A stretch of 64,000 bases of DNA, from assembly GCA_030710605.1 (NCBI GenBank), contig CP092870.1:90697042-90761041 (forward strand). Reading direction: 5' to 3'. The translations under genes were made by a program, and so were the position numbers. The stretch comes from Cordylochernes scorpioides (lineage: Eukaryota; Arthropoda; Arachnida; Pseudoscorpiones; Chernetidae). Below are positions 1 through 64,000 of this stretch, one piece after another (the first letter of the stretch is position 1; each line of letters begins with the position of its first letter). The notes below the pieces were generated by a model. That model ran no database searches. It had not been told where the DNA came from and saw nothing but the letters and a program-made list of their open reading frames with translations.

Positions 1-952
1 TCAATGAACGTGGTGGCGGATGATTTTTGGAATTAAAACCAAACGATTTCCTTTAGCGATAAAGTTGAAGAAGTGGAGGGACAAGTATAATTGCAATCGA
101 TATAGAGGGTCTTCTAATTAACTTATTTACAGGAATTTATTTGGAATTATTGTATAAAATACCACACAAGAAATTATCTGTGATTGGTCATTTGATCGAA
201 ATATGTAAATATTTATTCCGTATTATAACCCTAATTAATCCACGCTTGAAAAGCACAAGAAAATAAAAATATATCTATAATTGGTCCTTTGGTCAATATA
301 TTTAATTATTTTCATTGATTATTCTCAACGCGTTCTATCAGAGAGCAATTGAATTTAAATATTATATTTATTTATATCTTTTTCTATAAAATCTCATAAA
401 TAAAAGAGAGGAAATAGAGTTTTTCCATTAAAACATATATTTATATATTATGTTTTTAGAGTGTATTTTTATAAATATTCCAAAGAATATTATATATATT
501 CAATATAAAGTTATATAAATTTAAATATATTCATATTTGTATATTAGAAAAGATTTGACAGAATTTTCGTCTATTAACTCTTGCCCAAATATTTGAACAA
601 ATAACTATGGAATACCAAATGTATATTTGATAATAATGTGTAAATATATTTTCCAACTAAATCTCTATAGTAAATTCTTATATACATAGCGGCTTTTCTG
701 AAATATACTTGTAGTTATGTAAAATACACTTTTATCTCATACAATCTTATTATTATTTGGAATTTGTGTTAAAATCGAATATATTTAACATATTATTTGT
801 CCCCTGATGGGATTTTGTAATATAAACACTTTGAATAGTAAATGTTTGTATAGCTGAATAGAAGAGAGCATATTATATATTTGAAAAAAGAACGCCATCT
901 ATACGTGAAAATTGAAATGACTTGGTGCGAATTTTTATTTTTATATATATGA
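1..952. other. AT-rich DNA, no gene seen
   Basis: Very AT-rich sequence with homopolymer and TA runs. The only open frames are short, low-complexity and unlike any family I recognise. No repeat family shared with the rest of the window was noticed here. Confidence 0.6.
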
Positions 953-1178
953 ACACTCATGGACAAAACGTAGGAAGTGTAATGTCTTTGATGTCGCCAG
1001 TCGTCTGTTTTTATTATTATTATTTTTTTTTGAAGGTGACAGGCAATTTGGTTCACCCTTGGTTATCTCATGTATCTTCAATAAAGGTAAGTGTAATATC
1101 TTTCAGAGTTATTGTATAATAAATAGTAAATGTCGATATACATTATGAAAGGCACAACTTGCTTAAGTCCATGAGTGT
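953..1178 (+). mobile_element. M4 MITE copy
   Basis: Starts ACACTCATGGACAAAAC and ends with the inverted form (AAGTCCATGAGTGT), about 226 bp. The interior holds the family hallmark of a long pyrimidine run followed by TTATCTCATGTATCTTCAATAAAGG and TCTTTCAGAGTTATTGT. Other copies are at 12.0-12.4, 23.4, 30.8, 37.4, 51.7 and 58.7 kb, in both orientations. No coding capacity, so presumably mobilised by a transposase encoded elsewhere; Tc1/mariner-type is a guess from size and terminal layout. Confidence 0.75.
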
Positions 1179-1240
1179 ATACATTTTTATTTTTTTTATT
1201 GCAAATAAAACGATTTTATCATGTTCTTTCTGTGATTTGA

Positions 1241-1304
1241 AATATTTTGGGAGGGCATAGCTTATCAATGATGAACCCTCCAAGCGGTTTTGGCCAATTT
1301 AATC
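1241..1304 (+). repeat. Hairpin repeat family, copy 1
   Basis: TTGGGAGGGC followed by GCTTATCAATGATGAACCCTCC matches, on this strand, the reverse complement of blocks at 32752-32842, 36690-36825, 54432-54512 and 58446-58580. GGAGGG and CCCTCC can pair around a TTATCAATGATGAA loop. It may be part of a retroelement untranslated region; function unknown. Confidence 0.55.
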
Positions 1305-1509
1305 TACATACTACTCTAATATTGTATTGGGTCTTTGTTCTTATATCACTTAAGCGATTACTTTTTATTGTGTTTGGAGAGAGTATGGATATAAGTTTCG
1401 TGTCAGTAGGAGTATATGCAAATACATGCTTCGTCCATTGATCTTCATCAAATTCCTGAATTCCCTGAAACTTGCAGCCCCTATGAATTGAGAATTCCAA
1501 AAGAATATT

Positions 1510-1661
1510 AACGAACCTGAGATATAGCGAACTTTCCCTTATAACCAACCTGAAATAATCCCCATTTTTTAATACAGTGAACTATGGCTATAATGAAACA
1601 TGGGGCTATAGTGAACTAAAGGTTCAGTCCTTTTGGGGTTCGCTATAGAGGGTTTATACTG
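1510..1661 (+). mobile_element. M1 MITE, 5'-truncated
   Basis: Begins inside the family at 'ACGAACCTGAGATATAGCG', runs through the TCCCTTATAACCAACC and GTGAACTATGGCTATAATG blocks, and ends at the family terminus (GGTTTATACTG). The left terminus with CAGTAAAACC is missing. Confidence 0.75.
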
Positions 1662-1663
1662 TA

Positions 1664-2150
1664 TTCTATATTTCTAGATTAAAAAAAAAAAAAGACCCAA
1701 TTGGGGATTCGAACCCGCGACCCAGTGTACTGGATAGGAAAACCACTATACCTCAACCTCACTATATTCTCTATTTCCAATAGGTAGTGATAGTTGGCGA
1801 TAACGAACCAAATGTTTATTCCCTTTGGGGTTCACTATAGAGGGTTTTACTGTGTATTCTATATTTAAAAAAAAGACCCAATTGGGGATTCGAACCCGCG
1901 ACCTAGTGTACTAGATAGGAAGACCACTCTACCACAACCTCACTATATTCTGTATTTATACTAGGTAGTGATAGTTGGTTATAGTGAACCAAATGTGTAG
2001 TCCCATTGGGGTTCACTATAGAGGGGTTTTACGGTACTCTCTCTCTATATATAAAAGACTCCAATGGAGGATTCGAACCCGTGACCTAGTGTACTAGATA
2101 GGAAGACAACTATACCACAACCTCACTATATTCTGTATTTCCACTAGGTA
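1664..2150 (-). repeat. Three tandem tRNA-like + MITE-end units
   Basis: Three direct units of about 181 bp start at 1694, 1875 and 2057. On the minus strand each carries a tRNA-like segment (1694-1763, 1875-1945, 2057-2128). Copy 2 has an A box TGGTAGAGTGG, a B box GGTTCGAATCC, and a T run just after the tRNA-like 3' end that could terminate Pol III. The rest of each unit is an M1 right end (GGGGTTCACTATAGAGGG then TTTTAC). This looks like a tRNA-derived SINE or tRNA pseudogene that became joined to an M1 end and was then amplified in tandem. The T-stem pairing is imperfect, so functional tRNAs are unlikely. Confidence 0.65.
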
Positions 2151-2728
2151 ATGAATCGAAGGTTTAATTGGCTAAATCCTATCATATGGTGGAAAATTGA
2201 CGTGCCAATTAGTATAATTAGATGCATTTAGCTAGAAATACCTAACTAGCCTTACTATTTAATTAGTACTGTTTTCTTTTCTTCCTTTCTAATTCTTTCT
2301 CTCTCTCTAATTCGCTCCTCTAAAAGACACCAATCGTATCAAAACTACTTGAAAGCGTCCATTGTTGTTGAAATGCATCTAAATTCTTCTTGTCGAAAGA
2401 AAATAAATGGGAATGTAAACATGTTAAATCTTCCTACATACATAGAAGTGTAAAGAAATTTACATCATTCTCGAGAGAAAAGACTTGTTTTTTGCATTTG
2501 TAAATATGCAATTATGGTCATATTTTAAAAAACCTATAGACATAATTTTCATTTTTATATTTGGTATAGAATATGCACATTCAATCTCTATTCGATAAAG
2601 TTATATTTACATTATACTAGAGAGAAAAATTGGGACTTTTTTTCGCATTTGCCCATATGCAATTATGTTCATCTTTTATCTCTCTTTTTACCTATAAGCA
2701 TTATATTTTCACCTATATAATTATAATA
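2151..2728. other. No gene seen
   Basis: AT-rich sequence with CT-rich patches near 2270-2310. No coding or RNA motif recognised. Confidence 0.55.
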
Positions 2729-2901
2729 CAGTTAAAACCTCCCTCGCTAAAACAAACCGGGAATATAACGAAACTTCTCTTATAACAAACCTGAAATAAT
2801 CCCCATTTTATAATACAGTGAACTATGGCTATAACCAACCATAGCTATAATGAACCACACGTTCAGTCTCATTGAGGTTTGCTAAAGAAATATTTTACTA
2901 T
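2729..2901 (+). mobile_element. M1 MITE copy
   Basis: Starts CAGTTAAAACCTCCCTCGC and contains the full block order: ACAAACCGGGAATATAACG, TTATAACAAACCTGAAATAA, TCCCCATTTTATAATACAGTG, then repeated ACCATAGCTATAATGAACC. The right terminus is mutated (ATTTTACTA). The interior reads like a degenerate array of the words GTGAACC and ATGGCTATA. Confidence 0.75.
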
Positions 2902-3009
2902 AGAATATGCTAATTTTTATTCTATTTATTCGATATAATACTCGCTTGTGTAAATAGAAAAATGTAAAGTTATAAAAATGATGCGAATATAAAACTTTTT
3001 TTTGCAATT

Positions 3010-3098
3010 TATAGTAAAATCTCGCTATAGAGCGAACACCGCAATAGGATTGATTAGTTCAATATAGCCATGGTTCACTATATATATTTGGGGATTAA
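3010..3098 (-). mobile_element. M1 MITE fragment
   Basis: Contains GTAAAATCTCGCTATAGAGC and the ATAGCCATGGTTCACTATA block of family M1 in inverse orientation. The second half is missing. The following sequence to about 3500 has no recognisable gene. Confidence 0.55.
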
Positions 3099-3504
3099 TC
3101 GTTATCTAAGTGTTTTTATATAGAAATATTAATGTATGGCTCGTTTTGTTTTCTAAACTCTGTTGCATATAATCTATGCAACTCGTAGTCGTAGTATGTA
3201 TATAAGATAATCTTTTTTATCTTCGTACTTTACAATTTTCACCGAACCAAGGACACCTCGAATTTCGAAAGCTCGTGATATTTCTCAATAAAATAAACTT
3301 CTTTTTCGTCTGTCTTCTCCCTCTTTTCCTTCTAATGTGTCAACCTGACAGGTATTCTAAATGATAGGCATTTATATGGCCAGTGTTTTATCTTCAGATA
3401 ATCTTGGTTGATTTTATTAAAATCTCCTGTCTTGCGTTATCTGTAGGAATAAATATCAACTAATTATTGAGTTTTTTTTTTTTTTAATCAACGATTTGAT
3501 ATAT

Positions 3505-3600
3505 ATTTCCATATCTATTCCGATAGATGGCGCAAATTATCAGTCACTTTTAGTTGCCTGATCATGAAATGAATTTTTTTAATTTTTATTTATCCACCTG
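3505..3600 (+). repeat. PLE-type repeat arm
   Basis: Contains TTCCGATAGATGGCGCAAAT, a TTTTAGTTGC block and a GATCATGAAATG block. This arm recurs at 18.9-19.2, 20.5, 21.2 and 35.4-35.5 kb, often as inverted pairs, and is associated elsewhere in the window with hammerhead-like cores. Confidence 0.5.
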
Positions 3601-3783
3601 TGTTTGTTATCACAGTACAATTTTTTTTCGTTATTTTTTCATCTTTGTTAATATTCCCACAAAATGAAGTTTGAACTATTAGAAAATGTTAAAGTAAGAA
3701 ATCTTTTATAAAAAGTTTTTATTTAACTTACTTCCATGTCTGTCTGTCCACAAAAATATTGTAATCAATTTTAAATATAATTA

Positions 3784-4198
3784 CAGAGCATTTAGATGTC
3801 TGGAATTTGGTACACATGTTCAAAACTGATAATATTGCTAGCTGACAAAATATTAGACTTCTGGGAGGTCGGGATGCTAGGGAATGTGGACACATTTCTA
3901 TAGCGCCTTTGTGATCAATTTTTAATATACAGTTAAACCTCTCTATAGCGCCTCCTCTTGGGACTCACCAAAATAGGGTGCTATAGAGAGGGGTTGCTAT
4001 AGACAGGTCACTTTTAATGTAAAATGTTTACATTTTAATGCTAAAAATCGGGCGCTATAGAGAGGAAGGCGCTATTTAAAGGGGGCGCTATAGACAGGTT
4101 TAACTGTACTTACAGAGTACCTAGAAGTCTGAAATTTGGTGTACTTGCTCAACCCTGATGACAATGCAAGTCGACAAAATTTAAGACTTCTGGGTTGT
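3784..4198 (+). repeat. Tandem ~85-bp duplication split by M2
   Basis: A unit beginning ACAGAGCATTTAGATGTCTG (3784 on) recurs diverged at 4111-4198 (ACAGAGTACCTAGAAGTCTG); both end near AAGACTTCTGG. MITE M2 lies between the two copies, flanked by TA on both sides. Confidence 0.6.
3930..4106. mobile_element. M2 MITE, intact
   Basis: 177 bp. The left end CAGTTAAACCTCTCTATAGC and right end GCTATAGACAGGTTTAACTG are inverted repeats with one mismatch, flanked by TA at 3928-3929 and 4107-4108. The CAGT terminus and TA duplication are those of pogo/Tigger-type elements. The interior repeats GGCGCTATAGAGAGG and has no ORF. Confidence 0.85.
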
Positions 4199-4917
4199 CT
4201 GGAATACTTCAGCCATTGAAAAATTGATAAAATTATTTTTATCATCAACAATTTCGAACTTAATGTGATTTAATATGACACAACTTAAGTTTCTGTTTCA
4301 CTAAATATTTTGCCTCTTCACTCAATACAAGATAACTCATATATATTCAATTGTTCAATATGGCTGTAGCTGAAAAATCTTTTTCGTCCTTTTTTAACGT
4401 GCATTTTAATGAAAGATTTTTTTTAAACCCCAATTTTCCTAAATTTATTTTCCAAATTTGTAATTTGTTTATTTTAAATTACACCGATACCTATCATATA
4501 AAGAACTCCGTGTTTTCTTAAAACGAAGTTAATTTCAAATTTTACATTTTTAAAGAGAATTGTGAAGTGTTTATTACTTTGAAGCTTTTCAATATCGTTT
4601 CAAAATTCAATTTGGTTTATTGACATAGGAGAAAAATTAGGTGGAATTTTTGCTGTACATTTAGGAGCCCAAATATTCATTGGTGCAGTAGAACAGGATA
4701 AAGATAAACTTTTCATGATTAACATGTGTATATATGTACATTATTGAATATATATGGGGCGAGGTTTTACTGTTGCCGGAGGATGGTATTTATGTAACAA
4801 AAGAGGCACCTCTACCTTTAATATACATTAAAATAATGCATTTACTGAGATTATGAACATAATGGATCATTGTTCTAATGCATATTTGAAGATAAAGATG
4901 CGTATTTTAGTATATAT
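4199..4917. other. No gene seen
   Basis: AT-rich sequence with scattered stops in all frames. A TA microsatellite lies near 4912-4923. No repeat boundary identified. Confidence 0.5.
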
Positions 4918-4939
4918 ATATATCACGGAGCAAATTAAA

Positions 4940-5275
4940 TAAACGTTAGGTTATTTTTGCTCCACTAGATGGCGCTCTGCCATCTAAAAAGCACATGTGC
5001 TTGTGGTCAGGATATGCTTTCTTTTAACGAGAATCACGAAATTTCTCTTAATGAATTGTAAAAAGCTATAAAACGAAGAGAAATTTTTTTTTTATTAAAA
5101 TGCATAGGCTACTAGCTTTCGGGCTCCAAGCCCTTCAACGGGTACCCACATCGTTGGTACCCGTTGAAGGGCTTGGAGCCCGAAAGCTAGTAGCCTATGC
5201 ATTTTAATAAAAAAAAAATTTCTCTTCGTTTTATAGCTTTTTACATATGCTTTCTTTATTTTTAATATCAACATC
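4940..5275 (+). repeat. PLE-type repeat split by a palindrome
   Basis: The left part has TCCACTAGATGGCGCTCTGC and GGTCAGGATATGCTTTCTTT. An 89-bp-arm palindrome follows, then CATATGCTTTCTTTAT resumes, as if the palindrome had inserted and duplicated ATATGCTTTCTTT. The GATGGCGCTCTGCCATCT block recurs at 19.8, 20.1 and 39.8 kb. Confidence 0.6.
5058..5244. repeat. Near-perfect palindrome with two hammerhead-like cores
   Basis: Arms 5058-5146 and 5156-5244 around a 9-base spacer. The plus arm reads CCGTTGA (5161), stem II GGGC-TTGGA-GCCC, GAAA (5182), palindromic AGCT, then A. A stem I of GTA/TAC flanks the core. The minus arm carries the same motif. CCGTTGA differs from the catalytic consensus CTGANGA at two positions, so activity is doubtful. 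Confidence 0.65.
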
Positions 5276-5333
5276 TAACCCACTTTTTTTATTCTAATGT
5301 TTTTTCATATATGTATATATGTATGCATGTATA

Positions 5334-5654
5334 CAGTAAAACTTCGCTATAACAAATCCTAATAGGACCTAACTCTTGGTTCACTATAGCTATGTATTCA
5401 CTATATTTATGGTTCAGAATTTGTTAAGCCAAATATTGGGGATTATATCTGGTTCATTATAAGGGAAGCTTCGATATCCTGGTTCGTTTTAGCGGAGATA
5501 TAGCGAGCCTTCCCTTATAACGTACTTGAAATAATTCCCAATATTAGTGAGACTATATAATGAACAATGGCAATAGTGAAACTATATCTATAATGAACCA
5601 TAGCTATAGTGAACTAAAGGTTCCATTAGGGTTCACTATAGAGCGGATTTACTG
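5334..5654. mobile_element. Two M1 MITEs head to head
   Basis: Starts CAGTAAAACTTCGCTATAAC and ends GATTTACTG, about 320 bp. The left half is M1 in inverse orientation down to CCTGGTTCGTTTTAGCGGAG; the right half begins GATATAGCGAGCCTTCCC in forward orientation. The internal termini are fused, giving a long imperfect palindrome. Confidence 0.7.
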
Positions 5655-5900
5655 TAAACGTTTATTACTGTCCAACAAAGTGACACTAAGGTACAACATG
5701 TAACCTTCCAGCCCATGTTCCAGAAAACCATCATCGATAAATCCAAGTCCAACGCCGCCAAGAAGCCGCCGAACCAAATGATCAGAAGCACGCAAGGTCT
5801 TATTGGACCTTTGCCAAATCCCTGGACCTTGCCTAACTAACAAACTTTCTCGCACGTTGAGCACATCTCTCCATTTAGTAGATTTTCCAAGTTGTAGGAA
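5655..5900. other. Unassigned moderate-GC segment
   Basis: 5655-5880 has more balanced base composition than its surroundings and a 71-codon minus frame that I do not recognise. It may be a decayed retroelement piece; nothing diagnostic is visible. Confidence 0.3.
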
Positions 5901-6300
5901 ATCTGAGTCTCTTCTTCTTCTTCTTTCTTATCTCCAGTCAATCATATTAGGGTGTCAAGCTTTTAAAGCTTGAGACTTTTGGTGGTGTCTGTTAACAACC
6001 ATCATGATTGGGTGAAGTAAAATGCGTTTGCCTTTGTCATTAAGACTTATAGCACTACTCAGTGGCAGGCCGACTTAGCTCTAAAATAAATGGCCGCCTT
6101 TGACATGAGGAACAGACGCCATGTGCAGCTGCTCCTAACATGGAGTACAAAGGCTGCTCATCCTGTATCCCTGGATTAGGAGCCCTTACAGGGTACTATC
6201 AGCTGAGCCCAGGTTTTAGTGAGCTTGTTACTGCTCCTCCTTTTTCATCCTGGCTTGGGACCGGCAAAAGCGGAGTTTCTGAGTCTCTAATGGCAAGAAT
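5900..6300 (-). mobile_element. Non-autonomous retroelement, LINE G-like 3' end
   Basis: About 350 bp shared with 8290-8650: a TTTGCCTTTGTCATTAAGAC block, CTCAGTGGCAGGCCGACTTA, and a CAGGGTACTATCAGC block. On the minus strand the end (near 5900-5980) matches the end of the LINE G fragment at 33237-33300, including the ATTGA..GGAGATAAGAAA stretch. A short element that borrowed a LINE 3' end would explain this. Confidence 0.5.
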
Positions 6301-6716
6301 CATCCATCAATAAGTACAACATATTGGTGTCGTAGAGGCTATCTAGATGTCATTCATATTTACTGAGATAAATGGACACTTACACCAGATGCATTTTTAT
6401 TTCATCAACCTTTCGTTAAATTCATTTTATCATACTTCAAAATATAAGGACAGTAAAAGTTTAATTTATTTGTGAAAGAAACATTCACGTCTTAATGTTT
6501 TCATTTGTTATATAGAGATGGTGGGTTATTGCTCGTGTCAAAATAAAGTGGAAGTTAATAGCCCTCGTGGCTTAATCAATAATTTATTGCTAAAACGAAG
6601 AGAAGATATAGCGAATATTCTATTGTATCGAAAATACCTAAAACAATCATGAACTTAATTTTATAATTTAGTAAACTATAGATCTTTCTCTATATATAGT
6701 GATCTATGGATATACT

Positions 6717-7526
6717 GAACAATAGCTCTAATGAAAGGTTTATTGTAGCCATGGTTTACTATAGCCATGATACACAAGTACTTGTGTACTACATAGTAAT
6801 ACTTGTACTATAGTCATCGTTTACTATAATATAAAATAAAAAGTGGTACAGTAGAACCCCCATGAGAGGACAATCCTTGAACAATAGCTCTAATGAAAGG
6901 TTTACTGCAGCTATGGTTTACTATAGCCATGATACACAAGTACTTGTGTACTACATAGTAATACTTGTACTATAGTCATCGTTTACTATAATATAAAATA
7001 AAAAGTGGTACAGTAGAACCCCCATGAGAGGACAATCCTTGAACAATAGCTCTAATGAAAGGTTTACTGCAGCTATGGTTTACTATAGCCATGATACACA
7101 AGTACTTGTGTACTACATAGTAATACTTGTACTATAGTCATCGTTTACTATAATATAAAATAAAAAGTGGTACAGTAGAACCCCCATGAGAGGACAATCC
7201 TTGAACAATAGCTCTAATGAAAGGTTTACTGTAGCCATGGTTTACTATAGCCATAATACACAAGTACTTGTGTACTACATAGGAATACTTGTACTATAGT
7301 CATCGTTTACTATAATATAAAATGAAAACTGGTACAGTAGAACCCCCATGAGAGGACAATCCTTGAACAATAGCTCTAATGAAAGGTTTACTGCAGCTAT
7401 GGTTTACTATAGCCATGATACACAAGTACTTGTGTATTACATAGGAATACTTGTACTATAGTCATCGTTTACTATAATATAAAATAAAAGGTGGTACAGT
7501 AGAACCCCCATGAGAGGACAATCCCG
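6717..7526 (+). repeat. Five 162-bp tandem units
   Basis: Units start at 6717, 6879, 7041, 7203 and 7365, all with exactly 162-bp spacing and very few differences. Each begins GAACAATAGCTCTAATGAAA, contains the palindromic ACAAGTACTTGTGTA, and ends with the M3 left terminus CAGTAGAACCCCCATGAGAG. The near-identity indicates recent amplification. Confidence 0.9.
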
Positions 7527-7671
7527 CTAGAGGACGCCTTTCTACAAAGGACAGTTTTTATCACCAAAATTACCACTTTTACTATTTAGAAGCTCTCCAG
7601 TAAGTGGACACTTCTCCCTAAAGAACACTTTAGCTTTGCAATTAAGTGTCCTTTACAGGGAGGTTCTGCTG
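7497..7671. mobile_element. M3 MITE, intact
   Basis: 175 bp. Left end CAGTAGAACCCCCATGAGAG; right end GGGAGGTTCTGCTG. TA flanks at 7495-7496 and 7672-7673. The CAGTAGAAC terminus is shared with the Tigger element at 25051-27518. No ORF. Confidence 0.8.
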
Positions 7672-8052
7672 TAATTATATTTTAGGATTGCGTTATAAAG
7701 GAAGGTTTTCTATATCTCCGGTTTGTTTTATCAAGGTTTTACTGTAACCAGACAATATGAATATTCAAATATCCATAATGTGCGAACATTATTTGAATGG
7801 TAAAAAGACTTTTTTTGAAAAAACTGGATCTATATCTTGACCATATATCAGCTATCCTTGAATATTCCAAGACAATAGTATGGGGTGGAACAAAAAGTGC
7901 TCCAGTACCCTGCCAGATGTTGTTCTGGAACGATTCCAAGATACCTCAAGGCAGGATTCTGTCCTCCTTTCAAATCTCTCTAATACAATTGTTCCCCCCT
8001 TAATCCTTTCTTGATTTTTATGCTTTCTGGTCGAATCAAAGATGGTAACAGG

Positions 8053-8241
8053 TTCGGTAAAATCCTTGCTAAAACGGACTGGAGATATAGAGAATCTTCC
8101 CTTATAACCAACTTAAAATATTCCTCTATATTAGTGATAACATTTAGTGAACCATGACTATAATATATTTATACAATGTGTATATATATAGTAAATCTAA
8201 GTTTTACTCCCATTATGGATCGTTTTAGCGAGGGTTTACTG
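8053..8241 (+). mobile_element. M1 MITE, rearranged
   Basis: Forward left half (AAAATCCTTGCTAAAACGG, TTCCCTTATAACCAACTT) and an inverse right terminus (ATCGTTTTAGCGAGGGTTTA). The middle is replaced by AT-rich sequence. Confidence 0.65.
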
Positions 8242-8289
8242 TAATTACAGATGAATTTCAGATTTAACGCCGAAATTTTCCATTCCTGA

Positions 8290-8650
8290 ATCCCAATTCT
8301 TATATGTCTTCTTCTTTCTTATCTCCACTCAACCCCTGGTGTGGGTAAAGTAGAATGTGTTTGCCTTTGTCATTAAGACTGGAAGCACTACTCAGTGGCA
8401 GGCCGACTTAGATCCAATATGAAATGCCCGCCTCTGACACGAAGAACAGACGTCATGTGCAGTCGCTCCTAACATGGAGTATAAACGCTGCTCATTCTGT
8501 ATCCCTGGATCAGGAGACATAACAGGGTACTATCAGCCTGGTCAGCTGAACCCAGTTTTTTTTTTATCAAGCTTGTTACTGCTCCCCCTCCTCCTTTTTC
8601 ATCCGGGCTTGGAACCGGAAAAGGCGGAGTTAATTCTTATATGTAAACTA
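8290..8650 (-). mobile_element. Non-autonomous retroelement, second copy
   Basis: Same blocks as 5900-6300 in the same order: CTTTCTTATCTCCACTCAA, TTTGCCTTTGTCATTAAGAC, CTCAGTGGCAGGCCGACTTA, CAGGGTACTATCAGC, GGCTTGGAACCGG. Differences include small indels and a T run near 8555. A 61-codon frame inside it is not conserved in the first copy. Confidence 0.5.
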
Positions 8651-8825
8651 GCCGAATGAACCCGTCGATTTCCACGATCTAATCCCGCATTGGGAACTTT
8701 TTTTTAAGAAAGAAATTGCTTCAATGTCCATCGATTTTTCAAAAGTCCAACCCCACCAGTAAATGCAAGTAACCAAATGGTTTCTGGCACACTTGTTAAT
8801 GCAAAAACGAACTGCTTTCTACATC

Positions 8826-8900
8826 TCTAGACATGTGGTATATACTTGTAGTAAAAGCAGTCGCTAACCACTACTTAACATGATTATCATGATCTGTTCC
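8826..8900 (+). repeat. AAGCAGTCGCTAAC repeat, single arm
   Basis: GTAGTAAAAGCAGTCGCTAAC followed by CATGATTATCATG matches the arms of the inverted repeat at 9659-9862 and a single arm at 12899-12972. Confidence 0.6.
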
Positions 8901-8904
8901 ACAC

Positions 8905-9658
8905 ATGTACTAGAAATTAAAATAGTAAAACACACAAATAAAGATTATCTATTGATGTAATTTAAATTATATAAAATAATCCAAAGAGATTTCCTACTGA
9001 GCAAAGGAGTAAAGAAAATAATTTTTCTGTGTTTTCCTTTAATTACATTTAAACTTAATTTGTATTTGGTATTATTGGTCTCCAAGATTTTCTTCCCTTT
9101 ATTTATTTCCTCCTACGTTCCCTTATTTTATAGTTACTGAACGGATTTTATTCTCTTATTTGAATATAGAGTGTATAAGAAAGTACCATTTGGTGACTTA
9201 CTATCTTTGATAGAGTTGGTTTCTCGGAGTTGATTAAATCGAGAATCCCTATAGCATTTTTTTATAGCGTCCGATGACATTTTATAGCAGGATCGTATTT
9301 TTATTATGCACATTAAAAGATTGATTTATTCAGGATTGTAGCACGAGGAAAATACGAAGCTTTCCAACTCTAACATCTTGTACGCATACTATACGAATGT
9401 CTCTCTTTTACGAAGGGTCCTAAAACGATAGCCAATCCTATAAGCCTTGCCTCAATAATGATTGGAATTATCATTATAATAGTATCATAATTACTATTAT
9501 TATCATTATTATTGAAATGAAGAGACACTACGGCCAGAAAAAGGTTTTGTTTTTCTCAAAATCAAAACCTTTACTGGGCGAGTTGTCTCTTGATTTTCAA
9601 AAATATAAATGCTGGCTAGGCAGCTTTTGGAAAAGTCGCTTTTCAAATTTATAGACAT
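8905..9658. other. No gene seen
   Basis: AT-rich with an ATT/TAT trinucleotide patch at about 9470-9520. A small GGTTTTG/CAAAACC hairpin lies near 9540-9575. No coding motif. Confidence 0.5.
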
Positions 9659-9862
9659 GTGATGCACTTACAGTAAAAGCAGTCGCTAACTACACACCAT
9701 GATTATCATGGCCTGTACGGAAATATCTTTATTTACGGAGCTGCTAACCAGAATGGATGATTTTTGAGCACACACACAGCCCCGTAAATAAATATATTTC
9801 CGTATAGGCCATGATAATCATGGTGTATAGTTAGCGACTGCTTTTACTGTAAGTGCATCACA
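9659..9862. repeat. 80-bp-arm inverted repeat
   Basis: Arms 9659-9738 and 9783-9862 pair almost perfectly. Each contains GTGATGCACTTACAGTAAAA, GCAGTCGCTAAC and CATGATTATCATGGCC. The 44-bp loop has no family match. Probably a hairpin-forming MITE or a foldback dimer of the element seen at 8826 and 12899. Confidence 0.75.
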
Positions 9863-9869
9863 CGTCTAC

Positions 9870-10440
9870 ACATGTCCTATACCACGCGTGTATTTGGGAT
9901 AAATATAAAAAATACTAACTTTATTTTTCAAAAAGGTTACAAGTTTTTCTCTGAAAAGTGTAAAACGAATGGTCAGTCTATTTACATATTTTTATTTACA
10001 ACTTCAATAAATAATAACTTTAAAAGAAAACAAAGATATTTATATTTGCTATTTTGACTCCTGGTCGGTGCTGTGGCCCTCGCAGATATGGTCCCCTGAT
10101 GTCCTGCAGCTCTTCAGCAGTCATTCTATGGCCTCTCCTGGTGGTTCCTCGATAAAATGGTCCCAATATAAATAATAATAATAATAAATAACGTCTTTAG
10201 ATAACCATAGTTATGTTCTAGATAAATTGTTAGATTCCCCCATTTAATTGTCATAAGTAAACACTCGGTATGTTATCAGGAGGAAGGGTACACGTGGAAG
10301 AAAGAAATGTACTGGCCTGAAGTTGGCCAGAATGCCCGGTCTTCCGTTACTCAAAAATCAACACTCGGGTAACTGGAGCGTAGCTTCACTTTCTCTCTCT
10401 TTCTCCCTAGATACTTTGTAGGGTTTTGGGACGTTTTCAA
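9870..10440. other. Mostly non-coding; coding-like minus patch 10040-10170
   Basis: On the minus strand about 40 codons in 10040-10170 read with balanced composition and arginine-rich content (for example RGPYLRGPQHRPGVK), followed by a stop. It may be the end of a decayed transposon ORF; the family is not recognised. The rest has no signal. Confidence 0.3.
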
Positions 10441-10448
10441 TTTATATA

Positions 10449-10839
10449 CAGTAAAACCTCGCAAAATCAAACCTGAAATATAGCGAACCTACCTTATAAC
10501 GAATCTAAAATAATTCAAAATATTAATAAAATCATAAAATAAACTATGACTATAATGAACCATAGCTATAGTGAACCATGGCTATAGTGAACGATGGCTA
10601 TAATGAACCATGGCTGAAATGAACCATGGCTATGATGAATCACAGATTCAATCCCGTTGAGGTTCGCTATAGACCTCGCTATAGGGAACCCTAATGTGGC
10701 TTAACTCTTTGTTTACTCTAACTATGGTTTCACTATAGCCATGGTTCACTATATGATTTCACTAATATTTTGAATTATTTTAGATTCGTTATAAGGTAGG
10801 TTCGCTATATTTCAGGTTTATTTTAGCGAGATTTTACTG
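10449..10839. mobile_element. Two M1 MITEs head to head, expanded core
   Basis: Starts CAGTAAAACCTCGCAAAATC and ends GCGAGATTTTACTG, about 390 bp. The centre (about 10545-10640) holds five or more tandem variants of GAACCATGGCTATAGT, so the internal word has expanded. An inverse half follows from GGTTCGCTATAGACC on. Confidence 0.7.
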
Positions 10840-10953
10840 TTTTCCTTTCTACCTACATACATTTTGTAAGGTTTTTGTGATCTCTTCATATAAATAACTT
10901 TCTGCATTCAGTTTGTAGGGTTTTGCGTGTATATCCCTCACCTGTATACAACT

Positions 10954-11123
10954 ACAGTAAAACCTCTCTATAGTGAACCCCCCAATGGAACTAAACCTTT
11001 GGTTCACTATAGCCATGGTTCATTATAGCCATAGTTCACTGTATTATAAAAATGGGAATTATTACAGGTTCGTTATAAGGGAAGTTTCGCTATATTCCCA
11101 GTTCGTTTTATCGAGGTTTACTG
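10954..11123 (-). mobile_element. M1 MITE copy
   Basis: Complete, inverse orientation: CAGTAAAACCTCTCTATAG through CATTATAGCCATAGTTCAC, GGTTCGTTATAAGGGAAG and TTTATCGAGGTTTACTG, flanked by TA. One of the cleanest copies. Confidence 0.8.
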
Positions 11124-11129
11124 TATATT

Positions 11130-11397
11130 AAAACATGCTAAATCGAACCTGGAACATAGCGAACTTCTTTATAACGAACCTGAAATAATCCGCATTTTAT
11201 AATACTGAGAACTATTAAAAATACAAAAATTATTTCTCACTATGAGTTTCTTTTTAAATAATAATTTTAAAAAAATTCATTATGAGAAAATATTAACACA
11301 ATTTTATCATGAACAGTGAACTATGGCTATAGTGAAATATGGCTTTATTAAATTAAAAGTTCAGTCCAATTGGAATTCACTATATGGAGTTTTTTGT
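11130..11397 (+). mobile_element. M1 MITE with internal insertion
   Basis: Forward blocks (GCTAAATCGAACCTGGAACA, TTTATAACGAACCTGAAATA) are interrupted after 'ACTGAGAACTAT' (11220) by about 90 bp of AT-rich inverted-repeat sequence (AAATTATTTCTCAC and TATGAGAAAATATT), then resume at CAGTGAACTATGGC (about 11312). Confidence 0.6.
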
Positions 11398-11990
11398 ATT
11401 CTTAAAAATAATTTTTATAATACAACTTAAAGAATGCATTCATAAGATAAAATTAGATAATCAAAAAACACTTAGGACTTATAATATAGAAAAATGTTTA
11501 TACTTAATCATTCTACAAAAAAAAAATATCTTAAAATAAACATGCTATAACGTTTATAATTATCCTAAAGAATGTGTTCACTATACAACACATTTTAATG
11601 TTAATACAGGGGGAGATTTCATAAAGATTTTCCCTTCCTTTAACATATTAAAAATTGTGTATCCAAATAACAGCTTCCAAAACTTTTGTAAAATATGTTT
11701 TTTTGTGTTCTCTTCATTCCTTTCTCACCATTTTCTCTAAGCCTCCCATTGTGTTCTAACAAAGGACTTAAATCCCCTTTTAATTTCTTTGTGGCTCCCC
11801 CCCTATGTTTAACTCATATACGAATGTGCAATTTAAGAAAGAAATTTGCATATTATTTGCATTAATTAGATATAAAATACTTTAATGTTTTGGTTGGGAT
11901 TTAAAATAATGTAGGAGAGAGAGTTTTCAATAAGGCCACTGGAATATTTTTTTGCCGTAAATTGTGGGTGCTTTTTTTTTTCTTAAATGT
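11398..11990. other. No gene seen
   Basis: AT-rich, many stops. No repeat from the other families noticed. Confidence 0.5.
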
Positions 11991-11991
11991 T

Positions 11992-12400
11992 ATGTATGTA
12001 GAGTTGTTTATTGAAAACTTCATTTCAATTTTACATATATCCCCTCATGGACAAAACTTAAGGATGTTGTATTTTTTAGTATGTATATCGCGATTCAAAC
12101 AATAACTCTGAAAGATATTTGATACAGATGTATGTAGAGATGTTTATTGAAAACTTCATTTCAATTTTACATATCTACACACTCATCGATAAAACTTAAG
12201 GAAGTTGTACCTTTTAGTATGTATATAGGGATTCATAAAATTACACCGAAATATATTTGATACACAGTGACCTTTATTGAAGACACGCAAGATAAACAAG
12301 TGTGGATAAAATTGCCTCCGTCTCCTTCAAAGGAAAAAATAAACAGAAGAAAGGCAACATCAAAGACGTTATATTCTTTAAGTTTGTCCATACAGCAAGA
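11992..12400 (-). mobile_element. M4 MITE with 136-bp partial tandem duplication
   Basis: The stretch from ATGTATGTAGAG at 11992 recurs at 12128 (offset 136 bp), including the M4 left end (CTCATGGACAAAACTTAAGG, then CTCATCGATAAAACTTAAGG). The second copy continues through TGACCTTTATTGAAGACACG and ends at AAGTTTGTCCAT (about 12391). The upstream flank was duplicated with the MITE end, so this is local duplication rather than two insertions. Confidence 0.65.
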
Positions 12401-12424
12401 CATCGTCAAACGAGCAAACTTCAA

Positions 12425-12593
12425 TTGAACTGAACTCCTGGTTCACTTTATATATAGCCTTCATTAACTATATTATATATTTAAAAAAATTACCTTTTGT
12501 GTTTATATTATTAAAAAATTGAGGGTTAAAAATTAGTTGTATATAAGGGAAGGTTTACTATATCCCTGATTTGGTTTATCGGGAGTTTACTGC
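12425..12593 (-). mobile_element. M1 MITE, degenerate
   Basis: Contains GAACTGAACTCCTGGTTCAC, TATAAGGGAAGGTTTACTAT and TTTATCGGGAGTTTACTG. The left terminus is lost and the centre has an AT-rich insertion. Confidence 0.5.
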
Positions 12594-12898
12594 ATATATA
12601 TTATTTTATAAATACATACGTTAACAAATAAAATGTGTATAGCACACAATTGGTATAAAATAAAGTTACGGGAGGTTGATATTCATGTACACCAAAAAAG
12701 GCAACGATTGTTTTAAAAATACATTAAAACAATACACTCAATTTGTCATTCAAATATAGGACGTACTGTCGGTGTTGAAGAATGTGCCACAAGACCTGTT
12801 TTGGAAAATTCAGACAAAAATCAACCTGTATACCGTGGTTTTGAGCTATGGCCCTTATCAATACAGAGGCCAAATGTACAGTAAACCCACTGCTTTTC

Positions 12899-12972
12899 AC
12901 ATGTGTAGCATGTGGTGCACTTACAGTAAAAGCAGTTGCTAACTACCCACCATGATTATCATGGCTTTGAGA
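12899..12972 (+). repeat. AAGCAGTYGCTAAC repeat, single arm
   Basis: GTGGTGCACTTACAGTAAAA, GCAGTTGCTAAC, CATGATTATCATGGC: one arm of the 9659-9862 inverted repeat. Confidence 0.6.
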
Positions 12973-12987
12973 TAAGAAAGAAGAAGA

Positions 12988-13154
12988 CAGTAAATCCTTC
13001 TATAGTGAACGCCAATGGGACTGAATCTTTGATTACTATAGGCTTGGTTCAATTATAGACATAGTTCACTGTATTATAAAATGGGGATTATTTCAGGTTC
13101 TCGTTATAAAGAAATTTGGCTATATATCTGGTTCGTTTTAGCGAAGGTTTTGCT
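12988..13154 (-). mobile_element. M1 MITE copy
   Basis: CAGTAAATCCTTCTATAGTG to GCGAAGGTTTTGCTG, inverse orientation, complete. The middle GTATTATAAAATGGGGATT block is intact. Confidence 0.75.
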
Positions 13155-13304
13155 GTAATTTGTCAAAAATGGTGATTGGCCACATTCTCTATCACCAAAA
13201 TTTTGTTCTGTACTTGGAATATGTACCAATAATGCATGTTTTAATGCTTTTTTTAATGAGAGAGGTGCTTCTTTTGGCCCACACATCCTATATATATATA
13301 TATA

Positions 13305-13467
13305 CAGGAAAGCCCCGCTAAAACGAACCGAGAATATAACAAACATTCCTTTATAATGACCATAAAATCAGCCCCCCCCCCATTTTTATTTTATAATTCA
13401 ATAAACCATGGCTATAGTGAACCAACAGTTTCGTTCAATTGGGATTTGCTATAGCAAGGTTTTACAG
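13305..13467 (+). mobile_element. M1 MITE copy
   Basis: CAGGAAAGCCCCGCTAAAAC to GCAAGGTTTTACAG, forward orientation, inserted next to a TA microsatellite. The poly-C run at about 13370-13381 is an expansion of the family word ATCCCC. Confidence 0.75.
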
Positions 13468-13479
13468 TATATATAAATC

Positions 13480-14000
13480 TATTTTAAAAACGTATATTCT
13501 CTAATAGAATTATTCAATATTAAGTGCAGAATCTCAAGTGACAAATTCGGTAGATAAAATAAGTGTATGTTATGTAAATAGGAAACCAAGTTAGTAATTA
13601 GATAAATATTCTTATCTTCTCCGAGAGATTAAACAGAATAGTACAAATGCAAAGATTGTTTAAGTCTTTGTTGGAAAATCCCTTACCTAACCTCTCCAAA
13701 GATGGAAAATTCCCCTGTGTTTTCAAAGTGGTTGAATTTGTTCAAAAAGGAGTTAATGAGAATTTGAGAAAGATTTAAATTCTCACCCCGCGTTAGAAAA
13801 TTGAGAGAAAAGTTTGAAGACAAATTAATCCACAGGGTTTTCCCAATAAACAGGTTTAATTTGAACAAAAGTTGTTTCCCAAGTTGGATGACAATTAGGT
13901 TGGAATGTGTGATGACAAAATGGGAATTTTTTTAATGAATTTTTTGAGGGATTAAACTAATCTGATGTGTGTATACAATTTTCACCTTTTTGAGATCGAA
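13480..14000. other. No gene seen
   Basis: AT-rich. GAAAATTC and GAGAATTT words recur around 13700-13850, but no clear repeat or ORF is supported. Confidence 0.45.
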
Positions 14001-14003
14001 TCT

Positions 14004-14398
14004 ACAGTAAAACCTCAATAAAACGAATCGAGTATATAGAGAATCATCCTTTATAATGGACCTAAAATTATCCTTTAAATTACTGATACCTTATAGTGAA
14101 CCATGGCTATAGCTAATACAGTAAAACCTCACTAAAATGAACCGGGGATATAGCGAATCTTCCTTTATAACGAATCTAAAATAATCCTTTAAATTACTGA
14201 TACCTTATAGTGAACCATGGCTATAGCTAATACAGTAAAACCTCGCTAAAATGAACCGGGGATATAACGAACCTTCCGTTATAACGAATTTGAAATAATT
14301 CCCATTTTATAATACAGTGAACTATGGCTATAATAAACCATGGGTATAGTGATCCAAGTTACAGTCCCATTGGGGTTCGCTATAGCGGGGTTTTACTG
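14004..14398 (+). mobile_element. M1 MITE with triplicated 5' half
   Basis: The CAGTAAAACCTC start occurs three times, at 14004, 14119 and 14233 (115 and 114 bp apart). Each is followed by the AACGAATC / TTTATAACGAATC / TTAAATTACTGATACC blocks and AACCATGGCTATAGCTAA. Only the third runs through to the right terminus (GCGGGGTTTTACTG). Tandem growth of the left half by unequal exchange explains this better than three insertions. Confidence 0.75.
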
Positions 14399-14639
14399 TA
14401 CATGTTTGTGAGATCAAAGTTGTCTACCTTAGTAGAATTGCCTGCTTATCAAGGCTATAGGGAGCCCCATTGTTTTGAAACCAAACCTTTCCAAGATGGA
14501 CTTTAGTTCGGAGTAAGAAGAGGTTCTTTCCCCCCACTTTTGGCTTTAGAAAATCTACACCAAGCAGCCATTCAGTGTAGATAAGCAGCGTATAAACAGC
14601 TTCCCTGTCTACATGAATACGTAGAAAACTCTTGTCGAG

Positions 14640-15600
14640 CAGAAGACAGTAGATAGATATATAGCAAAGGTTCACACAGTAAATAAGCCTAAGGTATAGC
14701 ATAGTAAAGGAGCATGGAGTAGAGGAATATATAGAAAAGGTAGAGAGTGTTCTCATTTACTTTATATTCATCATCTGTGTACATCTTTGCTGCAGTCATC
14801 TACTGCGTTATACCTTTTTGTCTATTTATGTAGATAACACAGTAGATGAGGATAGAATAGATGATAATATAGTATGATAATATAGTAAATGATGGTGTGT
14901 TCTCCTCTACTGTGTGTGTGGTCAACTATTGTGTACTTCTTTACTGTATTCATCTACTGTGTTATCCTTTACTGTCTGGTTATGTAGATAAAATATGAGC
15001 ATTAAATATATAAAAATACAATAAAGGATAGTGTTTTCTCCTCTTCTGTATGGTTAGCTATTGTGTACTTATTTACTGTATAGTCATCTACTGCGTTGTT
15101 TTTTATTGTCTAAATATGTAGATAACACAGTAGATGAATATTAAATAGATTTTAATACATTAAAGGATAGTGTGTTCTCCTCTACTGTATGGTTAGCTAG
15201 AGAGTAATCTACTATGTTATCCTTTACTGTCTACTTATGTAGATAACACAAGATGAGCATTAAATAGATAAAAATACAGTAAAGGATAGTGTGTTTTCTT
15301 CTACTGTATGGTTATTTATTGTGTACTTATTCACTGTATAGAGAGTCATCTACTTCGTTATCCATTACTGTATAGTCATCTTGACAGCACAGTAGATGAG
15401 CTCAGAGTAGTTGAGAACACGCAGTAGATGACTTTACAGTAGAGGTAACACAGTAGACGAGTACACAGTAGAGGATAACACAGTTGATGAGTTTACAGTA
15501 GAGGTAACGCAGTAGATGAGTAAACAGTAGAGGATGATAACACAGTAGACGGGTACACAGTAGAGGATAACACAGTAGACGGGTATAAAAGAGATAGAAG
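14640..15600. repeat. CAGTAGA-rich minisatellite, mixed orientation
   Basis: Degenerate words ACAGTAGA, GATAACACAGTAGATGA and their inverse (TCATCTACTGTGTTATCC) recur from about 14640 to 15600. Inverse words predominate before about 15370 and forward words after it. The minus frames 15402-15758 are just translation of the repeat. Confidence 0.75.
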
Positions 15601-15960
15601 AAGAAGATGTAGACGGTATAATGGGGGGAGACCTTGAAGACAAGGAAGGAAGGGCCCTTTGACGGTGTCACCTGATGAAGGATGACCCTAGCTCGACAAT
15701 GAATCCTCAAACACGGAAGATGGAATGGACGGGTTCTAATCCATTTCCAGATCTCCACCCTCTTCTTGGGAAATATATATCTCTCTCTGGGGGAATTCCT
15801 TCTCTCCTTCCCTTGTAGGGGGCCTCCCTGAAGTCAAAGAATACCTGCACTTACTTGCATATAATTGTACCTTTCCATATATATCGCTTCACTCCTGTCA
15901 TATTTGAGAATAGTGTATGAAAATGTATATATAGCAATGTGAAAAAATAGCACAAAAATG
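15600..15960. other. Moderate-GC segment, no gene recognised
   Basis: 15600-15830 is richer in G+C than its surroundings (for example GATGAAGGATGACCCTAGC). GGTGTCACCTGATGAAGGATGACCCTAGCTC resembles PLE-type hairpin words. No extended ORF. Confidence 0.3.
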
Positions 15961-15964
15961 AAAT

Positions 15965-16080
15965 TGTACCGCGATCAGGTGGTTAAATTGATAAAAAGGC
16001 ATCTTCTGATCATGAAACTGAAAGTTGCTGATGGGTTTGCTTCTGGAATAATTTCAAAAGCCAACGAATAATTCTCTTAA
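15965..16080 (-). repeat. PLE-type repeat arm
   Basis: CGATCAGGTGGTTAAATTGA, AAAAAGGCATCTTCTGATCA and GAAAGTTGCTGATGG match the arms at 20.4 and 35.4 kb. Confidence 0.5.
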
Positions 16081-16099
16081 TATTGGATATGTTTTGTTT

Positions 16100-17030
16100 T
16101 TTAATCTTCAAATATTCAAAATAAATATAGATGAGTCTCTAAATGATATAGTCAAACAAATTGATCCTCCACATATGTATATATGATTATCATCAATCAA
16201 TCCATCAATATATTTATTAAGACCTTTAATCTTGTATATACAGTATATTCTCTTGGGAGATATTGGAAATAAGTGGGAAAGAGAGGGATAAATAAATTAG
16301 AATAGAGTTAAATGTGAAATATTTACTAAACAAATTTCATTTACAATTTAATAAAGCATTCTTAATAAAAATTTATATAAAAAGGAGTACTGAATATCTG
16401 AGAAAGAAAAAAAAACTGAATTTTCGCAGAATATTTCGAGAGGTTTTTCTCTCTTTATCAATTTATTGCATAATAACTTCAAAATAATGTCTACAAATTA
16501 TTGTAGATCACATGGAAAAACTTTATCCATTCTTAATTAAATCTACTTGCTATAACTCTATTATAATCTCTGTTACTAAATTTTGATTGCCGCTATGCAA
16601 ATATTTGAATTGTAATTTGCATATAATGTCTTTTTTTTTTTTAATACGTCGATAAATAACGTTAGGAATGGTCTAATTTATAATGGAAAATTAAGAAGAG
16701 TAAGAAAATTAGTAATGGAAAGTAAAAGGAAGAATTAATACTGTGTTAACTTACTACAATTATGAGCGGAGATAAAATTAATACCAAAAAATCTGCCAAG
16801 AATTTCCCTGTTTGTTTCTTAAAGTCCTCTCCAAACCCATTAGCGCATTTTAGCAAAGCTTTCTTCAAACATGGTTCTCTTTAAATCCTAACAAACATGT
16901 TCAACAGCCCACTTAAACAGCTTACTAAATTTGTTGAGAACACGTGAGGTTTTTGACAAAGTCTTTTTCATTCGCCAAGCAAGGAAACTCAAATATAAAT
17001 TCTTAGACCTTTCAAAGATATATTGGTTAA
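16100..17030. other. No gene seen
   Basis: AT-rich, stop-dense in all frames. A short T run at 16630-16641. Nothing else supported. Confidence 0.5.
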
Positions 17031-17047
17031 AAATATAATATTAGAAA

Positions 17048-17055
<8 letters not shown>

Positions 17056-17085
<30 letters not shown>

Positions 17086-17560
17086 TATGTTTTCTCTGTT
17101 GTGTGTGTTTTGTGTATTTTGTACATTGTGTTGGGTGTTGTGGGTAGGTTTTGTGTTTTGTCTTTTGTGTGCCGCTTGTAGGTTTTGTGTATTGTCTGTG
17201 TTGTGGGTAGATTTTATGTGTTTTGTGCATTGTGTCTGCTGTGAGTTGTGTGTTTTCTATTTGCGCGTTTTATGCATTGTGTTTTGTGGGTAGGTTTGAT
17301 GCATTTTGTATATTGTGTTTTGTGAGTAGGTTTGATGTATTTTGTATATTGTGTTTGTTGGGTAGTTTTTATGCGTTTTTTTTTTAAATTATTATTTTGA
17401 GTTTTGTATAATGTGTGTCTTACAGGATGTTATATGTGGGTTTGGTGTATTTGTGTATTCTTAGTTTTGTATTTCGTATTTTTATATTGGGTATTGTATG
17501 TTGGTATGTTGTGTTTAGTGTAAGCTTCGTGTGTTGTGTTGGGCATTGTGTCTGTATTCC
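17056..17560. repeat. (TA)n followed by TTGTGT-rich strand-asymmetric tract
   Basis: A TA run at about 17056-17083 is followed by about 450 bp whose plus strand is nearly all T and G (repeating TTTTGTGTATTTTG, GTGTTGTGGGTAGG). The GTAGGTTTTGTGTATTG word recurs irregularly at 20-60 bp intervals, as in a decayed minisatellite. Frames across it encode only cysteine/phenylalanine/valine repeats. Confidence 0.7.
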
Positions 17561-17849
17561 TTCTTATTATTTATGATACTTAATTCTAAAAATGCGCCAT
17601 ATAAACCAACAAAACTATTATGAATAAATAGTGACTTTTTATTATACCGGAGAAGAAGGCAAATACGATTTTAATGTAAAAAATACCTATTAGAGACGTC
17701 AGTGTCAACAAGAAATATAGAAATCCTGGAAACTAAATGATTAAAAATCTTTTTAGAAAGTGTCAACAGTGAAAAGAGAGAGAGAGGAAATATTTCTCTA
17801 TAGAATATCATAAAGACTTAATAATATCCTCAGATGTTTCACAATATTG

Positions 17850-18028
17850 CCACGTGGAAAATTAGAAAAGACAAACTTCAGGATGACACAGCAATTTATG
17901 TAAGGCAATAACAAACTATGAATGATAAACAAAATACAAGCAACGAGGGAAGTTTACAGAGTATCAAAATATAAACATAAGAAATCATACTCTGATAATA
18001 AAATAATAAATACTTTGCTACAATATTA
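17850..18028 (+). repeat. GCCACGTGGAAAATTAG repeat (R), copy 1
   Basis: TATTGCCACGTGGAAAATTA ... GCAATTTATGTAAGGCAA ... GGGAAGTTTACAGAGTA ... ATAAATACTTTGCTACAATA. Same block order at 35620-35835 and, inverted, at 20620-20800. About 180-215 bp; class unknown. Confidence 0.65.
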
Positions 18029-18030
18029 TA

Positions 18031-18199
18031 AAGTAAAATCCCTCTATAACGAACTCCAATGGAACTGAACCTGTGGTTCACTATAGCCATGGTTTATTAT
18101 AGCCATAGTTCACTGTATTATAAAATGAGGATTGTTTCCAGTTCGTTATAAGGGAAGTTCCGCTATATCCCTGGTTTGTTTTAACGCAGTTTTACTGTA
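18031..18199 (-). mobile_element. M1 MITE copy
   Basis: AAGTAAAATCCCTCTATAAC to ACGCAGTTTTACTG, inverse orientation, abutting repeat R. The GGTTCACTATAGCCATGG and GTATTATAAAATG blocks are intact. Confidence 0.75.
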
Positions 18200-18895
18200 G
18201 GTAAATCTCTAATAAGAACTATTTCAAAAATAACCATAGGAGTTGTTTTCAGCAAAAAGCTAGATACGAGTAACAAAAAAAAAAAAAAAAGAATCAATTA
18301 AAACAATTTTAAAAAACGACCAAAAGATAAATAAAAAAAGAAAATAATAACATTCACCAATAATTTTATAAAAAGAATCTACAATCCCATTATGGTTAAA
18401 CTTAAGAAATTCAACAATAATATTATTTTTGAAATAACCATTTTGCTACGTTTTATTCATAAAAATGCCTTTATTTCGAAACAGAAGAATCCGTTAAAAG
18501 AATGGGGAAAAAAAGGAATATATTAGGTAAACTGAAGCCATTATACACCTGTGTTTAATGATAGGGTTCGTATTTCATTAAATTCTTAAAAGGAGGCCTC
18601 TATTATCATCGGATCTGGGGTATAAAACGGATGGAACAGGTGCCATGTCAGAGGAAGGCCCCTGTGCCGAACCCTCGAAGCTGATTACAGGTTCCCGTGA
18701 TAAGTATACTTCATTATAATTATAATTATATGGCAGAAGACCCTTGGTGGTTTTTTTATACTTCCCTAAAGTACAAGTTATTCTTCATTACTTAAGATAT
18801 TCAATCCACATACTTCTTGATGGCCCTTGTTTGACACACCATTGGATAGTGGGCTGCTATCTAGACTGAATTCTGTACGCCTCTCTTGTTTGAGA
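18200..18895. other. No gene seen
   Basis: A-rich until about 18450, then mixed. 18600-18700 has more balanced composition (GGATCTGGGGTATAAAACGG) but no ORF or known motif. Confidence 0.45.
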
Positions 18896-19185
18896 AATTA
18901 GTTGATATTTATTCCGATAGATGGCGCAAACCATCAGCAACTTTTAATTGCACGATCAAGAAAGGACTTTTTTATTTATAAATATATGAATAAAAAGACC
19001 TTTCCTGATCTTGAAACTAAAAGTTTCTGATACCTTGCGCCATCTAACGGAATAAATATCGTTGATTTTTGTTTATTTCAGAAAAATCAAGGATTAGTTG
19101 TTATTTATTCCGATAGATGGCGCAAGCCATCAGCAAATTTTAGTTGCAAGATCAGGAAATGCCTTTTTTCCTTATTTATCTACCT
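18896..19185. repeat. PLE-type inverted arms
   Basis: Three copies of the arm ATTCCGATAGATGGCGCAA/ CCATCAGCAACTTTTAGTTGC lie at 18906-18965, 18980-19060 (inverted) and 19095-19165. Adjacent ones are inverted around AAATATCGTTGATTTTT. The transcript would fold into long hairpins. Confidence 0.6.
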
Positions 19186-19299
19186 GATCCAAATACAAAT
19201 TTAATATTTTGTTCTATTTTTCATATATATAGGGATAAAAGTTAGCGTCTAGTTTTCTTATTGTAACAGGTAAATTAGTCAGCTATCGACACTAAGGTT

Positions 19300-19350
19300 C
19301 TTTCACTTATCGGCTAGTAGAAGAACCTTAGCTCGAAAGCTCCCCGCCTA
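19300..19350 (+). repeat. Hammerhead-like remnant
   Basis: AGAAGAACCTTAGCTCGAAAGCTCC retains the GAA-AGCT-C part of the family, and AAGGTTCTT / AAGAACCTT forms a hairpin, but the CTGANGA core is not recognisable. Likely a decayed PLE-type ribozyme. Confidence 0.35.
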
Positions 19351-19687
19351 TAAATTTGAATATGGAAACTCGTATCACTAATCTTTCTCCCTATTTTCTT
19401 TTTTAAAACTATTTTTTCTATATAGTTTTATTTATTTATAGAAAAAAAATAGTTTTAATATAATGGCGAGTTCTATGGAATGATCTAAATTAGAATGCAT
19501 TTTTGAAGGGAGAGGTGCTTTTTTTGGTACATGAATACCATCCTCCCGCAACTTTATGTCATTATCTATAAACAAGACCTGAGAATATAAATTCTGTGAA
19601 TGATTACTCTCTCTTTTTCATTATATCTTTCTTTATCTCTAAAAAAAACGGTGTTTTCAAATATTTGGTCGTAGAGGTATAGCCTGC

Positions 19688-19729
19688 ACCACGCTTACGA
19701 GGGCCAACAGCCCGAAACGCGTTTATGGT
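19688..19729 (+). ncRNA. Hammerhead-like motif, core mutated
   Basis: CTTACGA (19694-19700), stem II GGGC-CAACA-GCCC, GAA, palindromic ACGCGT, then T. The core has U where G is required (CUGANGA), which should abolish cleavage. Stem I: ACCACG against TATGGT with one mismatch. Confidence 0.5.
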
Positions 19730-19969
19730 TAGCTTTTCTTTATTTATTAATAAATTCGGTTGGCCAAATAACATACAAAGGTTAAATCAATGTTTAGTTC
19801 ATTTTTGTTCCAGTAGATGGCGCTCTGCCATCTAAAATGCTCATGTTAACGTTCAGGAATTTCCTATTTTTGTTTTTGATATATATATTTGTGTGTGTAT
19901 AAAAAAATAATTTAAAATATATTAAAAAAAAAGATCAGGTGTTGATATTAAAAAAAAAAAAACAGCTTG

Positions 19970-20010
19970 CATATGCTGATGAGGGCCAATAGTCCGAAAC
20001 TCGTTCGTGG
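19970..20010 (+). ncRNA. Hammerhead ribozyme motif, consensus core
   Basis: CTGATGA (19976-19982), stem II GGGC-CAATA-GTCC with one G-U pair, GAAA (19996-19999), stem III ACTCGT with a mismatch, and cleavage base T at 20005. Stem I pairs CATATG with CGTG through two wobbles. The catalytic core is consensus; the helices are weakened. Confidence 0.65.
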
Positions 20011-20389
20011 TTGGCTTTTCTTGATTTATCAAGGAAATGGGTTGGCCAAATATCAGGGAACAAGTTGAACCAACGTTTAGTTGATTTCTGTTCCACTAGA
20101 TGGCGCTCTGCCATCTGAAATGCTCGTGTGAGCAGTCAGGATATGTCAATTTAGTTTTTTATATGTATATATATATATATTGCCATTTCAAAATAACCTT
20201 TCCATTCTAAACTTATAAATTAGCTCTATTGGACGCTATACTCAGCAATCTTTTTGATATTCAAATCAAATGTCATTTAAAGTTGTTTTTTTTTTTTCCT
20301 TTCACCAATTGAAGAAGCATGGTGTTTGAAAGCATCATGCTGATTTAGATAATGCCTTCAAACATTTTTTTTTCTATTTTCTTTTATGT

Positions 20390-20590
20390 AAAAAAAATTG
20401 TACAAAAGTGAAATTGTATTGAGTTCAGGTGGATATATTAAGAAAATGGCATCTCCCGATTCTGAAATTTTGCTGATGGCTTGCGCCATTTGTCGGAATA
20501 AATATCAACTTAATCAACGATTAGTTTAAAATTTTATTCCGACAGATGGCGCAAGCCATCAGCAATTTTGACTTTCACGATCAGAGGAGA
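20390..20590. repeat. PLE-type inverted arms
   Basis: GAAATTTTGCTGATGGCTTGCGCCATTTGTCGGAATAAA and ATTCCGACAGATGGCGCAAG / CCATCAGCAATTTTGAC are inverted arms separated by about 40 bp, flanked by GATTCTGAAATT and GATCAGAGGAGATGCC. Confidence 0.6.
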
Positions 20591-20619
20591 TGCCTTATTC
20601 TATATTATATTGTAACAAC

Positions 20620-20800
20620 GTATTTATTAATTTTATTATTTTTATTAACAGAGTGTTCATTTTTATGTTTATATTTTGCTACTCTGTAAATTTCCCTCGT
20701 GGCTTATCTTTTGTTTACCATTCATAGTTTGTTCTTGCCTGAAGTAAATTGTTATCTCATCCCGAAGTTGGTCTTCCCTAATTTTCCACGTGGCAATATT
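20620..20800 (-). repeat. Repeat R, inverted copy
   Basis: Reverse complement of 17850-18028: TTTCCCTCGTGGCTTATC, CCATTCATAGTTTGTTCTTG, CTAATTTTCCACGTGGCAAT. Confidence 0.65.
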
Positions 20801-20925
20801 GTAAAGTTTTTCTGCATGGATAAATTCCTATACTTAGAAGAGAAACTTGACTAAGTTAAGTGACAGGGATGATATAGACTTAACGGCCTTTGCATCCACT
20901 TTTTTGACCCTGTGCAAATTTCAGA

Positions 20926-21162
20926 TCTACTTATATAATTGCCTTATTCTGTCTGTGTGAAGTTCACGGATAGATTTTGGTCAGAATGGATAAAATAAAA
21001 AAAGTGTCAAGGGATGGGAATCGAACCCATGACCTTCCGCTTACCGGGCAGATGCCATGACCAGTAGGCCACATGACCACAATTTATAATTGTAACAAAT
21101 AGTATTTGAATCAAAACATTCAATCGGGTAAAACACGGGCGTTGCCCGGGTCATTCGGCTAG
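20926..21162 (+). mobile_element. Helitron-like element with tRNA-like unit
   Basis: 237 bp. Begins TCTACTTATATAATTGCC after an A (20925) and ends with hairpin ACGGGC-GTT-GCCCGGG (one mismatch), ten bases, then CTAG (21159-21162) before a T. Those are the Helitron hallmarks: 5' TC, 3' hairpin plus CTRR, insertion between A and T. Non-autonomous; no Rep/helicase sequence. The same ends occur at 23656-24321, and the same 3' end at 22706-23005. Confidence 0.7.
21005..21077 (-). pseudogene. tRNA-like Pol III unit inside Helitron
   Basis: 73 nt. Minus strand: A-box region GTGGCCTACTGGTCATGG, anticodon stem TCTGC/GCGGA around loop CCGGTAA, T arm ATGGG-TTCGATT-CCCAT (perfect 5 bp), 3' acceptor CCTTGAC, then seven T residues. 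If the loop is read as seven bases the anticodon is GGT, but position 33 is C instead of the near-universal U. Looks like a captured tRNA gene or tRNA-derived SINE head. The matching copy at 24019-24092 argues it travels with the element. Confidence 0.6.
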
Positions 21163-21179
21163 TATAATATAATTAATTA

Positions 21180-21370
21180 AGACATCTCTTTATCGTGCAA
21201 CTGAAATTAACTGATGGCTGACGCCATCTATTGGAATAAATATCAACAATTCGTTGATTTTTAATTATTCCAGAATTGGCCAAACACCCATTCTTGATTA
21301 ATCAAGAAAATCTAAACACGGACGCGTTTCTGGCTGTTGGCCCTCGTCAGCGTGGTGTAAGCTGTACCTC
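21180..21370 (-). repeat. PLE-type repeat with hammerhead
   Basis: TTTATCGTGCAACTGAAATTAACTGATGGC and GCCATCTATTGGAATAAATATCAAC arms lead into the hammerhead motif at 21315-21356 on the minus strand. Order and orientation match the reverse of 19660-19880. Confidence 0.6.
21315..21356 (-). ncRNA. Hammerhead ribozyme motif
   Basis: Minus strand: stem I CCACG, core CTGACGA (21350-21344), stem II GGGC-CAACA-GCCA (three good pairs plus a basal G/A mismatch), GAAA (21330-21327), self-complementary ACGCGT, cleavage base C (21321), then CGTG pairing back to CACG. All core positions fit CUGANGA...GAAA...UH, with cleavage triplet GUC. Confidence 0.7.
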
Positions 21371-21419
21371 AACGACCAAAAAAACTGGTCAATCAGGCAT
21401 CTAGAAAAATCATGAAACG

Positions 21420-21850
21420 GGTAGTTAAGGCCAGAAGTGCATCAGGACGCTAAACAATGTGAAAAAATAATAAAATGGAAATTGTACTGGCGATATTTGA
21501 ATCTGCGGGAAAACTCAATAACCTGGCTCTGCAAGGTTACATGAGGCAATGGTTGAGGCAGCATAGTGAAGAAAGTCTATGCTACAGTAAGGACAACAAG
21601 TCTCCAGCCGGCCAAGCAAACACTTCAGTCTCTCCTTTGTCTCACTCATTCTGACAGCTCCAAACAACGTGGGGGTTTGACCCTCCCCCTTACCACATCA
21701 CAATCCCCCCCCTTCGAACCCCTCACTTCTAAGAACATCCCCCTAAATCTCTTTGTTTCACCTTAACCCTTGTATTGGACAACTCACGCAGCCATGGCTT
21801 ATGAGAGGTTAAAATGATATAATCAAAAATACGTATAGATGTGGCGTCTA
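21420..21850. other. Moderate-GC segment, no gene recognised
   Basis: 21480-21790 is unusually balanced in composition and has proline-rich short frames (66 codons from 21566). No motif known to me. It could be a decayed retroelement or a fragment of host sequence. Confidence 0.3.
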
Positions 21851-22180
21851 GATTGAATGTCTATTTTGAAGGGAGAGATGACCATTATTTTTATAGATAT
21901 ATTTCCTCATGGCAAAATCTCCATCTGTATTTGGGCTATAGATTTGGTCCAGCCACTTTGCCAGCTAAACAATTATTTGACGGATTGTGAAGATTCCATT
22001 TAATCCCTTGTGGAACTCGTGGAATAAAATCCTCTCGATACCATGGTCTCTAGATGGACGTTTCTCAGTTTGCCAAAGCTGCTGTTGTGGCTTTGTCACC
22101 GAACCGAGGCCGCTAATTTGTGGCGACGGTCAATAGATGGCGTAGAGTTTTGACGTCTATTTTGACAGAAGAGCTGACCT
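21850..22180 (+). repeat. PLE-type repeat, ribozyme core deleted
   Basis: CCATGGTCTCTAGATGGACG (about 22042), CAGTTTGCCAAAGCTG, GGCTTTGTCACCGAACCGAG and GGCGACGGTCAATAGATGGC match the right arm at 51421-51520. The sequence 5' of CCATGGTC is unrelated, so CTGACGA and stem II are gone. Confidence 0.6.
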
Positions 22181-22232
22181 TTATTTTTATTTTAAAATAC
22201 GCAGTACAGAAACACCTCATTATAACCATGTA

Positions 22233-22443
22233 CAGTAAAACCTCGCTATAGCTAACTCTCTCTCTCTTTCTGGGAGTAGAGTTTAGCTTCACTATAGCTA
22301 TGTAAAGTAAAACCTCGCTAAAACGAACCAGGGATATAGCGAACCTTTCCTTATAACAAACCTGAAATAACCTATTTTTATTTTAAATTTTTATGAACCA
22401 AAAGTTCAATCCTATTGGGGTTCGCTAAAGCAAGATTTTACTG
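22233..22443 (+). mobile_element. M1 MITE, rearranged left end
   Basis: CAGTAAAACCTCGCTATAGC starts a short inverse piece, then a second start (AAGTAAAACCTCGCTAAAAC, about 22306) leads a forward copy to GCAAGATTTTACTG. A 5'-end duplication like that at 14004-14398 but with a shorter unit. Confidence 0.65.
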
Positions 22444-22610
22444 TACACACAACAATTATATTTTCAAAACGTTTTGGAATCTCTTCTTTTACAAAGGATA
22501 AATTTTGATAAGAAAGAACGTTGTTTTTTGTGCAAATTTCTAATAGATTTTGGATTAATATTTGAATATCTGGATGGTTTATGATATCTATATACGGGCA
22601 TATATATATA

Positions 22611-23074
22611 CAGTAAAACCCCTCTATAGCCAACAACAATGGAACTGGACCTTTGGTTCACTATAGCCATGGTTCATTATAGCCATAGTTTACTGTATTA
22701 TAAAATTAGCCAAATGACCCGGGCAACGCCCGTGTTTTACCCGATTGAATGTTTTGATTCAAATACTATTTGTTACAATTCTAAATTGGCGCCTTAATTA
22801 ATTGCATATGTTAGTTAATAACTATAGCCTACCGCCCGCCATGCGCGCGCACAGGGAAGTCACGTGCTCGCCGGCAGCCAACGGGCGCGCGCCGCCGGCA
22901 GGGGGGGGGGGGGCAAAGGTGGCGTGACCGTAGCCAACCAATAAAAGCAAACGGTGACAGAGTCGGCTGATTGATTAGGAAAGACGCTCGTAACTGTATA
23001 TAGAATGGGGATTATTTCAGGTTCGTTATAAGGGAAGGTTCGCTATATCCCTGGTTCTTTTTAGCGAGGTTTCA
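22611..23074 (-). mobile_element. M1 MITE interrupted by Helitron-like element
   Basis: The left half 22611-22705 (CAGTAAAACCCCTCTATAGC to GTATTATAAAA) and right half 23006-23074 (TGGGGATTATTTCAGG to TTAGCGAGGTTTCAC) are one M1 copy when joined. The insertion lies inside the family's TATAAAATGGGG word. Confidence 0.8.
22706..23005 (-). mobile_element. GC-rich Helitron-like element
   Basis: 300 bp on the minus strand: ends ACGGGC-GTT-GCCCGGG hairpin, TCATTTGGCTAA, followed by T; starts near TCTATATACAGTTACGAGCG. The terminal 95 bp (TTGATTCAAATACTATTTG, AAATTGGCGCC) is shared with the other two Helitron-like elements. The interior 22830-22920 is strongly GC-rich (GCGCGCGCACAGGG, CGCGCGCCGCCGGC, then a G run), very unlike the surroundings, and suggests captured foreign or host sequence. 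Confidence 0.65.
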
Positions 23075-23429
23075 CCCAATACTCAACGATATGGAGAATA
23101 AACACTACTGTAAAATCTTTCTTCAGAATTACTCTCTCCGAGAAGTGTACATAACGTCCTGCCGTTAAATTACAAACACATTAAGTAATAATGTAATGAA
23201 AGGTCATCTCTCTCCTTATAGAACAACTAAATCTTGCTGATGACTTACTGCCATCTATCGGAATATATGTTGAATATTAGTGTATTAGCCTCTCGCACTT
23301 GTGACGGTTGGATTTGAGAATATATACAACATATATAAATGTATATCAACAACAATAACCAGCCACACGTGTATATCTGAACCTAATACTAAACATGTTC
23401 ATAAATACATATTTAGAGTTTTAAATTAA
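23075..23429. other. No gene seen
   Basis: Contains a short PLE-type arm (CTTGCTGATGACTTACTGCC near 23230). Otherwise no signal. Confidence 0.4.
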
Positions 23430-23637
23430 AAAACACAAAACTCAAGGAAGTTTTACCATTTAGCATGTATATCAGGATTCAGACAATAACTCTGAAAGAT
23501 ATTACAGTGACCTTTATTGAAGACACACGAGATAACCAAGTGTGAACAAAATTTCCTCTCTCTCTCCTCCAAAAAAAAAAAAAAAGATGATCGGCGACAT
23601 CAAAAACTTTCCACTTACTTATGTTTTTCCATGAGCG
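23430..23637 (-). mobile_element. M4 MITE copy
   Basis: CACAAAACTCAAGGAAG, GCATGTATATCAGGATTCAG, TGACCTTTATTGAAGACACA, then TTTTTCCATGAGCG at the right. The outermost bases of the left terminus have diverged. Confidence 0.7.
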
Positions 23638-23655
23638 GGTATATATATATATATA

Positions 23656-24321
23656 CTAGACGAATGGCCCGGGCAACGCCCGGGTTTTACCCGAGTGCGT
23701 ATATATCTTTAAAACGTTTTAATTCAAATACTATTCGTTACAATTATAAATTGGCGCCATGGATGTCACTCTTTTGAAACGTCCCGTTCCAAACTGTGTG
23801 TTTTTAAAATGTTTTAATTAAAATACTATTCGTTACAATTATAAATTGGCGCCAATTTGTTTTTATACAACTTTATACAAATTTATTTTTATTCAAATAT
23901 TAGTGCTTTATAATGGCTATCTCCTTGATGTTACCAATTTAAAAGTTTATTTTCTAATTTTTGATTGTATAAGAAACATATTTTCATTTAAGTATTGTAC
24001 TTTATGAACGAAAAATATGTCCAGGGTAGCCTAGTGGTCATGGCATCTGCCCGGTAAGCGGAAGGTCGTGGGTTCGATTCCCATCCCTTGACACTTTTTT
24101 TATTTTATCCATTCTGACCAAAATCTATCCGTGAACTTCACACAGTGAACTTCACACAGACAGAATAAGGCAATTATATAATTTGATTATTAATAATAAT
24201 TATTATCATTAGATAATGATAATGATCATAATGATGATGCGCGCGTTGATGACCAAAATCTATCCGTGAACTTCACACAGTGAACTTCACACAGACAGAA
24301 TAAGGCAATTATATAAGTAGA
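23656..24321 (-). mobile_element. Helitron-like element with duplicated interior and tRNA-like unit
   Basis: 666 bp, inserted in a TA microsatellite. On the minus strand it begins TCTACTTATATAATTGCC (from 24321) and ends with CCCGGGC-GTT-GCCCGGG, CCATTCGT, CTAG (23656) before T. Two internal duplications: TTAATTCAAATACTATTCG/ TTACAATTATAAATTGGCGCC (about 23712-23758 and 23812-23853), and the end block with GACCAAAATCTATCCGTG (24116-24183 and 24250-24315). Confidence 0.7.
24019..24092 (+). pseudogene. tRNA-like Pol III unit inside Helitron
   Basis: 74 nt: acceptor GTCCAGG/CCTTGAC (six of seven pairs), A box TAGCCTAGTGG matching TRGYNNARNGG, anticodon stem TCTGC/GCGGA with loop CCGGTAA, T arm GTGGG-TTCGATT-CCCAT, B box GTTCGATTC, then T7 starting at 24095. 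All elements for Pol III transcription are present. No encoded CCA; C at position 33 argues against a working tRNA. Confidence 0.65.
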
Positions 24322-24338
24322 TATATATATATCAAGAA

Positions 24339-24656
24339 AATGCAACCAATGTAATTTACAAAATTCCCTGCCAAACATGTCAAGCTACATACATTGGAGA
24401 AACAGGTAAATCACTTAAAGATCGTATAAATCAACATAAAGCAGCTTTAAAAAACTACAAACCTTTATCCCTACTAGTTGACCACTCCCTTAACAATAGC
24501 CATGTACCAGATTTCAAACAGGCCACAATTATATACAGAAATATAACAGAAAAGCATTGTAGACTGTTTTTAGAAAGTTGGGCTTCTGCCGAAGATAAAC
24601 ACAGTATAAACAGAAAAATTGATTTCCCAGAGGTTTATAAAGAATTCATATCTTAA
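24339..24656 (+). pseudogene. GIY-YIG endonuclease domain, Penelope-like element fragment
   Basis: About 105 codons ending in TAA at 24654-24656, open from just after the TAG at 24318. Near its start it reads NVIYKIPCQTCQATYIGETG followed by KSLKDRINQH, which is the GIY-YIG pattern (here VIY..YIG) with the C-x2-C insert and downstream R and H typical of the C-terminal nuclease of Penelope-like retroelements. The catalytic Tyr, Arg and a later Glu (LFLESW) are visible. The nuclease would nick the target DNA for priming. The reverse transcriptase that should lie upstream is absent: sequence is replaced at a TA run by the Helitron-like element. 5'-truncated remnant, frame intact over the part that remains. 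Confidence 0.8.
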
Positions 24657-25048
24657 TTATTTGTAAATAACTATGTATATACTTTTAATTTACTTATTTA
24701 TTTTTCTTTCAAAATTTTTATTAATTTGTAATTAATATGTATATAAACAATCATTTACAATTACACTGTTGTATATAAATCTCTCTATCTTTCATAGATA
24801 AAAGAATAATCTATAATATTGGATATAATTATTAGCTGTATATAAACTGAATACAATAGTTAAATCAAGGATACAATTCTTTCATTGGCCTTGTAGAACG
24901 AGAGTGGTGTACGCGCGTGCGCGCATGTTCTAGTGAAAAACACAAACATCCTCGATAAAGAGAGGCGAGTTGCCCCTCGAAATATTGGAACAATAAAATA
25001 ATTTGAAATCCAATATATGCATCTTTTTTAAATATATATATATATATA
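24657..25048 (+). repeat. Probable Penelope-like 3' region with hairpin
   Basis: AT-rich tail, then CCTCGATAAAGAGAGGCGAGTTGCCCCTCGAAATATTGG (24950-24990), a hammerhead-like hairpin with GAA-ATAT-T at its end. The same CGATAAAG-hairpin-CGAAATATTG pattern recurs at 27565-27605 (minus), 37200-37235 and 56020-56050. Ends in a TA run that hosts the Tigger element. Confidence 0.55.
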
Positions 25049-25050
25049 TA

Positions 25051-27518
25051 CAGTAGAACTCCTCAAATTCGGAAATTCTGAAATTCGGAAAGTATTGTAA
25101 TGTTTTTTTTACATACAAAAAATCAATTTTCACATGCTTTTATTTTGTTGATATTTCAACATTATTTTATTTTATTTTATTTTATTTACTTTTACTTTTG
25201 CTTTGCTTTTATTTTATTTTATTTAATTTTTATTAGTAATTTATTTTTAATTTAAGTGTTTAATTAATTTACTTTTACCGATTATTTATAATCGCTAATT
25301 AGGGGTTTATCCCCCTTTTTTAAAAGTTTAAATAAATCAACAGTTTCATTTGACCTTTGTGCTTAGTTTAGGATATTGTCCAATAAGAAGGCAGCATTAT
25401 TACGTCATAAGCCATTCACGCATTTTTTATTGCAAAGTTGATTCACCTAAAGTTCAAATTATCAAACATTTTCAGACATTGTAAGTTTCAAATTCTTTTA
25501 TTCAACTCTCAATTTTTTGCATTTACAAGTTTGTTCTTCAACAAAATGGCATCCAAAGAGGAGCGGCAAAAACGAGGCAAGTACCGAATTCTTAAGCTGG
25601 TGACATTAAAAAAGGATTAAGCTATACAACGATAATGCAAAAGTATAAAATATCTAAGACAACTGTTTATGATATAAAAAAGTCTGAGCTTAAACTTACA
25701 AAGTTTGTTGATTCTACCGAAAAAGATGTCAAAAAGTTTTCTCAAGTAAAAAATCCGTTATACGAAAATGTTGATAAAGCAGTTAACATCTGGTACGAAA
25801 GTCAGAGATTATCAGGGGTTCCTATTCGTGGTATTGAACTCCAAACAGCTGCCAGTCATTTTGCATCAAAATTGAATAATCCCACTTTTAAAGCTAGTGG
25901 TGGATGGTTGTCACGATACAGAGCCAGACATAATTTGAAAAATAAAAAAGTTGTCGGGGAAGCATTGAGTGCTGACGAAGATGCAGCTAATCGCTTTAAA
26001 GATGATTTTCACAAACTAATGACTGACGAAAAGTATGAACAGTTCCAAATTTATAATGCTGACGAAACAAGAGTTTACTGGAAGTCATTACCCGATAATT
26101 CTCAAGTCAAAAATGCAAACAGCGCTAGTGGTCATAAGCAATCCAAAGATCGACTCTCTGTTTTACTTTGTGCAAATGCAGACGATTCACATAAAAATGT
26201 TTTGGCTGTTGTTGGAAAATCAAAACGTCCAAGAGCAATCAAAAACATCATTGATCGATTGCCTGTCCATTACTATTCTTCACACAAGGCTTGGTTTAAT
26301 CAAAGCATTTTTAGTGAATGGTTTTTTTAAACGGTTCATAAACGAAGTTCGCAATTTTCAAGAAAATAAGTTAAGAGTTGCTCCAGATCAAGTAAAAGCA
26401 TTACTACTAGTTGACAATTCTCCTGCTCATCCAACAGAGCTGATCAGTAATGACGGCAACATTAAATGCAAGTTTTTACCACCTAATACAACATCTGTAT
26501 TGCAGCCTATGGACCAGGGAGTTATTGTTGCCTTTAAAAGGTTGTATAAACGAAGACAGTTAGAAAGTTGTTTAGTATTTTCAAGTGATGCAGATCAGCC
26601 AAATAACTCTGTGGGTGAACAAACTTTTTCTAATTTTAAAAAGTACGACATCAAGAAAGCGATATTCAATTTTGGAAATTCTTGGGATGAATTAAAATCT
26701 TCTACAATAAGAAATGGATGGAAGATTTTGCTTGAACACAAAAATAATTCAGATTTGGAAACAGCAGGTGATGCATTACAATTATCCGAGGATGAATCTG
26801 ATGAAGATGAACAAGAAATTAGACGGCTGGAGCAATTATTTCAAAGAGCTAGAATTGAAGTAAATCAAGAAAGCATTAATGAATGGATCGATATAGACCT
26901 TGATGATCCAGGTCACAATGTTCTTAGCAATGATGATATAGTTGAAGCTGTTTTGAGTGAAAAAATGGAAATCAGCAGTTCTGATGATAGTTCCTCAACT
27001 TCTGAAGACAGTTTGGAGCCGGATGTTCCCAGATGCGAAGCGTTGAAAAGTTTGGATGTTGCATTAAAATATTTGGAAAAGCGCACTGAACCAGAAATGC
27101 TTGCAAGCTACAACACCATCAATAGTCTTCGAACTATGCTTATGAGAGAAGAAGAAGCTTTGTTAAACAAGCCAAAGAAACAGACAACAATCAGCAACTT
27201 CTTTGCCAAGCCATAACTTACTTGGCCATCAATTGCATTACATACATAATAAAATATTTTACTATTTTTCATCGGTTTCATGCTCAAAACTCATAAAAGT
27301 CAAGGAACATTTGATTAAAAATCGTAATTAAAATTATGTAATGTACATATAATATTCAACCTAAAATTGTTCATATGCTTCAAAATCTTTTTCTCAGTCA
27401 TCTAAATGCCTATTTATGCCACATAAATATTCACAAATCTAACTCTCTCAAATTCGGAAAATCCTCAAATTCGGAATACCTTGCGCCCCAAGCTTTCCGA
27501 ATTTGAGGAGTTCTACTG
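25051..27518 (+). mobile_element. Tigger/pogo-type DNA transposon, almost intact
   Basis: 2468 bp with TA duplications at 25049-25050 and 27519-27520. The terminal inverted repeats are identical over 25 bp, beginning CAGTAGAACTCCTCAAATTC. Subterminal copies of AAATTCGGAAA follow on both sides (25081 on; 27443-27505), probable transposase binding sites. One transposase gene inside. The perfect termini and few coding lesions indicate a recent insertion, into the TA run at the end of a Penelope-like fragment. Confidence 0.92.
25546..27216 (+). pseudogene. Tigger/pogo transposase (DDE), two frameshifts
   Basis: Start ATG at 25546 (MASKEERQKRGKYRIL). The N-terminal helix-turn-helix continues in another frame after a one-base loss near 25600 (GDIKKGLSYTTIMQKYKISK, then TTVYDIKKSE). 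A CENP-B-type DNA-binding region follows (AAVNIW-like 'AVNIWYESQRLSGVPIRG', 'GGWLSRYRARHNL'). The DDE catalytic domain has D1 in YNADETRVYW (codon 26061), D2 in LLLVDNSPAHP (26413) and D3 in VLQPMDQGVI (26512), spacing D2-32-D3. A second frameshift lies in the T7 run at 26323-26329, where one T too many separates SEWFF from KRFINEV. The C-terminal third is acidic and ends KQTTISNFFAKP, with QTTISNFF matching a PCNA-interacting (PIP) box; pogo transposase is known to bind PCNA through such a motif. With both lesions ignored the protein would be about 555 residues, normal for Tigger. Acts in the nucleus on its own terminal repeats. Confidence 0.9.
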
Positions 27519-27539
27519 TATATATATTAGATAATAAAA

Positions 27540-27790
27540 AGGCATATATTGGATTTAATAAAAGATTTATTTTGTCAATATTTCGGTTGGCTGAACGCCA
27601 ACCTTTATCGAGGCATTACATCTTTGTATACACAAACTCAGCGCCACATAGCCTTTTTATTATCTAATGAATTAAATATGGATTGCTCTATTTTCAAATA
27701 TATATTTTTTTTTCAAAGTAAACGGTCAGTTTGTATATTTTTTTGATAGATGGCAGTGTGCCATGAGTTACACTCAGTTGCAGCATCAGG
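27540..27790 (-). repeat. PLE-type hairpin and arm
   Basis: Minus strand of 27565-27605: CTCGATAAAGGTTGGCGTTC, AGCCAACCGAAATATTG, a hairpin of the same design as at 24950. Followed at 27745-27790 by GATAGATGGCAGTGTGCCAT and a TTGCAGCATCAGG arm. Confidence 0.5.
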
Positions 27791-27799
27791 AATTTCCGT

Positions 27800-28260
27800 C
27801 TTTCATTAATTTAGCATCTTTATCCACTTTTTCTCTACTTTAAACTCTTTTCAAAAATTTAAAAACCCGTCAAGTAAAATCATGTCAAATTTAAACAAGA
27901 AAATATAGTTAGGGGCTAAAATAGTCACACTTATGTTATATTTATTAGCTATTAAAAAAATGATATCTGAATATATTTATTTAACATTTAAAATTTATGT
28001 TTATTTTATGCATTAATTCAGACACCTGAAATACCGTTATATTTAAAATTAACTCAACAATTTATTTGGAAATATTGAATATATTACTTTAAAAAATAAT
28101 TTATAACCTGTTTAGTTTATATACCCAAACACAATGTATAGAAATACCCAGAAAAATCTTATTTGATTTATATATATTTTTTATTAAATCGATTCATTAA
28201 ATTGAATGATCAAAATGTTTTAAAATATTAATTCGGCATATTTTATAAGTAACGCACAAT
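27800..28260. other. No gene seen
   Basis: AT-rich, stop-dense. Confidence 0.5.
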
Positions 28261-28269
28261 ATCCCGCAA

Positions 28270-28990
28270 AATTCATTATAGTTCACTGTATTATAAAATG
28301 GGGATTATTTCAGGTTTGTTATAAGGGAAGGTTCGCTATATACCTTGTTCGTTTTAGAGAGGTTTTACTTTACAGTGTAAAATCCCTCTATAGCCATGGT
28401 TCATTATAGCCATAGTTCACTATATTATAAAATGGGGATTGTTTCAGGTTTGTTATAAAGGAAGGTTTGCTATATCCCTGAGTTCGTTTTAGCGAGGTTT
28501 TACTTTACAGTGTAAAATCCCTCTATAACAAACCACAATAGGACTGAACGTGTGGTTTACTAAAGCCATGGTTTATTATATAGCCGTGGTTGACTGTATT
28601 ATAAAATAAAAATAAGGATCATTTTTCTGGTTCGTTATATAGGAAGATTTTATGTATCCCCGGTTTGTTTTAGCGAAGTTTTACTGTACAGTGTAAAAAC
28701 CTTCTATAGCAATGGTTCATTATAGACATAGTTCACTATATTATAAAATGGAGATTATTTCAGGTTCGTTATAAAGGAAGGTTCGCTATATACACTGTTT
28801 GTTTTAACGAGGTTTTACTGTACAATGTAAAACCCCTCTATAGCAAACCCCAATGGGACTGAATTTTGGTTTACTATAACCATGGTTCATTATAGCCATA
28901 GTTCACTCTATTATAAAATGGAGATTATTTCAGGTTCGATATAAAGAAAGGTTCGCTATATCCTATGCTCATTTTATCGATGTTTTACTG
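28270..28990 (-). repeat. Tandem array of five M1 MITE units
   Basis: Five inverse-orientation M1 units head to tail. Joints reading TTTTACT(G/T)TACAGTGTAAAA lie at 28373, 28507, 28689 and 28823; the array ends at 28990. The spacings are 134, 182, 134 and 167 bp: short units lack the GGACTGAAC..TGGTTTAC segment that the long ones keep. A short-long dimer amplified by unequal exchange fits the alternation. Confidence 0.8.
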
Positions 28991-28991
28991 T

Positions 28992-29400
28992 ATATACAAA
29001 AAGAGAACCCAAAACAGCATTCTATAAAAACTGGCTGTCTATTTAAATTAAACCAATTACACCGTTGACCCATCCATAGACAAAAGATATTAGAATTGAT
29101 CTTGCCTTAGGGCACTGAAACAAGAAGACCTAAGACACTTTTTGATGCCGGTGTAAAAAAAAAAACACAAATTGCTTCTGGTTTAAAATTTGCATTTGCC
29201 TAATTATCTCTGATTGAACTATCTTTTGGTGCGGAATTGATAGGAACTAAATAAATTTTAAATTGGATCTTTGGAACTTTGCTAGCGATGTGGAATTTTC
29301 TTTCTTTTTAATTGAAGTGTTCTCTCGAAATAAATGTAATTATCACATATATAGGTTGATAGATAAATTGTGTTGATCAAATGTTGTTTTTGACACATAT
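28992..29400. other. No gene seen
   Basis: No ORF or repeat family recognised. Confidence 0.45.
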
Positions 29401-29408
29401 ATAAACTA

Positions 29409-29504
29409 CAGTAAAACTTCTGTATTATAAAATATAAATGGAGATTATTTCAGGTTCGTTATAATGGAAGGTTCGCTATATCCTCACTTCGTTTTATAAC
29501 CGTT
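29409..29504 (-). mobile_element. M1 MITE, internally deleted
   Basis: CAGTAAAACTTCTGTATTAT jumps directly to the GGAGATTATTTCAGGTTCG block and ends ACTTCGTTTTATAAC, so the central 70 bp and the right tip are lost. Confidence 0.6.
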
Positions 29505-29667
29505 TTAGGTGTTATCAAAGATTTAGTATGTTTTTAACTTCTTAAAATATGAATTTTTTTCAGAATTTTTTGCTTTATGACTCATTTGAACATTATAATT
29601 GACATCCATTGTATGTTCGTATATATTTGCTTGTGTTTATAAATTTCTTGATATATTCAATTAAGTA

Positions 29668-29828
29668 CAGTAAAATCGGCTATAGCGAACCCCAATGGGA
29701 CTGAACATTTGGTTCATTATAGCCATGGTTTATTATAGCCATAGTTTACTGTATTATAAACACATTATCCTTTTCCATTCCATTCTCCATCATCATTATC
29801 CCCAATTCGTTTCGGCGAGGTTTTACTG
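29668..29828 (-). mobile_element. M1 MITE copy, altered core
   Basis: CAGTAAAATCGGCTATAGCG to GGCGAGGTTTTACTG. The block between GTATTATAAA and CCAATTCG is replaced by unrelated TTCCATTCTCCATCATCATT. Confidence 0.7.
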
Positions 29829-29989
29829 AATCTGGTGGGATTTATGGATATATTGGGACTGATAGAGATCTTAGCACTCGAAAGCTTGCACAACTCTCTT
29901 TCATAATAAATAAAACATTTCTTGGAATTATATTGTTATAGTTTTATAATACTGGTTATTTAAACCCTCATAACTGGCCACAACTCGTT

Positions 29990-30149
29990 TCCATCTCGCT
30001 ATAACGGACAAGGAAAATAGCGAACCATCCCTTATAACAAACCTGAAATAATCCCCATTTTATAATACAGTGAACTATGGCTATAATAAACCATGGCTAT
30101 AATGAACCAAATTTTCAGTCCCATTGGGGTTCGCTGAAGGGTTTTACTG
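29990..30149 (+). mobile_element. M1 MITE, 5' end degenerate
   Basis: ATCTCGCTATAACGGACAAG, CCCTTATAACAAACCTGAAA, GTGAACTATGGCTATAATAA and GGTTCGCTGAAGGGTTTTAC. The right terminus ACTG is intact; the left CAGT is missing. Confidence 0.7.
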
Positions 30150-30530
30150 TATTTATTTTCCTGTGTATTATATTTTTCTCTATTATTTTTATAGAAAATA
30201 TATCTAAAAATGTATACATTTTTCCTAACCATAGTTATTTAATTTAGGATATGAAATAGTGTACCATATTTAAAAACAGATGGAGAAATAAAATATTTTG
30301 GGAAAAATTTTAGGAGAAAAAAAAAAAACTTCTTGAGGTGAATGAAATATATGATGTGTCTAATATTTACATAGATTTCATCTTTGTCAGCGTGGCCAAT
30401 TCGTCTTGGAAAATCGAAAGCTTCAATGAAATATTTTCCTAGAATATTTAAATGCAGCTTTTTGAAAAATAGCTTTCCTCTTTTCTTTCCTTTATGGTCA
30501 TCTTTGATTTCAATTGAAAATATTATACAT
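30150..30530. other. No gene seen
   Basis: Open frames on both strands here are low-complexity, lysine/phenylalanine-rich and lack any family signature. Confidence 0.45.
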
Positions 30531-30534
30531 ATAC

Positions 30535-30704
30535 GTAGTAAAACCTCGCTAAAACGAACCGGAGATATAGCAAACCTTCCCTTATAACGATCCTGAGAAA
30601 CAATCTCCATTTTATAATACAGTGAACTATGGCTATAATGAACCATGGCTTTAGTGAACTAAAGGTTCTGTCCCATTGGAGTTCGTTATAGAGGGATTTT
30701 ACTG
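30535..30704 (+). mobile_element. M1 MITE copy
   Basis: GTAGTAAAACCTCGCTAAAA to GAGGGATTTTACTG, forward orientation, all blocks present. Confidence 0.8.
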
Positions 30705-30756
30705 TATATTTTTATATTTAAACTATTTTCAGGATATTGTGTGTTAAGAAGTTATA

Positions 30757-30983
30757 AACTTTTGAACAAAACTGAAGGACGTGGAAAGTCTTTAATGTAG
30801 CTGGTCGTCAGTTTTTTTTAATGTTTGTTTGTATTGTCTTAAGAAGACAGAGGCGATTTTGGTCCTAGTTGGTTATCTCGTGTATCTTCAATAAAGGTCA
30901 CTGTGATATCTTTCAGAGTTATTGTCTGAATCCCGATATACATGCTGAAAGGTACAACTGCTTTAAGTGTTGTCCATGAGTGT
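30757..30983 (+). mobile_element. M4 MITE copy
   Basis: Left end diverged (ACTTTTGAACAAAACTGAAGG), right end TTGTCCATGAGTGT. Interior AGTTGGTTATCTCGTGTATC and ATATCTTTCAGAGTTATTG match the family. Confidence 0.7.
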
Positions 30984-30984
30984 A

Positions 30985-31675
30985 CTTTCTATATTTTAAC
31001 CTTTTTTTTTTGACAAATATTATTAGACTATATGTTTGTTTAAGAACGATACGTCTCTCTCCTTTAAAATGCATTGAGCAATACATTTATTGAAAAGAAG
31101 AGACTCCTTTTTCGCGATGTAATCTAGCAAAGATTGCGCTATCATTTCATCTGATAAAATATCCTTTTGACAAATAGTTCTATAAGTCCTCTTGTATGAT
31201 GATGGAAGACCATAACCCAAAACCATGATATACAGGTTGTTGGCAATTTGTCCGAGTTTTCCAAAATTGGTGTTGTGGTTCTCTTATTCATTGACTCTAA
31301 TCTGTACAGTGTGTTTGCAAAGAAAATGGAAATAGATCATTATAATGCATTTAATAAATGCTTTGTTTCAATATATACATTTTAAAAAGAGAAATACCTT
31401 TTTATGCACAAGAATACATTTCCTTTAAATCTTTTATATATTTTAATATATATTGTGTGAAAATATTCTTAATATACTTTTAAATTCAATATGAAATCTA
31501 AAATAACTGTAGCCATATACGCATATGTATTTATGTACATTTCTCTCTTCAAATTATTTCAACTCTTTTTTTATATTTACCATTAATATAAATAATACAA
31601 ATATTCCCTTTTATATTATATTTTAAAAATTATATGTGGATATAAAAGTTTGTAGGAATAAATCTAATATTATAA
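30985..31675. other. No gene seen
   Basis: A 67-codon minus frame at 31023-31226 has a protein-like composition (SSYKRTYRTICQKDILSDEM) but no motif I recognise and no partner ORF. The rest is AT-rich. Confidence 0.35.
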
Positions 31676-31678
31676 ATA

Positions 31679-31845
31679 CAATAAAACCTCTCTATAGCAA
31701 ACCCTAATACGACTGAATCTTTGGTTCACTATAGCCATGGTTTATTATAGCCATAGTTCACTGTATTATAAAATGGGGATTATTTCTAGTTTGTTATAAC
31801 GAAAGGTTCGCTATATCCCAGTTTTGTTTTAGTGGGGTTTTACTG
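31679..31845 (-). mobile_element. M1 MITE copy
   Basis: CAATAAAACCTCTCTATAGC to GTGGGGTTTTACTG, inverse, complete, flanked by TA. Confidence 0.8.
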
Positions 31846-31885
31846 TATTTCAAGAAAAGGGTAGAAACCAACTTAAAAAAAAATA

Positions 31886-32215
31886 CAGTAAAACACCTCT
31901 ATAGCAAACCACAATGAGACTGAATCTTTGGTTCACTATAGCCATGGTTCACTATAGCCATAGTTCACTGTATTTTTTTTTTCACACAAAAGCCTTTATT
32001 AAGACACACAGGTCTTACAGAGGATTCTCCTTGGGGTTACAAAACGGAGAAACCTATGAAAGTGGGAAATAAAAAATGGAGAAAGATTATATACATTTGG
32101 TAAATATATACAGATTATAAGAAAGTTCACTGTATTATAAAATGGGAATTATTTCAGGTTTGTAATAAGGGAAGGTTCGCTGTATCTCTGCTACGTTTTA
32201 GCGAGGTTTTAACTG
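31886..32215 (-). mobile_element. M1 MITE interrupted by a retroposon
   Basis: CAGTAAAACACCTCTATAGC to GCGAGGTTTTAACTG, inverse. The copy is split in its GTTCACTGTATTATAAAA word by the insertion at 31975-32123. Confidence 0.85.
31975..32123 (-). mobile_element. Short retroposed 3' end with 13-bp target duplication
   Basis: Flanked by AGTTCACTGTATT at 31962-31974 and 32124-32136. On the minus strand it ends CTTAATAAAGGCTTTTGTGTG then an A run, as expected for a LINE-mobilised copy with an AATAAA signal. The 3' words (CTGTAAGACC..GTGTGTCTTAATAAAG) resemble the retroposons at 54045-54230 and 57005-57205. No ORF. Confidence 0.85.
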
Positions 32216-32237
32216 TAATCTAAGCATAGTTGATATA

Positions 32238-32424
32238 CAGTCAGACCTCGTTGAGCGAATCTCAATGAAACTGAACTTTTAGCTCACTCTATTGCCATGA
32301 TTCATTGTATAGAAGAGGTTTACTATATTATATAATGAAAAATATTGATATTATTTTTTATTCGTATATATATAAGTTATTCATTTACATATATCCCCCG
32401 GTTCGTTTAAGCGAGGTTTTACTG
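32238..32424 (-). mobile_element. M1 MITE, diverged
   Basis: CAGTCAGACCTCGTTGAGCG to GCGAGGTTTTACTG. The centre has decayed to AT-rich sequence. Confidence 0.65.
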
Positions 32425-32429
32425 TAAGT

Positions 32430-32750
32430 TACTATGCTGTCAAGGATATAGTGTGTTCAAATAGAGATATGCTATTACATATGTATAAATACTGCAGACA
32501 CAAAAGTGCCCCAAGTCGCTATCTTGCTGGGGGTGAATAGAAAGGTCAAGTGACCTTGGGAAATATGTAAAAAGGTCAAAGTCTTATATTTGCATATACT
32601 TAAATCTTTTTTTTTTTTCAGCGGAGGATTCTCAGTTTGTAGATAGCGGTTGTAAGTGGTTTATTTGAGGGTTTGGAGTCCGACCAAACTTCCCTGCGGT
32701 CCCGTCTGGACTTTTGGAGTATTCAACCAAATTCTGTTCTGTTTTTAAGG
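32430..32750. other. No gene seen
   Basis: 32590-32720 has balanced composition (GCGGTCCCGTCTGGACTTTT) and leads into the hairpin repeat, so it may be part of the same retroelement fragment. Confidence 0.35.
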
Positions 32751-32751
32751 C

Positions 32752-32842
32752 GATGGTCTGATTAAATTGGCGAAACCGCCGTAAGGGTTCACCACTGATG
32801 AGCTAAGCTCTTCCACTATATTTCATCGCAGCAAAGACAATA
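32752..32842 (-). repeat. Hairpin repeat family, copy 2
   Basis: GGTCTGATTAAATTGGCGAAACCGCCGTAAGGG / CACTGATGAGCTAAGCTC / ATTTCATCGCAG. GGCGAAACCGCC and GAGCTAAGCTC are small hairpins. CTGATGA and GAAA both occur, but in the order and spacing of a hammerhead only if stem II is open, and stem I is then too short. Confidence 0.5.
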
Positions 32843-33236
32843 GACAGTTCAAGTTGTTTGCAAACATTCATGCTTTCAGATTCTATTTAGCAATCGTATT
32901 AATTTTTAAAATGTATGTTTTGATTAATCCAACACCTTCATGAGTGTTAACTACTGACTACTGACGTATGCCTAATAAATTGGTTATACACCCCATGATA
33001 TACACCATGAGATGGTAGATTTACCATGCATTAGGCTTAAAGAGTAAAATATAGGCGCTTAAAAGCTTTCTATTCAGGTGAAAAAGAGCCACCTCTCCAT
33101 TTATAAAAGATGTTAAAACAATGCATTTTTTTTCTGGGAAAGTGCGCGCAGATTTAATTAAATGAATACGCTTCAACACCCGATATTCTCTACACCACAA
33201 TTTCGTTCTAGAGAGGGGGCCTTTATCAGTGCAGAG

Positions 33237-33700
33237 ATGTCTTCTTATTTCTTATCTCCACTCAATCCTAGGGTATCAAGCATGTAGAGCTTGTTAATGG
33301 TGTCTGCTGAGGATAAGTTGAGCTCATCAATGAATGAGCCAATATAGTCAATGATGTGGTTTGGGGGTGCAGGTTGAGAATTGCACTTAGTACATAGTGG
33401 GAAAACCTTGCAACCATTCTTAAAGGTCATTGGCTGTAGATGACTTAAGTCTGGAAATCAAGGACCGATTTTCACTTATGAGGACAGAATTGGTGCTTGT
33501 CCCTCTTTCTCTGTACCAGTCATGTGCACTAGCCAGATTTCCATTCTTACTGGTATTGGATCTTGATGGCACGAAGAAGGTCTTTTTCGTCTAGTTGGGT
33601 GGTAGATTTTATGGCCTCAGGGTGGCCAGAGAGTCTGTCAATTCATTTCCAGGAATTCCAACGTGAGCTGTAAGCCATTGAAATCTAACAAAGCTGTTGG
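33237..33700 (-). pseudogene. LINE G: RNase H end and C-terminal Cys/His motif
   Basis: Read on the minus strand from about 33700. First FQWLTAHVGIPGNELTDSLA, which is the last RNase H motif (H-x-G-x2-GNE-x-AD) with TD in place of AD. After frameshifts and stops comes an open stretch (33430-33245) with CKVFPLCTKCNSQPAPPNH, a C-x2-C-x7-H motif, then IIDYIGSF where a Cys would be expected (IIDC). This C-terminal motif follows RNase H in several arthropod non-LTR families. The reverse transcriptase is absent, so this is a 5'-truncated, decayed copy. Its 3' tail is shared with the short elements at 5900-6300 and 8290-8650. Confidence 0.7.
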
Positions 33701-35390
33701 TTGGGAGTCGGTTTACAGATTCATCGATGTTCACAGAAATGTTTTCGAGTTTTCAAAATCCTACGGAAGAGAGAGGAGTTTTGGAAACCACCCGAATCTG
33801 CGAATATCTGTTTTAGACTAATGGTAGGGTCAACTTATATTATTCTAGTGTGGGATCTGTATTTTATCTCTTATTATCTTTTTATTATAATTTAAAAATA
33901 AGACTCTCTTTTGGTTTAAAATAACCACTATAAATCTAATGAAAATCGAGGTTGCCTGAAAGTATATCGTAATTTTCAATAAAATAAACCTTTTTTTTGC
34001 AAAAGGTTTTAATATTGTTTCAAGCTTTTATATACGAGAAAGATGAGAATATTTTCTACATTATATCTTTTTTTTTAGTAATAAAAAAAAAACGAAATGA
34101 AAAATGAAGCGTTAAAAAATATACAAATAAGGTTTCAAATTAATATAACACAACTTTTTAAAAATCTAAAATAATTGTATTAAAATGTCTATTTAAAAAA
34201 AACCTACCTTTATAACGGGGGGTTATGCCATAATTAAAAGAGCGCTCATGTTCATAGATGCGTGTCAATGAGCGAATTAATGTTAGAGGAAGTTATGGGA
34301 TGAAATGGCAGCTCTACAAACTGTAAGTATCTGGCAAAGTTTCCGTGTTTTTTCACCATGGGTTTCCTATGAATAGCTCTAATGAACCTAAGGCCTCTCT
34401 AATGCTGGTAAACAAGTAAAAGCCCTTCAAATTTTGCTTCTTAAATATCCCCATGGTAACCGGCACGTAAACACCATTTCTGAATCACTCCAACAAATTT
34501 TTCCCTTGATTTCCAATTTATCTCGATTTCCCTTTTTTTTTTTTTTAGTATAATGAAGTTAACATCTATTTATTTTTGATGTTATTATCATTGGTAGGTT
34601 AGTATTGTGGTTTGTTTAGTAAATATTTTGGAATTTTGTTTATTTATCAATTAAATTAATTTAATGCATTGAGAATTCTATTTCATTTTTAAACGAGATT
34701 GTTCATTTTTGTTTGATCTTGTTTGGATGGCTGTTTTTTCAATAGTTCTCTAGCAAAGTATCTGTTTAATATATTTCCTTATGGTCATTTGGTAGTTCGA
34801 ATCTTTGATGCCATTTGCAGCAGTTGCTCATTTTAACGATTCACGTTTATGTAATTTGTGTTTAATACATTTACATATATTCCTAATTCATTGATGTTTG
34901 TTTATTTTGATTAGTTTACGAATTTATATAGTGAGTTTATTTACATATTTACACTGTAATTTTGGCTTATTTTGTGTTGAGATTATGCAACTTTAATAGA
35001 GGCGTTTAAAATTAATATATAAATGGAAATATTCACATATTCTTAAACATATTTATTTTTATTCAACTATAACTATTTCTTGTAATGCTCTTATATAAAT
35101 GAATGTAAAAAATAGGCAAAAAAAGCATCTGTTGTTCTTTTACAATTAGGTTGATATGCAAATAGGATGTTGTTTTATTGCTTGCACTTATGTTAATTAA
35201 AACGTATTAAAACACTTGTATATTTATATTTTATGTTTTTAAAAAATTTATTATAAAACTAGATTTAAGTATACCGTAGGTTTTATACCATACGAAATGA
35301 TTAAATTTATTCTTGTGACAAAAAGAAAAGCCTGAAAGTTGATGCGTTGACTTTTTTTATTGTTGGATATATGATAATATATAAAAGAAA
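33701..35390. other. No gene seen
   Basis: About 1.7 kb of AT-rich DNA with T-rich runs (34068, 34530-34546). No repeat family from this window and no ORF with a recognisable motif. Confidence 0.5.
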
Positions 35391-35570
35391 AGGCATTTCC
35401 TTATCGTGCAACTGAAAATTGCTGATGGCTTGCGGCATCTGTCGGAATAAATATAAACTATTCCAGAATTGGCTAAATGCCTAGCTTACAGATGGCCCGA
35501 ACCACCAGCAACTTTCAGTTGCACGATAAGGAAATGCCTTTTTTCTTAATTTATCCACCTTAACCCAGTT
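35391..35570. repeat. PLE-type inverted arms
   Basis: GGCATTTCCTTATCGTGCAAC (35391 on) and its inverse GTTGCACGATAAGGAAATGC (about 35519-35539) bracket GCTGATGGCTTGCGGCATCTGTCGG and CAGATGGCCCGAACCACCAGC. Same arms as 15.97 and 18.9-21.2 kb. Confidence 0.65.
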
Positions 35571-35619
35571 CTATTTCACATTTGTACTATTTTTCACATA
35601 ATAATATATATTTAATATT

Positions 35620-35835
35620 AATATTGCCACGTGGAAAATTAGGGAAGACAAAAACTTCAGGATGAGACAGCAATTTATTTAAGGCAAGAACAAACTATGA
35701 ATGGTAAACCAAAGATAATGAATGAGGGAAGTTTACAGAGTAGTAAAATATAAACATAAAAATGATACTCTGTTAATACTAGTGTAAAATAATAAATGCT
35801 TGTAAAATAATAAATACTTCGCTACAATAGTATTT
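35620..35835 (+). repeat. Repeat R, copy 3
   Basis: ATTGCCACGTGGAAAATTAG, AGCAATTTATTTAAGGCAAG, GGGAAGTTTACAGAGTAG, then a short duplication of AAAATAATAAAT before CTTCGCTACAATA. Confidence 0.65.
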
Positions 35836-35839
35836 TGTG

Positions 35840-36690
35840 TAGTCTCCGATAGATGGAGATATTCAATCTTTCTACATAAGAATAAACACCTCTTTATAAC
35901 ATTTAAAATAGTTATTTGTGTTTAGAATATGCAAATTATAGCGATCTCTATATATGCATATTTCCCATATAACTTTGTTGATTCGATTTTCTTTCTTAGA
36001 CTTTTTTTTCCAGTCATTTTCTGTATCTTTCAAGAGAATCTGCATATGAGATAAAAGGTCTTAATAAATGTATTAATTTAGTTAGTAATTGGTTATTTCT
36101 TTATGTGAACTTTTCACCAGAAAAATCCATTTTAAAGTGCAATGTAACCGATTCGGTGAATAAAGAAAAAAATAATATTTGACTAAAGACTTCCCCCCCA
36201 AAAAAAGCAAACATTCCATCTGCCTATTCGCCACCTGGACAGCGGCTTTTCAGTAGCGGGGTTTCTTTTTCCACCTATTTTTAAAACAGCAAAGTCATTG
36301 CTGTGGTTTTTCTTCTTTAGTATATTCTACTGAATTAGGTTTTGTGAAAATTGTTCTCTATAGCAAATGAAGACATTAAGACGTATATGTTTCTTTCACA
36401 CATAAATCAAATATCTGAGAGTCAGCTGTATCAAGGACAACAGTGTGAATATGTGATCTTGACAGGAGTAGCCTTTTCTGAATCCGGCCTGGTTCTCTGT
36501 AATAATTGATCTACCTTCAATCCAGTTGCGTAATCGCGATTTTAGTATTGATGTGAAAAGTTTTGACAGATTACTAATAAGGGCAATTCCGCAGTATAAA
36601 TCAAATATATACTGTCCTTACTGCGTTGAAAAAATATATTTAAAAATATATATAGAAATTTGATTTTTGTTTGAAAGAAACATCAAATAC
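35840..36690. other. No gene seen
   Basis: AT-rich. 36570-36630 contains a partial piece of the hairpin repeat (TACTGTCCTTACTGCGTTGA). Confidence 0.45.
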
Positions 36691-36825
36691 AGTATTGGCG
36701 CTCTAAAGAAGCGGTCTGGTAGATTAAAAAAAAAAAAAAAAATTGGCAAAACCGCCGTAAGGGTTCGCCACCGATGAGTTAAGCCCCCTAATATATTTTT
36801 TCATCGCAGTAAGGACAATAGAAAT
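36690..36825 (-). repeat. Hairpin repeat family, copy 3
   Basis: GCGGTCTGGTAGATT, A run, TTGGCAAAACCGCCGTAAGG, CACCGATGAGTTAAGCCCCC, TTTTTCATCGCAGTAAGGAC. The A run at 36727-36741 suggests a retroposed junction or a slippage expansion. Confidence 0.55.
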
Positions 36826-37065
36826 TTGATTTATGAAACATTCGCATCTTAATGTTTTCATTTGCTATATATAGATGAAGCGTTATTGCCTTATATTAAT
36901 GTCCTCTATATTCTCTTCAGCTTGTGGCTGGTTATGTCAAGTTTTAAAAAAATGATTGACCTTTTGGGATTATATGTCAATCATTCAGATTTTTTTCCTC
37001 CTTCCTCTTATTTATCATCTTTCCGGGAGAACCACACCTTAAGAGAGCAAGTAGAGGAAACCCAC

Positions 37066-37155
37066 GCTGAAACGATCTAGGGATTTAGCGAATCTTCCCA
37101 TATATAATGAACCTTATATATTCGTCATTCTTTATTTTAAAACATAGTGAACCTT
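37066..37155 (+). mobile_element. M1 MITE fragment
   Basis: GCTGAAACGATCTAGGGATTTAGCGAATCTTCCC and a later AACATAGTGAACC. Only the forward left half survives. Confidence 0.5.
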
Positions 37156-37199
37156 GGAATATTTATTAATTACTTTTATATTTTCTGTGGTCAATAAAT

Positions 37200-37260
37200 T
37201 GATAAAGAGGGGGCATATCCCCCTCGAAATATTTTGATTAAAGCTCAGCACCTATACAGG
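37200..37260 (+). repeat. PLE-type hairpin
   Basis: TTGATAAAGAGGGGGCATATCCCCCTCGAAATATTTTG: a 7-bp stem (GAGGGGG/CCCCCTC, loop CATAT) preceded by TTGATAAA and followed by GAA-ATAT-T, matching the hammerhead-like hairpins at 24950 and 56030. Confidence 0.55.
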
Positions 37261-37390
37261 TTAAAATACAAGATATTACTGGAAGCCTTTACTATGCAAC
37301 AAAAAGTACTACCACATACATATATATGCAAATTAATAATACTCCTAAAAATGGCCAGCAAATAAACAATAGATTAATCTTCGCAGGAAT

Positions 37391-37599
37391 ACACTGATGG
37401 ACAAAGCTCAAGGAAGTTGTACCTTTTAGCATGTATATCTAGATTCAGACAATAACTCTGAAATATACACAGTGACCTTTATTGAAGACACTCGAGATAA
37501 CCAAGTGTGAACAAAATCGTCCCAGTCTCTTTAAAAAAACAGACAACCGGTGACTGACAACAAAGACTTTCCACTTCCTTAAGTATTGTCCAGGAGTGT
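37391..37599 (-). mobile_element. M4 MITE copy
   Basis: ACACTGATGGACAAAGCTCA to TATTGTCCAGGAGTGT, 209 bp, with GTGACCTTTATTGAAGACAC and AAGTGTGAACAAAATCG. Confidence 0.8.
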
Positions 37600-39700
37600 A
37601 TTCTACACTGGGGCACTTTTCAACATTTTCCTTAATAATTTGGTTCTTCTAATTTATTCATCAGTTATATTAATTCTTTCGAATTTTCACCATTCCTATC
37701 CAAATCTACATTTCTATTGTTTTCAAACTTCTTGTCGATCAATCACAACGATCATTTCAAGAATACAATATTTTGTGTTTATTTGATCCGTTTATAATCT
37801 CCTTTTTTCTTCTTCTGAGGTGACACTATGCTATTCTGATCATTTGGTTGAAATTCTGTAGAAAAGCTTTTCATAAAGTACACTAAAAATGAGAAAATAA
37901 CTATTTCAACTTTTGCAATTCAACAATTCGATCTATATATCTCAATATAAAAGTGGTGGGGATGACCATAATGAATTTAGAAGTTAAAATGGTTTAATAT
38001 GAAGTAACCTATTAGAAAATGTTTACGTTTCACTAAATATTTTACCTCTTCACTCATTATACGATGATCGTCTGCCACATATTTTATTTTGACTCAGATA
38101 AACCTTATTGTTCAATGGTGAAAGCTGAAATATTAATTTTCTCCTTTTAGCGCATTTTAATAAAACGTTTTGAAAACTATTTTTATCAATTAATTTTTAA
38201 TTATCAAGATTTCAATGTGCAAATCCTGCCCACTTTCTTAAAATTTGACCTGGGACTACAACAATGGCGTCAATGTTGTTGAACCTTCTTTAAAATCAAA
38301 GAATAATTTCGCGCCCCTACAATATAAAAGATAATTAATTTTCAAAACGCATATGCAAAAATGATGGTAATATTTACATAAATTTATAAATATACTCGGG
38401 GAAAAAATAGATATAAAGATTGAAACAAGACCAGATATAAGTCAACCTTCAATAAGAGGTCACCTCCCAAGAGAGGCCACCTCCTGGAGAAACAAAGAAT
38501 ATCTGTTTTTTTTTTTAGATCTTCAACGGAAGAATATATTCTATATTCTAATAGAAGCATCACCAAAGATTATAACAACGCCGTATTCTAACAGCCATAA
38601 AAAAAAGGCAGAAATTCTTGAACTAGAAAGAAAAAAAAAGTAGAAAATCCTACATATGGGGCGAGATATCGTTGTTGGCCTTCATTGTTTTGAAATGGAT
38701 ATAAGAAGCTTTCTTAAATCTCTTTATCATACAGGCAGATGTGCGGGGGTCTTTCTTTTTCTGGGGGTGTGGATTTGTTCTCTCAGCAGGGGTGATGGTT
38801 TGCCAAACATTCCCCCCCTCTTTCTCCCCTTACACACCCCCAGGGTAAGAAATTGCTCCCTATTCCCCCTCCTTAGTTATTGAAAAATTGCCTTCTACTG
38901 CGCTTCTTTCATCCCGAACTTTACATCAATAGACCATTTCTAAAAGTCCCGTTGACCCATCTTCTTAAATCTTTTTTTTTTTCTTTCTTGATAAAAATCG
39001 GATGTTTACCTTACGACAACATTTACTTTTCTACTTCTTTTCTTCTTCTTTTCAATTAAGACGGAAACTATTTTGTATATGCAAATTTGTGATCTTTCAT
39101 AAAATTCTCTCAGTAATCTATATTGGCAACAAGAAAATAGAGGCGAAAAAGAATGTTTTTTAAGGAAAAGGAGAAAAACTTTTTTTTTATTTTGTCTCTA
39201 TCGTTCCAAATCACCTCTTAAATTTAAGCTTTTCTCCTCTGACTCAACTGAGTTTTAAATTTCCAAAATTTCCAAAACGTTGCCCTCTATGTCCACCATA
39301 AACTTGGCCTTAGGAGGTCATAGCATAAACTTTGGGGGGGAAGCGTCAAATTAAATTGCTTTTTTTTCTTACCTCCTTCTCTCTCTCTCTCCTTTTAATC
39401 GAAAATTTTCGTTTTATAAGAAATATATTTTTATTTATTATTATTTTATAAGTTTGTTATTATACTAGTCTTTTTATAACGTTATGTTGAATAATAATAA
39501 TATTTATAAATAGGAAACAATCGATTTAAAAAAAAAAAAACTCGTATACGATATTGCCAAAAAAAAAAGGAATCTTGGAGAATTTATTTTCAATATATAT
39601 ATGGAAGTTGAAGGGTTCCCTTCTTCATAAATTTCTCTCTTATATATTTTAAAGTGCTGCGATATATTATAACTCTTATATCACCAAAGTAGGTTTTTTT
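37600..39700. other. No gene seen
   Basis: About 2.1 kb with no recognised repeat. 38640-38880 has a more balanced composition and a 75-codon plus frame of hydrophobic character (GVFLFLGVWICSL) that I do not recognise; it ends in a pyrimidine tract plus CAGGGTAAG, which looks splice-like but is unsupported. Confidence 0.4.
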
Positions 39701-39715
39701 GCATATATATATATA

Positions 39716-39870
39716 TGCTCCTGGTCAGGATATGCCATATATTAAAAATGGCATACCCTGACCAGGAGCACATGTGTTTACAGAAGGCAGAGCGCCATCT
39801 GGTGGAACAGAAATCAACTAAACATTGATTTAGCCTGTTCCCTGATATTTGGCCAACCCAATTTCTTGAT
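39716..39870. repeat. PLE-type repeat with foldback
   Basis: TGCTCCTGGTCAGGATATGC (39716) and GCATACCCTGACCAGGAGCA (to 39770) form a 22-bp inverted repeat with one mismatch. Then CAGAGCGCCATCTGGTGGAAC and GTTCCCTGATATTTGGCCAACCC follow, the same blocks as 19.75-19.85 kb inverted. No hammerhead core remains. Confidence 0.6.
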
Positions 39871-39925
39871 TTAACACCTGATCTTTATATCTTTTATTTT
39901 TCTTTCGTTTTTTAATATATATATA

Positions 39926-40345
39926 CAGGGTGATCCAAAAGTCCCGCACAACTTTAAAAATTAATAACTCCGCGAATATTTGCGCTAGAGCAATGCGGTA
40001 AACACCATTGTGTTCAGGATGCAATGGGATTTTTTATGGCAAATAATGAAAAATTCGAAATTGATTTTAGTTACAATTTTATTCGCCAGATGGCGCCCTA
40101 CCAGAATCAGAGATTCAGCGGCCAAATTGTTTGATAAATTGAAAAATATAACTGATCGACACGTATTTTTCCTTTTTGAATCCCAGGAAAGAACCCTAAT
40201 AATATCAAATAACAAATTAATAAAACACCACTTCTCCAAAAGTATGAAGAATTGGTTAACGATTTTTAAATACAATCAGAGATATGTAAAATAGGTAAAT
40301 GCAAATTAAAACATGTAGCAAAAAAAAAATTGATATTTTAGATAC
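39926..40345 (-). mobile_element. LINE A/E-family 3' end, truncated
   Basis: Shares about 400 bp with 50655-51061 (plus) and 61956-62350 (minus), which follow RNase H regions of the same LINE family. On the minus strand it ends GGGACTTTTGGATCACCCTG then TATATA. The 94-codon plus frame here is present in the others but changes freely and has a stop in one, so it looks like untranslated sequence. Confidence 0.65.
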
Positions 40346-40924
40346 GGTTTGTTTCCAAAGATAATAAATTTCTAATATTTTTAATTCAACTCTCTCTCAT
40401 ACTGTACCCAATTTTAAAAAATGTGTCCCCTCAAATAAAAATATTTTTCAAATCGACCTTTTGCGTTGAAAAACGTGGTAGTAAAATCATTTTGTATTAT
40501 TATTTTGCACAAAATTTCTAAAGTTATTGGTGTACAGAAAATATTCCTTATGCTATTTCTTCTAATGAGCGAAAAGCGAAAAACTAAACATAAGGGGAAA
40601 AATTGTTTGTACCAGTGTTATTCGAGAAGTTATAACACTCTGGTTTGCACGACATAAAATGTGAGCAAAATATTACTGTTCACAAAAAAAGAGTCAAGAT
40701 GTGAGGACAGCATTTATTATCCACATATCCCAACACAAAGAGCTGCAGAATATTGGTATATAATATAATACATGGCAGCTTATATAACACATGAGGTAAC
40801 TGCCTTCTCTCTTGTATTAGGTCACAATCCTTGCTCAATGTGGCACCCTTCATTCTCAATCACCGCCTGGAGACAATAAATGACAGAATGGACAGCATTA
40901 AATAACATATATATATATATCTGT
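40346..40924. other. No gene seen
   Basis: AT-rich; starts with TTTGTTTCCAAAG..TTTAATTCAACTCTCTCTC, still LINE 3' sequence to about 40400. A TA run at 40906-40919 precedes the mariner remnant. Confidence 0.45.
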
Positions 40925-41585
40925 TGAAATTGATAAAACGTGCCATCTGATAGAAGCCTTCAACATGGCCAATGTGGTAGGACAGCATCGAAAAACACAC
41001 GATTTAATGTACCCCTATAAACAAAAATCGCAAGGCGTCAAGTCTGGTGATCTTGGAGGCCACTGGTATATAAAGTGGCGACTTTTCAACGAATTTCAAC
41101 GAACGTATCCTTCAGCAATTGTTTGGCGCCGCAGGAGATATGAGGAGGTCCTCTAACTTTCATGAATGTTATTTCGCTTAGTGCTTTTTCCCTGCAATAT
41201 GGGAATACCCTTTTCTCTCAAAAGTTGAACATAACGTTCACCAGTTACAAAAACGGTTTTAAAAGTTCTTCCATTGATTTTTCAAAGAAAAATGGCCCAA
41301 TAATAAAAGAAGAATTGAACCCACACAAAACTGTAACTTTAGGCTAATAAAGTGGCATTTCTGTAAAATTCGTAGGGTTTTCTGTTGCCCAAAAGCGGCT
41401 GTTTTGAATGTTAAATTCTCCGTTTAGAGAAAAGTGAGCATCATCTGTCCACAGAACATTCGACAGCCAGTTTTCATCAAAATCAATTTTCCGGAAAACC
41501 CATGTCTGCGAATTCTTGACGCATCTCAAAATCGCCAACTTTCAGCTTGTGAAATCTTTGAATTTTGTATGGGTACACACAATAG
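40925..41585 (-). pseudogene. mariner-like transposase, decayed
   Basis: Minus strand, N to C from about 41585: VYPYKIQRFHKL, then VLWTDDAHFSLNGEFNIQNS and RFWATENP (first catalytic D within WTDDAHF), then after frameshifts PKVTV..CGFNSSFIIGPFFFE, FMKVRGPPHIS (where FMQDGAPPH is expected, so the second D is lost) and the SPDLTPCDF region (third D, 41060-41035 in another frame). The block order is that of mariner-superfamily transposases. At least three frame breaks plus stops and no N-terminal helix-turn-helix. Cut-and-paste enzyme when intact; dead here. Abuts LINE A on the right. Confidence 0.75.
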
Positions 41586-41599
41586 AGACATTAAGTGAA

Positions 41600-44065
41600 G
41601 CCTCTTCGGATATCAGAATCATACTCGGCGATTTTAACGCCAAAAGTTCAACTTGGGGATCATCTGTCCAGGATAACAAAGGTCACCGACCTCGACCTTA
41701 CACCATTAAATAAGGGAGAGAACACCTATCTATCCAAGTCCACAGGCACAGAATCCGCAATAGACATCACAGCGATAAATTTCAACATCGCACCCACAAC
41801 ACAATGGAAAATCCTGAGAGGTGCAATCAGTGACCACAGACCAATTTTAACAACCCTAAACTTCAAAATTAAGAATGTCCAACAGAATAAAAGAACATGG
41901 AATTTTAGGAAAGCCGACTTGAAAAAATTCACAGAAAAGCTTGAAGAACTGTGCAACGAAAATTTGAATTACAGAAAGCTTGACAAAAACTTGGAAAATT
42001 TCTCTTCGAATATATCAAAAGCTGCAAAAGCATCGATACCTAGAAGGAGACGTTAGACCTGTGGATACCTTACTGGAAGGACCCCAACATCGAGGCAATG
42101 ATTGCAGAGAGAGACAATATCAATGAACTTCTTTAAAAAATAAAACAGAAGAAAAGAGAAAGTAACACATTGAAATTAGTCACAAAATAGAACAAGAAAT
42201 TTGGATATGCAAACAAGAGAAAAATGGCAGAATTCTGCGAAAGAATGGATCCAAGAAAGGACAGCCAACACTGTAATACGATTAGAGTGTTAGAAAACAA
42301 TCAAAACCAACACCAATCCTCCAATACTCTAACCGATATGAATAGAACAGCGAGAACGAGAACAAACAGATGACTAACATAATTGCTGAATATCTTTCAA
42401 GCACTTCCATACTCAACTATACGAATGAAGACAGGACTCTAAAAATAATATAAACCAGTTAGTTAAGTAAGAAACTTCCATTAACAAGATATTTTCTCGA
42501 GAGAGACTTCACACTGAATGAGCTAAACTCATCAATAAAAAACTCCAAGAGGTCACCAAGAGATAATCTAATATTTGGTCAAATGATTAAACACTTTGAA
42601 GACAAAGCTAATAAACAACTCCTACGAATACTGAACATTTCATGATAAACTGGTAAACTACCAAAGAATTGGAAGATATCAATTACTGTGCCAAAACTGA
42701 AACCAAACAAAGATGCCAAGGAATCCAAGAACTATCGGCCAATTGCTCTCACCAGCATACTTTGTAAAATAACAGAACGAATTAACCACTCTAGGCTCAT
42801 AGTCTGGCTCACTAACAATAATAAAATAAACATCTACCAAACTGCCTATAGATCCCAGCACTGTACGACTGATCAACTGTTCTACTTCTGTCAATCAATA
42901 ATAGATTCTTTCCAGGAAAAACCGCCAAAGAAGAACACGGCTATATTCCTTGATATGACTTCAGCTTTTGAGCGAGGGTGGAGGGAGAAATTACGTGAAA
43001 AGCTGCACAACATCGGAGTAAGAGGATAAACCTTAACCTGGATTGCAGACTTCTTAAGGGGAAGAAGGTTAAAGGTTTGGGTCAATGGAGAATTTTCCAA
43101 GGAAGGAAGAACATGGGCTGGTGTACCTCAAGGATCTGTGCTCAGTCCTCTACTCTATCTGCTATATATTAACGACATCCATCCTTACCTCACTGAAGAC
43201 TCAAAGGTTGCCTGTTATGCAGACGATATAGCCATATGGCACACAAGTAGCAGCATAGAAAAATCGTTAAAAATACTGAACACATCAATGAGAGGACTGG
43301 AGAAGTGGGCAATGGAACTCCAAATGACCATAAACCCAATAAAACCAAACCTTTGCGTCTTCTCCACTGACAAGGAAAAAGGCATATATATAACCACAAA
43401 ATAAGCATAAATAAACAAATAATTGATAAAATTAGAAATCCAAAATACCTAGGTGTGATACTGCAGACCTGGATCTTTCCAGTTGGTCTCGAGGACCACG
43501 CCATCACCATCTCTTAAGCGGCGAAGTACGCTACGTATTCATCGTAGATCGCAAAATGCGTGGTGTCGCTGGAGACCCACTGGCAATTCTCCACCAAACT
43601 CTGCAGCGCTGGCAGAGGCGCCATATTCATTGTATATAGTGTATATAATGCATATTATCTTTTTTTAAATAGTGCAGACTGTGCACTTTGTATGTATTGA
43701 CAAGATGTCAATAAAATTATTTTAACTGTCATTTATGAGGAATTGAAATTTTCAAAACACATAATTAGCACCTCAAATAGAGCTACCAGAAAACTAAACA
43801 TTCTGAGATGGCTATGTAGAACAAATTGGGGAGAAAACCCCAGAATTCTCAGAACAACATATATCACCTTAATAAGGCCGATAATGGAATATGCAACACC
43901 GGTCTGGGCTCCCTCAAGCTCATCACTAAAAGTAAGACTAGACAGTGTTCAAACAAAAGCGGCCAAATTAATCACTGGTGCAGTTTCATCCACCAACAAT
44001 GAGAAAATTCAGAGAGAATGTGTTCTAGACCTACTCGCTCGAAAGCAGAGGATAAAATAAAAACA
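41600..44065 (+). pseudogene. LINE A: endonuclease + reverse transcriptase, I-like, decayed
   Basis: 5'-truncated inside the APE endonuclease: IILGDFNAKSSTWGS (41610 on), then in the next frame SAIDITAIN and ISDHRPIL (the SDH motif, 41750-41850). After a decayed linker (42060-42680) the reverse transcriptase gives ESKNYRPIALTSIL, AIFLDMTSAFERGW, AGVPQGSVLSPLLY and the catalytic YADD (43216-43227). The thumb continues after an insertion (43463-43733) with LRTTYITLIRPIMEYATPVW to 44046. Several frameshifts and stops. Same family as LINE D (49694 on) and LINE E (62.5-64 kb), by near-identical words such as ITLIRPIMEYATPVWAPSSS. Target-primed retrotransposition enzyme; not functional here. Confidence 0.85.
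43463..43733 (+). other. Insertion in LINE A with coding-like 3' end and AATAAA
   Basis: LINE A reads GGTGTGATACT up to 43462 and resumes at ATGAGGAATTG (43735), as the uninterrupted LINE E copy shows. The 271-bp insert has balanced composition, an open frame of 58 codons from its first base to TAG at 43637-43639 (for example GEVRYVFIVDRKMRGVAGDP), then an AT-rich tail with AATAAA at 43710. It resembles the 3' end of a polyadenylated transcript copied into the LINE. No A tail or target duplication is visible, so the mechanism is uncertain. Confidence 0.45.
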
Positions 44066-45252
44066 ACTTGGATCGGCACTTCGGAAACGAGGGACCAGAG
44101 GACGAGATCTCCCTGACCACTTGTGGTTTGGTGGATCCGCCCTTTTCTGAGAATGAGGTGAAACTGACGGCTTTCAAGTTTGGGAAAAGGAAATCTCCTG
44201 GTCCCGAAGGAATCGATAACACGGTCGTGAAAGCCCTGTTAAGAATGCACCCATCACTTCTTGCCAGGTTTTTCAATAGGTGCCTGGACACTGGTACTTT
44301 TCCTGAGGCATGGAAGGTTGCCCGAGTAGTGCTTCTCGAAAAGTCTGGTAGAAAAGGTAATTCTCCTAATGATTATCGTCCGCTTTCTTTACTAGTGTGT
44401 CTAGGTAAGGTCCTGGATAGCCTACTAGCTCAGTGACTGAAGCACTGGCTAGAGAGTAATGAGCTCCTTTCCTCTTTCCAACATGGTTTTAGGGAAGGGA
44501 ACTCCACAACCACGGCTCTGAACGAGGTGTTAGAGGAGTTGAGATGGGCTTAAATAAGGGTGCTTGGGTTCTTCTCGTGGCCCCGGACATTGATGGCGCG
44601 TTCAACTCCATGAGCTGGAACAAGGTGATGAAATTTGATGGACATGGGTTATCCTGATAATTTGTGCAGCTTGATTCGTGACTTCCTGAGGGATAGACGG
44701 ATTAGCCTCAGTTTTGGTGGGCGGAGGTTGGTAAGAACTGTGCTAGGGGTTGCCCCCAGGGCTCTTGCTGCGGACCTATTCTGTGGAATAACCTGGTAAA
44801 CACCGTTTTCCAGGAGGAGCTACCTAAGGGAGCCTGGCTGGTTCTCTATGCTGACGACCAGTTCCTCATCATTGAGGCTGCTTCGAGAGCTAGGGCTGAG
44901 AAGTGTGTTGAAGCTTCTCTCCAAATCCTCTCGAACTGGGCCCATGACTCTGGCCTTAAGTTCAATGTCTCCAAAACTAAAACCCTCAGCTTTAAGCCTA
45001 GGGACATAAGAACTAAAAGGAAAGGGATCAAATGGGCACAAGCCGGCTATCCGGATGAAAGGACGGTAGGTAGCGTTGGTCAATAGGATGACCATCCTGG
45101 GGGTGGTCATTGATGACAAGATGGGTTGGCAATACCAGGCGGAGGAGATGGTGGCGAGAGGCAGGGAGGCGTTGTGCAGGCCTGTCCTGGTTGGCTCTCA
45201 ATAGGGGGGGGGGAGAAGGAGGGTACTATTTTTAGGAACCTCTGCTTCTCCT
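44066..45252 (+). pseudogene. LINE B: R1-like reverse transcriptase, decayed
   Basis: Opens with PFSENEVKLTAFKFGKRKSP-GPEGID, then WKVARVVLLEKSGRKGN and YRPLSLLVCLGKVLDSLL (to 44436). After a stop: QHGFREGNSTTTALNEVLEE, DFLRDRRISLSFGGRR, then GCPQGS-CGP-WN in a shifted frame (44745-44790), a hallmark of the R1 clade, and YADDQ (44847-44858) with LSNWAHDSGLKFNVSKTKT. The endonuclease half is missing. At least four frame disruptions. Markedly GC-richer than LINE A, so from a different family. Continues into the RNase H ORF. Confidence 0.85.
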
Positions 45253-46359
45253 GTGTCGAGCCAATCCTGCTATAACAGGGATCAGAAGGTGGCAAAAACT
45301 CAAGAGAGCGTGCAGAGGACAGCGGCACTCAGAATCACAGGGGGATATCGCACTACCAGCAGTAAGGCCTTTTTGGTCCTCGCTGGGCTTATTCCCCTGG
45401 GATTGAAACTAGAGGAGGAGACCATCAGACAGAAGATCTATGAGAACAGTAAAGATGCCCTGGGACTTGAAGAGGGTGCCCTGGAATGGAAGAGGGACCC
45501 GAGGAAGCCTCCGCAGTGGTTGCCAAAGTGGAATTGGAGTCCTGGAGGGCCGACAGGGATTGGCACGGAGGTTTTCACTGATGGTAGTAAGTCTGGAACC
45601 AATACTGGAGCTGGAGTAGTGATTTTCACTAATGGAGAGCTGATCTTCCAAGCAAGCTTAACACTCAGAGTGGACGAATTGGTCTTTTCAGCCGAGCTGG
45701 TTGCGATCAGGGTAGCCCTCAGAGTGTGTGCCAAGAAGAACTTCAGCCCGGACTGCCTCTATTCTGATTGTATGTCGGCCCTCGTTGCCATCAATCTGGT
45801 GAAAGGGCAACTCGCGCATCAAATAATCCAGGAGCTGGAGATAACGCGGGCTCCGGAGCTCAATTGGGTTAGGGGACACAGCCTCATCGAAGGTAATGAG
45901 TTCGCAGACAGGCTCGCTAAGGCAGGATGCTTTAGAGGTAGATCACTGAGGACCCCAGTGACCAAGAAAGAAGTTTATAGGAGGATCAGGGGGCACGTCC
46001 AGGACTTATGGTTGGACAGATGGAGGAACAGTGTGAAGGGGAGAGAGGTATTCAATTGGGTAACAACACCCAAGTACCTCTGTAAGTTAATGTCCCACAA
46101 ATTCATTAGGGTAATTCGGGACATGGGCTCTTCCCCAAGTCTCCACAGATTTAAAATTAAGAGAAACCCTGATTGCGTCTATGGAGAAAGGGATGTGAAT
46201 GCACGCCACTATGTCTTGGATTGTCCAAGGTTAGTGGGTGTGCAGGAAGAGAGAAGGAGGGCGAGGGGCGCGATCGAGAGTAAGCTGCTGAGAAATCACA
46301 GCAAGCTTCTTGAGAAAGCCCACGACGTGGCAGCTGAGCTTTTCCTCAGCTGTGAGTGA
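45253..46359 (+). pseudogene. LINE B: RNase H and C-terminal domain ORF
   Basis: 368 codons uninterrupted, the longest protein-like ORF in the window after the Tigger transposase. Reverse transcriptase end (VQRTAALRITGGYRTTSSKA), then RNase H with VFTDGSKSGTNTGAGVVIF (D), VFSAELVAIRVALRV (E), LYSDCMSALVAI (D, usual Ser replaced by Cys) and LNWVRGHSLIEGNEFADRLA (H, N, D): all four acidic/His positions are kept. The tail has CVYGERDVNARHYVLDCP, a C-x-G..H..C zinc-like motif. The Met at 45253 is only the first in frame; the true polyprotein began far upstream. Upstream lesions make it a pseudogene even though this part is open. 3' untranslated sequence to about 46430. Confidence 0.85.
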
Positions 46360-46430
46360 ACAGAGTCGACCGGGTGCTGCCTCCCCGCGGTCCCTGCTGG
46401 ACACAGTAGATAGTTTCCTCTTTTGCTGTG

Positions 46431-49400
46431 TTTAAAGGCCACCGGTATTGAAATCATTCCAGACACGTTGTCTGGGAGGTGGTGTTTCCAGGTACAATGT
46501 CCAAGCTCTAGCTTGGATACCGTTACTTGGTTTATGAGTTGAACAGAATAGCAGCGAAGGGCATGCTTCGGATGCCGGCTTGTGGAACGAAAGGTCTTGG
46601 TGGCCATCTGCTTCTAGGGTGTACCAACTGTGCTTAGGTGGGATCCTCCAGTTCTTGTTTATTTTTGTTTTGGCTACTGTTTCTATTTCTTTAAAAGTAA
46701 GTTTATTTTTCTGTAGCAAGGGTTCTTTTGTGCCTTTTTTCGCTAGCGCATCAGCAGCTTCATTGCCTTCAATGCTAACATGTAAGGCTATCCATTGAAG
46801 GTGAATTTTTGAGGTATTGAGAGTTTTTGGAGATAACCAATTATGTTCCTGCTTACTTTGTCTCTAAGTTCCCTTGTGTGACTCAAGTGTTGTATGGCAC
46901 TTCTACTATCAGTAAGAATCCATATATCGTGATGTTTAGTGTTTCTGATTGATTTTAAGGCTTCATAGATGGCTATAAGTTCTGATCTGAAGACTGAGTA
47001 AAAAGCTGGGTTTCTTCTGTTTATTTTCTCATTGCCATTTGTGGTTTTAACGAGAGAGTCACTGTCAGTGTGTCCCAACTCGTCTCTGCTACCATCGGTA
47101 TAGATAGTTATTACATTTTTAGGAATTTTATTAATTATTTCTAATGATAATTGTTTTAAGTATTCTGGATTTTGGTATTGTTTGTTGGTGGGTTCATTTA
47201 AAGTGGCATTACAAATAACATTTTGTTAGTGATTCGCATGGAGATATTATTTCTGCTAAATAATATTTTTCCACTTTATATTTTTTGAGTCTTATATTGG
47301 ATTCCCAATTAAGTATGTAATTGAAGGTTCTGTGTTTGTTTTCATAACTCTTGATTTTGTTTATATATTTTGGCAGATTGTAGCTTCTTCTATCCTTTAA
47401 GGGCATAATGTCTGCCTCGTATAGTACAATATTATTAGGGCAGGTATTTCGAAGACCTGTAATAATTCTAGCTGCATTTAGTTGTATCCTTTTCAGTGAT
47501 TTTAGATTTGTTTCAGATGCTGTACCATAGATTTGATATCCATATTCCAAGATAGGTCTCATTAGAGGTGTGTAAGTTAATATTAGTGTTGTTGCTTCAG
47601 CTCCCCACTCTTCCTGAAATACATTTCAAGATTTTTAGTCGGTCTTTTCCTTTTCTAACAACTCCTTCAATATGTTTACTGGAGTTAATGTCTGGATCCA
47701 GGGTGTAGCCGAGATATTTAGGATGTTTATTATATTGCAATTGTTGTTCTTTCAAAATAATATTTGGTCTTATTTTGTATATTTTCTTATCGGTAGTAAA
47801 AAGACAGGTTTCAGATTTTTGGGGGGTTAAATTCTAATTTATGTTTATTAGCAAATTTTTCTAGGTGGAGAAGAGTCTTGTTCAAATCTCTTTCAGCTTT
47901 TTTCCAGTTAGTGTTGCTGCTCCATAGAATAATGTCATCAGCGAAAAGTCCAATATTGGTTTTATGTGAAAATTTTTCTTCTATGCCTGCAATAAATAGG
48001 GTGAAGAGATTTGGGCTAAGGACTGATCCTTGTGGTAATCCTTGATACAATTTGAAGGTTTTAGATAGAGTGCCATTATATTTGACCCTGATGTATCTAT
48101 TTTTAAGGGAATCATTTATCCAAGTGATAGCTTTTCCATCAATTTTGAAATTTTTGTATAATTTTGTAATTAACCTGTTTTTCCATACCTTATCAAAAGC
48201 TTGTGTAAGGTCTAAAAAAGCAGCTATTGTGTGGTTAGTTGGTTTTCTGTTTTGTGCATCTTTTACCTTTTGTGTGAAAAATAAGAGTTGGTCTATTGTC
48301 CCATGTCCTCTCCTAAATCCTTATTGTTCTTCTGGTAAGAGATTTCTTGTGTCGGGTTGGTAGGTGAGTCGCCTGAGTATAATTTCTTCCATTAATTTTC
48401 AGCAAATACTTGTGAGGGAGATAGATCAGTAGTGTTTTGGGTCATCAGCAGATTTGTCAAGTTTTTTAATGGGAATTATTGTTGCATTTTTACAGTCTTG
48501 AGGCAATTTTCCAGTTTTCCAGGAGTTATTGAAAATATTAAGAAGTCTTTCTTTGCCAATTTTGCCCAAGTTTGATATCATTCGGCCATGGATTCCATCT
48601 GGCCCAGGAGTCTTGCTTAGGTCAGTGTTTTCTAATGCATAAGCTAGCTCTTTCATATTGATTTTTTTCATGGAAAATATTATGAGTGCTGGTGACATTT
48701 TTACAGTCATGAATAATCCTTCGGGCCTTTGTTTCAACCTTGATTTTACTACTTATTTGATATGAATTACCTAAAAGATTGACAGCAATTTTGTCATTAG
48801 TTGCTGGTGTACCATCTGTATTCTTAATCATATTAGTTTTTTCGGTTTGTGACTGGGATCTGTCAATTTGTTTTGCCAAATTCCAAAGTTTTGTATTTGG
48901 GTTTCTTGGGTTCAGGTTTTCACAAGTATGTTTCCATTTTTCCCTTTTCACATTTACGTATAATCTTTTTATTTTTGCATTCAAATATTCAGTTCAGTTC
49001 TACAATTTGTTTGGTTTTGGGTGCTCTTTTTTGTAGTTCATTTCTTTTAGTTATAAGTGTTTGGAATTTTTTGCCTGGTGTGTATAATTTGGAATCCATT
49101 TCTTAATATTACCTCTTGGTAATGAAACTGTGGCTGCTTTAATAATGGTGTTTTCGAAAGATATCCAATTAGACTTTTTGAACTTCCAGAATTTTTCTTA
49201 ATTGAGCTGGTTTTGGTCTTGGTGCTAATTTCTATCAAATTAGGCAAATGATCACTTCCAATACATTTTAATATTTGCTATTTGCATTTGTGGAAAATGT
49301 CAGGATATTAAAAACTTATATCAAGGGCTTGTGAAGTATTATAGCTGTAGGAATGATGGGTAGGATTCCCATCATTTAAGCACATGATGGCATTGTCGTC

Positions 49401-49693
49401 AAATATGTTTGAAAGTATTTTGCCTCTTGGGTTTGGCGTGGAACATCCCCATAGTTGATGTTTGGCATTAAGGTCACCTACAATAATAGTGTTGTCTGTA
49501 AGAAATTGAGCCATTGTTCCATCGTCAATAAGTGTATTGTTTGGAGGGTGATACATATTGTATATGTTGATGGCTTTGTTTTGATTGAGGTAGACTTTGA
49601 TATCTTGGGCTTCGAGGTCTAATGTGTTTGAAATATTAACGGCTATGTCCTCATAGTACAAATTATTGATTAACAATGCTAGGCCACCCCCTT
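46431..49693 (-). pseudogene. LINE C: endonuclease-RT-RNase H on minus strand, decayed
   Basis: Read from 49693 downwards. Endonuclease: GGGLALLINNLYYEDIAVNI and IIVGDLNAKHQLWGCSTPNP (49450). Linker with frameshifts. Reverse transcriptase: LSKTPGPDGIHGRMI, CKNATIIPIKKLDKS (48480), GLPQGSVLSPNLFTLF (48035) and catalytic FADD (47934-47945). Thumb: MRPILEYGYQIYGTAS (47560). RNase H: FRSELIAIYEALKSI, IWILTDSRSAIQHL, then in the next frame LQWIALHVSIEGNEAADALA (46800-46740). The C-terminal region runs to about 46431, tail to tail with LINE B. At least five frame breaks. 5'-truncated within the endonuclease at the junction with LINE D. RT words differ from LINE A, so a separate but related I-like family. 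Confidence 0.85.
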
Positions 49694-50479
49694 TAACAGC
49701 ATATACAGATGGATCTTCAGACCTTACCCTGAGTTATGGAGGGGCCGGAATTAACATAATACTGCAAGATGGAACGCACATCAAAATCAAAGAAGGAGCA
49801 GGACAGATTTCGTCAAACTTCACTTGTGAACTGACAGCTATCTGGAAAGCCCTTGATGTATGCCTTAATCAACCATCCCTGCATCAAGCAGAAGGAAATT
49901 TAATATATAGCGACTCCATATCCGCTCTAGAAGCAATTCAGAAGGGCAATACTAAAATCACACAGAAAATACACTCGTTACTTACTCAACTGGAACCATT
50001 GGAAAATAACTGCATTCTACAATGGATCCCTGCCCATGCTGGGATCGGGGGTAATGAAATGGCATTTGAATTGGCAAAGGAAGCCAGAAAGTTGAGCCAA
50101 AGGAAAGAACAAATGTCATTATTTGACGCTGATTCTTTGTCAAAATACAAGATAATTAAACAATAAATAAGAAAAGATCAAAATGCGAAATAAACTCTGA
50201 GAGAAAAATGACAAAAACTATAACAAGACTTAGAACAAAACACTATAACAAGACTTAGAACAAAACACTATAAAGGAATGACAATACATCCAGATGGCAC
50301 AATAACCTATAGGGCATGCAACAATTGTCCTGGTGTGGAACTTACACCTACCCACATATTCTCATAGCCAGCAATGGCCGCAGCCTTGCAGAAATTTGAC
50401 ACAGACCCAGAGCTGCAGCTTTACACACCCAAGATAGTAGACATTGCTGCTGCTTTGATGGAGATGCATGGATACATCT
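49694..50479 (+). pseudogene. LINE D: RNase H and C-terminal Cys motif
   Basis: RNase H from LTAYTDGSSDLTLSYGGAGI (D), FTCELTAIWKAL (E), NLIYSDSISALEAI (D), LQWIPAHAGIGGNEMAFELA (His and Asn kept, but the final Asp of GNE-x-AD is Phe). Open to about 50164, then, after stops, ITRLRTKHYKGMTIHPDG, CNNCPGVELTPTHIF (C-x2-C-x8-H) and MEMHGYI with stop at 50477-50479. Same family as LINE E. It begins abruptly at the LINE C junction. Together with LINE A (41600-44065) it could be one element split by LINEs B and C. Confidence 0.85.
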
Positions 50480-51061
50480 GAGGCTCTTCATTGGACACGA
50501 CAACAAAAACGGCATTCCAGAGTAAAATAAATTATCAGAGATATATACATATTTTTCAAATGAATTAAAATAAATATAATCGATACTGAGAGAGAGAGTT
50601 GAATTAAAAATATTAGAAATTTATTAACTTCGGAAACACAAACCGTATCTAAAATATCAATTTTTTTGCTACATGTTTTAATCTGCATTTACCTATTTTA
50701 CATATCTCTGATTGTATTTAAAAATTGTTAACCAATTCTTCATACTTTTGGCGAAGTGGTGTTTTATTAATTTGTTATTTGATGTTATTAGGGTTCTTTC
50801 CTGGTATTCAAAAAGGAAAAATACGTGTCGATCAGTTATATTTTTCAATTTATCAAACAATTTGGCCGCTGAATCTCTGATTCTAGTAATGCGCCATCTG
50901 GCGAATAAAATTGTAACTAAAATCAATTTCGAATTTTTCATTATTTGCCATAAAAAATCCCATTGCATCCTGAACACAATGGTGTTTACCGCATTGCTCT
51001 AGCGCAAATATTCGCGGAGTTATTAATTTTTAAAGTTGTGCGGGACTTTTGGATCACCCTG
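50480..51061 (+). mobile_element. LINE D 3' region
   Basis: Contains AGAGAGAGAGTTGAATTAAA, the 95-codon antisense frame also seen at 39926-40345 and 61956-62350, and ends GGGACTTTTGGATCACCCTG before TATATATATATA. The final 20 bases resemble a mariner inverted-repeat tip (reverse complement CAGGGTGATCCAAAAGTCCC), which is unexpected for a LINE tail. Confidence 0.65.
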
Positions 51062-51084
51062 TATATATATATATATTAAAATCA

Positions 51085-51180
51085 AAAAAGACATATCCTG
51101 ACCACGTTCAGGTAGGTTCATGTAGATTAGCTCTGCCATCTTAAAGGTTCATGTAAACGTCAGAATATGCCTTTTTTAAT
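51085..51180. repeat. PLE-type repeat fragment
   Basis: AAAAGACATATCCTGACCAC and its near-inverse GTCAGAATATGCCTTTTTT bracket TAGCTCTGCCATCTTAAAGG, matching 19.8 and 39.75 kb. Confidence 0.5.
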
Positions 51181-51248
51181 TTTAATACCAATACCTGACC
51201 ATTTTTACTATTTTTAAAAATGTGTTTTATATACACATACCTCGTATA

Positions 51249-51570
51249 TCCAAAGAGACAAGGGTCGCCTCTCCCGTCAAAACTAGACGCCATCCATTAA
51301 CCGTCGCCGCAACTAGCGGCCTCGGGTCGGTGACAAAGCCACAATACCAGCTTTGGCAAACTGAAAAGCGTCCACCTAGAGACCATGGTTTCGGGCTAAT
51401 GGCCCTCGTCAGTCTAGGGCGGTCTCTAGGTGGACGCTTTTCAGTTTGCCAAAGCTGGTGTTGTGGCTTTGTCACCGACCCGAGGCCGCTAGTTGCGGCG
51501 ACGGTCAATGGATGGCGTCTGGTTTTAGACGTCTGTTTTGATGGGAGAGGCGACCCTTGTCTCTTTGGAT
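51249..51570. repeat. Large inverted repeat around a hammerhead
   Basis: The left arm (about 51249-51384) and right arm (51421-51570) are near-perfect inverses: CAAGGGTCGCCTCTCCCG / GGGAGAGGCGACCCTTG, CCGTCGCCGCAACTAGCGGC / GCCGCTAGTTGCGGCGACGG, CTTTGGCAAACTGAAAAGCG / CGCTTTTCAGTTTGCCAAAG. The right arm has a roughly 15-bp extra segment (GACGTCTGTTTTGAT). The long frames here on both strands are by-products of the inverted repeat. One arm recurs at 21850-22180 and 56560-56735. Confidence 0.85.
51375..51418 (-). ncRNA. Hammerhead ribozyme, complete consensus
   Basis: Minus strand, 44 nt: stem I CCTAGA (51418-51413), core CTGACGA (51412-51406), stem II GGGC-CATTA-GCCC (51405-51393), GAAA (51392-51389), self-complementary stem III ACCATGGT, cleavage base C (51381), then TCTAGG (51380-51375) closing stem I with six perfect pairs. 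All core positions match CUGANGA/GAAA/UH and the cleavage triplet is GUC. The six-base palindrome CCATGG (two-base loop if folded in cis) suggests it may work as a dimer, as known for other hammerheads with tiny stem III. Predicted cut between 51381 and 51380. Confidence 0.85.
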
Positions 51571-51655
51571 CAATTTCCTCCCGGCAAAATTTCCATCTAT
51601 ACACATATATATATATATACACCTTACACAAAACGGTTAGCTATTACTATAGTAT

Positions 51656-51862
51656 TCACTCATGGACAAAACTTAAGGAACTTTCATATTATGATGTCGC
51701 TAGTCGATTTTTTTTTTTTGGAACGAGACAGAGACATTTTTGTTCACCCTAGGTTATCTCATGTGTCTTCAATAAAGGTCACTGTAATATCTTTCAGAGT
51801 TATTGTCTGATTCCCGATATACATGCTAAAAAGTACAACTTTCCTAATGTTTTGTCCATGAT
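51656..51862 (+). mobile_element. M4 MITE copy
   Basis: TTCACTCATGGACAAAACTTAAGGAAC to AATGTTTTGTCCATGA. Interior CTAGGTTATCTCATGTGTCTTC and AATATCTTTCAGAGTTATTG. Confidence 0.8.
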
Positions 51863-51869
51863 TTTATTC

Positions 51870-52240
51870 TTATATTTCTTTTTTTTTTTATGTAAATTTG
51901 AGAAATGGTAGGGGGGTAGGATGATACAATATATTAATGAAAATTATTCAATAACTTACTACACAATGTGCATAAATATATTAATTAAACACGATGAAAA
52001 GTAAGAGAAACATAGTGAATAGAAGAAAATTTATATTTTTATTTTTTGAGGTGTGTTAATTTCCGAATATTTCAAATACCTGAGTAATCAAAGTATTGTT
52101 TTATCAACCTGATCATTACATTTTAGTTGAATTAGTTTCAAAATCACTTTATTAGGTACCGCTCAACAAGAACAACCTAGTTTATGATAATTGAAACAGT
52201 GAATAATATGTGAAGGTTATTCACATATTAAACAAAATGT
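51870..52240. other. No gene seen
   Basis: AT-rich, no recognised repeat. Confidence 0.5.
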
Positions 52241-52242
52241 TA

Positions 52243-52318
52243 ACGAGGGATTCAATCTCGGTTCATGACTGTCAGGAATCGAGGGTGTTACCCACTCGTC
52301 CACCGACTTGTTTTATAG
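52243..52318 (-). pseudogene. tRNA-like segment
   Basis: Minus strand begins AGTCGGTGGACGAGTGGGTA (A-box-like GTGGACGAGTGG) and ends with GAGATTGAATCCCTCGTTAAC, close to a T arm and B box with one change (GATTGAATC for GTTCRANNC). CTCG..CGAG could close an anticodon or variable arm. Probably a tRNA pseudogene or SINE remnant; no terminator T run is obvious. Confidence 0.4.
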
Positions 52319-52465
52319 TTGAATTAGGTAAAAAATATACCTCCTAAAACAAATATATAATTCCGTAATCACAATTCTAACCCGTACTTGAAATATTGAT
52401 GCAAATAATATTATAATTGAGTTAAATAAATTTAAAATATTTGCAGAGTTTCTTTATTAAGGTAT

Positions 52466-52507
52466 CGGGAGGCAAGCTTTCGCGCGGTCGCGCTTCATCA
52501 GGCCACT
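52466..52507 (-). ncRNA. Hammerhead ribozyme motif, left arm
   Basis: Minus strand: GGC (52504-52502), CTGATGA (52501-52495), stem II GCGC-GACC-GCGC, GAAA (52481-52478), self-complementary AGCT, cleavage base T, then GCC closing stem I. Consensus core; stem I is only three pairs before a mismatch. Confidence 0.75.
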
Positions 52508-52540
52508 GGCATTGTATCTGTTGCACGCCTTTGCGGAGCC

Positions 52541-52582
52541 AGTGGCCTGATGAAGCGCGACCACGCGAAAGCTTGCCTCCCG
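52541..52582 (+). ncRNA. Hammerhead ribozyme motif, right arm
   Basis: GGC (52544-52546), CTGATGA (52547-52553), stem II GCG-CGACCA-CGC, GAAA (52567-52570), AGCT (52570-52573), cleavage base T at 52574, then GCC (52575-52577). The single G/A difference from the left arm shortens stem II by one pair. Confidence 0.75.
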
Positions 52583-52947
52583 ATACCTTAATAAAGAAAC
52601 TCTGCAAATATTTTAAATTTATTTAACTCTATTACAATTCTGACTATTTATAATCAGACAATAAAATAGAAGAGGAAATAAAAGACACACACCAAACAAA
52701 TTCCCAATCATTTTTATTCAAACATCCGATGGTCACTAGATGAGTTGCAAGTGATGATATCAACAGATAAAATTGTGGAGAATATTTGTTCATAGTCACC
52801 AAAAGTTGATTTTTGATGGAAACTAAACAATGAGTTAATAAGATTAATGAACGAAATTAAAATTGAAAAGTTTTTATAGTTTCACATAAAGGTACAATTA
52901 TCCATATATTTCTTTCTTCTCTTTTGCGTAAGGTTTAGTCCTCTATA

Positions 52948-53490
52948 TACAACAACAACAACAACAACAAAAGCCTTTATTTAGGGCATTCCGCCCCATA
53001 CAGGATTCGCCGTTTTTACACGTCAACAAGAGGAGAGGGAAGAGGAAACATAACAACAAAATAAGGTTTGTCTCACATTCAGTTACCTATTTACAGATAG
53101 TTCATCCTCCAGTATCCTTTGCCCTGCATTCTTTCTCATGCGCCCAGCTTCTGTGCAGAACTTAAAGTATCTAACAATCAGTAATTCATCATTCAGAGCT
53201 GAAGAGAGAAGTTGACATATGCGATGGTATCTAAATTGAGCAACGTTAGGGCTAGGGAAAATTTCAGTACGTTTTTCTGTTAAGAGAGGGCATTGGAAGA
53301 AATAGTGAACCAAATTATCATCCATGAGAGTATTACAAAGTAAATAGTTCCGGCCATTTTCTTTCCAGAAGTCTTTTAGTCCTCTATATAATAATTTGGT
53401 AAAAAAAAAAATAAGATCAGAATTGTTTCTTATAATGTATGAACTATTATGTATAGAAAAGTAAAACTTATAAGGTGTCAAACAAGGAAG
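52948..53490 (-). pseudogene. LINE F: C-terminal fragment with (TTG)n tail
   Basis: Minus strand: a 132-codon frame (53481-53083) containing LLCNTLMDDNLVHYFFQCPL followed by LTEKRTEIFPSPN, matching the C-x(n)-H-x3-C-P tail motif of non-LTR polyproteins (C..D..VHYFFQCP). Then 3' sequence GGGGCGGAATGCCCTAAATAAAGG and a tail TTTTGTTGTTGTTGTTG (52976-52948). A simple-repeat tail after an AATAAA-like word fits CR1/R1-type 3' ends. Upstream RT absent. Confidence 0.65.
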
Positions 53491-53544
53491 AAAATCAGTG
53501 TGAAGTGTAGTTTGCTAAATGAATTAATAGTGAAAGGAAATCTT

Positions 53545-53780
53545 TGATTCACAAATGAGTTATTCAACCGGTTTTATTGATCATTATTGGATTCTAAAAG
53601 ATCAAGAAAATGGAAAATTTCTTTGAAAGATTCCAATATCGAATCTGATTTTGAAGATGCATCCAATAATGCTCAAGAAAATTCGTTAAATAACTCATTT
53701 GTGAATCAAACAAATGGTTTTTATCCAATCCACGATTTATTTTCATTAATTAGTAAAAGGAAATGTGTGGGAAGATAGTC
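53545..53780 (+). other. Small ORF flanked by a 20-bp inverted repeat
   Basis: TGATTCACAAATGAGTTATT at 53545 is inverted at 53690-53709 (AATAACTCATTTGTGAATCA). A 63-codon frame (53587-53778), rich in Ser/Asn/Glu (SDFEDASNNAQENSLNNSF), spans the right arm. Product unknown; it may be part of a decayed transposon. Confidence 0.3.
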
Positions 53781-54040
53781 TTTAGAACGATAATGTACTC
53801 TGAGGATCATTTAGAGATTGTACGTATAGTGACCGTATTGGAGGGATACACTTGGATGGTAAGGGTAGGTCAAGAAAGATTTGGTTTGGTAATCTTAATA
53901 GAATCATATGGAATTGGAAGACAAATGACAAAATGATTTATTGACATCTTTCTTGTCAACTACATAGGGAAAACATTATACACAATTATTATTACAATGA
54001 TAATATGATGTGATGATAAGATGATGTGAAGAATAAACAT
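53781..54040. other. No gene seen
   Basis: Balanced to AT-rich, with GATGATAAGATGATG words at 54010-54030. No motif. Confidence 0.4.
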
Positions 54041-54044
54041 ATAA

Positions 54045-54230
54045 ATACACACACACACAAAGCTTTATTAAGACCACCGGTCTTATACAGATTCACCACA
54101 GGAAGAAAGGAAGAATAGATAGAGCTCCTGTACTCCAGACAGTGCAGCACCCAACAACAGCCTCCAGGTCCGACGCATATCCAATGGCCACACGTTCCTT
54201 CGTGCATACGTCATGGTTAGCGAATCACTG
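54045..54230 (-). mobile_element. Short retroposon 3' end, copy 1
   Basis: Minus strand: GCCTGTTCAGTGATTCGCTA, ACCATGACGTATGCACGAAG, GAACGTGTGGCC, CTGGAGTACAGGAGCTC, TCTGTATAAGACCGGTGGTC, then TTAATAAAGCTTTGTGTGTG. About 185 bp, with a 3' AATAAA and GT tail. Near-identical copy at 57005-57205. No ORF shared in frame; SINE or LINE tail. Confidence 0.7.
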
Positions 54231-54431
54231 AACAGGCGAGTGTGGAATCAGCCGCGTTCTAGTCTTCGCTTTCCTCATCCAAATGGACCACGACATTCGG
54301 CGATTCTATTAATCTCCTCCGAATGGTGATAAAAATATAAATACTATGTCCATAGTTTTTTTTTTTTTTTGAATACTATTTCTAAAGGTCAACCCTTCAA
54401 TATAGCATATATAAGTAGAATCGTTCAATAC

Positions 54432-54512
54432 AGTATTAGAGCTCTAAAAAAAGCGGTCTGAGGGGGTTTACCACTGATGATCCAAGCTCTCCCAATATTT
54501 CCATCGCAGTAA
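54432..54512 (-). repeat. Hairpin repeat family, copy 4
   Basis: GCGGTCTGAGGGGGTTTACCACTGATGATCCAAGCTCTCCC, then TTTCCATCGCAGTAAGGA. The TTGGCGAAACCGCC block seen in other copies is deleted here. Confidence 0.55.
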
Positions 54513-54659
54513 GGATAGTAGAAGTTTGTTTTATATTTGCTAGAAACATTCGTGATGATGCTCTCATTTCTCACTATATACAAGTATATGTACAAGTTGC
54601 CACTGATACAGATTACGATAGGATATCGCAGCCGGATTTTCATCGCTCATTTCTTTGCT

Positions 54660-55195
54660 GAAGAAAAAACAGTAAATCTAACTTTGCCAATAAGGTGAAC
54701 AAAACAGGATGAAAGGGCGTTCTTTAATGGTCGACTTCCATATCATAAATGGCTATACGACAAGATGGTGAAACCACTTCAACCTCATTTTTATTCCAAG
54801 AACACGGAAAACATCTACAGAAGCTCCGAGAAGGATATAGTATGTACCTCATCATAAGCTCTACAGTATCTCCAAGTTATAATTTGTGGCTGGGATACCA
54901 CATATAATAATTATAAAGGATTAAGATGGAGCTAGCCAATCAACAGCTAGATAACTACCCACCAATTTGATAAGATATAATTGAAAAATATTTTACGAAA
55001 TCGCTTTTCTTCTTCCTAGAATTATCTTTTCCCCAAAGTGACCATTCTATGAGTGATCGATTCTTTAGCAAGGGCTTCGACTTCCTCTATAAGCTCCAAG
55101 ATAAAAATCCACATTACAGTTTGCAGATTTTACAATAAAATGTATTTTGACTTCTTATCTCCTGCTCCTTGATCTGAAGGTTGATTAAAGGACGT
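54660..55195. other. No gene seen
   Basis: Mixed composition without recognisable ORF or repeat. Confidence 0.45.
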
Positions 55196-55463
55196 TACAA
55201 GGTCATTAACTGGACATACGACATTGTGACATGTAGAACATAAATCTTTCAAAACAAAATAATTAACTTATTTCGTTAATTTTATTAGTTATATACATTA
55301 AAACCTCGTTAAAACAAACCGGAGATATAGCGAACCTTCTCTTATAAAGAACCTGAAACAATCCCCATTTTATAATAGAGTGAACTATGGCTATAGTGAA
55401 CCATGGCTTTAGTGAACCAAAGGTTCAGTCTTATTGGGGTTCCCTTATAGAAGTGTTTTACTG
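55196..55463 (+). mobile_element. M1 MITE plus duplicated flank
   Basis: M1 at 55296-55463 (CATTAAAACCTCGTTAAAAC to AAGTGTTTTACTG). The roughly 95 bp to its left (CATACGACATTGTGACATGT, AGAACATAAATCTTTCAAAA) is also present left of the M1 copy at 60774, so both loci share flank plus MITE. Confidence 0.7.
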
Positions 55464-55482
55464 TATGAATATTCAGTATATA

Positions 55483-55648
55483 CAGTAAAACCTCGTTAAA
55501 ACGAACAGGAGATATAGCAAAACTTCCTTTATAAAAAACCTGAAATAATCCCCATTTTATAATAGAGTGAACTATGGCTATAATGAACCATTCTTATATT
55601 GAACCAAAAGTTCAGTCCTATGGGGTTCGCTATAGAGGGATTTTACTA
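55483..55648 (+). mobile_element. M1 MITE copy
   Basis: CAGTAAAACCTCGTTAAAAC to GAGGGATTTTACTA, forward. Only 20 bp from the preceding copy and same orientation. Confidence 0.75.
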
Positions 55649-55879
55649 TATATTTATACATAAAATAAGAATGGTATTCATGTATTAAAAAAGAAACCTC
55701 TCCCTCTAAATATGTATTGAAACGATGTATCTTGTTTATCAAATCAGTAAAAAACTTAAGGTGGTAAGTAAAAACTTAAAGATTAAGCCACAACACCATC
55801 TTTGGCATATTCAGATTAAAACCTGTATGTATATATGCTATTTTAAAGATCGAGCAACCCATTATTTATATGTTCACTA

Positions 55880-56092
55880 TATTATATATTGGATTTTAAA
55901 CAAGATTTTATTTTTTCCAATATTTCAATTTTTGATGGCTTCTTCCTTTGGTCTTATTTAAAGAAAGTAGCTCTCCTGCTCACATGTGATTTAGGTTAAT
56001 CAACAAACAAAAAAACTTTATAAAAAGAGGCGAGTTGCGCCTCTCGAAATATTGGGAACATAAATTTTGTTCTAAATCCAATATGTACATAT
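55880..56092. repeat. PLE-type inverted pair with hairpin
   Basis: TATATTGGATTTTAAACAAG (about 55880) is inverted as TTGTTCTAAATCCAATATGT (to 56092). The right arm holds AGAGGCGAGTTGCGCCTCTCGAAATATTGGG, a 7-bp hairpin plus GAA-ATAT-T like those at 24950 and 37200. Confidence 0.6.
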
Positions 56093-56213
56093 AATGTATG
56101 TGTGTATATAATTTTACAAATGAATCTATTTATTTTGAACGAAGAAATTTATTTTGCAGCGTTTCAAGTATTCTTCAAGTGGACGACTTTGGAGTTTGAA
56201 TTTACTGTAAGTA

Positions 56214-56493
56214 CACCTATCCCCCGATTTACACGGTACTTGTTTTACACGTTTTCGCTTTTACACGGTTTTCCAAATAAGTTTTTTTTTTTTGTTTTTA
56301 TCGCACTATACTAAATGCTACTGTGATTGAACACATGCGCTGTGTACACATCTCACGAGGAATCTCGAGCTTATGTGCTGACTACATATTTTAACCTGTC
56401 AATGCATTTTATTTTTATTTCTGTGTACACCTATCCCCCGATTTACACGTTTTTCTCAGGAACGTATCTACCGTGTAAATCGGGGGATAGGTG
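56214..56493. mobile_element. M5 MITE with perfect inverted repeats
   Basis: 280 bp. Both termini are identical inverted repeats over 25 bp, beginning CACCTATCCCCCGATTTACA, flanked by TA (56212-56213, 56494-56495). A second internal copy of the left end lies at 56428-56450, and TTTTACACG words recur at 56239-56275. No ORF. Perfect ends imply a recent insertion. Confidence 0.85.
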
Positions 56494-56559
56494 TATTTAT
56501 ATATATATATTAAAATATTTATCTCTCTTATTTTCCCCATATATGTAAAAGCAAAGGTA

Positions 56560-56780
56560 ACCTCTCCCGTCGAAATAAATGTCAAAACTAGACTTCATCT
56601 ATTGACTGTCGCCGCAAACTAGCAGACCCAGGTCGATGACAAAGCCACAACACCAACTTTGGCAAACTGAGAAGCGTCCACCTAGAGACCATGGTTTCGG
56701 GCTAATGGCCCTCGTCAGTCTAGGGCGGACTTTATTCCATGAGATCCACACGGGATTTTAGAAGGAGATGCCTCTTTTGG
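56560..56780 (-). repeat. PLE-type repeat with hammerhead
   Basis: One arm of the 51249-51570 palindrome (AACCTCTCCCGTCGAAATAA, ACTGTCGCCGCAAACTAGCA, AAAGCCACAACACCAACTTTG) leading into the hammerhead. To the right it continues with ACTTTATTCCATGAGATCCA, the sequence also found at about 22015-22030. Confidence 0.7.
56681..56724 (-). ncRNA. Hammerhead ribozyme, complete consensus
   Basis: Same 44 nt as at 51375-51418: stem I CCTAGA/TCTAGG, CTGACGA (56718-56712), stem II GGGC-CATTA-GCCC, GAAA, ACCATGGT, cleavage base C (56687). This copy is not in a palindrome, so it can fold without competition from a second arm. Confidence 0.85.
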
Positions 56781-57004
56781 TACACATATATATAGTGTCT
56801 ATATAATTGCGATATTAGTTCTGGCTCTAATCTTTTTTTTTTTTCAGTGTTCCACAGGTTTCTTTGTCAATACGAATGCCATTTTTGGTAACATGAAAAC
56901 GAAATGTCTACATATAACTAATCCCATTCAATGTTTCACTTATAACGTGTCCAAGCCGTGTTCGCTTCTTTCCATTCCCTGTTTGGTTTGTATTAGTACA
57001 AAAT

Positions 57005-57205
57005 AACGACCACACACACAAAGCTTTATTAAGACCACCGCCGGTCTTATACAGATTCACCACACGAAGAAAGAAATCATAGATGGAGCTCCTGTACTCC
57101 AAGTAGCACAGAACCCAAGAACAGCCTACAGGTCCGACGCATGTCTAATGGCCACACGTTCCTTCGTGCATACGTCATGGTTAGCGAATCACTGAACAGG
57201 CTAGT
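57005..57205 (-). mobile_element. Short retroposon 3' end, copy 2
   Basis: ACACACACAAAGCTTTATTAAGACCACCG to GCGAATCACTGAACAGGC, matching 54045-54230 with a few substitutions and a CCG duplication. Confidence 0.7.
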
Positions 57206-57209
57206 GACA

Positions 57210-57960
57210 AAATAACAAGCATTTAATCTGTTTATACATAATTTTGGTGTTATTTGGTATTATTACCGTTATTCTCCTGGATGTATCATACATTTCTGCT
57301 CGAAGAATATGTATAAGATTAAAAGGGCTAAAAATATATTTTCGATGTGCTTTTTTAATTAAAAAAGAACACAGTTCGATACGTAAATCGAACTAGGTCG
57401 AAGGAAAGTTAACCCACGTCATAAAGTTGGATGGAATAAGGAAGTGGGAGTTGACTGACAGCGATACCATCCAGCCATCCACCTAGTTGTCGCCTCCACC
57501 ACACCATCTGGAGGCCACCACCACGCCTAGAACCTGTTCTTCGGGGTCCTGCCAGATCGTAAACACCCCTGTCTGTCTGTTCACTACTTCCTCTTCGCTA
57601 TTCCATTTCTTATCCCCCGGGAATAGCGAATTTACTTACAATACCTATTTTTTTAGACACATTAGGTACTAAATTGATGTACAACTAAATCCAAATCGCT
57701 AATGTTATTCAATTCGAGAACTAAACTTATTCGCTTTTGTATTTGATAAAAAAGATCAAAATCGCTATTTATAATCGCGAACTAAACTTTTGACCATTTG
57801 ATTCTGTATTTAGATAAAAGTGGGAGAAATTTCAAGCTATAAAGATTTTCTTCATGGCATTAATACGATAAAATAGCTTTTAAGGATATAATCTTATATG
57901 CATATACCTAATAATATATATACTAAAAATATTAATATTGAAATTTATTTTAAATTGAAA
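57210..57960. other. Mostly non-coding; GC-richer island 57410-57620
   Basis: 57410-57620 has balanced composition and includes AATCGAACTAGGTCGAAGGA and CGGGGTCCTGCCAGATCG. A 61-codon plus frame is present but unlike any family I know. Possibly a host exon or retroelement remnant. Confidence 0.3.
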
Positions 57961-57962
57961 TA

Positions 57963-58114
57963 CAGCAAAACTATCTATATAGCAAACCCCGATGGGATAT
58001 AACCTTTGTTCACTGTATTATAAAATAAAAATGGGAATAATGTAGAGTTCGTTATGAGAGAAGGTTTGCTATATTACCGTTTTTTTTTTTTAATTTTTTA
58101 TAAAGGATTTACTG
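57963..58114 (-). mobile_element. M1 MITE copy, diverged
   Basis: CAGCAAAACTATCTATATAG to AAAGGATTTACTG. The GAACCCCGATGGGATATAACC segment is shortened and a T run (58080-58091) has expanded. Confidence 0.6.
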
Positions 58115-58284
58115 TATTTGATCATTTATATTTACATATTTATCAAGGATAAACCCCTATCAACAAGCAAACCATATTTACAAGATATATTTAATAAAAT
58201 AAGTAACTTATTTATACATATCTCCACGTCCTTATCCTCCCATATTGTAATTCTATATTTCTATTGATGATGTTGTTTGACACT

Positions 58285-58335
58285 GAGAGGTCGTCTTAAG
58301 GCCCTGAAGAAAATCCTTTTGTCTTGAAAGCTCGC
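58285..58335 (+). repeat. Hammerhead-like remnant
   Basis: CCCTGAAGAAAATCCTTTTGTC followed by TTGAAAGCTCGCTCAGG: CTGAAGA fits CUGANGA and GAA-AGCT-C keeps the family stem III, but no good stem II can be drawn between them. Confidence 0.4.
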
Positions 58336-58445
58336 TCAGGCTTGTCGGAATAATAATAATAATGAACAGATCATAAATTATTTAAACAAGTAAATCAATA
58401 AAATAAGTCTCAGTCCTTCATTGTCGCATATATAAGCATAATCGT

Positions 58446-58580
58446 CCATTACAGTATTAGAGATCTAAAAGAAGAGCTGTCTCTGGTGGATTAAATTGGC
58501 GAAACCGTTGGGAGGGTTCACCAATGATGAGCCAAGCCCTCCCACTATTTTTTCATCGCAATAAAGAAAGTAGAAGTTTG
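58446..58580 (-). repeat. Hairpin repeat family, copy 5
   Basis: GTGGATTAAATTGGCGAAACC, then GGGAGGGTTCACCAATGATGAGCCAAGCCCTCCC: a 7-bp GGGAGGG/CCCTCCC stem around a 20-base loop, then TTTTTTCATCGCAATAAAG. The best-preserved stem of the family. Confidence 0.6.
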
Positions 58581-58712
58581 ATTTGTTTGTTTGTAATAAG
58601 AAACATCCGTGCTTTATAGTTCTATTTATTATATAAAGAAACGGATGATAACCATGTTTTAAAGGAATCAAGTTTACATATAATATAGCCATGTTTATTG
58701 TAGGTTGGAGTT

Positions 58713-58923
58713 ACACTCATGGACAGAACTTAAGGAACTTTAACATGTATATCGGAATTCAGACAATAACTCTGAAAGATATTTGATACAGAGTGAACTT
58801 TATTGAAGACACATAAGATAACCAAGTGTGAAAAAAATTTCCTCTATCTCCTTAAAAAATATATAAATAGACGATTGGCGACATCAAAGATTTTCCACTT
58901 TCTCAAGTTTTGCCCATGAGTGT
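58713..58923 (-). mobile_element. M4 MITE copy
   Basis: ACACTCATGGACAGAACTTA to GTTTTGCCCATGAGTGT, 211 bp, both termini well kept. Confidence 0.85.
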
Positions 58924-59044
58924 ATGTAAACTGAAGATTGGCAATCACGTCAACATTCTGGCCAGTTGGAAATGGCATTCATCGCTCCAGAGATAGATAA
59001 ATGTCTTGTAACATGTATTGGCATTGCTCGAGAATCCTTGAGAC

Positions 59045-59090
59045 TTTATTTAGCGACGCTTCGACGACATACTGTCGCCATTCTCAAGGT
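59045..59090 (-). repeat. Hammerhead-like remnant
   Basis: Minus strand: CCTTGAGAATGGCGACAGTATGTCGTCGAAGCGTCGC. Stem GGCGAC/GTCGTC with loop AGTAT; CTTGAGA in place of CTGANGA; GAAGCGTC in place of GAAACGTC. Fits a decayed PLE-type ribozyme, followed by TAAATAAAG. Confidence 0.4.
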
Positions 59091-59142
59091 GAAATCTTTC
59101 GTTAGTATTCAAGACCTCGTAAACACCTTAACTCTATCACTG

Positions 59143-59730
59143 CCTATAACACGCCTGAATGTGTTTATGTGTCTTTCTTCAGGAGCCTATAACACGCCTG
59201 AGTGTGATTATGTGTCTTTCCTCAGGAGCCTATAACACGCCTGAGTGTGATTATGTGTCTTTCCTCAGGAGCCTATAACACGCCTTCGTGTGATTTTGAG
59301 CCTTTCCTCAGGAGACTATAACACGCCTGCGTGTGATTTTGGGCCTTTCCTCAGGAGACTATAACACGCCTGCGTGTGATTTTGGGCCTTTCCTCAGGAG
59401 ACTATAACACGCCTTCGTGTGATTTTGAGCCTTTCCTCAGGAGACTATAACACGCCTGAATGTGTTTATGTGTCTTTCCTCAGGAGACTATAACACGCCT
59501 GAATGTGTTTATGTGTCTTTCCTCAGGAGCCTATAACACGCCTGAATGTGTTTATGTGTCTTTCCTCAGGAGCCTATAACACGCCTGAATGTGTTTATGT
59601 GTCTTTCCTCAGGAGCCTATAACACGCCTGAATGTGATTATGTGTCTTTCCTCAGGAGCCTATAACACACCTGTGTGATTATGAGCGTTTCCTCAGGAGA
59701 CAATTACACGTCAGCATGTGATTGTAAGCC
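59143..59730. repeat. 43-bp minisatellite, about 14 units
   Basis: Unit CCTATAACACGCCTGAATGTG then TTTATGTGTCTTTCCTCAGGAG, 43 bp. At least four variants distinguished by GAATGTGTTTATGTGTC, GAGTGTGATTATGTGTC, TTCGTGTGATTTTGAGCC and GCGTGTGATTTTGGGCC. Units 4-7 run C-D-D-C; the outer units are mostly the first type. The last two are diverged and shortened. Not coding (43 is not a multiple of 3 and the frames close). Confidence 0.95.
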
Positions 59731-59739
59731 TAAAATTAT

Positions 59740-60640
59740 ATATATATATATTTTTTTTCTATTTAAGTTCTAAATGAAAATGTCTTCAACCTTTTTTAAA
59801 AATATTCAATTTCCAATCTTTCAGGGACCCGCTTTCGCCCTCCCCCCCTTTCAGATGGCTGAAACGTTATAAAATATAGAAAAATAAGGTTATATATGAA
59901 GTAATTCATTTTATAACTCAATAAATTAACCATCCTACAAAAATGGAGTTTTCCTTGATACGTTGCTAGTCCATTTCAAATTTTTACCGGGATGTTACGG
60001 TTATAGCTTAATGACCTAATCTAAATTAACCTAATTTATAAATTGAGAGAATGGAGGGAATCTCTTTTGAACTCACGCTCTTCAACGGAGGCCGTTCTGC
60101 TCCTATTGAGGTATCATAATGGAACCTATAAATAGTACAACAGCCTGTTGAAGAAGGTCACCTCGAAAGCTCTTTTTCTCAATGTGTTCGATCATAATTA
60201 GAAATTATTATTGTACCTCACAGAACGTTGATGAGTTTCAGTTTGAAAACGTTGACTTCTCATATTGATTGATTCTCAATTATCACTTTATACTTATTGT
60301 TCCTTTATAATAGTAAAACAGCTTGTTGAAGAAGGTCACCTCGAAAGCCTTTCTCAATGATATCATAAAAATGAACAGAGCGCGCATTGTAGAATTCAGT
60401 TGATTTTTTAAATTTGTAACTCAAAGTAAATCAATCTTAACTAACCTTACCTAGTTTATAAAATATCAATATTGATTATAATTCTATAAATAGTTTTAAA
60501 ATCAGAGTTATATATTTCTCAACCTTTTAAAGAATTTTATTCTTATATAAAGATTTTCCTGATAGATATACAGGAAAGGAGTGGGGGAAAAAAAGAGGAT
60601 AATGAAAATTCGAATTTACAGATATATGGGCAATATGTAT
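59740..60640. other. No gene; two hammerhead-like words
   Basis: CTGTTGAAGAAGGTCACCTCGAAAGC occurs at 60144-60170 and, with CTTGTTGAAGAAGG, at 60312-60340. CTGTTGA is one base from CTGATGA, and GAA-AGCT-C is kept in the first. Both are followed by T/C-rich sequence and TCTCAATG. Otherwise AT-rich. Confidence 0.4.
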
Positions 60641-60659
60641 ATACAGTAAAAACCTCCAT

Positions 60660-60922
60660 AAAATAGTGTTCAACTTGACCTACGACACTGTGACATGTAG
60701 AACATAAATCTTTCAAAATAAAATAAATAACTTCATTCGTTTTATATATATATATAATTTCATTAGTTGTATACAGTAAAACTCCGCTAAAACATATGGA
60801 ATCTGAAACAAACCTGAAACAATCCCCATTTTATAATACAGCGAACTATAGCTATAATGAACCATAGCTATAGTGAACTAAAGGTTCAGTTCCATTAGGG
60901 TTCGCTATAGAGGGGTTTTACT
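60660..60922 (+). mobile_element. M1 MITE plus duplicated flank, second locus
   Basis: M1 at 60774-60922 (CAGTAAAACTCCGCTAAAAC to GAGGGGTTTTACTA, with a deletion of the TATAGCGAACCTTCCC segment). Left flank CCTACGACACTGTGACATGT, AGAACATAAATCTTTCAAAA matches 55220-55260. A bare M1 start (CAGTAAAAACCTCC) lies at about 60643. Confidence 0.7.
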
Positions 60923-60929
60923 ATATATC

Positions 60930-61543
60930 GCTTCTTTTAAAATGACTCAATTCAAATAAATAAAAACTACACTTTTTTTAAAGATATAAACTATTAATTT
61001 TGTATATTGTTTAGCTTACTAAATCTATTTCTTTGTTATTGATAATCTATATCGTACATGTGTCGATCAAAATAATTGCAATATTAAAAAAAGGGGTTTT
61101 CTATAATAATAAAAAAAATCGTTCAATAATACTCGTAATATAATACTATTGGAAGTAAATCTGAAATTAATTGTTCGATCTTGACGGGTACCCAGCCAAT
61201 TGAGGAATATAATAAAGGTGAAAAATGATTCTGCAATTCTATCTATATTAATCCAAAGTTGGCTGAATTCCGCCGCTGTAAGAGGAACCCATCTTTTGGA
61301 AGTAAGGCTTCCAACCCCATCTCTTTATTGATTCTTTCTTACATCGTAAGATACCTTTAATCCTTCTTTTTTTTATTAGTTTATTTCTATTCTAAAATAA
61401 AAATTACTGATCTCAATTTCATTTAATACCTTTTCTATTCTCTTAATTTTAACGAAAAATGTTTTTTTTTTTATTTATATATTTAAATTCTTGTTAATAG
61501 TTTCGTTTGCTATTTATATATAATTAATTTAGGAATTATTAAA
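60930..61543. other. No gene seen
   Basis: AT-rich; a balanced patch at 61255-61320 (CCGCCGCTGTAAGAGGAACC) has no recognisable function. Confidence 0.45.
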
Positions 61544-61860
61544 ATTTTTATTGCCGTATTTGCATACTTCAAGATATATCCTATGTGCATAATGTAAAGA
61601 GTTTATACAAGTAGTAGAAAATGTATGTGAATTACTAGTAAATTAATTATTTTATAGTTAAAAAGTATATGTATGTATTAATTATTATATAATCACAACA
61701 ATTTTTATTGCCGTATTTGCATACTTCACGCTATATCCTATCTGCATAATGTAATGAGTTTATACAGTAGTAAAGAAAATGTATGTGAATTTTATTAGTA
61801 AATTAATTATTTTATAATTAAAAAGTATATGTATGTATTAATTATTATATAATCACAACA
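61544..61860 (+). repeat. 157-bp direct tandem duplication
   Basis: ATTTTTATTGCCGTATTTGC starts at 61544 and 61701, and both copies end ATTATTATATAATCACAACA. Only a handful of differences, so a recent two-unit duplication of AT-rich non-coding DNA. Confidence 0.9.
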
Positions 61861-61955
61861 TAAATAAGCATGTGCATTAATATACGAAAAATATGAAAGG
61901 TAAATATGTATATTATACCTAATGAATATTGTAGCGTAGAAATCAAGTACTTGTA

Positions 61956-62560
61956 CAGGGTGATCCAAAAGTCCCGCACAACTTTAAAAATTAATAACTC
62001 CGCGAATATTTGCGCTAGAGCAATGAGGTAAACACCATTGTGTTCAGGATGCAATGGGATTTTTTATGGCAAATAATGAAAAATTCGAAATTGATTTTAG
62101 TTACAACTTTATTCGCTAGATGGCGCTCTACCAGAATCAGCTATTCAGCGGCCAAATTGTTTGATAAATTGAAAAATATAACTGAACGACGCGTATTTTT
62201 CCTTTTTGAATACCAGGAAAGAATCCAAATAATATCAAATGATAAATTAATAAAACACCATTTCGCCAAAAGTTAGAAGAAATGGTTAACGATTTTTAAA
62301 TACAATCTGAGATATGTAAAATAGGTATATGCAAATTAAAACATGTAGCAAAAAAAAAATGATATTTCAGATGCGGTTTGCTGGAGTCCTCTCAGCTATT
62401 CATATTTCGAAAATAATATATTTATATTTTTTTAAATTCAACTCTCTTTCAGTATCGATTATAGTTATTTTAATTCATTTGAAAAATATTTATCTATCTC
62501 TGATGATTTATTTTACTCTGAAATGCCGTTGTTGTTTTTGTCGTGTCCAATAAAGAGCCT
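61956..62560 (-). mobile_element. LINE E 3' region
   Basis: Starts (minus 3' end) CAGGGTGATCCAAAAGTCCC at 61956 and continues as the 50480-51061 block inverted, here without an upstream TA run. Joins the C-terminal coding end near 62560. Confidence 0.7.
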
Positions 62561-64000
62561 CAGATGTCTCAATGCATCTCTATCACAGCAGCAGCAGCAT
62601 TGTCCACTATCTTGGGTGTGTAAAGCAGCTGCTCTGGGTCTATGTCAATTTTATGCAAGGCTGCGGGCATGAGAATATGTGGGTAGGTGTTAGTTCCACA
62701 CCAGGACAATTGTTGCATGTTCTATAGGTTCTTGTGCCATCTGGATGTATTGTCATCCTTTATAATGTTTTGTTCTAAATCTTGTTATAGTTTTGTCATT
62801 TTTCTCTCGGAGTTTATTTCACATTTTGATCTTTTCTTATTTTTTGTTTAATTATCTTGTATTTTGCAAAAGCATTAGCGTCAAATAATGACATTTGTTC
62901 TTTCCTTTGGCTGAACCTTCTGGCTTCCTTTGCCAATTCAACTGCAATTTCATTACCCCCGATCCCAACACGGGCAGGAATCCATTGTAGAATGCAGTTA
63001 TTCTCCAATGATATCAGTTGAGTAAGTAACGAATGTATTTTCTGTGTGATTATAGTATTGCCCTTCTGAATTGCTTCTAGATCGGATATGAAGTCGGTGT
63101 ATATTATAATTCCTTCTGCTTGATGCAGGGATGGTTGGTTATGGGCATACATCAAGAGCTTTCCAGATAGCTGTCAGTTCACAAGTGAAGTTTGACGAAA
63201 TCTTTCTTGCTCCTTCTTTGATTTTGATGTATGTTCCATCTTGCAGTATTATGTTAATTCCAGCCCCTACATTACTTATGGTAAGGTCTGATGATCCATC
63301 TGTATATGCTGTTAAATAATTTATCTGATCGCATAAACCAATTGTGTCAAGTCCTTTCTTTTTAAGAGTGTTTTTGTTCTCTTTTTCTTTATTGCAGAGT
63401 TCATTCAGGTTAAGATTGATGATTACATTTTATGGCAATGGGGTAGGAAATATTGGTTATTCTCGAATTTTAAATTCATTATGTTTCATATTTATGCTCT
63501 TTCTAATATTGTTGTCGTACTGAAGTGTTGAAAATCTTTTGAGCCTTTCTTTTTGTGTCCAGTTTAAATAGGTTCTATGGGAAATGTGTTCGGTTTCTTT
63601 AGTTTTTAAGCTATTGGTGAATTTTATTGTTTTTAATTGTCTTCTGCTTTCAAGTAGGTCTATATCACATTCTCTCTGAATTTTCTAATTTTTGGTATTT
63701 GAAACAGAACCAGTGATTAATTTGGCCGCTTTTGCTTGAACACTGTCTAGTCTTCTTTTTAGTGATGAACTTGAGGGAGCCCAGACGGGTGTTGCATTTT
63801 CCATTATTGGCCTTATTAAGGTGATATATGTTGTTCTGAGAATTTTGGGTTTTGCTCCCCAATTTGTTCCACATAGCCTTCTCAGAATGTTTAGGTTTCT
63901 GGTAGCTCTATTTCAGGTGCTAATTATGTGTTCTGTAAATCGCAATTCCTCATCAAGTATCACACCTAGGTAATTTGGAGAACAAATTTTATCAATTATA
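62561..64000 (-). pseudogene. LINE E: RT thumb, RNase H and C-terminal motif, runs off the window
   Basis: Minus strand from 64000: YLGVILDEELRFTEHIISTS, LRTTYITLIRPIMENATPVW, AKAAKLITGSVSNTKN (RT thumb, frames shift near 63900 and 63660). Then about 340 bp of linker and RNase H: LTAYTDGSSDLTISN (D), FTCELTAIWKALD (E), IIYTDFISDLEAI (D; Ser changed to Phe), LQWIPARVGIGGNEIAVELA (catalytic His is Arg, final Asp is Val). C-terminal CNNCPGVELTPTHIL near 62690. So RNase H is inactivated by substitutions as well as frame breaks. Same family as LINEs A and D; it shows what sequence should lie between A and D. Confidence 0.85.

What the first reader, a model, noticed from the sequence alone, without database searches (positions are those of the whole stretch)
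51375..51418. Textbook hammerhead ribozyme inside a 135-150 bp-arm palindrome
Seen: every core base fits CUGANGA, GAAA and UH; stem I is six perfect pairs, stem II four. The ribozyme sits exactly at the centre of a near-perfect inverted repeat, whose right arm also holds TCTAGG and could compete for stem I pairing. Known: hammerheads occur in Penelope-like elements and retrozymes of animals. Inference: transcripts from the minus strand would self-cleave at 51381/51380.
Basis: partly seen in the sequence, partly recalled or inferred. Interest (0 to 1): 0.8.

Follow-up and report, generated by a model that had tools for sequence, protein, structure and literature searches.

The report
Head-to-head ribozyme retroelement, probably Penelope-made
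The window holds a convincing self-cleaving-RNA motif inside a mirror-image copy of a tiny non-coding mobile element; relatives in the same genome suggest that such mirror images form when both ends of a cut in the DNA are extended on the element's RNA, as Penelope retroelements are thought to do.

Summary
Observation confirmed. Minus strand 51418-51375 is a type I hammerhead motif (6-bp stem I, 4-bp stem II, short helix III; cleavage 51381/51380) at the centre of an inverted repeat (arms 137 and 150 nt). Rfam has no hit, but the 25-nt core occurs 10,259 times exactly in the 2.6-Gb genome (control 0) and a second family covaries in stems I and II. The palindrome is not the native context: it is a head-to-head insertion of a non-coding 319/320-nt retrozyme that also forms tandem arrays. 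Of 39 palindromic copies (sample drawn with a palindrome query), 35 have one 'short' (~145) and one 'tail' (~177) end. In listed samples close inverted pairs are head-to-head (11 and 4 hammerhead pairs of two families, 15 arm pairs, 11 GIY-YIG endonuclease pairs; none opposite). Flanks often carry ~10-14-bp duplications. This matches the published one-sided tail of Penelope-like elements. Best explanation: Penelope-type reverse transcriptase mobilises the retrozyme, primes from both cut strands at two adjacent RNA sites, and the cDNAs are joined near the hammerhead. In this copy the long hairpin probably suppresses cleavage. Known kind, new structural variant; cleavage and mobilisation are inferred.

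The parts
51375..51418 (-). Type I hammerhead ribozyme motif; predicted cleavage between 51381 and 51380
   Evidence: Sequence; genome copies; covariation with a second family
51248..51384 (-). Left arm: antisense copy of the retrozyme up to position 146 ('short' end at 51248)
51421..51570 (+). Right arm: sense copy of the retrozyme up to position ~146
51571..51601 (+). 31-nt 'tail' present only on the right arm (ends CATCTATA, retrozyme position 177)
   Evidence: 35 of 39 palindromic copies have one short and one tail end
51230..51239 (+). Possible target-site duplication, left copy (TATACACATA)
   Evidence: exact 10-bp match to 51598-51607, but 8 unexplained nt lie between it and the arm, and this locus scores only 7
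51598..51607 (+). Possible target-site duplication, right copy (overlaps the last 4 nt of the tail)
51240..51247 (.). 8-nt filler (CCTCGTAT) between the possible duplication and the left arm
56562..56756 (-). Second, single-orientation copy of the same retrozyme, with an identical 44-nt hammerhead at 56681-56724
21835..22173 (+). Diverged third copy (78% identity), spanning more than one unit

Best explanation
51248-51601 is one insertion of a non-autonomous hammerhead retrozyme of an animal genome (319/320-nt monomer). SHOWN by sequence: the motif, the monomer and its arrays, thousands of copies, contiguous inversions only head-to-head, one short and one tail end, frequent flanking duplications, AT-rich targets, heterogeneous centres, GIY-YIG endonuclease domains with the same pair orientation. 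INFERRED: tandem transcripts cleave themselves into unit-length (possibly circular) RNA; a Penelope-like protein cuts AT-rich DNA on both strands, leaving 3' overhangs of ~10-14 nt; both overhangs prime reverse transcription, one at position ~177 and one ~31 nt upstream at ~145 of retrozyme RNA, in at least part of the cases the same or a near-identical RNA; both cDNAs run towards the ribozyme region, where they are joined, often over microhomology. The product is rc(arm)-hammerhead-arm. One-sided insertions give tandem or truncated single copies. In this palindromic copy the arm-arm hairpin out-competes the ribozyme fold, so it is probably a largely inactive by-product.
For: Monomer arrays: 319-nt steps in L036, 320 and 289 in L046, 318 in L021. 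10,259 exact ribozyme cores and 29,270 arm matches with <=3 mismatches, controls 0. First 100 listed ribozymes: 11 close -+ pairs, 0 +-; first 100 listed exact arms, partly the same loci: 15 -+, 0 +-. Second family, first 100 of 14,487: 4 -+, 0 +-. Contiguous blocks (gap <60): 39 -+ and 0 +- in the palindrome-query sample, 9 -+ and 0 +- in 15 further loci. Ends: short/tail 35 of 39, short/short 2, tail/tail 1, other 1 (4 duplicate loci dropped); seven one-sided copies end 3 short: 4 tail (partly by eye), so about half would be mixed under independence. Duplications scoring >=9 in 20 of 39 against 14.7% with permuted flanks; 12 of the 20 not flagged as TA repeat. Flank AT 0.756 against 0.658 background, p 1.4e-6. 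In 31 usable palindromes the two arms share 22 rare variants against a permuted mean of 2.35, maximum 10 in 2000. 146 GIY-YIG matches: 11 of 11 close pairs -+. Published: a Penelope-like protein cleaves and extends both strands at AT-rich sites and starts at two adjacent RNA sites that bound the genomic 'tail' (PMC11167929); rotifer Penelope copies have inverted pseudo-LTRs, head-to-head most often, with an optional 31-bp tail on one (PMC3846280, passages).
Against: No RNA, protein or cleavage data. Only one endonuclease locus (L049) was read: its RT frame matches RVT_1, but hmmscan of its endonuclease-bearing frame gave no Pfam family; calling it Penelope rests on recall of the family's RT and nuclease pairing. 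The same paper that supports two start sites reports no difference between top and bottom strand, and that hammerhead mutants insert equally well in vitro, so neither one-site-per-strand nor ribozyme-processed template is supported there. 19 of 39 palindromes score below 9 for duplications. 20 of 31 palindromes share no rare variant between arms, and the partner arm is the nearest neighbour for only 12 left and 8 right arms of 31. Units of the L036 arrays are not identical. Separate neighbouring blocks 60-499 nt apart in +- order exist: L022, L032 twice, L057.
Confidence: 0.72

Rival explanations
1. Snap-back: a single cDNA, primed once, folds back on itself at the ribozyme hairpin and copies itself into the second arm (self-priming has been proposed for Penelope elements).
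For: Both inner ends lie within -50..+15 of the cleavage site in 24 of 39 palindromes, i.e. at the hairpin; arms share rare variants in 11 of 31; self-priming, on an antisense template, is proposed in PMC3846280 (passage).
Against: The arm that runs further past the cleavage site is the short-ended one in 28 of 39, yet its partner reaches ~31 nt further out to the tail site; a copy cannot extend beyond its template. Ten copies show the reverse order and would fit; one is equal.
Confidence: 0.14
2. A palindromic element that replicates as a unit (hairpin SINE, or fold-back transposon/MITE with long inverted termini).
For: Long inverted repeat, many copies, flanking duplications.
Against: Centres differ: by eye at least 25 junction types among the 32 central sequences listed; three types recur (3, 3 and 2 loci), one of them with the ribozyme on opposite arms (L017 against L033 and L039). 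The two ends are different element positions. The family also forms tandem arrays and one-sided insertions. Duplication length varies.
Confidence: 0.05
3. Inversion after insertion, recombination between tandem copies, or an assembly artefact.
For: Tandem arrays exist; palindromes are a known assembly hazard (general knowledge).
Against: Contiguous inversions are 48 head-to-head and 0 tail-to-tail in the loci mapped; duplications and the short/tail rule; same orientation in two retrozyme families and in endonuclease domains.
Confidence: 0.05
4. A chance hammerhead-like string, or a microRNA-type hairpin (the Rfam MIR5062 match).
For: No Rfam hammerhead hit; MIR5062 scores 57.6 bits, below its cut-off of 140.
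Against: Copy number, shuffles and covariation; I take the MIR5062 score to reflect any long hairpin.
Confidence: 0.03

Closest known systems
Metazoan non-LTR retrozymes (Cervera & de la Pena 2020, PMC7229834)
   Same: Type I hammerhead, some with a short palindromic helix III, ~170-400-nt tandem monomers of <50% GC, thousands of copies, target duplications, coexistence with Penelope-like elements
   Different: The parts I read (results parts 1-2 of 3, discussion, passages) describe tandem repeats and name Penelope elements as a strong candidate mobiliser; 'head-to-head' does not occur in the main text, and nothing I read there describes inverted copies or a tail
Penelope-like elements with inverted pseudo-LTRs and a 30-40-bp tail (PMC3846280 passages; PMC11167929 parts 1-2 of 4)
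   Same: Head-to-head arrangement, ~31-nt tail on one end, short target duplications, AT-rich targets, two adjacent RT start sites
   Different: This element has no reverse transcriptase or endonuclease; the whole unit is ~320 nt
Twin-primed LINE-1 insertions
   Same: Two cDNAs primed from the two sides of one break
   Different: Recalled; only a search listing seen, nothing tested: LINE-1 inversions have variable internal priming and poly(A) on one side, here both ends are at two fixed sites

Membership tests
Type I hammerhead ribozyme | Invariant core CUGANGA / GAAA / UH with three helices, open end in helix I | tested here: met
Type I hammerhead ribozyme | Helices conserved by compensatory change | tested here: met
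   16 sequences from two families: 92.5% of cells paired (slid controls at most 41.5%), 28 double-change cells against 10.5 shuffled; double changes at 4 pairs of stem I and 1 of stem II; helix III shows none. Limits: the number of pairs with a double change (5) does not exceed shuffles (4.1), I chose the rows, and some second-family rows came from a scan that required four stem II pairs
Type I hammerhead ribozyme | Match to curated covariance models | tested here: inconclusive
   No match; genome-wide RF00163 rang nowhere, controls included
Type I hammerhead ribozyme | Self-cleavage | not testable with these tools
   Needs in vitro transcription
Metazoan retrozyme | Short (~170-400 nt) tandem monomers each with a type I hammerhead | tested here: met
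   318-320-nt steps (one 289) in L036, L046, L021; GC 0.48-0.49; second family 349/350
Metazoan retrozyme | Non-autonomous, no coding sequence between units | tested here: met
   Array units are contiguous; tblastn with one RT/endonuclease pair against the window and 39 loci hit L012, L017, L022 and the window, all outside the retrozyme blocks
Metazoan retrozyme | Expressed as linear and circular RNA | not testable with these tools
   No transcriptome held
Penelope-like element (autonomous) | Encodes RT plus GIY-YIG endonuclease | tested here: not met
   Not in the unit; such genes are elsewhere in the genome (RVT_1 in L049)
Penelope-type insertion product (mechanism, not membership) | Head-to-head copies with a ~31-nt tail on one end only | tested here: met
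   35 of 39; L053, L056 and L062, the 3 of 15 further loci with both ends visible (one end each partly by eye)
Fold-back DNA transposon / MITE | Same terminal sequence at both ends, fixed-length duplication | tested here: not met
   Ends differ by ~31 nt in 35 of 39; duplication length varies

The most novel reading that the evidence does not exclude
Retrozymes are the 'SINEs' of Penelope-like elements, and the palindrome is a normal product. One reverse-transcriptase complex loads both 3' overhangs of a cut onto one hammerhead-derived RNA at two mutually exclusive sites ~31 nt apart, so each two-sided insertion gets exactly one tail, and the ribozyme region is where the two cDNAs meet and are joined.
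Probability: 0.45. Interest if true: 0.75.

Novelty: new variant of a known kind. Interest (0 to 1): 0.6.

Why it matters
In the papers I read, who moves animal retrozymes is argued from coexistence and shared ribozyme type. A Penelope-like insertion scar on the non-coding hammerhead elements themselves makes it directly testable. Because the unit is only ~320 nt and its ribozyme core occurs over ten thousand times, it could also be a clean record of how Penelope-type reverse transcription starts and joins on both strands. The palindromes are also potential sources of long double-stranded RNA.

Tried and rejected
Rfam at gathering and at E up to 10 and RF00163 over the genome: nothing usable. 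Independent priming at the two end sites was dropped after the end-pair count. That every centre is unique was corrected: some junction types recur (its automatic clustering, 9 clusters, chained unlike centres together, so types were grouped by eye). That the L036 arrays copy one circle was not supported. That both arms usually come from one RNA was weakened on recheck: 11 of 31 palindromes share at least one rare variant, 7 of 31 two or more, 20 none; for this and for the single, incompletely confirmed endonuclease locus I lowered the best explanation from 0.74 to 0.72 and the novel case from 0.50 to 0.45. The 39 palindromes came from a palindrome query (40 best-scored of 3610 candidates; one of them is the window's own) and are biased towards palindromes; less biased figures are. 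The 15 loci are consecutive listed ribozymes minus three clusters (897652/897979, 2328068, 2541230) whose listed coordinates already showed head-to-head pairs; with those, 11 of 18 consecutive clusters are head-to-head. L057 (not among the 8) also holds a -+ block pair, which makes 9 contiguous -+ pairs. Some short ends that BLAST stops at 124-128 were extended to ~141 by eye. Failed scripts. Papers not held: PMC8557442, PMC4209133.

Full report
THE MOTIF. Rfam does not report it, and a genome-wide RF00163 search was uninformative because it rang in none of 14 controls. Comparative evidence decides instead. A strict structural scan found 30 hits in 319,640 bases (window plus loci fetched for this element) and none in five Markov shuffles. 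The 25-nt core occurs 5093 + 5166 times exactly in the 2.62-Gb genome, the reversed pattern never. A second hammerhead family in the same genome has different stem I, stem II and helix III sequences. On 16 aligned sequences that I chose (7 of the first family, 9 of the second), 92.5% of pair cells are paired against at most 41.5% in slid controls, with double changes at four stem I pairs and one stem II pair. Limits: some second-family rows came from a scan that demanded four stem II pairs, helix III shows no double change, and the count of pairs with a double change (5) is not above shuffles (4.1).

THE ELEMENT. The genome search gave 115 match rows for the palindrome (40 of 3610 candidates scored). 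I fetched 40 loci, one of them the window's own place. The native unit is a tandem monomer: 319-nt steps in L036, 320 and 289 in L046, 318 in L021; GC 0.48-0.49. It fits published animal retrozymes (PMC7229834; results parts 1-2 of 3, discussion and passages read). In the monomer the sequence upstream of the ribozyme differs from that in the window: there GUCC could pair with GGAC as an outer stem I (read by eye). In the window this part is replaced by the inverted arm. Tblastn with one RT/endonuclease pair found coding traces only outside the retrozyme blocks.

ORIENTATION. In the first 100 listed ribozymes on contig 1, close inverted pairs are 11 -+ and 0 +-; in the first 100 listed arms 15 -+ and 0 +-; the two lists share loci. 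Together they make 129 clusters: 22 head-to-head, 0 tail-to-tail, 4 same-strand, 103 single. The lists hold exact matches only, so palindromes with one diverged arm count as single. Of fifteen further loci chosen from the list, 8 are inverted around the ribozyme. In block maps, contiguous pairs (gap <60) are 39 -+ and 0 +- in the first sample and 9 -+ and 0 +- in the second; separate neighbours 60-499 nt apart in +- order occur four times (L022, L032 twice, L057) and look like distinct insertions, which I did not prove. The second family (7145 + 7342 matches, control 0) has 4 -+ and 0 +- close pairs in its first 100 places, one of them joining arrays of 350-nt steps. Of 146 listed GIY-YIG matches (150 of 17,015 candidates scored), 11 close pairs are all -+; that this means head-to-head rests on the endonuclease lying at the C-terminus, as in canonical Penelope elements.

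ENDS. With positions counted from the cleavage site, the outer ends of 39 palindromes (43 pairs, less those in four duplicate loci) fall at 125-152 ('short'; several BLAST ends at 125 continue by eye to ~141) and 169-182 ('tail'): 35 mixed, 2 short/short, 1 tail/tail, 1 other. One-sided copies use both sites (3 short, 4 tail, partly by eye), so mixed ends are not forced by the sites themselves; 35 or more of 39 against one half has a probability of about 2e-7 (my arithmetic). The published Penelope 'tail' is the stretch between two adjacent RT start sites, and the enzyme cuts and extends both strands at AT-rich DNA (PMC11167929, parts 1 and 2 of 4); the same paper sees no difference in start site between strands and no effect of hammerhead mutants on insertion in vitro. 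Rotifer Penelope copies can carry a 31-bp tail on one of two inverted pseudo-LTRs, with 8-10-bp duplications in the cases quoted and none in others (PMC3846280, passages). In the window the tail is 51571-51601.

TARGETS. Duplications score 9 or more in 20 of 39 against 14.7% for permuted flanks; 12 of the 20 are not flagged as TA repeats, e.g. L012 (13 bp), L016 (12), L011, L039 and L045 (11), L013 (10). Lengths include junction bases that may belong to the element. 19 of 39 lie next to at least five TA/AT steps, and flanks are richer in AT than their surroundings (0.756 against 0.658). The window's own case (TATACACATA, 51230-51239 and 51598-51607) is plausible but carries 8 extra nt and scores only 7.

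CENTRES. Both inner ends lie between -50 and +15 of the cleavage site in 24 of 39 (each end would be there 21% of the time if uniform). The window joins GAGACC to GCCCTAGA over two shared C's (read by eye). By eye there are at least 25 junction types among 32 with a central ribozyme; seven more have none. In 31 palindromes with two usable arms, arms share 22 rare variants against 2.35 in permuted pairs, within-locus distance is 0.064 against 0.097 between loci, and the partner is nearest for 12 left and 8 right arms. So one RNA, or near-identical RNAs, served both sides in some cases (7 of 31 share two or more), and 20 of 31 show no sign of it; post-insertion mutation and age blur this. L024 has arms closest to different reference monomers. 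In 28 of 39 the arm that runs further past the cleavage site is the short-ended one, which a simple snap-back cannot give.

FUNCTION OF THIS COPY. The full palindrome folds at -286.5 (z -30.9). So this copy is likely a weak ribozyme and a possible source of double-stranded RNA; both are inferences.

LITERATURE LIMITS. Searches for retrozymes or hammerheads together with inverted, head-to-head, palindromic, pLTR or tail wording listed, among the rows shown and judged by titles and abstract openings, no paper that reports inverted retrozyme copies with a Penelope tail; the library lacks most subscription papers and two relevant ones. A curation guide already says that retrozymes may rely on Penelope elements and that Penelope copies show inverted pLTRs and 3' extensions (PMC8969392, passages); a review calls Penelope elements likely candidates for mobilisation (PMC7761336, passages). 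What is added here is the scar on the retrozymes themselves.

Noticed in passing
window 21315-21356 (-), 19970-20011 (+), 19688-19729 (+): Three further hammerhead matches; the first two belong to a second, ~350-nt family (14,487 genome matches to its core pattern), the third was not assigned.
   Followed up: partly
window 24348-24440 (+): Short fragment similar to the endonuclease-bearing frame of L049 (58% over 31 aa); the surrounding frames are broken by stops.
   Followed up: partly
window 24020-24092 (+) and 21005-21077 (-): Two tRNA matches by Rfam (54.2 and 39.4 bits); tRNA genes or SINE heads, not examined.
   Followed up: no
window 25635-27216 (+): Two overlapping frames with Tc5-type HTH and DDE_1 domains: probably a decayed Tc5/pogo-like DNA transposon.
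   Followed up: no
window 45253-46359 and 49666-50166 (+): RNase H frames, probably of non-LTR retrotransposons.
   Followed up: no
window 59142-59710: 43-bp tandem repeat, 13 copies, 93% matches; also many short 16-bp arrays of a TGGTTCACTATAGCCA-like unit elsewhere in the window.
   Followed up: no
L036:3658-5923: Head-to-head tandem arrays on both sides of one centre, with polymorphisms shared between the two sides; hints at a multi-unit or mixed RNA template.
   Followed up: partly
L049:1722-4399: Penelope-type element, seemingly in partial tandem: RT frame (RVT_1), endonuclease region, then what looks like the start of a further copy.
   Followed up: partly
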